A stretch of DNA of 35,668 bases, taken from positions 1 through 35,668 of the forward strand of contig WJMC01000217.1 of the NCBI GenBank assembly GCA_014728145.1, in the 5' to 3' direction. Source of the stretch: Candidatus Zixiibacteriota bacterium. GTDB taxonomy: Bacteria > Zixibacteria > MSB-5A5 > JAABVY01. How positions within the stretch are numbered: the first letter of the stretch is position 1; each line of letters starts with the position of its first letter. Positions 1 to 35,668 of the stretch are shown here, one piece after another. The notes beneath the pieces were generated by a model. That model had not been told where the DNA came from. It did not search any database and saw nothing but the letters and a program-made list of their open reading frames with translations. The position numbers and the translations under genes were made by a program.

Positions 1-1
1 A

Positions 2-982
2 TATTCTCTCACTCAGGGGATCATGGAACTACGTGAGGAAATGGCGAAGTGGCTTTCAACTCCGGAGCGGGAGATTTCCCCCAATGTGATTCAGATTACG
101 ACCGGGTCCCAGCAATGTCTTGACCTGGTGGGGCGTGCTTTCCTGAACCCCGGAGACTACGTTATGACTGAAGCTCCGACTTACCTCGGTGCGCTCAGCG
201 CGTTTGATTTCTACCAGGCACGATACTGCACTGTGCCTATGGATGAAAACGGGATGATTGTCGAGCAGGCCGAGGAACAGATAAAGAAATATAAGCCGAA
301 GCTTATCTATGTCGTCCCCAATTTTCAGAATCCATCGGGTATAACCATGAGTCTCGAGCGTCGTGAGGCATTGGTCGAGCTGGCAGGCAAATACCAGATT
401 CCGATCATCGATGACAATCCCTATGGTGAACTGCGTTATTCCGGCGAGCAGGTACCATCCTTGAAAACAATCGGCGGTAACGCAGTTGTCAGCCTGGGAA
501 CGTTTTCGAAAACTATTTCGCCGGGTGTCAGGATCGGCTGGGCGGTAGCCTGTCCGGAAGTTGCCCGGATGCTCGAGAAAGTCAAGCAGTCGACGGACCT
601 GCATTCTACCACGTTCACCCAGTACCTTGTGCTGGAGTATATCAAAGCCGGTCATCTGCAGGGGCACCTCGAGCTGATCAAGGAAGCTTATCGTAAACGC
701 CGTGATACCATGATCAGGGCGATGACCGAGATGTTTCCGGAAAATGTCAGTTTTACTCGTCCAGAGGGCGGTTTGTTTTTATGGGTAACACTTCCTGAAG
801 GATATTCCGCTGACGAGATGTTTGACAGGGCAATCGAGGCCGGTGTAGCTTTTGTACCGGGCAAACCGTTTTTCCCCCATGAAGACAGCGAACGTCATTT
901 CCGGCTTAATTTCTGCCACCCGACTGAAGATAACATCGTCGAAGGCATCAAACGGCTGGCAGGAGTACTCGAAAAACTCTGA
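2..982 (+). CDS. PLP-dependent aminotransferase, class I/II (5'-truncated)
   Basis: This is the C-terminal four-fifths of a fold-type I aminotransferase; the reading frame is already open at base 2 and the true start lies before the window. The first visible residues (YSLTQGIMELREEMAKWL) match the conserved 'G...LRE.IA..L' segment near residues 65-80 of this family, so the ATG at 23 is internal. Landmarks follow in the family order: a cofactor-ring aromatic region (EAPTYLGAL), the NPSG asparagine (PNFQNPSG), the aspartate/tyrosine pair (DDNPYGELRY), the Schiff-base lysine (SLGTFSKTISPGVRIGW; codon 509-511) and the substrate-carboxylate arginine (FRLNFCHP). The pattern resembles the 2-aminoadipate/LysN and MocR-core branch, which transfers amino groups from aromatic or branched amino acids or 2-aminoadipate to 2-oxoglutarate. 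The substrate cannot be read from sequence. A strong terminator follows, so it ends its transcription unit. Confidence 0.9.
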   Translation, partial: YSLTQGIMELREEMAKWLSTPEREISPNVIQITTGSQQCLDLVGRAFLNPGDYVMTEAPTYLGALSAFDFYQARYCTVPMDENGMIVEQAEEQIKKYKPKLIYVVPNFQNPSGITMSLERREALVELAGKYQIPIIDDNPYGELRYSGEQVPSLKTIGGNAVVSLGTFSKTISPGVRIGWAVACPEVARMLEKVKQSTDLHSTTFTQYLVLEYIKAGHLQGHLELIKEAYRKRRDTMIRAMTEMFPENVSFTRPEGGLFLWVTLPEGYSADEMFDRAIEAGVAFVPGKPFFPHEDSERHFRLNFCHPTEDNIVEGIKRLAGVLEKL

Positions 983-1003
983 TCGACAGAATATACGTTC
1001 TTT

Positions 1004-1031
1004 AAGTCCCGCCATGAGCGGGACTTTTTTT
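1004..1031 (+). terminator. Rho-independent terminator after the aminotransferase gene
   Basis: A 9-bp perfect stem (AAGTCCCGC / GCGGGACTT) closes a 5-base loop (CATGA) and runs into six to seven T residues. It lies 21 bases after the aminotransferase stop and about 60 bases before dapF, so it separates the two units. Confidence 0.9.
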
Positions 1032-1089
1032 ATTGCTTGTATTGATTTGTTTAACTTCAATGTGACTGACTTATATACATGAGGTGATT

Positions 1090-1941
1090 ATGCGCAGGAT
1101 AAAATTCTTTAAAATGCACGGTCTCGGTAACAGCTTCATATTCCTGGATCTGCTTGACAGGAGCTACCGCTCAGTCGATTACAGCGACCTGGCCAGGAGT
1201 ATCTGCGATATCTCCACGGGGGTGGGTGCCGACGGGCTGATCCTGATCGGCAAGTCGAGAAGGGCCGATTTTGCCATGAGGATCATCAATTCTGACGGCA
1301 GTGAGGCGGAGATGTGCGGCAATGGCCTGCGTTGTATGGTGCGCTACCTGTATGACAACCAGCTGGCTTCCGGAAAAAAAATGAATGTGGATACGCTGGC
1401 GGGCAGGATTTCTGCCGAGGTGGTGGACAGTTCGAAAAACAGCTTCAAGGTTAAAGTGGCGATGGGAAGACCTGTTTTTGATACCGATCAGATTCCGGTT
1501 TTGAGCAGATCCAAGGAGCATATCGAAAAAGCAATCCGGGTAAATAATCAACAGTTGAAGATCACTGTTGTTTCGATGGGCAACCCGCATGCAGTCTGTT
1601 TTGTGGAGGATTTTGATTTCGATCTGCATTTGCTCGGACCTATGCTGGAAAACCACAAGATATTCCCGGAACGCGCAAATGTCGAATTCGTGAAAGTCTT
1701 ATCTTCAAACAGGATAGCCCTCAAAAGCTGGGAACGTGGAGCCGGACCGACCAGCGCTTCAGGAACCGGTGCTTCTGCATCGGTTGCGGCCGGGATAAAA
1801 ACCGGGCGTTTGCGTAGCGAAGTTGATGTCAGATTCGAAAATGGTAACCTGGCTTTATATCAGGATCCCGATGAACATGTGATTTACCAGTCCGGACCCG
1901 CAGAGTATATCCTGTGCGGTGAATACTACTATCGCGGATAA
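1090..1941 (+). CDS. dapF: Diaminopimelate epimerase, with Ser replacing the second catalytic Cys
   Basis: DapF interconverts LL- and meso-diaminopimelate for lysine and peptidoglycan synthesis in the cytoplasm. The 283-residue protein has the family length and order: N-terminal FFKMHGLGNSFIFLD, the DG.E.CGNG..C block with catalytic Cys76, MGNPHAVCF, and the second half-site ERGAGPT...GTGA. The family normally has two opposing cysteines (73 and 217 in E. coli). Here the second motif reads SASGTGAS, with Ser224 (codon TCA, 1759-1761) where Cys is expected; this was checked at the nucleotide level. The rest of the motif is intact, so a frameshift is unlikely. The start is ATG 1090 behind GAGGTGA; a GTG at 1084 lies inside that ribosome site. 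A -10-like TATATA at 1072 is possible but has no good -35. argS follows by 51 bases. The family is certain; catalytic competence is open. Confidence 0.93.
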   Translation: MRRIKFFKMHGLGNSFIFLDLLDRSYRSVDYSDLARSICDISTGVGADGLILIGKSRRADFAMRIINSDGSEAEMCGNGLRCMVRYLYDNQLASGKKMNVDTLAGRISAEVVDSSKNSFKVKVAMGRPVFDTDQIPVLSRSKEHIEKAIRVNNQQLKITVVSMGNPHAVCFVEDFDFDLHLLGPMLENHKIFPERANVEFVKVLSSNRIALKSWERGAGPTSASGTGASASVAAGIKTGRLRSEVDVRFENGNLALYQDPDEHVIYQSGPAEYILCGEYYYRG

Positions 1942-1992
1942 TCTAAAATATTTGTTGAATTACACCTGTTTATGCTGTACTAATGGGAGGTT

Positions 1993-3702
1993 ATGACGGA
2001 CTTTATTTATGATGATCTGGTTGGATTGCTGAGCCCTGAAGTCGAGCTCGATGAAGACAGGATTCGTTCCCTTCTCGAGAAACCTCGCGACAGCAAGTTC
2101 GGCGATTTCGCTTTTCCAGCTTTCAGCCTGGCGAAAATACGGAAAAACGCACCACCCAAAATCGCCCAGGAGATATACTCAAAGATCGAAGGCAAATTGC
2201 CGTACAACTCGATCACTTCAGCTTCGGTCGCCGGGGGTTATATCAATTTCACCGTGGACACAAAAACCCTGGCGGAAAAACTGCTTTCGCGGATCTTCAA
2301 ACTTGGAAAAGATTACGGTAACAGCAGTATCGGTGAGGGCGAGAATGTCATCATAGATTTATCCTCCCCCAATATCGCCAAGCCTTTTCATGTCGGCCAC
2401 CTCCGCTCGACAGTCGTCGGGAGCTGTCTCTACCGCCTGTACGAAAAACTTGGCTATAAATGTGTCGGGATCAATCACCTTGGCGACTGGGGCACGCAAT
2501 TCGGTAAATTGATCGTAGCGTTTAAGAAGTTCGCCGACGATAAAACCTTCCGGAAAGAACCTGTTTACGCACTCCTGGATCTGTATATTCGATTTCACAG
2601 AGAAGCTAAACAGGATCCCGCGCTCGAGGACGAGGCCCGGGCCGAATTCAAAAAGCTCGAGCAGGGTGATGCCGAAGCGCTTGCGATCTGGCGTAAGTTT
2701 CTCGATTACAGCCTCGAAGAATACAAGCGCATTTATGATATCCTGAATGCCACAATTGATGAATACACAGGTGAATCTTTTTACAACGACAAGATGGATT
2801 CCGCGCTTGAGCTTCTGGAGTCACGCGGGATGACCCGCTTGAGCCGTGATGCCCTGATTGTCGATCTCGAGGAATATGACCTGGGCGCGGCACTATTGCG
2901 TAAATCGGATGAATCGACATTGTACCTGACACGTGACCTGGCAGCCATATTATACCGCTACAAAACTTATGATTTCGCCAAAGCTTTATACGTTGTCGGG
3001 TCAGCGCAGGCATTGCATTTCAAACAGCTCTTCAAGATCGTCGAACTGCTCGGCTATGGCTGGTATGAGAACTGTCATCATGTCGAGTTCGGCTGGATCA
3101 AGTTTGGTAAAGAAATGATGTCCACCCGCGAAGGGAATATAGTTTTTCTTGACGATGTCATCAAAAAGGCAACAGCGCTGGCGCGTGAAATAATCATAGA
3201 TAAAAATCCTGATATCGACGATCTCGATGAATCCGCGCAGGCCATCGGGGTGGGGGCGATAATCTATGCCGACCTGAATGTGCGCCGTACCCATGACATT
3301 AATTTCAGCTGGGAAGAAGCGCTCAATTTTGACGGTAATACGGGACCATATTTGCAGTACACTCATACCCGTCTGGCGAGCCTGGAACGCAAATACGGTA
3401 ATGTTGTCACCGACAAGGTAGACTTCAGCCGGATCGCAGAGCCCGAAGAGAAGAGCCTGATGCTCAGCCTGTATGCTTTCCCTCAAAAGATTGCGCAGGC
3501 GGCCGATGATTTTGAGCCGGCGGTCGTGTGCAATTACCTGTATGAACTGGCACAGTATCTCAACAGTTTTTACCAGAAACATCGCGTGATTTCCGACGAT
3601 GTCGAATTGACCCGGGCGCGCATGCTGTTAATGCGCTCAGTCAGGATCGTAATGGCCGAGGGGCTTCGCATCCTGGGGCTCAAAGCTATGGAGAAAATGT
3701 GA
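1993..3702 (+). CDS. argS: Arginyl-tRNA synthetase
   Basis: ArgRS charges tRNA-Arg with arginine. The 569-residue length is normal for the bacterial enzyme. An N-terminal ArgRS additional domain (about residues 1-95) is followed by the class I catalytic core with the HIGH box HVGH (133-136, within SSPNIAKPFHVGHLRS) and the ArgRS-type KMSKS counterpart MSTREGN (376-382). A C-terminal DALR anticodon-binding domain (about 450-569) ends in the usual GLRILGLKAMEKM. The ATG at 1993 follows GGGAGG at only two bases, a tight but usable spacing. The stop TGA (3700-3702) overlaps the start of the next gene by one base, indicating translational coupling. Confidence 0.97.
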   Translation: MTDFIYDDLVGLLSPEVELDEDRIRSLLEKPRDSKFGDFAFPAFSLAKIRKNAPPKIAQEIYSKIEGKLPYNSITSASVAGGYINFTVDTKTLAEKLLSRIFKLGKDYGNSSIGEGENVIIDLSSPNIAKPFHVGHLRSTVVGSCLYRLYEKLGYKCVGINHLGDWGTQFGKLIVAFKKFADDKTFRKEPVYALLDLYIRFHREAKQDPALEDEARAEFKKLEQGDAEALAIWRKFLDYSLEEYKRIYDILNATIDEYTGESFYNDKMDSALELLESRGMTRLSRDALIVDLEEYDLGAALLRKSDESTLYLTRDLAAILYRYKTYDFAKALYVVGSAQALHFKQLFKIVELLGYGWYENCHHVEFGWIKFGKEMMSTREGNIVFLDDVIKKATALAREIIIDKNPDIDDLDESAQAIGVGAIIYADLNVRRTHDINFSWEEALNFDGNTGPYLQYTHTRLASLERKYGNVVTDKVDFSRIAEPEEKSLMLSLYAFPQKIAQAADDFEPAVVCNYLYELAQYLNSFYQKHRVISDDVELTRARMLLMRSVRIVMAEGLRILGLKAMEKM

Positions 3703-5057
3703 TGACTCAGACAATGACCGATAAGCTGATCCTTGTCCCAGGATCGAAAAGACATACTATAAATTCCCTGCTGGCCGGAATTCTTTCCAAACAAGATGTG
3801 ACCATCGCTAATCCGTATCCGGGACTTGACCTGGATACATATAGACCGCTGTTAAACTCTGCAGGCTATGATCTGTCAAAAAACGAGGGTAAACTTGTTC
3901 TTGAGAAAAATGAAAGTGTTGAAGCTGAGTCTTCAAATTTTGTGGATAGTAAAACGATCTTTCAGGTAGATGATCGTCTCGCCCTGGCTCTCAACCTCAA
4001 GCACAACATGAAACTCAGTTACCGTCGTGAAAACAGCGAGGATTTTGAACGCAAGGTTTTGGTTCTGCGTCGTACGGGAGTTGAATTAGCCGAGGGAAAC
4101 GGTGACCAGGACGACACTGAGAAAATCAATTTCCATTCTTTCAACCCGGTCAAGATCAAATTTAATTTTGCGACCAGTAATTATAATATGGCGGAAACAG
4201 TTGGTCTGATGAATTCCCTGTCGGGGAAGGACTATGAACTGCTGGCTGATTTTGACCTGGCAGATTTGATCGAGCTGTCAAATTACCCTCTGAGTTATGA
4301 ACTTCAAAACCTTGCTCAGCATGAAGAAGAGGACGAACTTGCTAAAAGACTTAAACGGCTCAGGAAAAAATCCGGTAAGAACCGTTTTCATTATCGTCTC
4401 AAAAATCTGCAAAAGCTTGAAGACAGTGAAATCATGCTTCCGGCCGATCCCATGATCTCTTCCTTTCTTGTAGTTTCGGCCGTCTGCAACAATAGCGATA
4501 TCGCTCTCGGATACCTGAAACCATTCAATTGCGATCAGACATTTGTCAGGATATTGAATCGCCTCGGGCTCAAGGCCGATCTCCAGAAGACATCGAGCGA
4601 AAAAAGTCAACCCGGGCATATCATCAAAGTCAGCCCCGATGACCTGACCGGGAGGAAGATCGATGAAAAACAGATGAGGCACTGCCTGTACGCATTCGCT
4701 CCATTGTCAATTATGGCTATGTTCGCAACCGGCAAGACTATACTGCGCGGCCTGCCCAGATCGAGTTCAAAGTGGACATCACGAATTGATGGAGTGGCAA
4801 GGATTTTGACCTCAGCCGGTGCGAGAGTGGGCGAAATCGAGGATGGTCTGGTTATCGAACCGCCACTGCATGATTTCAACGAGGTTGAACCACGGAAACT
4901 CAATGACCCATATCTAATGCTGACACAATTCACAGCCTCTGTTTTAATAAACCGGGAAATACTTCCACCGGAAACTTTTAGTTTTTCTAAAACATATCCA
5001 CATTACCAGGACTTGTTAAAGCAGGTCACATCACTTAAGAAATCCCTTGCCAGTTAG
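3702..5057 (+). CDS. Divergent EPSP-synthase-fold (AroA-like) protein, probably not an active AroA
   Basis: The 451-residue protein keeps the outline of 5-enolpyruvylshikimate-3-phosphate synthase: N-terminal KLILVPGSKRHTINSLLAG (compare PGSKS..NR), a middle DPMISSFLVVSAV block (compare D.SSA..FL.AA), and a C-terminal half that aligns without gaps to E. coli 313-344. Catalytic positions are altered. Asp313 aligns with Tyr330, the KETDR box reads KWTSR (Glu341 to Trp358, Asp343 to Ser360) and DHR reads DPY (402-404). Lys16, Lys357, Arg361 and the final SKTYP lysine are kept. The GNAGT region is not recognisable. Either this is a non-catalytic or repurposed paralogue, or the lineage has an extremely divergent AroA. 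It overlaps argS by one base and precedes the MATE gene by 46 bases. ATG 3702 is preferred to the GTG at 3699. The fold is fairly sure; the function is unknown. Confidence 0.7.
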   Translation: MTQTMTDKLILVPGSKRHTINSLLAGILSKQDVTIANPYPGLDLDTYRPLLNSAGYDLSKNEGKLVLEKNESVEAESSNFVDSKTIFQVDDRLALALNLKHNMKLSYRRENSEDFERKVLVLRRTGVELAEGNGDQDDTEKINFHSFNPVKIKFNFATSNYNMAETVGLMNSLSGKDYELLADFDLADLIELSNYPLSYELQNLAQHEEEDELAKRLKRLRKKSGKNRFHYRLKNLQKLEDSEIMLPADPMISSFLVVSAVCNNSDIALGYLKPFNCDQTFVRILNRLGLKADLQKTSSEKSQPGHIIKVSPDDLTGRKIDEKQMRHCLYAFAPLSIMAMFATGKTILRGLPRSSSKWTSRIDGVARILTSAGARVGEIEDGLVIEPPLHDFNEVEPRKLNDPYLMLTQFTASVLINREILPPETFSFSKTYPHYQDLLKQVTSLKKSLAS

Positions 5058-5103
5058 GGAGTTTTAGCATTTCTTCCGCTTTTATTTGAAAGGGGATTAA
5101 TCC

Positions 5104-6483
5104 GTGGCTGAGCTTCCTCAGATTCACGCCGGAAACCATAAAATCCAGATTACACAGGGCTCGATTCATAAAGCCTTTTTCAAACTGGCCGCCCCGGCTG
5201 TTGCTACGATGTCGGTAGAATTTGTGCTGTCGATTACTGATATGTTTTTTGTCGGCAGGATTGGCGGTCCGGAACCGGTGGCGATATTGACCTCGAGCAT
5301 GTTTGTGCTCTGGATCGTATGGTCTTTGATGATGATTCTGGATATCGGCGTGGTAGCGGTGATCTCGCGTTATTTCGGGGCCAGTGAATTTGACCGAGCC
5401 AGCTATGTCGGCACACACTCTATCGGTTATGCAGTCATTACAGGTTTAGTTATTACGGTGGTGGGCATAATTCTCGCACCGCTGGCTTTCAAGGTGATGG
5501 AATCCTCGCCCGAAGTTGCTGCCGGCGGGACCTCCTATCTGCGCATAAGATTTCTTGCCAGCATACCATTTGTCATTAATGAAGTTATCGCGGCAACGTT
5601 TAGATCTACCGGGGACACAAAAACTCCCATGATCGCATCTTTTGCTGTTGTCGGTACAAATATAATTCTGGACCCATTATTGATCTTCGGGATCGGACCG
5701 TTCCCGGAGATGGGTACCGATGGCGCTTCACTTGCTTCGGTTTTTGCAGTTCTGGTCGGTACGGTGGTGATCCTGCTGTTTCTGAGAGCGGGTAAGTTGG
5801 CAATTCCTTTAAAGCTCAGATTACTGAGCAAATTTGACTATAAGCTTCTGATCAGGATCACGCGTATCGGATTTCCGCTTTCGATGGCCAGCGTATTGTT
5901 CTCTATGGTATATTTTATTCTTACCAGGATAGCGAACGACTTTGGAGATCCCGCCGTAGCCGCGCTCGGAATAGGAAACCGCTGTGAGTCGATTTCATAC
6001 CTGCTCTGCTTCGGGGCTTCGATGGCTACCAGCGCCATGATTGGCCAGAATCTGGGGGCAAATCAGCCGGATCGGGCTGAAAAAGCTGGATGGGTGTCAT
6101 TTATGTACGGGGCAATATTTACCGGGATAATTTCGATACTCTTTTTTACAATACCTCATCAGATCAGCAGATTCTTCATGCCGGAGGCGACTGTCGAACC
6201 ACTGGTCGTCAACTACCTGATAATCCTGGGTGTCTCGCAGGTCTTTATGGCCGCGGAAATCATCCTCGAAGGCGCATTCTCGGGGGCGGGGGATACCCTG
6301 CCACCGACGATTATCGGAGTCAGCTGGTCATTGTTCCGGATTCCGCTGGCGTACTTTTTGTGCTTCACACTCGATATGGGGATCACCGGTCTGTGGTGGG
6401 CGATTTCCGGGACTTCGATCATCAAAGGGTCAATGCTGATTATCTGGTTTAAACGGGGCAAATGGAAACTCAAGCAAGTCTGA
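5104..6483 (+). CDS. MATE-family multidrug/toxin efflux transporter
   Basis: MATE proteins export cationic drugs, flavins or metabolites in exchange for Na+ or H+ across the inner membrane. This 459-residue protein has the family length and about twelve hydrophobic segments in two homologous six-helix halves (roughly residues 20-220 and 240-450). Typical features are the N-terminal FFKLAAPAVATMSVEFVLSI helix, the TDMFFVGRIG turn, and the mid-protein ATFRSTGDTKTPM loop, repeated in the second half as GAFSGAGDTLPPT. The GTG start at 5104 is supported by AAGGGGAT seven bases upstream; no other start has a comparable site. It is a NorM/DinF-like member of unknown substrate. The next gene starts about 47 bases later. 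Confidence 0.92.
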   Translation: MAELPQIHAGNHKIQITQGSIHKAFFKLAAPAVATMSVEFVLSITDMFFVGRIGGPEPVAILTSSMFVLWIVWSLMMILDIGVVAVISRYFGASEFDRASYVGTHSIGYAVITGLVITVVGIILAPLAFKVMESSPEVAAGGTSYLRIRFLASIPFVINEVIAATFRSTGDTKTPMIASFAVVGTNIILDPLLIFGIGPFPEMGTDGASLASVFAVLVGTVVILLFLRAGKLAIPLKLRLLSKFDYKLLIRITRIGFPLSMASVLFSMVYFILTRIANDFGDPAVAALGIGNRCESISYLLCFGASMATSAMIGQNLGANQPDRAEKAGWVSFMYGAIFTGIISILFFTIPHQISRFFMPEATVEPLVVNYLIILGVSQVFMAAEIILEGAFSGAGDTLPPTIIGVSWSLFRIPLAYFLCFTLDMGITGLWWAISGTSIIKGSMLIIWFKRGKWKLKQV

Positions 6484-6529
6484 GGTTGATCTTTTCGTGA
6501 CGGTAAGTTTTATTAGACGTGGAGGTGAG

Positions 6530-7465
6530 TTGAATAAAGTCGGCTACATATATCACGATCTTTACCTTAAACACAAGGCATCAACATATCATCCCGAAAG
6601 ACCTGAAAGACTGATCGCGATAAATACCGCCGTCGAAGACGCCGGGTTGTTCGACGATCTGGTTCGAATCACACCGAAACCCGCTGAAAAAGAAGATATC
6701 CTTAAAGTACACAGCGAAGAGTACTACAAGAGAGTTGAAGCAACCAAAGGCAAGCAGGGACATCTCGATCCGGATACTTATTACAATGAGCATTCATTTG
6801 ATGCCGCTCTGATGGCGGTCGGGGGAGTTCTAACGGCAGGAAAAAAAGTCTTTGCTAAAGATATAGATCGCGCCTTTTGCGCCGTCAGGCCACCGGGTCA
6901 TCATGTCGATCGCGACAACTCCAAAGGCTTCTGCCTGTTCAACAATATCGCTGTACTGGCCCGCTATCTTATCGATGAATACAAGTTCGAACGTGTCGCG
7001 ATTTTGGATTGGGATGGGCACCACGGTAACGGCACTCAGAACATCTTCTATTCTGATCCCATGGTACATTACACCAGTCTTCATCGTTATCCATTCTATC
7101 CCGGCACCGGAAGTGCATCGGATATGGGTTATGCTGACGGTGTCGGTTACAACCTCAATTTCCCATTGTCGGCCGGCGCGGGAGATCGTGAATTCAACGA
7201 TATCATCAGTCAGACCTGGACCGAGGCGATGAACAACTTCAAACCGCAGATAATCCTGCTGTCAGCCGGTTTTGACGCCTATGAAAAAGATCCGTTGGTC
7301 GGACTGGGGGTAACTCTATCTGGTTTCGAGAAAGCCGGCAGGCGGGTCTGTCGGGTGGCTGATGATATGTGCGGAGGCAGGTTGATTTCAGTTCTTGAGG
7401 GTGGATATGTGCTCAATTTTATAAATCAGGCAGTTATAGATCATTTAAAAATACTAATGGAGTAA
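6530..7465 (+). CDS. Histone deacetylase-family protein (class II/AcuC-like deacylase)
   Basis: Bacterial members of this zinc-dependent family remove acyl groups from lysines (AcuC acts on acetyl-CoA synthetase) or from polyamines. The 311-residue protein carries the whole active site: HPERPERL near the N-terminus, the His124-His125 charge-relay pair in RPPGHHVDRDNSKGFCLFNN, zinc ligands Asp162 and His164 in DWDGHHGNGTQ, Asp249 in LSAGFDAY, and the closing LEGGY. The sequence looks closer to class II/HDAC6-like bacterial deacylases than to AcuC itself. The TTG start at 6530 lies four bases after GGAGG (within GGAGGTGA, 6521-6528). An in-frame GTG at 6497 lacks such a site and would add an atypical leader. 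The FAH-family gene begins three bases after the stop. The substrate cannot be inferred from the neighbours. Confidence 0.93.
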   Translation: MNKVGYIYHDLYLKHKASTYHPERPERLIAINTAVEDAGLFDDLVRITPKPAEKEDILKVHSEEYYKRVEATKGKQGHLDPDTYYNEHSFDAALMAVGGVLTAGKKVFAKDIDRAFCAVRPPGHHVDRDNSKGFCLFNNIAVLARYLIDEYKFERVAILDWDGHHGNGTQNIFYSDPMVHYTSLHRYPFYPGTGSASDMGYADGVGYNLNFPLSAGAGDREFNDIISQTWTEAMNNFKPQIILLSAGFDAYEKDPLVGLGVTLSGFEKAGRRVCRVADDMCGGRLISVLEGGYVLNFINQAVIDHLKILME

Positions 7466-7468
7466 CAC

Positions 7469-8239
7469 ATGGCTGAGAAAATAGTTCGCTTCGAGCATGA
7501 CGGCAATTGCTGGGGCAGATACGACGATTCGTCACAAAAAGTCCTGCTGATAGAAGGGGATCTGTTCGGTGAACACAAAGTAACGGAGCAGGCGTTTGAT
7601 TTCGAGAAAATCAAGCTATTACCGGCAGTTGCGCCGGAGAAGATCGTCTGCGTCGGTTTAAACTACGCCCGTCATGTCGAACATTCACAGTCGGCCGACA
7701 AAGTTCCGGACGAACCACTTTTATTCATGAAACCTCCCAGTTCTCTTCTGGCCCACGGTGAAACTATCATATATCCGGATTTTGTGGATCGTGTCGACTA
7801 CGAGGCCGAGATGGGTGTCGTGATTGGAAAAACTCTCAAAAAAGTCACGCCCGAAGAAGCTGAAAAGGCGATATTCGGGTTGACCTGTGTCAACGATGTC
7901 ACCGCGCGCCACCTGCAGAAGAAAGATGGTCAATGGACCCGCGCCAAAGGCTTTGACACATTCTGTCCGGTCGGGCCCTGGATTGAGCGCGGAGTAGATT
8001 TCTCCGACCTTTCGGTTGAAGCCTATCTCAACGGTGAACAGAAACAGTACGGCCGTACAAGCGACCAGATCTTCAAACCCGGATTCCTGATAGCATATAT
8101 TTCCCGGGTGATGACACTCAAGCCGGGCGATTTGATCGCTACCGGCACACCCCAGGGGATAGACCCGATGAAGGTCGGTGATAAAATAGAAATCGTTGTT
8201 GAAAATGTCGGAAGACTAATCAATCATATAGGAGAGTGA
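7469..8239 (+). CDS. Fumarylacetoacetate hydrolase-family protein
   Basis: Members cleave or decarboxylate beta-keto or acylpyruvate-type acids using a divalent metal; examples are acylpyruvase/FAHD1-like enzymes, oxaloacetate decarboxylases and homoprotocatechuate-pathway isomerases. The 256 residues contain a short N-terminal beta domain (1-60) and the C-terminal FAH fold beginning KIVCVGLNYARHVEH. The metal-ligand segment DYEAEMGVVIG and the downstream NDVTARHLQ are present, followed by KGFDTFCPVGPW and the LKPGDLIATGTPQGI loop. These are the signatures of the bacterial FAHD1-like group. Start ATG 7469 is three bases past the previous stop and the next gene starts one base after its own stop, so it sits within a tight operon. 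The exact substrate is not determinable. Confidence 0.93.
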   Translation: MAEKIVRFEHDGNCWGRYDDSSQKVLLIEGDLFGEHKVTEQAFDFEKIKLLPAVAPEKIVCVGLNYARHVEHSQSADKVPDEPLLFMKPPSSLLAHGETIIYPDFVDRVDYEAEMGVVIGKTLKKVTPEEAEKAIFGLTCVNDVTARHLQKKDGQWTRAKGFDTFCPVGPWIERGVDFSDLSVEAYLNGEQKQYGRTSDQIFKPGFLIAYISRVMTLKPGDLIATGTPQGIDPMKVGDKIEIVVENVGRLINHIGE

Positions 8240-8240
8240 T

Positions 8241-9416
8241 ATGGCAGGGAAATCCAAAGCCTCGCTGTGCGTTCATGCCGGCGAAGAAAAGATGGAGTTC
8301 GCCAACGCGGTTGTTCCGCCGGTATTCAATACCTCGACTTATGTCTTTAAAAACATGCAGGAACTGCGTGACTACGTTAAGGGCGATGATTCCCTTTATT
8401 TATATTCGCGCTACACCAACCCTACAGTTGAAGCCTGCGAAACCAAGCTGGCCGCACTCGAAGGTGGTCAGAAATGCCTGGTGACATCCTCCGGGCAGGC
8501 GGCCGCTTCCTCGGCCGTTTTCGGGATCCTGCGAAAAGGTGATCACCTGGTGGCAACTCCCACGCTCTATGGCGGGGTGTTTTCTCTGTTGTCGGAGATA
8601 GTACCCGGCACGGGACTGGAGGTTACATTCGCGGATTCGCCCTCGATCGAAGATGTAAAAAAAGCGGTCCGGCCCGAAACTAAAGTCATCTACACCGAAT
8701 CCCCGACAAATCCGAATATGACTTTAGTTGATTTGAAGGCAGTCGCTGAACTGGCACATGAAAATGACGCAGTCATGATGGTGGACAACACCTTCGCAAC
8801 TCCGATCAACCAGAATCCGCTTGAACTGGGCGCGGATGTTGTCATCCATTCCGGCACCAAGTATCTCGGCGGTCATTCCGATCTCGTCTGCGGGGCAATT
8901 GTGGGAGCACATGAACATATGCGGAAGATCTTCGAGTACCGTAAGACGATCGGCACCAATCTCGATCCGCACGCCTGCTTTATGCTGTTGCGGGGCATGA
9001 AAACGCTCGCTTTGAGAGTGGAAAAGCAAAACGCCAACGCCATGGCTGTCGCAACCCACCTGGAAAAACACCAGAAAGTTCGTAATGTTCGCTATCCCGG
9101 TCTGGAATCATCACCATTTCACGAAATGGCTAAAAGGCAGATGCGAGGCTTTGGCGGGATGATCTGTTTTGAAATCGACGGCGGTCTCGATGCTGTCGGT
9201 AAAGTGATCGAGGAGATGAAGATCTTCATCCATGCCACCTCACTGGGGGGTGTTGAATCCCTTGTCTCGATACCGGTTTTGACTTCGCATATCTCGTATT
9301 CCGAAGAAGAACTCAAGCGGGCGGATGTCAACGACGGTATGATTCGCCTTTCATGCGGTATCGAGGATCCGCAGGACCTGATCGAAGACCTGGATCGAGC
9401 GCTGGCAAAGGCATGA
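8241..9416 (+). CDS. Trans-sulfuration PLP enzyme (cystathionine/methionine gamma-lyase or synthase family)
   Basis: This is a Cys/Met-metabolism PLP-dependent enzyme of 391 residues, the normal length. Visible motifs are VVPPVFNTSTY, YSRYTNPTVEACETKLAALEGG, the cofactor-phosphate region SSGQAA, ESPTNPNM, the VDNTFATP aspartate and the Schiff-base lysine Lys207 in HSGTKYLGGHSD, and near the end SLGGVESL and MIRLSCGIED. The family includes cystathionine gamma-synthase, cystathionine gamma/beta-lyase, methionine gamma-lyase and O-acetylhomoserine sulfhydrylase, which sequence motifs alone do not separate; overall it most resembles the gamma-lyase/methionine-lyase group. ATG 8241 follows AGGAGAG at five bases. 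Its stop overlaps the next start (ATGA). No sulfur-metabolism gene is adjacent to narrow the reaction. Confidence 0.92.
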   Translation: MAGKSKASLCVHAGEEKMEFANAVVPPVFNTSTYVFKNMQELRDYVKGDDSLYLYSRYTNPTVEACETKLAALEGGQKCLVTSSGQAAASSAVFGILRKGDHLVATPTLYGGVFSLLSEIVPGTGLEVTFADSPSIEDVKKAVRPETKVIYTESPTNPNMTLVDLKAVAELAHENDAVMMVDNTFATPINQNPLELGADVVIHSGTKYLGGHSDLVCGAIVGAHEHMRKIFEYRKTIGTNLDPHACFMLLRGMKTLALRVEKQNANAMAVATHLEKHQKVRNVRYPGLESSPFHEMAKRQMRGFGGMICFEIDGGLDAVGKVIEEMKIFIHATSLGGVESLVSIPVLTSHISYSEEELKRADVNDGMIRLSCGIEDPQDLIEDLDRALAKA

Positions 9417-9817
9417 TCTCTTCCGGTGTTTATCAGCTTTTGGTCTGGCTCACCCGCGGAAGGAAGCTAAGAGTGGGAAGTCTTGGCCATCGGATGTTTA
9501 ATAAAGGCTGGTACATCTACACCGGAAGTGCTCAAAAGAATTTCTTTCACAGGCTATTGAGACATCACCACAAGGACAAAAAGTACCACTGGCATATCGA
9601 CTATCTCCTCGGCATCGGGGAGATAGTCGCCTATGATTACCTCCCGTATCGAGACGGCCTGGAGTGCGATACTCATCAACATACCCTGGCAGAGTTCAGC
9701 GGTGGAATCGAAGTAACCGGTTTTGGATGTTCGGACTGCAGATGTTCTTCTCACCTGATTTATATTTCGATGAGTATAAACGATAATATCACCAGCGGGT
9801 ATAACAAGTTGACGTGA
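9413..9817 (+). CDS. DUF123 / GIY-YIG-like (Uri-type) small nuclease-family protein
   Basis: This 134-residue protein matches the DUF123 family (COG1833), predicted GIY-YIG-like nucleases described mostly from archaea and also found in bacteria. The core reads GVYQLLVWL (the GIY position), VGSLG, then WYIYTGSAQ (the YIG position), a basic FFHRLLRHHHKDKKYHWHID segment with the family RH and WHIDYLL residues, and the diagnostic C-terminal GFGCSDCRCSSHLIYI. The start is ATG 9413, overlapping the previous stop as ATGA; an earlier in-frame start inside the PLP-enzyme gene would add a low-complexity basic leader that is a frame shadow. DNA cleavage is a family prediction, not something shown here. 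It ends the first long operon; the lptD promoter follows within 10 bases. Confidence 0.85.
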   Translation: MISSGVYQLLVWLTRGRKLRVGSLGHRMFNKGWYIYTGSAQKNFFHRLLRHHHKDKKYHWHIDYLLGIGEIVAYDYLPYRDGLECDTHQHTLAEFSGGIEVTGFGCSDCRCSSHLIYISMSINDNITSGYNKLT

Positions 9818-9823
9818 TTTTTG

Positions 9824-9852
9824 TTGAAGCACTCTACGACGGGCTGTAAATT
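9824..9852 (+). promoter_or_regulatory. Predicted sigma70-type promoter of lptD, giving a leaderless transcript
   Basis: A -35 TTGAAG (9824-9829) and -10 TAAATT (9847-9852) are separated by 17 bases. The -10 ends exactly six bases before ATG 9859, so transcription is expected to start at or next to the start codon. No Shine-Dalgarno sequence precedes the gene. Confidence 0.5.
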
Positions 9853-9858
9853 GTGCGC

Positions 9859-12800
9859 ATGGGCAGAAACCTGTTAATATTTTTAACCCTGGTTGTCGCG
9901 CTTCTTAACACGGGTGTGGCCTCCGAGCCGGTTATCCTCGAAAACGCCGACAGTTCACGGATCATTATCCTGGATGATTCCACGCTCACAAAATTCTTCG
10001 GTAATGTCCATTTCACTCAGGCCGAGACTGAAATCCATGCCGACAGCGTGTTCATTTCTTCGGAGGGATACTATCGTTTCATGGGTAATGTCAAAATTGC
10101 CGACACGAATCGAGTGCTGACCGGCATTAATTTGACGTACGATGAGAATTCTGACATATTCTACGGCTCGGACAGCACCCGTTTGGTGGATCGGAGCGAA
10201 AACCTGATTTTGACCGGGGACAGCCTGCGCTACGATAATCGCGAAGAAATACTCACTGTATACGATAATCCAAAGGTGATCTTCAATTATGCTGATTTCG
10301 AAAAGACTATCAATGTGGATTCGGACAGCCTCAGGTATTTTGTCGAAGAGGGTTATGCCGAAGCCTACGGAGACGTTCATATCCGAAAAAGCGACCTGGT
10401 AGCGAATTGCGGAAAAGCCTTGCTGATGCCCGATTCAAACCGCCTGGTGTTGACAGAATCACCTCTGGCGGTACAGGGCGATAACCGTGTTTCCGGCGAC
10501 TCAATGGCTATCTTTTTAGAAAACGATTTGCTCGATTTTATTGACGTCCATGGTGACGCGGAAGCGATCTACCGTCAGTCCGATAGAGAAACCGATTCCA
10601 CAGTTGCGGAAAGTCGCCTGAACGCCAAAAATATCAAGTTTCTGTTTGAACTCGAAGAGCTGAAAAAAATCGTGTCCGCCGGAAACAGCTACTCCGAATA
10701 TATCCCGGCTGAATCCGATTCCGCCTCGACCGGCAGAAACATTGCCTCAGGAGATTCTATCAAGCTGTACTTCGAAAACAGGGATTTGAACGAGGTCGAA
10801 ATCATAACCTCAGTCGAAGGTACATATTATTCATCGGGAAAATACTCCGAGGATGATGTCCTGCTGGATCGTGACACGATACGCTATAAGGCTCAGCACC
10901 TGCGCTATATAATTGCCGACGACGATATAAAGCTTTATAACACGGCAGAAATCAAACACGAACGTGTAACGCTGGGGGCTGACACAATCGTGTACAACAC
11001 CAACGATCGCAATCTTCGCGCGCGACCTACCTGGGAAGAAACCGAATCCGGTGATTCAATCTTCAATCCGGTCATCCTAAATGACGGCAACGATGAGATT
11101 TTCGGCAAAAGCCTGGTATACAATATCGATAACCAGAGGGGCAAAATCAGCGAGATGGATACCAAGCTGGAGGAGGCGTTTTACTATGGCCGGATACTTC
11201 GTAAGGAAGAGGAGGATGTCCTCCTGGTTTCCGATGGTCAGTATATTCCCTGTGAGTATCGCGACGCGAATTTCCATTTCTATTCCAAAAAGATGAAACT
11301 GATCGAAGACGATCGTGTAATTGCCCGTCCGATCATTTTGTATATCGAAAAGATACCTGTCCTGTATCTGCCGTACTTCGTGTTTTCGATCAAGAAGGAT
11401 CGTCATTCCGGATTTTTACCGTTCGATATAGGCAATTTTGAGCGCGGTTCCCGCTTTGTCAATAACCTCGGATATTACTGGGCCCTGAGTGATTACTACG
11501 ATCTTACGACCAGCATTGACTATAACGATGAATACGGCTTGACTTTCAACCTGGGAGTCAGGTACGCATTGCGCTACAAGTTTTCCGGCAATATCTCAGG
11601 GTCGTACTCGCGCGAGACAACTTATGATGTCGACGGCGAAACGAATTCCAACCGCTGGCGTTTGAATATGAGTCACAACCATACCATCTCACAAACAGCG
11701 TCACTAAAGGGAAGCGGAAATTTCGTCAGCGACTCGCGTTATATAAGCGATATTTTGACTGATAAAGATGAACGTCTTAATCGTCAGTTGCGCTCGCAGT
11801 TGAATTTTAACAAGCGCTGGGGACAGGCTTCTCTTACAGCAGTTGTGCAGGCTACAAATCGTCTCGACGACAACCAGGTCACCTATCAGTTACCCAGATT
11901 GTCTTTGTCATTGCCGTCACGCCGTATCTTCGCCGGGGACAAATCAACAGCCGGGAACTGGTATGAAAACCTGTACCTGTCATATTCTGCCACTTCAAAT
12001 AATTACATCTCAGAATCCGGACCGGATTCAGCACAGACCAAAAAGCATTATTCTACCCTGATACATAGTTTCCGTCTCTCGATGCCCTCGACAATTCTAC
12101 GATATCTGACTATCAGTCCGGCCGCCTCGATCACGGAAAGCTGGTGGTACATTTTCAATACCGACCAGAGCGAAGAGCAGAGACTTATGACAGAAACTGC
12201 CTTACGGAGCGGAAATTACAGTTTCAGCTTGAACGCCAATACGAAGATCTACGGACTGTTTACACCCCCGATCAGCGGACTGGTCGGATTGCGCCACGTT
12301 GTCACTCCCAGCATCTCGTATTCATACCGCCCCAAAAACGATTACCATGAAAATGAGGCCTCGTTTGCCGGGGTCAGCCTGAATCGAACCGAAAGCCAGG
12401 CCCTGGGATGGTCACTTTCGAACCTGTTTCAAATAAAATATAAATGGGGTGAGGAGGAGCGCAAGCTTGACCTGTTCACACTTTCGTTTTCATCGAGTTA
12501 CAATTTCAAGGCTGAACGCGAGCGCTGGTCACCGCTTCGGACTACCCTGCGAAGTTCAACAATCCCAAATCTCTCTTTTTCCCTTTCCGCCAGCCATGAT
12601 TTTTACGATGAAGAGACCGGTGATTTGATGTTCTTCAGCCCGCGCCTGACAAACGTTTCTATTTCGACTGATTTCAATCTCAACACGAGCTATAACCTGC
12701 CGGGACAGGTTGAAGAGGATTTCGACACTCCATCCCGTTATAGTACTGTCGACCGTCTCGACACGAGGTCGTCATTTCCGTTCAGCATGCGCCTGGGGCA

Positions 12801-13104
12801 TCGCTACTCGGAATCCCGTTTCAGTACAGGGACAAGCATAACGCACTGGATCACATTAAGTTGTGAGCTCAACGTGACCCGTAAATGGAGGTTCTCATTT
12901 ACCCAGAATTACGATATCAAGGACAAAACCGTTACCGACAGGGAACTGCGCTTTGACCGCGATTTGCATTGCTGGGAAGCTTCATTCGTATGGATACCGG
13001 ATGGAATCCGCGCGGGATATTATTTCAAGATCAACCTCAAGCAGATCCCCGACATCAAATTCGAAAAGTCAGAATCCGGGCTCAGGGGAGCGCTGTTTGA
13101 TTGA
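9859..13104 (+). CDS. lptD: LptD/OstA-type outer-membrane LPS assembly protein
   Basis: LptD receives lipopolysaccharide from the periplasmic Lpt bridge and inserts it in the outer leaflet. This 1081-residue protein is longer than the E. coli one (784). It has a signal peptide (about 1-22, ending near GVASEP), a very long N-terminal OstA/LptA-like jellyroll region of about 470 residues with repeated FFGNVHF / ADSV / FMGNVKI-type strands, and then the barrel, beginning near residue 495 with the family hallmark KIPVLYLPYFVF....SGFLPF. The rest alternates aromatic and polar strands to a typical end, DLHCWEASF.W.P.G. Exactly four cysteines occur (184, 465, 1002, 1038), two in each half, reminiscent of the interdomain disulfides of E. 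coli LptD. The start is set at ATG 9859 from the -10 position; GTG 9853 is an alternative. No lptE is adjacent. Confidence 0.9.
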   Translation: MGRNLLIFLTLVVALLNTGVASEPVILENADSSRIIILDDSTLTKFFGNVHFTQAETEIHADSVFISSEGYYRFMGNVKIADTNRVLTGINLTYDENSDIFYGSDSTRLVDRSENLILTGDSLRYDNREEILTVYDNPKVIFNYADFEKTINVDSDSLRYFVEEGYAEAYGDVHIRKSDLVANCGKALLMPDSNRLVLTESPLAVQGDNRVSGDSMAIFLENDLLDFIDVHGDAEAIYRQSDRETDSTVAESRLNAKNIKFLFELEELKKIVSAGNSYSEYIPAESDSASTGRNIASGDSIKLYFENRDLNEVEIITSVEGTYYSSGKYSEDDVLLDRDTIRYKAQHLRYIIADDDIKLYNTAEIKHERVTLGADTIVYNTNDRNLRARPTWEETESGDSIFNPVILNDGNDEIFGKSLVYNIDNQRGKISEMDTKLEEAFYYGRILRKEEEDVLLVSDGQYIPCEYRDANFHFYSKKMKLIEDDRVIARPIILYIEKIPVLYLPYFVFSIKKDRHSGFLPFDIGNFERGSRFVNNLGYYWALSDYYDLTTSIDYNDEYGLTFNLGVRYALRYKFSGNISGSYSRETTYDVDGETNSNRWRLNMSHNHTISQTASLKGSGNFVSDSRYISDILTDKDERLNRQLRSQLNFNKRWGQASLTAVVQATNRLDDNQVTYQLPRLSLSLPSRRIFAGDKSTAGNWYENLYLSYSATSNNYISESGPDSAQTKKHYSTLIHSFRLSMPSTILRYLTISPAASITESWWYIFNTDQSEEQRLMTETALRSGNYSFSLNANTKIYGLFTPPISGLVGLRHVVTPSISYSYRPKNDYHENEASFAGVSLNRTESQALGWSLSNLFQIKYKWGEEERKLDLFTLSFSSSYNFKAERERWSPLRTTLRSSTIPNLSFSLSASHDFYDEETGDLMFFSPRLTNVSISTDFNLNTSYNLPGQVEEDFDTPSRYSTVDRLDTRSSFPFSMRLGHRYSESRFSTGTSITHWITLSCELNVTRKWRFSFTQNYDIKDKTVTDRELRFDRDLHCWEASFVWIPDGIRAGYYFKINLKQIPDIKFEKSESGLRGALFD

Positions 13105-13163
13105 TATGTTTTTCCAGAATAGTCTGAGCCCTGAGTTTATGCGGGTTTGCTATAAAATTGTTG

Positions 13164-13210
13164 TTGACTGAAACAATTAAACATTTTTAAATTTGCAGTG
13201 TTAGCGCTAA
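13164..13210 (+). promoter_or_regulatory. Predicted promoter of the HU gene, with a 10-bp palindrome at +1 to +12
   Basis: TTGACT (13164-13169), a 17-base spacer and TTAAAT (13187-13192) make a plausible sigma70 promoter about 50 bases before the HU start. The perfect palindrome TTAGCGCTAA (13201-13210) sits at or just after the expected transcription start and could be an operator. Both are inferences from sequence. Confidence 0.45.
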
Positions 13211-13241
13211 ACTCAAATCATTTTGAAGCAAGGGAGTGCTT

Positions 13242-13514
13242 ATGACAAAAGAGGAACTGATTGGTAAAATCGCCAAGGATGCCAAGGTTACCAAAGTTCA
13301 GGCGCGCAGAGCAATGGATTCATTCTTCGAGGGTGTAACAAGATCCCTCAAGAAAGACGGGCGCATGAGCTTTGTCGGTTTCGGCACCTTCACGGTGACC
13401 AAGCGCAAAGCACGTACCGGCAGAAACCCGCAGACCGGCCGACCGATCAAAATCGCGGCCGCCAAGGTTCCAAAATTCAAAGCCGGCAAAAAACTCAGGG
13501 CAGCTATCAAGTAG
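13242..13514 (+). CDS. HU/IHF-family nucleoid DNA-binding protein
   Basis: HU proteins bend and compact DNA as dimers. The 90-residue protein is full length: the helical dimerisation part MTKEELIGKIAKDAKVTKVQARRA, the FVGFGTFTV strand turn (the family GFG), and the DNA-clasping arm with R.GRNPQTGRPIKI, including the proline that intercalates in HU. It ends KVPKFKAGKKLRAAIK. ATG 13242 follows AGGGAG; a GTG at 13236 is part of that ribosome site. It is monocistronic, with its own upstream promoter and a strong terminator directly after. Nothing in the sequence suggests it is specifically an IHF subunit. Confidence 0.96.
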   Translation: MTKEELIGKIAKDAKVTKVQARRAMDSFFEGVTRSLKKDGRMSFVGFGTFTVTKRKARTGRNPQTGRPIKIAAAKVPKFKAGKKLRAAIK

Positions 13515-13529
13515 TCGCCGGAAAGTTTG

Positions 13530-13568
13530 AAGCAGGCAGTTCGGGATAATCGAACTGCCTGCTTGTTT
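13530..13568 (+). terminator. Strong rho-independent terminator after the HU gene
   Basis: A 14-bp perfect stem (AAGCAGGCAGTTCG / CGAACTGCCTGCTT) with a 7-base loop (GGATAAT) leads into GTTTT. It starts 16 bases after the HU stop and lies immediately before the ftsK promoter. Confidence 0.88.
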
Positions 13569-13571
13569 TGG

Positions 13572-13600
13572 TTGACATCAAGTCTGCCGACACTTAGTAT
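13572..13600 (+). promoter_or_regulatory. Predicted sigma70 promoter of ftsK
   Basis: A consensus -35 TTGACA (13572-13577), 17 bases, then TAGTAT (13595-13600). The expected start of transcription is only about 10 bases before ATG 13617, so the leader would contain little more than the GAGGTG ribosome site. It lies just after the HU terminator, the expected place. Confidence 0.6.
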
Positions 13601-13616
13601 ATAAACTGAGGTGTGT

Positions 13617-15989
13617 ATGAAGATGCTGGCGAAAATACCTACCCGGCGCAAGGAAGAACTGGCCGGTCTTTTAAGTCTTGCACTGGGGATGCTTCTGTTT
13701 TTTTCTCTTATCTCGCATTCCCCCGAAGATGATTTCTACCTGGTCGGAAATATAGATATATCCATTTTCGAGGTATACGCCCACAACTGGGTAGGCCTGG
13801 CAGGAGCCTTGCTGTCGTACCTGCTGTTCTACCTGATGGGACTTCTGGCATTTTTTATTCCGGTATTTATAGTTATGTCCGGGCTCAGGTACCTGTTCAA
13901 ATGGAAGCTGAAAGCATTTCGAGTAAAACTATACTATATATTTGCAATCACCGCAGGCGTCTTTTTGATTTTGAGCCTGCGCTATGTTCCCACTGCCAGG
14001 CAGATCGATTTTATGGGCACACCGGGAGGCGCATTGACTGTCGGGGTGGCATCGTTTTTTGTCAAGTTCGTCGGAAAAATCGGTGCTATGGTGATTTTCT
14101 TTACAGCTATATTAATCATGATCATGCTGGTTACGGAATGGCGTCCGAGCTGGCTGGAAAAACCATCACGTGATTTTCCCGAAAAAATGAAAAAGAAGAT
14201 TCTGGGATGGTTCGGAATCTTGTCGTCAAAAAACAAGCGCACTGCCGGAAAGGCCATGTCAGACAGAGAATATAAACCCGGGTTGATTCGTAAAATCCAG
14301 GAGTCCGTTTCCGGCTTGTTTTCTACTATAGCTGGTGTGTTTAAAAAATCCGAGAAGAGGGCTCCCTTAATCCGTCCCGAACCTGCCAGCGTAGATTCTG
14401 CCGATGATCCCGACGGCGAGAAGTTGACTGATCTGTTTGAAAAGCTCAGACCCGATGATGATGCTGATCTTGCTGTTGCCACTTCTGATGCCCCGGTAGA
14501 TGATGAAGATGCCAGCGCGAAAGAGAAGATGATGATGAAACTGTCGCGCAAACCGGAGGACGGTTACAATTTTCCCGATCTGAGCATTCTGCAGGACAAT
14601 CCACAGGTTGCCAAATCGATTGGCAAGTCCGAGCTGAAAATGGTCGCAGACCAGCTTCTGGAAACACTCAAGACATTTAAAATCAGCGTAGTGGACGACC
14701 GCATAGATTATTACCCCGGACCGATTGTCACCAGGTACGAGTTTAAGCCCGCGCCGGGTATCAAGGTCAACCAGGTGATAAATCTGGCCGATGACCTTGC
14801 CCTTGCGCTTCAGGCTAAGAGAGTCCGAATCATCGCACCGGTCCCCGGCAAGGCGGCCATCGGGGTCGAAATTCCGAATCGCTACCCGGAAACGGTTTAT
14901 CTCAAAAATATATTAGCCGATAAAAGCTTCGTGTCGAAAAAACTTGTGTTGCCGATGGCGCTGGGATTGACCACAGGCGGAGAACCGTTTGTGGCCGACC
15001 TGGCCTCGATGCCCCACCTGCTCATCGCAGGCTCGACCGGCAGCGGTAAGTCGGTCTGCATGAATGTAATCATAACGAGCCTGATATACCGTCATCATCC
15101 CGACAACCTGAGATTTATTTTTATCGATCCCAAGATGCTGGAACTTTCGATATATACCGGGATTCCTCATCTCGAACGACCGGTTATCACTCGGGCCCGG
15201 CAGGCCGAGAAAGTTCTCAATGACGCTGTGGTCGAGATGGAGAACCGTTACAAGAAACTTGCTGAAAAAGGTGTCCGCAATATCATCCAGTTCAATTCAA
15301 AAGTGTCAGCCGATGAACGTCTGCCATATATAGTTATTATGGTCGATGAACTGGCTGACCTGATGATGTCGTCACATTCGAGCCGGATCGAGCTGATGAT
15401 CACCCGTCTGGCACAGATGGCGCGGGCTGTTGGGATTCATCTCATCCTTGCCACCCAGAGGCCTTCGGTGGATGTCATCACCGGTCTGATCAAGGCTAAT
15501 TTCTCGGCACGAATAGCTTTCCAGGTGCCGACCAAGATCGACTCTCGCACCATACTCGACTCAAACGGGGCAGAGAAGCTCCTGGGGCAGGGCGATATGC
15601 TCTTCTTGGCACCCGGGCAGGCCGAACCGGCCCGTGTCCATGGAGCTTTCATATCTTCCGAGGAAACCAGCCTGTTGGTTCAGTCTATCAAACAGCAGGA
15701 AGTTGCGGTAGAGCCGATCGAGACCATGACTAAAGAGGCCACGAAAAAAAGAACGCTGGTATCTGAATCCGATCCGCTTCTGAAAGAAGCCGCGGAAGTA
15801 GTAATTCGTCACAAACAGGGTTCGGTTTCGCTTCTCCAGAGAAGGCTCGGGATCGGTTATCAGAGGGCCGCACGTCTTATCGACGCGCTCGAAGAAAAAG
15901 GAGTTGTCGGCCCCTATGATGGTTCTAAAGCGCGCGAGGTGCTGGTCGACCAAAAATACATTGAAGAAATTAATGCCAACTCCGGCTGA
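13617..15989 (+). CDS. ftsK: FtsK/SpoIIIE-family DNA translocase
   Basis: FtsK is anchored at the septum and pumps chromosome ends apart, activating dimer resolution. The 790-residue protein has four or five N-terminal membrane helices (about residues 14-175), a short charged linker with an acidic, serine-rich patch (about 250-300), the alpha/beta motor with Walker A GSTGSGKS at 472-479 and Walker B VIMVDELADLMM, the FtsK-typical ATQRPSVDVITG and RIAFQV segments, and a C-terminal winged-helix gamma domain (QGSVSLLQRRLGIGYQRAARLID) that reads KOPS-type polarity sites. ATG 13617 follows GAGGTG; the GTG at 13611 belongs to that site. The linker is much shorter than in E. coli (1329 residues), as in many phyla. 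lolA follows, an arrangement also seen in E. coli. Confidence 0.96.
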   Translation: MKMLAKIPTRRKEELAGLLSLALGMLLFFSLISHSPEDDFYLVGNIDISIFEVYAHNWVGLAGALLSYLLFYLMGLLAFFIPVFIVMSGLRYLFKWKLKAFRVKLYYIFAITAGVFLILSLRYVPTARQIDFMGTPGGALTVGVASFFVKFVGKIGAMVIFFTAILIMIMLVTEWRPSWLEKPSRDFPEKMKKKILGWFGILSSKNKRTAGKAMSDREYKPGLIRKIQESVSGLFSTIAGVFKKSEKRAPLIRPEPASVDSADDPDGEKLTDLFEKLRPDDDADLAVATSDAPVDDEDASAKEKMMMKLSRKPEDGYNFPDLSILQDNPQVAKSIGKSELKMVADQLLETLKTFKISVVDDRIDYYPGPIVTRYEFKPAPGIKVNQVINLADDLALALQAKRVRIIAPVPGKAAIGVEIPNRYPETVYLKNILADKSFVSKKLVLPMALGLTTGGEPFVADLASMPHLLIAGSTGSGKSVCMNVIITSLIYRHHPDNLRFIFIDPKMLELSIYTGIPHLERPVITRARQAEKVLNDAVVEMENRYKKLAEKGVRNIIQFNSKVSADERLPYIVIMVDELADLMMSSHSSRIELMITRLAQMARAVGIHLILATQRPSVDVITGLIKANFSARIAFQVPTKIDSRTILDSNGAEKLLGQGDMLFLAPGQAEPARVHGAFISSEETSLLVQSIKQQEVAVEPIETMTKEATKKRTLVSESDPLLKEAAEVVIRHKQGSVSLLQRRLGIGYQRAARLIDALEEKGVVGPYDGSKAREVLVDQKYIEEINANSG

Positions 15990-15998
15990 TGACCGCTG

Positions 15999-16004
15999 TA
16001 TAAT
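15999..16004 (+). promoter_or_regulatory. Perfect -10 box immediately before lolA (leaderless start predicted)
   Basis: TATAAT ends six bases before ATG 16011, the same distance as at lptD, and no Shine-Dalgarno sequence is present. There is no recognisable -35 at 16-18 bases, so this is a -10 call only. Confidence 0.4.
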
Positions 16005-16010
16005 ACTAAT

Positions 16011-16655
16011 ATGAAAAATACTATTGTTACATCCTGTCTGATCCTGATGTTCACATTTTCCATGGTCACCTTACTGCATGGTGCTAAAGAGGAGGATGTA
16101 CTGGCGGAGATCGAAAAAAATCTGAACTCGATCGAGACGCTTTCAGTTGAATACACGCAGAAAGTAAATTCAGGTGTTTTTGCCACCATCGACAGTACCG
16201 GCGGAAAGATATTTCTGGCCAGCGGTGACAGGTTCAGAATCGAAAGCGACCGTCAGACAATAGTTTCCGATTCTGTCGTTTTATGGGTTTACTCCGAAGA
16301 AAACAGACAGGTTCGAATAGATTCGGTTAAAAATGTCGATGACCTCGTGAAACCTTCGGATTACCTGTTTTCCTTTAAAAAAGACTATGTGGCCGACTTG
16401 CTGATAGAGGACAGTTGTGATTTCGGAGAATGTTTTCAGGTGTTGTTGAAATCCAGACAGGATGACAATTTTATCAAAGAGATGAAACTGTATATCGACA
16501 GTAAAACTCATTTGACCAGGCGAGCTGAATATACAGATATCAATGGCAACCTGGTAACCATCAGATTCGATAAATATATGCTAAACAAAAAACTTCCGTC
16601 TCAGCTATTCGAGTTCAATACCCCCAAGGGTGTCGAAGAGATCCGCCTGCCCTGA
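16011..16655 (+). CDS. lolA: LolA-type outer-membrane lipoprotein carrier protein
   Basis: LolA ferries lipoproteins across the periplasm from LolCDE to the outer membrane. The 214-residue protein has a signal peptide (about 1-24, ending LLHGA) followed by the LolA half-barrel pattern: LNSIETLSVEYTQKV, a G.I.LASGDRFRIES strand pair, D...LWVYSEENRQVRID, and SDYLFSFKKDY in the position of the loop helix. A later MKLYIDSKTHLTRRAEYTDINGN and the closing LPSQLFEFNTPKGVEEI are also typical. It lies between ftsK and rimO, two bases before the latter. Its start codon is directly preceded by a -10 box, pointing to its own leaderless transcript in addition to any read-through from ftsK. No adjacent LolB was seen, as usual outside Proteobacteria. 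Confidence 0.9.
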   Translation: MKNTIVTSCLILMFTFSMVTLLHGAKEEDVLAEIEKNLNSIETLSVEYTQKVNSGVFATIDSTGGKIFLASGDRFRIESDRQTIVSDSVVLWVYSEENRQVRIDSVKNVDDLVKPSDYLFSFKKDYVADLLIEDSCDFGECFQVLLKSRQDDNFIKEMKLYIDSKTHLTRRAEYTDINGNLVTIRFDKYMLNKKLPSQLFEFNTPKGVEEIRLP

Positions 16656-16657
16656 TC

Positions 16658-17974
16658 ATGCCAAACATATATTTCAAAAACCTCGGCTGTCCCAAAAACG
16701 AAGTGGACGGAAACATCCTGGCTAATATGCTGAAAGCTAATCAGGCGACTTTGGTCGATGATCCCGAAAAAGCAAATATAATCATCGTCAACACCTGCGG
16801 ATTTATCGATTCAGCCAAAGAGGAATCCATAGACACGGTATTAGAATTGTCTCTTTTAAAGGAGAAGCGAAATATCAAGCTGGTCCTGGCCGGGTGCCTG
16901 GCTCAGCGTTACAAACGTGAGTTGATTAAGCAGATGCCTGAAATCGACCTGGTGGTCGGAATCGGCAACCTGCTGTCCGCACGTGACCAGATTATGGAAC
17001 TGAGTACCAAACGCCCCAGTGACAACCGCCTCACAGAACGTTACCGTGAATACGATATCGCTCCGTTGGCTGGCGCGATGCCCTACGGTTACCTGAAGAT
17101 ATCAGATGGATGCGATAATTTCTGCACATACTGCGCGATCCCGCATATCCGTGGCCGTCACCGCTCCCGCAAGTTCAAATTCATTCTCGATGAAGCCCGC
17201 GCTATGGCTCAAAATGGAACCCGGGAACTGATAATAGTCGCCCAGGACACCACCCAGTACGGAATTGATCTATATGGACAGAGACGCCTGCCCGACCTGC
17301 TCAAAGCGCTTGAAAACATACCGGATATAGGCTGGATTCGACTGCTCTATACTCATCCGGCCCATTACACAGATAACCTGATAGATTTTCTTTCGATCTC
17401 GGAAAAAGTTGTTTCCTATCTGGATCTGCCGCTTCAGCATATCTCCGACCCGATCTTAAAACGAATGAATCGCAAGGTTTCGGCTGATGATGTCTGCAGG
17501 CTGATCGACAGGCTTCGCCGAAAAATCGATAATCTTGTGCTGAGGACAACTTTTATCCTCGGCTTCCCGGGCGAGACTGAAAAGGATTTTAAACGGCTCT
17601 GGCGGTTCCAAAACGATTACGCCCTCGAAAGGGTTGGTGTTTTCCCTTACAGTCGTGAGGAGGATACCGGTGCTTATGATTTTAAACCGGAAGTGCCTGA
17701 GGATGTTGCGGCTGAGAGAATCGACCGGCTGATGACCCTGGTGATGGATCAATCTTATGAACGCAATCAAAAAATGATTGGAAGAAAGCTTGAAGTTCTG
17801 ATTGATGAAAAAGTTGAAGATGATTATTATATAGGCAGGGCTTTTGACCAGGCTCCCGAGATCGACGGCTATGTTCGAGCCCATGGGAGATTTGATCCGG
17901 GCCGATTTGTCGAACTCCAGATCAGATCCGCCGAGGCTTATGATCTCGACGGTGTCGCAATGAAGGAGGGATAA
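16658..17974 (+). CDS. rimO: Ribosomal protein S12 methylthiotransferase
   Basis: RimO is a radical-SAM methylthiotransferase that modifies an aspartate of ribosomal protein S12. The 438-residue protein shows the N-terminal MTTase domain with cluster ligands Cys11 (NLGCPKNEVD, RimO-type rather than MiaB-type), Cys47 (VNTCGF) and Cys80 (AGC). The radical-SAM triad is Cys152-Cys156-Cys159 in DGCDNFCTYCAIPHIRGRHRSR; the AIP.IRG.RSR wording is characteristic of RimO. A C-terminal TRAM domain (about 370-435) includes VLIDEKVEDDYYIGRAFDQAPEIDG. It begins two bases after lolA and is followed by the lytic transglycosylase, whose ribosome site GGAGGG overlaps its last codons. Confidence 0.95.
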   Translation: MPNIYFKNLGCPKNEVDGNILANMLKANQATLVDDPEKANIIIVNTCGFIDSAKEESIDTVLELSLLKEKRNIKLVLAGCLAQRYKRELIKQMPEIDLVVGIGNLLSARDQIMELSTKRPSDNRLTERYREYDIAPLAGAMPYGYLKISDGCDNFCTYCAIPHIRGRHRSRKFKFILDEARAMAQNGTRELIIVAQDTTQYGIDLYGQRRLPDLLKALENIPDIGWIRLLYTHPAHYTDNLIDFLSISEKVVSYLDLPLQHISDPILKRMNRKVSADDVCRLIDRLRRKIDNLVLRTTFILGFPGETEKDFKRLWRFQNDYALERVGVFPYSREEDTGAYDFKPEVPEDVAAERIDRLMTLVMDQSYERNQKMIGRKLEVLIDEKVEDDYYIGRAFDQAPEIDGYVRAHGRFDPGRFVELQIRSAEAYDLDGVAMKEG

Positions 17975-17975
17975 G

Positions 17976-18632
17976 TTGCCGACCAAGTTGAAAACGATTC
18001 GCACCGCGGGTTTGGTTATCTCCCGCCCGGTGGCATTTGTCCTGGTGACTATTTACATGATCCAGTCAGTGGCTCTGTTGTACCTGATTTATGACAAGTA
18101 TGAAAACGAGCGCACGATTTTCCGCCAGCAGGTCCAGATCAAGGAACTCAAGGAAAAACTGGTGATCCAGGATATTATTAAAGACCTCCAGTCCAATATC
18201 AGCCCGGGTGAACTGGGCCGGATGGCTGACGCGGTTTACACCCAGAGCAAAAAGTACGGTTATGATCCTCTTCTGCTTCTGGCAGTGATCAAAGTCGAAA
18301 GCACTTTCCGAAAGAATGTTGTATCGAATAAGGGAGCGATGGGGTTGATGCAGATGAAACCGTCAACCGGAAGCGATCTCGCCGAGCGCAGCGGTATCGG
18401 CTGGGAGGGCAAGTATTCGCTCTTCGACCCGCATTACAATGTCGAACTGGGAAGCCTGTATCTTTTGGAACTGGTACACAAATTCGGCGACCTCAAAAAA
18501 GCCCTGATCGCATACAACCTTGGAGAGACCGAAACCCGCAGACGCTTGCGCACCGACCGACCGCTTCCGGAAGTCTATGCCCGCAAGGTCATGCAGGCCT
18601 ACAACGATTTCAAGGAAAGATATGAGAGCTGA
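17976..18632 (+). CDS. Membrane-anchored lytic transglycosylase (SLT domain)
   Basis: Lytic transglycosylases cleave peptidoglycan glycan strands. This 218-residue protein has one N-terminal membrane helix (about 18-38) and a short coiled-coil-like stretch (40-75). The SLT domain has catalytic Glu108 in AVIKVESTF, the GAMGLMQMKPST motif, a DP..N...G..YL segment and AYNLGETETRRR, all standard for family 1 (Slt/MltC-like) enzymes. The start is TTG 17976, placed by AAGGAGGG five bases upstream and one base after the rimO stop; no ATG or GTG fits. The next gene begins inside its last codons. The short size suggests a minimal anchored hydrolase used near the site of envelope growth. Confidence 0.9.
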   Translation: MPTKLKTIRTAGLVISRPVAFVLVTIYMIQSVALLYLIYDKYENERTIFRQQVQIKELKEKLVIQDIIKDLQSNISPGELGRMADAVYTQSKKYGYDPLLLLAVIKVESTFRKNVVSNKGAMGLMQMKPSTGSDLAERSGIGWEGKYSLFDPHYNVELGSLYLLELVHKFGDLKKALIAYNLGETETRRRLRTDRPLPEVYARKVMQAYNDFKERYES

Positions 18633-19227
18633 CACTTTAATCCTGGCATCGGTTGTATTGTTTGTAGCTTTCAGCGATGTCACTTATGCCCAAAACCATA
18701 CTTCCAACACTGAGTTCATAAGTCGTTCTTTCGATTCTGCTCTCGAGGATTTGTTCGATGAATATGAACTGCCTGACAAGCTATTGCTGGAGCTGAATTG
18801 TGTCGAATGCCGGAAAGACTATTTTGAAAGTAAGCTGGTTGGTTTTTTGAACGATCGGGTCACCGAACTGTATATCGATAAGGACGGAGATGTTCTTGAC
18901 AAATTGAAGTTCCATTTATACCGTTCGGATTTCAGTTACGCCCGAAGTGGAGGATCGCTGTTCAGGCGTGGCAACCTTCATAGAGTTTTTGACGTAAATA
19001 TTGATGCCGTCTGCATGAGTTCTGACGGACGGGTACTGTGGCAGAATGATAAAGAGGCGCGATACACTGAGAAGATAAGCTGGGAAGAGGCCAAACAGGC
19101 GGGCAATCGGGCCAACAGCCTGTTTTCCGCCGAACTGCCCGAAACCGGCAGGAGCCGTATCTGGGAACCGCTCGTTATCAGCGGTCTTATTGGAGGTCTG
19201 GTGTATCTGTTTTTCGCATCACGATGA
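18622..19227 (+). CDS. Unknown envelope protein: signal peptide, CxxC pair, C-terminal membrane segment
   Basis: I do not recognise the family. The 201 residues start with a likely signal peptide (about 1-23, VVLFVAFSDVTYAQ) and a charged helix rich in Asp/Glu (37-58). A Cys60-Val-Glu-Cys63 pair is followed by a mixed alpha/beta stretch of about 110 residues with strands such as RVTELYIDKDG and HRVFDVNIDAVCMSSDGRVLWQ. A final hydrophobic segment (about 184-199, VISGLIGGLVYLFFASR) could be a C-terminal membrane anchor. ATG 18622 follows AAGGAAAG and overlaps the transglycosylase stop by 11 bases; earlier in-frame starts lie in the SLT gene and give no signal peptide. With the transglycosylase and a BamD-like gene on either side, a role in envelope assembly is a guess from position. 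Confidence 0.8.
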   Translation: MRADTLILASVVLFVAFSDVTYAQNHTSNTEFISRSFDSALEDLFDEYELPDKLLLELNCVECRKDYFESKLVGFLNDRVTELYIDKDGDVLDKLKFHLYRSDFSYARSGGSLFRRGNLHRVFDVNIDAVCMSSDGRVLWQNDKEARYTEKISWEEAKQAGNRANSLFSAELPETGRSRIWEPLVISGLIGGLVYLFFASR

Positions 19228-19239
19228 AATGAGGTGGCA

Positions 19240-20019
19240 ATGAGATACCTGGCAGTTTTTACGATACTTGTTCTGATCGCCTGCGCGAGCGCATCGGTAA
19301 AAGTTTTCGATACCCCTGAGGACCAGTTCGAATACGCCAAGAAGTTGTTTGACCAGGAAAAATATGTCCAGGCTACTGAGGCCTTCCAGACCGTGCTGTA
19401 CCGTTTTTACGGCACCTCGCTGGCAGATTCGGTGTCGTACTATACCGGGATGTGTTATTTCGAACAGGAAGAATATATTGTAGCGGTCGCGGAGTTTAAG
19501 CGTCTCATGATCAATTACCCGAACTCACCTCTGGCAGATGATGCCCACTATATGGTAGCCAAATGCTATTTTATGGATTCACCTGACAATGTCGGCCTTG
19601 AACAGGACGGGGTCAAGGACGCGATTCGTACGATCGAAAATTTCTTCGAGGACTTCCCCGATTCGCCATACAGATCCAATGCCCGCACGCTCTTGGATTC
19701 ATGCTATGCCCGCCTGGCCGAAAAGGACTTCCGCAACGGGGAGGTCTATTATCGCATCGGTGACCTGCGCGCGGCCAGGATTTATCTCGAGGAAGTTGTC
19801 ACAAAATACTCGATTCCCCGCTGGGTCGGACGAGCTTTATACCGGCTGGCGGAGATCGACTTCAAGCAGAAAGACTACGAAAACGCGAAAGCTAAGCTGA
19901 ACAATTTCCTTAACAACTTTCCCCGGCATGAATGGGCCGAACGGGCAACAGACAAGCTTCAGGAAGTTGAAAAGAAACTGGAAGAGACCAGGCTTTCCCG
20001 CGATGATGACACGGAATAA
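19240..20019 (+). CDS. bamD: BamD/YfiO-like outer-membrane assembly lipoprotein (TPR repeats)
   Basis: BamD is the essential lipoprotein partner of the BamA outer-membrane insertase. This 259-residue protein has a lipoprotein signal (lipobox LIAC, Cys15) followed by about five tetratricopeptide-like repeats: EYAKKLFDQEKYVQATEAFQTVLYRF, ADSVSYYTGMCYFEQEEYIVAVAEFKRLMINYP, then DAHYMVAKCYF with the BamD-type insertion, and FRNGEVYYRIGDLRAARIYLEEVVTKY. Length and repeat arrangement match BamD better than YbgF/CpoB. ATG 19240 follows GAGGTGG; a GTG at 19234 is within that site. It overlaps the nadD start by up to 17 bases. A related non-Bam TPR lipoprotein cannot be excluded without BamA context. 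Confidence 0.83.
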   Translation: MRYLAVFTILVLIACASASVKVFDTPEDQFEYAKKLFDQEKYVQATEAFQTVLYRFYGTSLADSVSYYTGMCYFEQEEYIVAVAEFKRLMINYPNSPLADDAHYMVAKCYFMDSPDNVGLEQDGVKDAIRTIENFFEDFPDSPYRSNARTLLDSCYARLAEKDFRNGEVYYRIGDLRAARIYLEEVVTKYSIPRWVGRALYRLAEIDFKQKDYENAKAKLNNFLNNFPRHEWAERATDKLQEVEKKLEETRLSRDDDTE

Positions 20020-20590
20020 ACGTTACGGTATTGTCGGCGGACTGTTCGACCCGATCCATTACGGTCACCTCTCTCTCGGTGAATATGCTAAAATACAATT
20101 AGAGCTCGACAAAGTCCTGTTTATACCAAACTACCACCCGCCTCATCGCAGTGAACATACTGATTATGAATGCAGATGCCGGATGGTAGAACTTGCGATC
20201 GAAGACAAACCGGATTATATTCTCTCCAGAATTGAAGAGCAGATCGAGGGACCGAGTTATACCGTGAAAGTTCTCAAAAAACTCCGCGTTGAATATCCGG
20301 ACATAAAATATTATTTTTTGATCGGTTCGGACAACCTCACGAAAATGGAGGCTTGGCACAAACCGGAAAAGATTTTCGATCTGGCTGAGGTAGCTATGGC
20401 ATACCGGCCGGGGGAAAACAAAAACATGACAGGCAGATTCGCCGACCTTATTTTAAAAATTGAGATGCCTGAGATCGATGTCTCATCGACTGAAATCAGA
20501 AAAGCTGTCTCTCAGGGTGAAGCCATAGATAAGATGGTGCCTCAAAAAGTCGCCGAATTCATCTATCGGGAGAACCTGTATGTCGGGTAA
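20003..20590 (+). CDS. nadD: Nicotinate-nucleotide adenylyltransferase
   Basis: NadD adenylates nicotinate mononucleotide in NAD synthesis. The 195-residue protein has the nucleotidyltransferase nucleotide-binding loop GGLFDPIHYGHL near its start, FIPNYHPPHR, the YFLIGSDNL segment and the ISST-type motif DVSSTEIRKAVSQG near the C-terminus. This order and the length fit NadD and exclude CoaD or NadM. Start codons ATG 20003 and ATG 20006 are both possible; neither has a clear ribosome site, and translation is probably coupled to the upstream lipoprotein gene, which it overlaps. Its last 11 bases overlap polA. The usual serine of GGSFDP is Leu here, a mild difference. Confidence 0.95.
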   Translation: MMTRNKRYGIVGGLFDPIHYGHLSLGEYAKIQLELDKVLFIPNYHPPHRSEHTDYECRCRMVELAIEDKPDYILSRIEEQIEGPSYTVKVLKKLRVEYPDIKYYFLIGSDNLTKMEAWHKPEKIFDLAEVAMAYRPGENKNMTGRFADLILKIEMPEIDVSSTEIRKAVSQGEAIDKMVPQKVAEFIYRENLYVG

Positions 20591-23279
20591 ACAGTTGTTT
20601 CTGATCGACGGTTCCGCGCTGGCTTACAGGTCATACTTCGCGTTTATCCGCAACCCTCTGATCAATTCCCGCGGAGAGAACACCTCAGTTTCCTTCGGAG
20701 TAGTCAATTCCCTGTTTTCGCTTTTGAACCAGCACGATCCGAGCCATATCGCGATAGTTTTTGATACCAGGGAACCTACCCACAGACACAAGAAGTACCC
20801 CGAATATAAATCCACCCGGGCAAAGATGCCGGATGATATGGCGGATCAGCTTCCCCGTATGCGCGAGGTGGTCGAAGCTTTAAACCTGCCTATGATCGAA
20901 AAAGCGGGCGTAGAGGCTGACGATGTCATCGGGACTCTCGCCAAACGTGCGGCCGCAGAAAACTACCAGGTTTTGATTGTCACCTCGGATAAGGATTTCA
21001 ATCAACTGGTGGATGATAATATTAAAATCCTCAGGCCTCAGAAGGCCGGCGCTGACCTGGAGATAATCGATCGGGATAAAGTCGTCGATATCCTCGGTAT
21101 TCCGCCGGAAAAGGTAATCGATTTTATGGCTCTAACAGGCGACACCTCGGACAACATCCCCGGTATTCCCGGAGTCGGTCCAAAAACCGCGTTAAAGCTT
21201 CTTGAGCAGTTCGGAAGTCTCGAGGAGGTTCTCGCCAACGCTGACAAGATCAGCGGAAAATCATTAAAACAGAAAGTTTCCGAAAATAAAGACAAAGCAC
21301 GTCTGTCAAAAGATCTGGTTACGATATTGACCGACCTCGACCTTGATTATGATATCAAAGATCTGGTGCGCTCAGATTTCGATACCGAACGACTTAAGGA
21401 ACTCTTCGAAAAACTGGAATTCACACGCTTTCTTCAGGAACTCCTCAAGGACCAGGCCGATCAGAAAGTTGACGAGCACGAGATAAATTACCAGACAGTC
21501 GATTCACTCGATAAGGTCAGGGAGCTTGTTAAGCAGGTTAAAGAGTCTAAATCGTTTTGCCTCGATACTGAAACGACTTCACTCACTCCAATAGATTCCA
21601 AGCTGGTCGGAATTTCGATCAGCCTCGAGGAATACAGCGGTTACTATTTACCTTTGGGGCATGACGAAGAAGACCGTAACCTGAATTATGATGAAGTGCT
21701 GGAGTTGCTGAAGCCTGTTTTCGAAGATGACAAAATCAAAAAGATCGGTCAAAACCTGAAGTATGATTACCAGGTGCTGGCCAGTTACGGGATCTATCTG
21801 AAAGACATTGACGCCGATACCATGATCATGTCGTACCTGATTAATCCCTCGGCTCGCCAGCACAACCTCGGAAAACTTGCCCTGGAACATCTCGACTACA
21901 AAATGCAGCCGATTACGGATTTGATCGGGAGTGGTAAAAAACAGAAATCGTTTTCGGTCGTACCGATCGATAAAGCCACTTTCTATGCTGTCGAGGATGT
22001 CGACATCGCTTTGCGATTGTATAACAGGTTGCTTCCGACGATTAAAAAGTCGGGTCTGGAAAAGCTGTTTTATGAAATCGAGATGCCCTTAGTAGAAGTG
22101 CTGGCCGAAATGGAATCGGCTGGAGTTAAGATAGATATTGAATACATGAAAAACCTCTCTACACAGATTGGTGGACAGATCGACGAAATGGTGCGCCGGA
22201 TATTCGAATACGCGGGTTACAAATTCAATATCAACTCCACTCAGCAGTTACAGAAAGTCCTGTTCGAAGATCTTGCGCTTAAACCGGGACGTAAGACCAC
22301 CAAGAAAACCGGATATTCGACTGATATGCAGACACTGGAAGAACTCGCCAAAGAGCATCCGCTCCCGAAGATTTTGCTCGAGTACCGCATGATGACGAAA
22401 TTGAGGAGCACATATATCGATGCTTTGCCAAAACTTGTCAGCGAAGCTACCGGCCGTCTGCACACATCATTTAACCAAACCATCACGGCCACCGGCAGGC
22501 TGTCGTCATCGGATCCCAATCTCCAGAATATTCCAGTAAGAACAGAAGAGGGTGCTAAAATACGCAAGGGCTTTGTACCACGCGACGACCAGCATGTTTT
22601 GCTGGGAGCTGATTATTCACAAGTCGAGCTCAGGATCCTGGCTCATCTGTCAAAAGATGAAAAGATGCTGGAAGCGTTTCAACAAGGCGAGGACATCCAC
22701 AGCCGTACCGCCTCAGAAGTCTACGGGGTCCCGCTCGATGAGGTAACACCAGAAATGCGGAGGATGGCAAAGACTGCGAATTTTGCCGTGATCTACGGTG
22801 TTTCGGCATATGGTCTTTCGATGCAGTCGGATATGAGTGTCGCGGAATCTAAGCAGTTTATCGACACCTATTACGCCCGCTATCCCGGGATTCGTGAATT
22901 TATGGACAACGCCATAGAAAAGGCCGGAAAAGATGGATACGTCACGACGCTGTTTGGACGCCGTCGCCATATACCCGAAATCAACAGCAAAAACAGGCAG
23001 GTCCGGCAGTTTGCTGAACGAACCGCAATGAACACCCCGATCCAGGGCACAGCCGCGGACATGATTAAAGTCGCCATGATCGAGATTTATGGCAAGATTA
23101 ATAAACTGCGCTCCAAAATGATTCTACAGGTTCATGATGAGTTGATTTTCGATGTTCACAAAGATGAGTTGGAGCAGATGAAAGATATTGTGCGGAGCAC
23201 TATGGAAACCTCGGTCGACCTGGATGTTCCGGTTAAAGTCGATATGGGAATCGGTTCCAACTGGCTGGAATGCAAGTGA
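20580..23279 (+). CDS. polA: DNA polymerase I (5'-nuclease, 3'-5' exonuclease and polymerase domains)
   Basis: PolA removes RNA primers and fills gaps in replication and repair. The 899-residue protein carries all three domains. The 5'-nuclease (1-290) has DGSALAYRSYFAF, EADDVIGTLAKRA, TSDKDFNQLV and the LTGDTSDNIPGIPGVGPKTA helix-hairpin-helix. The proofreading exonuclease appears intact: Asp329-Thr-Glu331, NLKYDYQVL, and YAVEDVDIALRL. The polymerase has motif A DYSQVELRILAHLS (Asp678), the O helix RRMAKTANFAVIYGVS, and motif C QVHDELIF (Asp853). The O-helix NFG is NFA here (Ala736 next to Phe735). The start overlaps nadD by 11 bases. No clear terminator follows; the riboflavin-operon promoter begins 44 bases later. 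Confidence 0.97.
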   Translation: MSGKQLFLIDGSALAYRSYFAFIRNPLINSRGENTSVSFGVVNSLFSLLNQHDPSHIAIVFDTREPTHRHKKYPEYKSTRAKMPDDMADQLPRMREVVEALNLPMIEKAGVEADDVIGTLAKRAAAENYQVLIVTSDKDFNQLVDDNIKILRPQKAGADLEIIDRDKVVDILGIPPEKVIDFMALTGDTSDNIPGIPGVGPKTALKLLEQFGSLEEVLANADKISGKSLKQKVSENKDKARLSKDLVTILTDLDLDYDIKDLVRSDFDTERLKELFEKLEFTRFLQELLKDQADQKVDEHEINYQTVDSLDKVRELVKQVKESKSFCLDTETTSLTPIDSKLVGISISLEEYSGYYLPLGHDEEDRNLNYDEVLELLKPVFEDDKIKKIGQNLKYDYQVLASYGIYLKDIDADTMIMSYLINPSARQHNLGKLALEHLDYKMQPITDLIGSGKKQKSFSVVPIDKATFYAVEDVDIALRLYNRLLPTIKKSGLEKLFYEIEMPLVEVLAEMESAGVKIDIEYMKNLSTQIGGQIDEMVRRIFEYAGYKFNINSTQQLQKVLFEDLALKPGRKTTKKTGYSTDMQTLEELAKEHPLPKILLEYRMMTKLRSTYIDALPKLVSEATGRLHTSFNQTITATGRLSSSDPNLQNIPVRTEEGAKIRKGFVPRDDQHVLLGADYSQVELRILAHLSKDEKMLEAFQQGEDIHSRTASEVYGVPLDEVTPEMRRMAKTANFAVIYGVSAYGLSMQSDMSVAESKQFIDTYYARYPGIREFMDNAIEKAGKDGYVTTLFGRRRHIPEINSKNRQVRQFAERTAMNTPIQGTAADMIKVAMIEIYGKINKLRSKMILQVHDELIFDVHKDELEQMKDIVRSTMETSVDLDVPVKVDMGIGSNWLECK

Positions 23280-23322
23280 TTCACAAATCTACTTCAGGTT
23301 AAATAAATAGTTCAAATTCCAC

Positions 23323-23350
23323 TTGACTTTTTCGTATGTTAGATTAGTAT
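23323..23350 (+). promoter_or_regulatory. Predicted sigma70 promoter of the riboflavin operon
   Basis: TTGACT (23323-23328) and TAGTAT (23345-23350) are separated by 16 bases; the -10 is identical to that predicted for ftsK. The expected transcript would begin near 23357, a few bases before the FMN aptamer. Confidence 0.6.
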
Positions 23351-23362
23351 TATTTAATTCGA

Positions 23363-23480
23363 GCTCTTCGGGGTGAGGCGAAATTCCTCGACCGGCGGTG
23401 AGAGTCCGTGAGTGGGGCTGAGGCCCCATTGAAACTGTGAAATTCAGTTGCCGACGGTATAGTCCGGATGGGAGAAGAGT
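23363..23480 (+). ncRNA. FMN riboswitch aptamer (RFN element)
   Basis: The RNA binds flavin mononucleotide and switches off the downstream riboflavin genes. The outer helix P1 pairs CTCTTC (23364-23369) with GAAGAG (23474-23479). Internal hairpins match the RFN layout: GAGG/CCTC (23375-23389), the conserved ACCGGCGGT core, the variable TGGGGC/GCCCCA hairpin (23413-23428), ACTG/CAGT (23434-23448), and the highly conserved 3' part GCCGACGGTATAGTCCGG with ATGGGAGAAG. All conserved blocks of the RFN class are present in order. It lies between the predicted promoter and a terminator that precedes ribD, the normal arrangement for FMN control of a riboflavin operon. Confidence 0.96.
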
Positions 23481-23525
23481 TGCGACTTGAAAGGTTAATC
23501 CTTTCCCGACGAGGGAGTCGTACAC

Positions 23526-23551
23526 CCCAGAGCAGAAGCTTTGGGTTTTTT
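23526..23551 (+). terminator. Riboswitch-controlled terminator in the rib leader
   Basis: CCCAGAGC (23526-23533), loop AGAA and GCTTTGGG (23538-23545, one G-U pair) are followed by six T residues. It lies 46 bases after the aptamer and 19 bases before the ribD start, so FMN binding probably favours early termination. An upstream GCGACT...AGTCGT pairing (23481-23520 region) may belong to the alternative fold. Confidence 0.82.
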
Positions 23552-23569
23552 GTTTGTGGAGACAGTAGA

Positions 23570-24655
23570 TTGAACGACCTGCGCTATATGCAGAGAGCTC
23601 TCGACCTTGCGGTTAAAGGCCGTGGGCATGTCTCACCTAATCCCCTGGTTGGAGCGGTAATAGTCCGTGACAATCATATTGTCGGAGAAGGCTGGCATCA
23701 GCACTACGGCGGTCCTCATGCCGAGATCAACGCCATTGATTCCGCCGGTGGACCTGCCGAGTGTAAGGGCGCGGACCTGTTTCTGACACTCGAACCCTGC
23801 AGTCATTACGGTAAAACGCCTCCCTGTGTAGAAGCTGTTATTGAAGCCGGATTCCGCCGTGTGGTAGTAGCGTCAGTCGATCCCAATCCCGAGGTCAATG
23901 GCCGTTCAATCAGCCTGATGATGAATGCCGGGATCAAAGTTGATGTCGGTCTGTATGAAGATAAATCCCGCCGGATGAACGAAATCTTTTTTAAGTATAT
24001 CACCACCCGGATGCCATTTGTTCTGCTCAAGGCAGCAATTACGGTAGACTGCAAGATCGCCGACGCCAACGGCCACTCCAACTGGATTACCGGAGAGCAA
24101 TCACGTGCTTATGTGCATAAACTTCGATCTCATTACGACGCGGTCGTGATCGGGGGTGAAACAGCCCGGATCGATAATCCCCAGTTGACGGTACGTCATA
24201 TCGAGGGACGCGATCCCTATCGTATTGTTCTTCACGACGCCAAATATCTCGATAAAAATTTATGTCTGTTTCGCAAAAACGATGACAACCGCACGATCAT
24301 AGCAGTTCCTCCACAGAAAGCGGATTTTTACAAGGATCATAACGCCATCATCTGGGAGATTGAACCATACGAGGATGGCGGTATCAGCCTGTCAAGGCTT
24401 TTGATGAAGGCCGGCAGGGAGAAGATATCGTCTATTCTGTTGGAAGGGGGAAGCAGGCTGTTTTCGGCTTTTATGAAACGTAAATTCGTGGATAAAATTA
24501 TGATCGGTATATCTCCAAAGATCCTGGGAGCCGGTCTGCTGGCGTTCAATGATCTGGGTATCGACTCACTTTCACACGCGATCGAGATTCGCGATCCATC
24601 GTATAAACGCAGGGGTGATGATATCTGGGTGACCGGATATCCGATCTGGATTTGA
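23570..24655 (+). CDS. ribD: Bifunctional riboflavin deaminase/reductase
   Basis: RibD performs the second and third steps of riboflavin synthesis: deamination of the pyrimidinone ring and reduction of the ribose side chain. The 361-residue protein has the cytidine-deaminase-like domain (1-145) with zinc motifs HAEINAI and LEPCSHYGKTPPCVEAV, and the dihydrofolate-reductase-like domain (about 150-361) with LLKAAITVDCKIA, SNWITGEQSR, VVIGGETARIDNP and ILLEGGSRL. The start is TTG 23570 with GGAGA at 23558-23562; it gives MNDLRYMQRALDLA, the usual family N-terminus. The frame is open back into the riboswitch, but starts there would add a leader encoded by aptamer and terminator. The gene is under FMN riboswitch control. 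Confidence 0.95.
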   Translation: MNDLRYMQRALDLAVKGRGHVSPNPLVGAVIVRDNHIVGEGWHQHYGGPHAEINAIDSAGGPAECKGADLFLTLEPCSHYGKTPPCVEAVIEAGFRRVVVASVDPNPEVNGRSISLMMNAGIKVDVGLYEDKSRRMNEIFFKYITTRMPFVLLKAAITVDCKIADANGHSNWITGEQSRAYVHKLRSHYDAVVIGGETARIDNPQLTVRHIEGRDPYRIVLHDAKYLDKNLCLFRKNDDNRTIIAVPPQKADFYKDHNAIIWEIEPYEDGGISLSRLLMKAGREKISSILLEGGSRLFSAFMKRKFVDKIMIGISPKILGAGLLAFNDLGIDSLSHAIEIRDPSYKRRGDDIWVTGYPIWI

Positions 24656-24656
24656 T

Positions 24657-25298
24657 ATGTTTACAGGATTGATAGAAGAAATCGGAACAGTAAGATCCGC
24701 TAATCGAAGCGCTGGCAACCTGGTGCTGGAAATCGAAGCCTTGAGGCTTACTCGGCAGATAGCCGTCGGAGACAGCGTCAACATCCAGGGGGCCTGCCAG
24801 ACCGTAGTGGCGTATGAAAACGACCGTTTTACCGTCAACACAATTGCCGAGTCACTGTCGAAGACTAATCTCGGCCAGCTCATAGCCGGACAGAAGGTCA
24901 ACCTGGAATTGGCAATGAGGCCTGACAGTCGTCTGGGCGGGCATATAGTCAGTGGCCATATAGACTGCCTGGGAGAGGTCAAGTCGATTCGCCAGATCGA
25001 GGGAAGCTGGGAAGTCGATGTCGCTTATCCCGGTGAATTTTCGCATTTAGTGGTGAATAAAGGATCGGTCGCGGTCAACGGTGTCAGCCTGACTGTCACT
25101 CATGCCTCACAAGGATTATTAGGAGTATCACTGATCCCGCACAGCTGGGAGATGACGACTTTTAAATATCTGTCCGAAGGAGATCCGGTCAATCTCGAAT
25201 TCGACCTGATCGGGAAATATGTTCAGAAGATGATCGATCCATATATATCGAAACAAGATAAGGTCACGCTGGAGAAGTTCCGGCAGGCCGGTTTTTAA
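24657..25298 (+). CDS. ribE: Riboflavin synthase, alpha subunit
   Basis: Riboflavin synthase dismutates two molecules of 6,7-dimethyl-8-ribityllumazine to riboflavin. The 213-residue protein begins with the diagnostic [10 protein letters not shown] and has two tandem lumazine-binding barrels (about 1-96 and 97-195). Each has its own [10 protein letters not shown] / [10 protein letters not shown] strand and a GHIDCLGEV segment opens the second. Length matches the trimeric enzyme exactly. It starts one base after the ribD stop and is followed by ribBA after 16 bases. The symbol ribE follows the E. coli-type usage for the synthase (ribC in some systems). Confidence 0.96.
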
Positions 25299-25314
25299 AA
25301 CAGGAGCAGAGAGA

Positions 25315-26553
25315 ATGTCCAAGCTGAATATCAAAAAGAGCCGTGACGACTACGACTTCGCAACGATCCCCGAGGCTATCGAGGATATACGCATGGGCAA
25401 AATGGTGATCGTGGTTGATGACGAGGACCGCGAAAATGAGGGCGACTTTATCATGGCGGCCGAGCTGGCCACGCCCGATCATATTAACTTTTTAGCAAAA
25501 GAAGGACGCGGACTGGTCTGCGTTTCGCTGACCCGCGAGAGGGCTGAGCATCTTGAATTGAGCCTGATGACCAAACGCAATACGACCAAGCTGGGCACGA
25601 ACTTTACTGTGTCGGTCGATGCTGTCCATGGCACCACAACCGGAATCTCCGCTCGTGACCGCGCGATCACTATCAGGATGCTGGTCCATCCCGACACCAA
25701 ACCGCACGACCTCGCCCGCCCCGGCCATATTTTCCCGCTGGAAGCGAGACAGGGGGGAGTCCTGGTGCGAGCCGGTCATACCGAGGCCTCGGTCGACCTG
25801 ACCCGCCTGGCTGGTCTCAGCCCAGCCGGTGTGTTGTGCGAAATTATGGATGATGATGGCGAGATGGCACGGGTGCCGCGTTTGATGGAGATCGCCGAGA
25901 AATTCGACATGAAGATTATCACCATCAAGGACCTGATCGAATACCGCACCCAGCATGAAAAGCTGGTCCAGAAAGAAGAAGAAGTCGATTTCCCTACCAG
26001 GTACGGCCATTTTCGGCTCTGCCTTTACCAGTCCGAAATAGACCACAAGCATCATGTAGCCGTGGTAAAAGGTGATGTGCGCAATAAAGACAACATCCTT
26101 GTCAGGGTGCATTCGGAATGTCTTACCGGTGATGTTTTCGGCTCGATGCGATGCGACTGCGGTGACCAGATCGCCAATGCCCTGACCATGATTGAGCGTG
26201 AGGGATGCGGGGTGCTTCTGTATATGCGCCAGGAAGGAAGAGGAATCGGCCTGGCCAACAAAATCAAGGCTTATCACCTGCAGGAGAACGGATGCGACAC
26301 AGTCGAGGCCAATGTCAAGCTCGGCTTTAAAGATGACCTGCGCGACTATGGTATCGGTGCGCAGATTCTCTCCGACCTGGGACTGACTAATATCCGCCTG
26401 ATAACAAACAACCCGCGTAAGATCGTCGGCCTGCGCGGTCATGGCTTAAAGATTACCGAACGCGTACCTATTGAGATAAAACCGACAGAATTCAATCGCA
26501 AATACCTCCAGACCAAAAAGAAAAAACTGGGCCATATTTTCAACACGCTTTAA
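25315..26553 (+). CDS. ribBA: Bifunctional DHBP synthase / GTP cyclohydrolase II
   Basis: The fused protein makes both riboflavin precursors: 3,4-dihydroxybutanone 4-phosphate from ribulose 5-phosphate, and the pyrimidine from GTP. In 412 residues, the RibB half (about 1-205) contains [42 protein letters not shown] and [11 protein letters not shown]. The RibA half (about 210-412) contains the zinc site [39 protein letters not shown] and [10 protein letters not shown]. Both active sites look complete, so both activities are expected. ATG 25315 has a GGAG at 25302-25305. It is the third gene of the riboswitch-controlled operon. Confidence 0.97.
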
Positions 26554-26568
26554 TTGAGGAGAAATAGA

Positions 26569-27039
26569 ATGGTTATGATATATGAAGGCAACCTGAATGC
26601 TTCAGGCTTTAAGTTCGCTATAATAGTCTCCCGCTTTAACGACCTGCTGACCGCTAAACTTCAGGAAGGCGCGATCGACTGCCTGATTCGACACAACGCC
26701 GCCGAAGAGAAAATAGACGTATTCAAAGTACCCGGATCGTTCGAGATTCCCTATGTCGCCAATCACCTGGCAGAAAGCGGTAATTTCGATGCTATCATCT
26801 GCCTGGGAGCCCTGATCCGAGGCCATACCCCGCACTTCGAATATATCGCCGCAGAAGTTTCAAAGGGAATCGCCAATATATCGCTCAAGACCGGTCTGCC
26901 GATCATCTATGGTGTGGTTACCGCCGATACCCTCGATCAGGGAATCGAACGCTGTGGCACCAAGGCAGGAAACCGAGGCTGGGATGCCGCCCAGTCAGCG
27001 ATTGAAATGGCCAACCTGTATAAAGAGAGCCTTCAGTGA
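26569..27039 (+). CDS. ribH: 6,7-dimethyl-8-ribityllumazine synthase
   Basis: RibH condenses the two precursors into lumazine, usually as an icosahedral or pentameric assembly. The 156-residue protein has the expected sites: [18 protein letters not shown], the [10 protein letters not shown] loop, [17 protein letters not shown] with the catalytic histidine region, [17 protein letters not shown] and a C-terminal [22 protein letters not shown] 26569 lies six bases after AGGAGA; an in-frame TTG at 26554 is in front of that ribosome site and is rejected. Its stop overlaps the nusB start (GTGA). Confidence 0.96.
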
Positions 27040-27455
27040 GCGCGCGTAGAAGAGCCAGGGAATTAGTATTAAAAGCATTGTACGCAAGCCAGACCTCCGA
27101 CCAGAACCCGGAAGAGGTCTGGCAGACGCTTTTGGAAGACGCCGCCCTTCCGGAAAAACCGCTCAAGTTCGCCACTGAACTTTTTAAGCTGGTTTTGAAC
27201 AACGAGGATCAACTCGACCAGGAAATAGCTAAACATTCCCAGAACTGGCATATCTCCCGGCTGGCATTGATCGACAAGAATATCATGCGGATCGCGATCT
27301 GTGAACTCTTGTATATACCCGATGTCCCCTCGCGGGTTTCGCTGAATGAAGCTATCGAGCTGGCCAAGACTTTCAGCACCCCGGACTCATCAGCGTTTGT
27401 CAACGGCATCTTAAATGCGGTTCTAAAAGACCACCTGCACGAAATCGAAGGGTGA
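27036..27455 (+). CDS. nusB: Transcription antitermination factor NusB
   Basis: NusB, with NusE/S10, binds boxA in rRNA leaders and sustains rRNA transcription. The 139-residue all-helical protein has the family N-terminus [14 protein letters not shown] and the C-terminal [51 protein letters not shown], where the E..ELAK.F....S..FVNG.L sequence is diagnostic. The GTG start at 27036 overlaps the ribH stop by four bases. The ribH-nusB neighbourhood is common in bacteria. Here it means nusB expression is partly under the FMN riboswitch unless an internal promoter exists; none was seen. Confidence 0.96.
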
Positions 27456-27469
27456 AACAGCCCTTTTTT
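27448..27469 (+). terminator. Possible weak terminator at the end of the rib-nusB operon
   Basis: AAGGG (27448-27452) and CCCTT (27461-27465) can pair around an 8-base loop that contains the nusB stop codon, and six T residues follow (27464-27469). The stem is short, so the call rests mainly on position and T-tract. Confidence 0.5.
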
Positions 27470-27772
27470 ACAGACAAGTTGCAATTGAAATGAAAACAAT
27501 ACTCATAATCTCATAATCATCTCTTCATCATTATTACTATATTCTCTTTGATATTGTAAACTGATGATGCACTTAATCACAAACAAAACGACAACAGCTC
27601 GATATAATATTATCAAATAATCTGGCGAACAATACAACCAATCCTAAAATTATGCAATTATTCCGGGCAAAACGCGCGAGCCATTAACTGTCCCGCGCGT
27701 CTGTTCAAAAGCGAGGAACGTTAGAGAATTATATTACAGAAATGTTTTACGCATATCAGATTTATAGAATGT
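27470..27772. other. AT-rich non-coding spacer between nusB and the minus-strand gene
   Basis: About 300 bases are visibly AT-rich compared with the neighbouring genes and hold no open frame with gene-like codons on either strand. Apart from the GC-rich inverted repeat at 27672-27700 (listed separately) I see no tRNA, repeat array or known RNA class. A short stretch with several TATA-like words (27595-27625) could hold a promoter but lacks a convincing -35. Confidence 0.6.
27672..27700 (-). terminator. GC-rich inverted repeat, possible terminator of the minus-strand small gene
   Basis: ACGCGCG (27672-27678) and CGCGCGT (27694-27700) form a 7-bp stem with a 15-base loop. Read on the minus strand it is followed by four U residues and lies 73 bases after the small gene's stop. 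The loop is long, so an operator or RNA element is also possible. Confidence 0.35.
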
Positions 27773-28021
27773 TTAAACTTCCACGCTGTAGCGCAGGTGT
27801 TCAGCCAGTTCATCCAGACGGTCCATAACTTCCTCAGAAGCTTTGACAGCGCAATCACGCAGATCTCTGGCCTGTTCGATATAATTCATCTTCACCGCCT
27901 CAACCGCCTTGCTTGTGCAGTCATGTACCTTGATGTGGGGAGGCTCGATTGCTTTGCACGAAGAAGCGGATTTGAACTCAGCAGAATCCGATGAATAGTA
28001 CCATTTACCGACGGACACCAT
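27773..28021 (-). CDS. Small unknown protein with helical C-terminus (minus strand)
   Basis: I do not recognise this 82-residue protein, but it looks real. Its codons (many CTG, ATC, GAA, AAG, GCT) resemble those of surrounding genes, whereas the flanking DNA is AT-rich and closed in all frames. The N-terminal 30 residues are Ser-rich with an aromatic patch (GKWYYSS). From residue 31 on, the sequence is strongly helical and charged with a roughly heptad spacing of hydrophobics (YIEQARDLRD, VMDRLDELAEHLRY), which could form a coiled coil or bind a partner. Cysteines are at 22, 35 and 57. There is no signal peptide or membrane segment. ATG 28021 (reading leftward) has no Shine-Dalgarno site; a CATAAC box seven bases upstream might give a leaderless transcript. 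It is the only minus-strand gene in the window. Confidence 0.55.
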   Translation of the reverse strand: MVSVGKWYYSSDSAEFKSASSCKAIEPPHIKVHDCTSKAVEAVKMNYIEQARDLRDCAVKASEEVMDRLDELAEHLRYSVEV

Positions 28022-28056
28022 AAATATCGTTATGAAATAGTATCTTTTATTTCTTA

Positions 28057-28073
28057 TTGGATTCGTAATCCAA
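28057..28073. repeat. 7-bp inverted repeat upstream of the minus-strand gene
   Basis: TTGGATT (28057-28063), CGT and AATCCAA (28067-28073) form a perfect palindrome with a 3-base centre, 36 bases upstream of the small gene's start codon. The spacing would suit a repressor or activator site for that gene. No trans-acting factor is apparent. Confidence 0.4.
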
Positions 28074-28175
28074 AAGACAATATGACACTGATTATCGAAA
28101 GACTTCCATTGTCCGGCTCTTGTTAATCAAAAAAATCTGGACAAATCTGTTATCCGGCATATATTTCTGCCTTTA

Positions 28176-28203
28176 TTGCGGGAAACCGCAGTGACCTGAT
28201 AAT
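28176..28203 (+). promoter_or_regulatory. Weak predicted promoter of the DUF2723 gene, with a GAAA hairpin in the spacer
   Basis: TTGCGG (28176-28181), 16 bases and GATAAT (28198-28203) form a possible promoter ending nine bases before ATG 28213; there is no ribosome site. The spacer contains TGCGG-GAAA-CCGCA (28177-28190), a short stem with a GNRA-type loop, which would instead be leader RNA if the true promoter lies further upstream. Confidence 0.35.
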
Positions 28204-28212
28204 GTAAAACTA

Positions 28213-31029
28213 ATGATTATGTCTGAATTTATCGCGTCATTCAGAAATGGCCAAAGAGATCCGTACCACTACGGTAGTGCCCTGTTTGTGCTGTTAGTCT
28301 CCCTGGTAGCTTATGTGCGCACAGTTCAACCCACCGTGCCGTACTGGGATTGCGGTGAATTTATCGCCTGCGCGCATACCCTGAGCGTGCCTCATCCACC
28401 CGGCACACCGTTATTTATGATGCTGGGAAGGATTTTCGACCTGTTGCCACTGGGGGGTGAGCTGGCTTACCGGGTGAACCTGTTGTCCTCTGTCTCTTCG
28501 GCGTTTGCGGTAATGTTCGCGTACCTGATTACAGCCTGGATTATCAGCCGATGGTTTCGCAAAGTAGATTCAACCTATAAAAGAGTTACAGTCTATACAG
28601 GCGGAATAATCGGCGCCCTGTTCGTTGCCTTCTCTAAGACTTTCTGGACTAACGCGGTTGAGGCCGAGGTCTACGGCACCTCGATGTTAATTATGGCAGT
28701 CTCGATCTATTTGATTCTGAAATGGAGTGATCATAACACTGACAGGCAGGGTGAGAAGTATCTTCTGCTCTTCTCTTTCCTTTCGACTCTCGCACTCGGC
28801 GTGCATATGACTTCTTTTCTGGTCGTACCGATCGCTTTCCTGTATATCCTGATACGCAACCGCGACTACCTGACCAGTTTCCCGTTCTGGACAGCATTTC
28901 TGATTTTATGCGTAATTCCGATCTCGGTGACTTATTATCTTGTACTGGCCGCTCTCTGGATGACGATCTCTGCTCTGGCGCATTATTGGGACCATATCCG
29001 GGAACGCTGGATATATACCCTGGCTATCCCGGCCATAGCTTTTTTGATCCTGGTCTCAGCCGGGTATTCCTGGGTGCCGATTTTGCTCTACTGCCTGACC
29101 GGATGGGCCATTGCCACACTGGCTGTATACAGGCTGGTGCCCGGTAAAAAGTTCTGGCGTCTCAGTTTCTTGATATCCCTTCTGGGACTGATAGGATTTT
29201 CGGTTCAGCTCTACACCCCGATCCGTTCAATGCACGATCCAGTAATTGACATGAACAACCCGGAAAACTGGGACAAGGTGCAGTTCTTCCTCGAACGCAA
29301 ACAGTACGGACAGGAAAATATGATTACGCGGATGTTCGAGAGGAGAGGGGAGTGGGCCAACCAGTTCGGGACTCATGAACGCATGGGCTTCTACGGATTC
29401 TTCCGTGAACAGTACAGCTCAATCGGAACCTTTATGATTCTTTTACCGCTCGGTCTCCTGGGAGTGTTTTTTACCATTCGACAGCGCTGGCGGCTGGGGA
29501 CGTTTATGTTTCTAATCCTGCTGGCCGCTACCGTCGGACTGGTTCTGTACATGAACTTTGCCGACGGCACTAACATCGATCCCAGAACCGGGCACGGCCA
29601 CCTGGAGGTGCGCGACCGTGATTATTTCTTCACACCCGGATTTATGATATTCGGTATGATGATCGGCCTGGGAGTGGCCGCTGTTATGAAAATCGTCATG
29701 GACATGCTGTACGCTTCAGGTCAGAGCAGAGTATTCAGAAAAACGGTGCTAGTTGTTTTATGCGTTTCGCTTCTGCTTCCATTGACCGCCTTTTCGAGCA
29801 ATTTCTACCAGTGTGATCGTTCGAAAAATTATCTGCCTTTCAACTACGCCAAAAATATCCTCATGTCCTGTCGTGAAAACGCGGTGCTGTTCACGAACGG
29901 AGACAACGACACTTTCCCCGTCTGGTGTTTGCAATATGGCTACGGTATCCGTCCCGATGTGCGAGTCATCGTTTTGTCGCTGTTTAGAACCGAATGGTAT
30001 ATCAAACAGCAACGTGACAAGTTCGATGTTCCGATCGAGATGAGCGACCTGGAAATCGAATCACTGCAACCCTACCTGGTCAATGATTCCGTGTACCTTG
30101 AAAGCAACCAGGTGACCGATAATATCATCGACAATGCCATGGTTTACAGTGACAACCCGGAAATGTGGCCGGAACTGCCGATGAGATACAAAGATTTTAT
30201 AAAGCTCGCTAAAGAGCGTATTCAGGCCGATACGACGCTCTACTTCGACCCGCCGATTCATTTCTCAACCACCGTCGATCCAAACGGGCTGAAGTACAAC
30301 CACCAGGGTATGGAGGCCAGCGAAGTCGACGCCGTCATAGAGGGCATGGTGTACAACATCCATCCCCGCAAAGTCCCCTGGAGGATCAACACTGAGTTCA
30401 CATACGATTACTTTTTGAATAAATTCGATGCCGAGGGTGCGGACGACACCACATTCTACAAGGATGAGACCGCGCTCAGGCTGTCAGAAAATTACTGGAA
30501 GATTATCGCTAAACTGGCCGATGAGGTCTACAACCAGGGGGCGATTGAGAAAGCTGTCGAGATGAATGTGCGCGCTGTACAGATAGCCACCGACCCTGTC
30601 GACGCTTTCAGGTTTTTGGCGAAAAATCTCCGACTCTCCAACAGAATCGATCAAATATATTCTTACATGGATATGTTCCCGCATGTGTCACGGGAGGGTA
30701 TGATGGAGATTTCGGGACGGATTTTTGATGTCATGCTGGCCCGCGACATCAACAACCTTCGTAAGAGCCTGCGTTCACATTCAGTCGATCAGAACCTGGC
30801 AATGATCAAGGCCGCGAAGAGAATGGTTGACAAAAAGCATTTTCGTGACTACCTCGATTTCCTGGACAAATTCCTTACCGAATATCCCGAAAATGAGTAC
30901 GGGCCGTCATTTGTCGAGAAAGTCAATATGTACGTGCTGAAATACATACCACCTGCTAAAAAGAACTCACTGGACATCAACTTCTTGCGAAAAAAGGCCA
31001 ATGTCAAACCGCAGGTCGGGGAGAATTAA
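28213..31029 (+). CDS. DUF2723-family GT-C-like membrane protein (TMEM260-related)
   Basis: This large membrane protein (938 residues) belongs to DUF2723, whose animal relative TMEM260 is a protein O-mannosyltransferase of the GT-C fold. The bacterial role is unproven. The signature lies at the N-terminus: VAYVRTVQPTVPYWDCGEFI, with an acidic pair in the first periplasmic loop, then HTLSVPHPPGTPLFMMLGRIF and RVNLLSSVSSAF. About twelve membrane helices follow up to residue 530. A soluble C-terminal region begins SSNFYQCDRSKNY and LFTNGDNDTFPVWCLQYGYGIRPDV, ending in helical, TPR-like stretches (about 760-920). There is no Shine-Dalgarno sequence; ATG 28213 or 28219 may be used. A TTG-started GT4 gene follows after three bases. 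A glycan-transfer role using lipid-linked sugar is family-level inference. Confidence 0.88.
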   Translation: MIMSEFIASFRNGQRDPYHYGSALFVLLVSLVAYVRTVQPTVPYWDCGEFIACAHTLSVPHPPGTPLFMMLGRIFDLLPLGGELAYRVNLLSSVSSAFAVMFAYLITAWIISRWFRKVDSTYKRVTVYTGGIIGALFVAFSKTFWTNAVEAEVYGTSMLIMAVSIYLILKWSDHNTDRQGEKYLLLFSFLSTLALGVHMTSFLVVPIAFLYILIRNRDYLTSFPFWTAFLILCVIPISVTYYLVLAALWMTISALAHYWDHIRERWIYTLAIPAIAFLILVSAGYSWVPILLYCLTGWAIATLAVYRLVPGKKFWRLSFLISLLGLIGFSVQLYTPIRSMHDPVIDMNNPENWDKVQFFLERKQYGQENMITRMFERRGEWANQFGTHERMGFYGFFREQYSSIGTFMILLPLGLLGVFFTIRQRWRLGTFMFLILLAATVGLVLYMNFADGTNIDPRTGHGHLEVRDRDYFFTPGFMIFGMMIGLGVAAVMKIVMDMLYASGQSRVFRKTVLVVLCVSLLLPLTAFSSNFYQCDRSKNYLPFNYAKNILMSCRENAVLFTNGDNDTFPVWCLQYGYGIRPDVRVIVLSLFRTEWYIKQQRDKFDVPIEMSDLEIESLQPYLVNDSVYLESNQVTDNIIDNAMVYSDNPEMWPELPMRYKDFIKLAKERIQADTTLYFDPPIHFSTTVDPNGLKYNHQGMEASEVDAVIEGMVYNIHPRKVPWRINTEFTYDYFLNKFDAEGADDTTFYKDETALRLSENYWKIIAKLADEVYNQGAIEKAVEMNVRAVQIATDPVDAFRFLAKNLRLSNRIDQIYSYMDMFPHVSREGMMEISGRIFDVMLARDINNLRKSLRSHSVDQNLAMIKAAKRMVDKKHFRDYLDFLDKFLTEYPENEYGPSFVEKVNMYVLKYIPPAKKNSLDINFLRKKANVKPQVGEN

Positions 31030-31032
31030 ATC

Positions 31033-32154
31033 TTGAAAATTCTGGCATTGAACTGGCAGGACCCCAAAAATCCGATGGGGGGAGGAGCGGAGGTTCATCT
31101 CTGGGAAAACCTCAAGAGATTTGCCGGGTGGGGTCACCAGGTCACACTGCTTTGCTGTGATTTCGAGGGCGGTGGCGCTCAAGATTTCTATGATGGTGTC
31201 CGGGTTTTGAGAAAAGGTAAACGCTTCAACTTCAACTATGTTGCCCCCGGCATGGTCAGGAAAATCCTTAAACAGGAAAAATTCGATATCCTCCTGGAAG
31301 ATATCAACAAGATTCCCTTTTACACTCCGCTCTATGCCAGGCTTCCGATTTTAGCTGTTATCCCGCACCTGTTCGCAACTACCGTGTTCCAGGAGATCAA
31401 CTTCGTGATGGGGACATATATCTACCTGATGGAACAGCCTTTGCGCTATGTCTATCGCAAACTTCCGTACTGCGTGATCTCTGAAAGCACAAAAACAGAT
31501 TTGATAAAGAGGGGCATCGAGGCCGGGCAGGTGACGGTGATAGAATGCGGAATCGACGAGGACACGTACAGCTACGACCCGGAAGTTAAAAAGTACGAGA
31601 ATCCGACCGCCCTTTACCTGGGCCGGATAAAGAAATACAAGTCAGTTCAGCATCTCTTGCAGGCCTGGCCGTTTGTGCTCGAAAAGGAACCCCGGGCAAA
31701 GCTTCAGATAGTGGGGGCCGGTGATTATCTCGAGCCGTTGAAGAAACTGGCCGGCGCACTTAAATTATCGGATTCAGTAGAGTTTCCGGGCTTTGTTTCC
31801 ATAGAATCAAAGGTGGAGAGATTTCGCCGTTCATGGTGCACCGTCTATCCATCTTTAAAAGAAGGCTGGGGATTGACCAATATCGAGGCCAATGCCTGCG
31901 GGACTCCCGCCCTGGCGGCTGATTCGCCCGGTCTTCGTGACTCCGTTTCACCCGGCAAGTCGGGGCTCTTGTTCGAATATGGCAATATCACGCAAATCGC
32001 CGATACAGTCCTTAAGATCTTCACAGATCAAGAGACCAGAGACAACTTGTCGACCGGCGCAAGGCAATGGGCCCAAAAATTCAACTGGGAGGATTCCGCC
32101 CGCAAGATGATGGAACTGGTTGAAGAAATCGTTAAATCAAACCGCGAGAGCTGA
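31033..32154 (+). CDS. Glycosyltransferase family 4 protein
   Basis: GT4 retaining glycosyltransferases transfer sugars from nucleotide donors onto lipid or glycan acceptors at the cytoplasmic face. The 373-residue protein has the GT-B layout: the N-terminal acceptor domain opens MKILALNWQDPKNPMGGGAEVHLWE with a glycine-rich loop. The C-terminal donor domain includes ALYLGRIKKYKSVQHLLQAW, the E-x7-E motif EGWGLTNIEANACGTP, and DSPGLRDSVSPGKSGLLFEYG. The TTG start at 31033 follows GGGGAGA at eight bases and three bases after the DUF2723 stop. Its stop shares a base with the next start. The nearby mannose-1-phosphate guanylyltransferase makes GDP-mannose a reasonable but unproven donor. Confidence 0.92.
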   Translation: MKILALNWQDPKNPMGGGAEVHLWENLKRFAGWGHQVTLLCCDFEGGGAQDFYDGVRVLRKGKRFNFNYVAPGMVRKILKQEKFDILLEDINKIPFYTPLYARLPILAVIPHLFATTVFQEINFVMGTYIYLMEQPLRYVYRKLPYCVISESTKTDLIKRGIEAGQVTVIECGIDEDTYSYDPEVKKYENPTALYLGRIKKYKSVQHLLQAWPFVLEKEPRAKLQIVGAGDYLEPLKKLAGALKLSDSVEFPGFVSIESKVERFRRSWCTVYPSLKEGWGLTNIEANACGTPALAADSPGLRDSVSPGKSGLLFEYGNITQIADTVLKIFTDQETRDNLSTGARQWAQKFNWEDSARKMMELVEEIVKSNRES

Positions 32155-33185
32155 TGAGAAAAAAGCTTCTGATCATAGTCGGCTGGCTCTTAAGCATCGT
32201 ATTACTTTATTTTACCTTCAAGGATCACCCCTTCGATCAGCTCTGGAGCACCTTGAAAAGTGCCAATTATTTCTGGGTGCTACCCAATGTTGTGTTGATT
32301 ATGGCCGCTATGCTCTACCGGGCCTATCGCTGGCAGATCATGATCGACCCGATCAAGCGCATAGGTCTTTCAGACCTGTTCGCTTCAACTATGGTAGGTT
32401 TCATGGCCAATAACGTGCTTCCACTACGGATGGGCGAATTCATCCGGGCCTACTCGATTGGAAAGCTGGGAAACCTGTCGCGCAGTTCGTCCTTCGCAAC
32501 CATCGTTCTGGAACGGATCTTCGATACATTTACCCTGCTTCTGATGCTGACGGTGATATTGATTGCCCGGGCACTGCCATTAAATCCTGAGGGCGAATAC
32601 TATGACCGTATTGTTTATGCCGGCTACCTGATGCTGGCGCTTTCGATAGTTTTATTAGCCCTGTTGGTTTTGCTAAAGGTGAAAAGCCCTCAAACTCTCG
32701 GCATCCTGAGAAAACTTTTGAGCATATTCCCAAAAAAGATATCAGACTTTGTATTATATATCTTCGAAAAGTTTGCAGAGGGGCTGGCGGTCCTCGGTGA
32801 CACCGGTCGGATGTTTCGTATCGTTTTGCATTCGATCCTGCTCTGGATTATCATGGCCCTTTCGAACTATTTTATTTTTATCGCGCTCGGACTGACCGAT
32901 CTACCATGGACTGCCTCGTTTGTTGTCCTGATCGTGGTTTCCCTGGGCATTTTTGTTCCGGCCTCACCCGGTTATATCGGGCTGTTCCATTACCTTGTCG
33001 TTCTCTCATTGTCTATCTATCCTGCCGAGGTCAGTGATAGTTCCGCGCGTGGATGCGCCATTATATTGCACGCTTCGCAATATATTATAATTACCGTGGT
33101 AGGGATTTATTACCTGATGAGACGTCATCTTTCTCTCAAGGAAGCCCAAATCGAGGCCGAGAAGGAAGCCGAGCAAGAAGTCTGA
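32154..33185 (+). CDS. YbhN / LPG-synthase-TM family integral membrane protein (flippase-like)
   Basis: This 343-residue protein has about eight membrane helices and the LPG_synthase_TM pattern. It shows an N-terminal helix LIIVGWLLSIVLLYFTF, RAYRWQIMIDPI, the conserved MVGFMANNVLPLRMGEFIRAY motif, ATIVLERIFDTFTL, and the later VSLGIFVPASPGYIGLFHYLVV. Members include the membrane part of MprF, which acts in lysyl-phosphatidylglycerol translocation, and many uncharacterised YbhN proteins found beside glycosyltransferases. The start ATG 32154 overlaps the GT4 stop by one base. Position suggests it moves or supports a lipid-linked substrate for the upstream enzymes; this is inference. A predicted promoter for the next gene begins 20 bases after its stop. 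Confidence 0.9.
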   Translation: MRKKLLIIVGWLLSIVLLYFTFKDHPFDQLWSTLKSANYFWVLPNVVLIMAAMLYRAYRWQIMIDPIKRIGLSDLFASTMVGFMANNVLPLRMGEFIRAYSIGKLGNLSRSSSFATIVLERIFDTFTLLLMLTVILIARALPLNPEGEYYDRIVYAGYLMLALSIVLLALLVLLKVKSPQTLGILRKLLSIFPKKISDFVLYIFEKFAEGLAVLGDTGRMFRIVLHSILLWIIMALSNYFIFIALGLTDLPWTASFVVLIVVSLGIFVPASPGYIGLFHYLVVLSLSIYPAEVSDSSARGCAIILHASQYIIITVVGIYYLMRRHLSLKEAQIEAEKEAEQEV

Positions 33186-33205
33186 TTTCTTCGCTTAATG
33201 TTTAA

Positions 33206-33234
33206 TTGACACGGGCTGATGTTTTTTCTATTTT
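33206..33234 (+). promoter_or_regulatory. Predicted sigma70 promoter of the guanylyltransferase operon
   Basis: A consensus -35 TTGACA (33206-33211), 17 bases and TATTTT (33229-33234). The transcript should start near 33241, leaving a leader of about 31 bases with AAAGGA before GTG 33272. Confidence 0.65.
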
Positions 33235-33271
33235 TGCGATCAACAAGTACAAAACCGAAAGGATCCCTGAA

Positions 33272-34351
33272 GTGAATTACGCATTGATCATGGCCGGAGG
33301 CAAAGGCGAGCGGTTCTGGCCCCTGTCTCGAACTGAAAAGCCCAAACAATTGCTGAAAATCACCTCGGATAAGACCATGCTCGAGGAGACTATCGAGCGC
33401 ATGGAGGAATTCATCCCCGCCGAGCGAATCAGGATCATTACAGGTCAATCGATGAAAACCAGTATCTGTGATATATTACCCGAAATCGATTCGAGCCATG
33501 TCTGGACAGAACCATTCGGACGCAACACATGCCTGGCAATCGCCTACTCAGCCCTCAAGCTCCAGAGGGAAGATCCGGAAGCGATCATGGTCGTGCTGTC
33601 TTCCGATCACTTGATTAAGCCGAAAGAAAAACTGATCGATGAACTTAAAGTTGCTATCGAAATCTGCCAAAAAGGTGATTACCTGATTACCCTCGGGATC
33701 ACACCGACCCGTCCGGAAAGCGGATACGGTTATATTGAAACCGGAGATCTTTTTAAAGTGATCGAAGGCATCTCGGTTTACAGTGTCTCGGAATTTAAGG
33801 AAAAACCGGACCGCATTACTGCCCAGCAGTATTACTACGGGCGGAAACATCTGTGGAACTCGGGAATGTTCGTATGGTCTGCCAGAACCATCCTGGACAG
33901 GATCGAAAAGCATATGCCCGCCATGTGGAAAGACCTCAAAAGCATCGAGGACAAACTCGATACTCCGCAGGAAGATGAGGCGGTCAAAGAACTTTATCTG
34001 AATTCTGAAAATGTTTCGATTGATGTCGCAATCCTGGAAAAAGCCTCTCCGGTGCTGACTGTAAAGGCAGATCTGGTCTGGGATGATGTTGGCAGCTGGC
34101 TGGCTCTGGACCGTATCGAACAACGTGACAAAGACAACAATATCATCAAAGGTAATGTTGCCAACCTGGGCAGTTTCGAATCGATCATATACAATGAATC
34201 AGACGGCCTGATCGCCACAATTGGAGTTACAGACTTGATAATCGTCAAGACTGATAATATCGTGATGGTCGCTCATAAAACCCAGATAAATCAATTGAAG
34301 AAACTCTTAAGCGGTTTCCACGGAGATGAAAATCTTGAAAAATACCTGTAA
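33272..34351 (+). CDS. manC: Mannose-1-phosphate guanylyltransferase
   Basis: The enzyme makes GDP-mannose from mannose 1-phosphate and GTP. The 359-residue protein is the single-function form without the C-terminal isomerase cupin. It begins MNYALIMAGGKGERFWPLSRTEKPKQLL, the nucleotide-binding signature. It continues with EPFGRNTCLAIAYSAL, SSDHLI, GITPTRPESGYGYIE, EKPD, the HLWNSGMFVW segment and KADLVWDDVGSWLAL near the sugar-binding end. The GTG start at 33272 is chosen because the longer frame begins with TTG inside the -35 box, which is upstream of the expected transcript. AAAGGA lies about seven bases before the GTG. It overlaps the next gene. It probably supplies GDP-mannose for the glycan genes just upstream. 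Confidence 0.94.
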   Translation: MNYALIMAGGKGERFWPLSRTEKPKQLLKITSDKTMLEETIERMEEFIPAERIRIITGQSMKTSICDILPEIDSSHVWTEPFGRNTCLAIAYSALKLQREDPEAIMVVLSSDHLIKPKEKLIDELKVAIEICQKGDYLITLGITPTRPESGYGYIETGDLFKVIEGISVYSVSEFKEKPDRITAQQYYYGRKHLWNSGMFVWSARTILDRIEKHMPAMWKDLKSIEDKLDTPQEDEAVKELYLNSENVSIDVAILEKASPVLTVKADLVWDDVGSWLALDRIEQRDKDNNIIKGNVANLGSFESIIYNESDGLIATIGVTDLIIVKTDNIVMVAHKTQINQLKKLLSGFHGDENLEKYL

Positions 34352-34961
34352 AAAATACTGGCTGAGTTTATTGACACTTATCCTGATGGCAATCTCGGTG
34401 ACAGCCGGGTGCGCCGATAAAAGCGACGTCTCCAATGAAATCGAACCAGCTGATGCGGTAGCAATCGCTGAAAACGATTTTGACCCGCTCGACGACTCGA
34501 GAGATCGAAAAGTGATCGAAGTTTCGAAAACCAAACAACCTGAGGCGGATGACGGTCTCCCTGACGATGAGGAGGATTTTAACTGGGCCCGTGTCGACTC
34601 TTTTCTCAAAGCGCAGGATCTTGTCGATTCATCGCTGACGGTATATCGCGTTCAACTCTATGCCTCTCAATATTACACGGAAGCTAATTACGAACTCCAG
34701 ATCGCCCGCGAGATATTCGAAGACACCGTACTGATCAAGTATGACCTGCCATATTACAAAGTACTTCTGGGCAACACCACCGAGGAGAAACTGGGCCGCA
34801 GACTGCTCTACAATGCCCGTTCACTCGGCTATTCCAACAGCTGGTTGATAGAATCGGCACCGGATTCCATCTATTATCGTATTCTCTTCGTAAAAGACTC
34901 TATCGCAGTGGCTGACAGCCTGCGAGGTGTCAATCATTCGCCGGAAGGAGTCCAGGAATGA
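34335..34961 (+). CDS. SPOR-domain lipoprotein
   Basis: The 208-residue protein has a lipoprotein signal (about 1-26; lipobox TAGC with Cys26), an acidic, low-complexity linker (about 30-90) and a SPOR-like domain (about 103-180). In the SPOR domain, VYRVQLYASQ, YYKVLLGN and a late GYSNSWLIES match the alternating strand/helix pattern of the family that binds denuded peptidoglycan at division sites. The start is uncertain. TTG 34335 has GGAG (34322-34325) nine bases upstream; ATG 34326 directly abuts that GGAG, so TTG is preferred. Either start overlaps manC. The Sua5 gene overlaps its stop (ATGA). The exact division or envelope role cannot be told. Confidence 0.82.
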   Translation: MKNTCKKYWLSLLTLILMAISVTAGCADKSDVSNEIEPADAVAIAENDFDPLDDSRDRKVIEVSKTKQPEADDGLPDDEEDFNWARVDSFLKAQDLVDSSLTVYRVQLYASQYYTEANYELQIAREIFEDTVLIKYDLPYYKVLLGNTTEEKLGRRLLYNARSLGYSNSWLIESAPDSIYYRILFVKDSIAVADSLRGVNHSPEGVQE

Positions 34962-35599
34962 AATTGATCGAACTCGATTTGGAAAAACAGAGATACACTC
35001 AGGCAGTTGATGAAGCAGGCGATCTTCTAAAACAGGGTAAGGCGGTGATTATTCCCACTGAAACCGCCTACGGTCTGGCTGTCGATGCTGTTAATCAAGA
35101 AGCGGTCAAACGACTGTTTGAAATCAAACAAAGGCCCGAAGATAAACCTGTTTCAGTTTTCGTCAGGTCAGTTGCCGAACTGGAAAAACATGCAGTGATC
35201 AACAGCGACAGTGTAAAAAAAGCAATCGCACGTCTCTGGCCCGGGCCGGTCACATTTGTTTTGAAGGCGAAGGCCAACAGCTGGCCGGGAATCATCTCCG
35301 CAGATGGAAAAATCGCATTCAGGTGTTCAAATCATGATTTTGTCAATCGACTGATACATACCTGTCAAAATCCGCTGACTGCCACCAGCGCCAATCTTTC
35401 CGGAAAACAGGCTTCCTCCCTGGAGCAGGTCAAACAGTCCTTTTCGAACAGCGTAGAGCTTTTTATTGTTGACCCCCTTTTAAAATTTGATAACTTGCCC
35501 TCCACTGTTGTGGATCTGGCGGATGGAAGTCCGAAAATTAATCGCGAAGGAATGACTGCTAAATCGGCAATCATGGAAATTTTTGAAGATGAGTCCTGA
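34958..35599 (+). CDS. L-threonylcarbamoyladenylate synthase (Sua5/YrdC/YwlC)
   Basis: This enzyme makes threonylcarbamoyl-AMP for the t6A modification of ANN-decoding tRNAs. The 213-residue protein is a single YrdC-like domain: GKAVIIPTETAYGLAVDA, FEIKQRPEDKPVSVFV (the KxR nucleotide site), LWPGPVTFVLKA, and NPLTATSANLSGK near the C-terminal half. It lacks the extra Sua5 C-terminal domain, so TsaC/YrdC-like is the closest label. ATG 34958 follows AAGGAG and overlaps the SPOR gene's stop. A low-molecular-weight phosphatase gene starts inside its last 11 bases; the same pairing (ywlC and ywlE) occurs in Bacillus. Confidence 0.94.
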   Translation: MKLIELDLEKQRYTQAVDEAGDLLKQGKAVIIPTETAYGLAVDAVNQEAVKRLFEIKQRPEDKPVSVFVRSVAELEKHAVINSDSVKKAIARLWPGPVTFVLKAKANSWPGIISADGKIAFRCSNHDFVNRLIHTCQNPLTATSANLSGKQASSLEQVKQSFSNSVELFIVDPLLKFDNLPSTVVDLADGSPKINREGMTAKSAIMEIFEDES

Positions 35600-35668
35600 T
35601 AATAATACGATCTTCCGGGTCATGTTCGTCTGTACCGGCAATACCTGCCGTTCCCCTATGGCCGAGGG
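35589..35668 (+). CDS. Low-molecular-weight phosphatase, possibly protein-arginine phosphatase (3'-truncated)
   Basis: Only the first 26 codons are in the window. They read MSPDNNTIFRVMFVCTGNTCRSPMAEG, starting at ATG 35589, which overlaps the Sua5 stop by 11 bases. The CX5R phosphatase loop is CTGNTCR with the SPMAE continuation. Tyrosine phosphatases of this family usually have CLGNICRSP. Thr in the sixth-to-last loop position is the YwlE-type feature that favours phosphoarginine in Bacillus. The neighbourhood (Sua5 gene directly upstream) also matches ywlC-ywlE. The assignment of arginine specificity is inference from a few residues; membership of the family is secure. Confidence 0.85.
   Translation, partial: MSPDNNTIFRVMFVCTGNTCRSPMAE

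Follow-up and report, generated by a model that had tools for sequence, protein, structure and literature searches.

What occupation is left for an AroA-like protein in a bacterium in which neither the active site of this enzyme nor the pathway that it serves can be recognized? The question is raised by the window, the whole analysed stretch of 35,668 nucleotides from the genome of a Candidatus Zixiibacteriota bacterium, a member of the uncultured Zixibacteria, in which argS is directly followed by an open reading frame of 451 codons (ATG at 3702, stop codon at 5055-5057), encoding a protein designated P0001 (Table 1). The frame is real and intact, as had been claimed from the sequence; an alternative start, GTG at 3699, gives a four-base overlap with the argS stop codon in ATGTGATG. 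The families of the genome search are coded f1 to f17, with f1 (genomes G000 to G003) being the family of the window. All four f1 proteins have the same C-terminal tail, KSLAS (window 5040-5054), while P0001 is otherwise about 40% identical to the others. Downstream of the MATE gene, the f1 loci and most f6 loci encode a histone-deacetylase-family protein (PF00850; window 6497-7465), accompanied in the f1 loci by an FAA hydrolase and a Cys/Met PLP enzyme. Further along the window, an FMN riboswitch (RF00050, 23360-23483 on the + strand, 96.6 bits) precedes the riboflavin genes; as the listed ATG at 23468 falls within this riboswitch, the true start of the first riboflavin gene is probably located further downstream.

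Table 1. Coordinates of the AroA-like gene, its altered sites and its neighbours in the window
Feature	Position	Strand	Remark
dapF	1084..1941	+	5' of argS, synteny conserved
argS (arginyl-tRNA synthetase)	1993..3702	+	directly upstream of the AroA-like gene
AroA-derived protein P0001	3702..5057	+	451 aa, EPSP synthase active site lost
Inserted basic motif DELAKRLKRLR	4332..4364	+	residues 211-221
Tyr330	4689..4691	+	in place of catalytic Asp313
RGLPRSSSKWTSR	4746..4784	+	residues 349-361, replaces the KETDR active-site loop
Asp402-Pro-Tyr	4905..4913	+	in place of Asp384-His385-Arg386
MATE exporter	5104..6483	+	downstream of the AroA-like gene

The proposed relationship to AroA is far above chance, as P0001 is matched by Pfam PF00275 (E=1.9e-14), by NCBIfam TIGR01356 (79 bits, E=2.5e-22, below the equivalog cut-off of 287 bits) and, through its AlphaFold2 model (pLDDT 82, pTM 0.84, 10 sequences in the alignment), by EPSP synthases as best PDB matches (E down to 2.4e-19, TM about 0.65-0.70). 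Comparison with both the AroA and the MurA profile, the check initially suggested, places the protein closer to AroA, with the murA model yielding 16 bits only. The predicted structure possesses the two-domain inside-out alpha/beta enolpyruvyl transferase fold. Conservation is higher in its C-terminal than in its N-terminal domain; the family match spans mainly residues 231-437, while the N-terminal domain is weakly recognized at about residues 10-76. A search of the genome contigs with the single sequence detected no relatives, but an alignment-based search did, and the named sources of these relatives are all Candidatus Zixiibacteriota save one canonical AroA labelled Rhizobium. Among the relatives, 24 copies are orphans, defined by a position directly after argS, the lack of adjoining aro genes and the motif [DNE][EDP][LF]xxR[LMFI]x[KR] in an insert, all of which are displayed by P0001.

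EPSP synthase employs Asp313, Glu341 and Lys22 (E. coli numbering) for catalysis and Arg124, Arg344 and Arg386 for PEP binding. Alignment with E. coli AroA and the Zixibacterial relatives, numbered after E. coli, bears out the loss of catalytic residues reported in the original prediction, with Asp313 replaced by Tyr, Glu341 by Trp, Asp343 by Ser and His385-Arg386 by Pro-Tyr, and extends it beyond the positions first listed, as Arg124 falls in a deletion and S23, R27, N94, G96, T97, R100, S169, S170 and Q171 are changed as well. The equivalent of Lys22 is thus the only catalytic residue kept, and Arg344 (Arg361 of P0001) the only PEP-binding one. Two features that had been thought to persist proved not to be conserved: the Lys22 equivalent of the PGSK loop is kept in just 8 of the 24 orphan copies, and the terminal lysine of KTYP gives way to T or S in the three remaining f1 members, while canonical Zixibacterial AroA has I or V there. 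The canonical Zixibacterial copies, on the other hand, have K22, S23, R27, N94, T97, R100, R124, D313, K340, E341, R344, H385 and R386 in 24 of 24 cases, while none of the 24 orphans retains the complete set of these 13 residues and no f1 copy has more than three left (K22, R344 and one of S23 and K340).

The degenerate active site coincides with the absence of the pathway. Family searches detected no canonical aroA in the genome of the window or in G001 to G003, which encode orthologues of P0001 with 39-40% identity, and in all four f1 genomes neither aroB (dehydroquinate synthase), aroC (chorismate synthase), aroE (shikimate dehydrogenase) and aroQ (type II dehydroquinase) nor chorismate-binding or chorismate-using enzymes. 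These absence calls derive from family-model searches of draft genomes, the genome of the window being 95% complete; as the absences are mutually consistent and the identical searches are positive in 29 to 31 of 58 genomes, missing assembly is an unlikely cause, and two f11 genomes with an orphan copy, G023 and G049, are single contigs. The AroA/MurA superfamily has two members in the genome of the window, P0001 and a protein on contig C77 (E 2e-100 to PF00275), which was considered as a canonical aroA product and dropped as its translation is a normal MurA. Contrary to what had been assumed, P0001 is therefore no paralogue of a canonical AroA in this genome. The lack of any other aroA, initially named as one of two joint signs of a true EPSP synthase, was indeed found, but does not rescue this activity, as the whole pathway is absent too. 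That P0001 is a genuine EPSP synthase of extreme divergence, as its standing as the only AroA-like protein found besides MurA would allow, is thus extremely improbable given four genomes without aroB, aroC, aroE, aroQ or a chorismate-using enzyme and the absence of Asp313, Glu341, Arg124 and Arg386. As both catalytic acids are missing, a single PEP arginine out of three is left and neither substrate supply nor product use is in sight, enolpyruvyl transfer to S3P can be set aside, and the protein probably has another job than EPSP synthesis, in line with the original prediction.

Could the cleft have been rebuilt for a new reaction? Trp358, at the position of Glu341 in the rebuilt loop, is invariant in all aligned f1 and f2 sequences, a pattern not expected from random decay, and Arg349, Arg361 and Asp402 are likewise invariant in both families. 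Degeneration among the orphans forms a gradient from nearly intact in f14 to total in f1, f2 and f6. The f14 orphans (locus L133, 7356-8735, in G057; also in G035 and G040) keep nearly all catalytic residues, with G96 changed to S or A and T97 to A, in genomes without aroB, aroC, aroE and aroQ; these copies could still be enzymes, and may either act on another compound or have been orphaned only recently; more speculatively, their nearly intact sites in the absence of the pathway would be compatible with enolpyruvyl transfer to a new acceptor. An enzyme acting on another, probably phosphorylated, substrate through Trp358, Arg349, Arg361 and Asp402 would accommodate these invariant residues, and the f14 orphans make an active intermediate stage plausible. 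The f1 proteins, however, have lost both acid/base residues as well as Arg124 and Arg386 for PEP binding, and what is left of the cleft is not alike in f1/f2, f6 and f11, with no common new active site to be seen, so that such an enzyme is possible, but on the unlikely side.

Loss of the active site has not been followed by loss of constraint. The f1 copies of the AroA-like gene show a dN/dS of 0.10-0.15 (Nei-Gojobori; approximate, as dS is 1.2-2.2), compared to 0.05 for argS, 0.03-0.05 for the MATE gene and 0.03-0.10 for the neighbours overall, and the frames are full-length at about 40% identity. The gene is clearly under purifying selection, though evolving faster than its neighbours, and a pseudogene is rejected by these values, as had been argued from the intact frame. 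A slowly decaying relic devoid of function would fit a dN/dS about two to six times that of the neighbours and the existence of four related families without the gene, but is very improbable in view of the dN/dS itself, of frames maintained at full length over about 60% protein divergence in f1 and of motif residues conserved in 24 of 24 copies across seven families.

The origin of the gene becomes apparent upon comparison of the loci, in which the names aro, MATE and YraN denote sequence resemblance of clusters except for those checked by Pfam. In the pathway-bearing f3 and f8 genomes, the usual order is argS-aroG-aroA-aroE-aroK-aroB-aroQ with all AroA active sites intact, and in f8 a MATE gene often comes next, bordering the full aro operon in several genomes. 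The order is argS, AroA-like gene and MATE gene in f1, f2 and f6, and argS and AroA-like gene, in some genomes followed by a Gate-domain protein, and then a YraN-like gene in f4, f5, f11 and f14. The conserved operon with argS and MATE of the original prediction is consequently upheld for argS, found upstream in every orphan locus with an assembled upstream side, but not for MATE as a constant partner, which is found downstream in f1, f2 and f6 only. This locus pattern is what remains of an aro operon when all but its aroA is deleted, and the gene orders identify the P0001 gene as the descendant of the argS-linked aroA of an otherwise deleted operon. Pathway-bearing genomes of f6, f2, f5 (G025) and f15 additionally encode a canonical AroA as part of another aro operon. 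Families f9, f12, f13 and f16 have neither pathway nor gene; in these genomes without an AroA match, argS has other neighbours and no AroA remnant was found behind it, which suggests that some backgrounds can do without the new function. As to the Gate-domain proteins, a membrane protein of this type (PF07670) and a second small protein are encoded 3' of the orphan AroA in f11 (L084, 9208-10086), and in a single-contig genome of f12 a Gate-domain pair directly follows argS.

All 24 argS-linked orphan copies, which come from seven families, group into one clade (support 99/96). The slow half (f4, f5, f11 and f14) still groups together when the long branches are left out of the tree (SH-aLRT 97), and f2 joins it with the same support, while f1 alone joins weakly (55) and the grouping of f6 alone is neither supported nor rejected by the tree; the placement of f1 and f6 is thus carried by the shared motif and the gene order. 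A similar decay has occurred a second time. In the f15 genome G036, a degenerate AroA resides behind argS on contig C15 (L097, 8333-9679), with a complete aro operon including a canonical AroA elsewhere in the genome; membership in the orphan clade was rejected (AU p=0.0007), which indicates a separate origin, inside the f3 lineage. Another f15 genome (G050, contig C87; L134, 7125-7523) has the beginning of a comparable copy behind argS, which breaks off at the contig end.

What the orphans share beyond their location is the inserted basic motif, which is absent from E. coli AroA and is predicted to form a helix (residues 212-222) in a part of the model with lower confidence (pLDDT about 60). 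Arg216 is found in 24 of 24 orphans and position 219 is K or R in 24 of 24, while the same two positions are K or R in 33% and 12% of the canonical Zixibacterial copies, where the insertion is hard to align. Positions 288, 319, 350 and 376 (P0001 numbering plus 1) are always basic in orphans and partly so in canonical copies. The retention of frame, fold and surface motif is best explained by a binding role, and P0001 probably works as a pseudoenzyme by binding via the conserved basic motif and the better-conserved C-terminal domain. As the gene is located directly behind argS and overlaps its stop codon in f1, the partner may be guessed to come from translation, either ArgRS or tRNA; the adjacency is, however, inherited from the ancestral operon and need not mean interaction. 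Binding might alternatively concern an anion, with P0001 sensing a metabolite through the Arg344 equivalent without catalysis and controlling expression of argS or the operon. Conservation of the Arg344 and Asp384 equivalents in 24 and 23 of the 24 orphans and two domains predicted intact, which would permit hinge motion, are consistent with such a regulator, but every canonical copy has the two residues as well, and they may play a structural role, and no nucleic-acid-binding domain beyond the short basic helix is found, making this role improbable.

Cumulatively, the account that we favour, fairly probable though well short of certain, is that P0001 is a non-catalytic, exapted AroA descendant that works by binding and whose gene alone survives from an aro operon behind argS. 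An aro operon would once have stood behind argS, the aroA product would have been kept when the shikimate pathway was lost, the catalytic and PEP-binding residues would have decayed thereafter and the two-domain AroA fold would now serve as a non-catalytic binding protein. A more far-reaching version, which we consider unlikely, holds that Zixibacterial AroA had a second, non-shikimate function in connection with ArgRS or translation before the pathway was lost, with the basic helix as the working part and catalysis decaying later in separate lines; if true, this second function would be the reason why aroA alone outlived the pathway.

With respect to its significance, the favoured account describes a pathway enzyme exapted after its pathway had vanished, and the orphans display this at a single syntenic locus in many members of a phylum, as a natural gradation with an intact enzyme at one end and a dead active site at the other. 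What else keeps a 'metabolic' enzyme once its metabolism is gone thereby becomes a testable question. In practical terms, most f4, f5, f11 and f14 copies score above the family cut-off, so that aromatic biosynthesis cannot be concluded from a family score that labels a gene of these genomes as aroA.

Counts of presence and absence indicate that many bacteria have lost most shikimate genes while a few remain (Zucko et al., 2010; PMC3018139); these counts, covering free-living and host-associated bacteria, describe no degenerate AroA under selection, and a search of the open-licence literature turned up neither an EPSP synthase pseudoenzyme nor any account of aromatic auxotrophy for Zixibacteria. 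Among known systems, MurA (UDP-GlcNAc enolpyruvyl transferase, TIGR01072) has the superfamily fold in common with P0001, but differs by profile score and is represented by its own normal copy on C77. EPSP synthase (AroA; TIGR01356, PF00275, EC 2.5.1.19) differs from P0001 by its catalytic and PEP-binding residues, a cut-off far above the score of P0001, the lack of the extra basic helix and a typical setting with a shikimate pathway, but shares with it the two-domain fold, the gene lineage and, in pathway-bearing Zixibacteria, the position behind argS.
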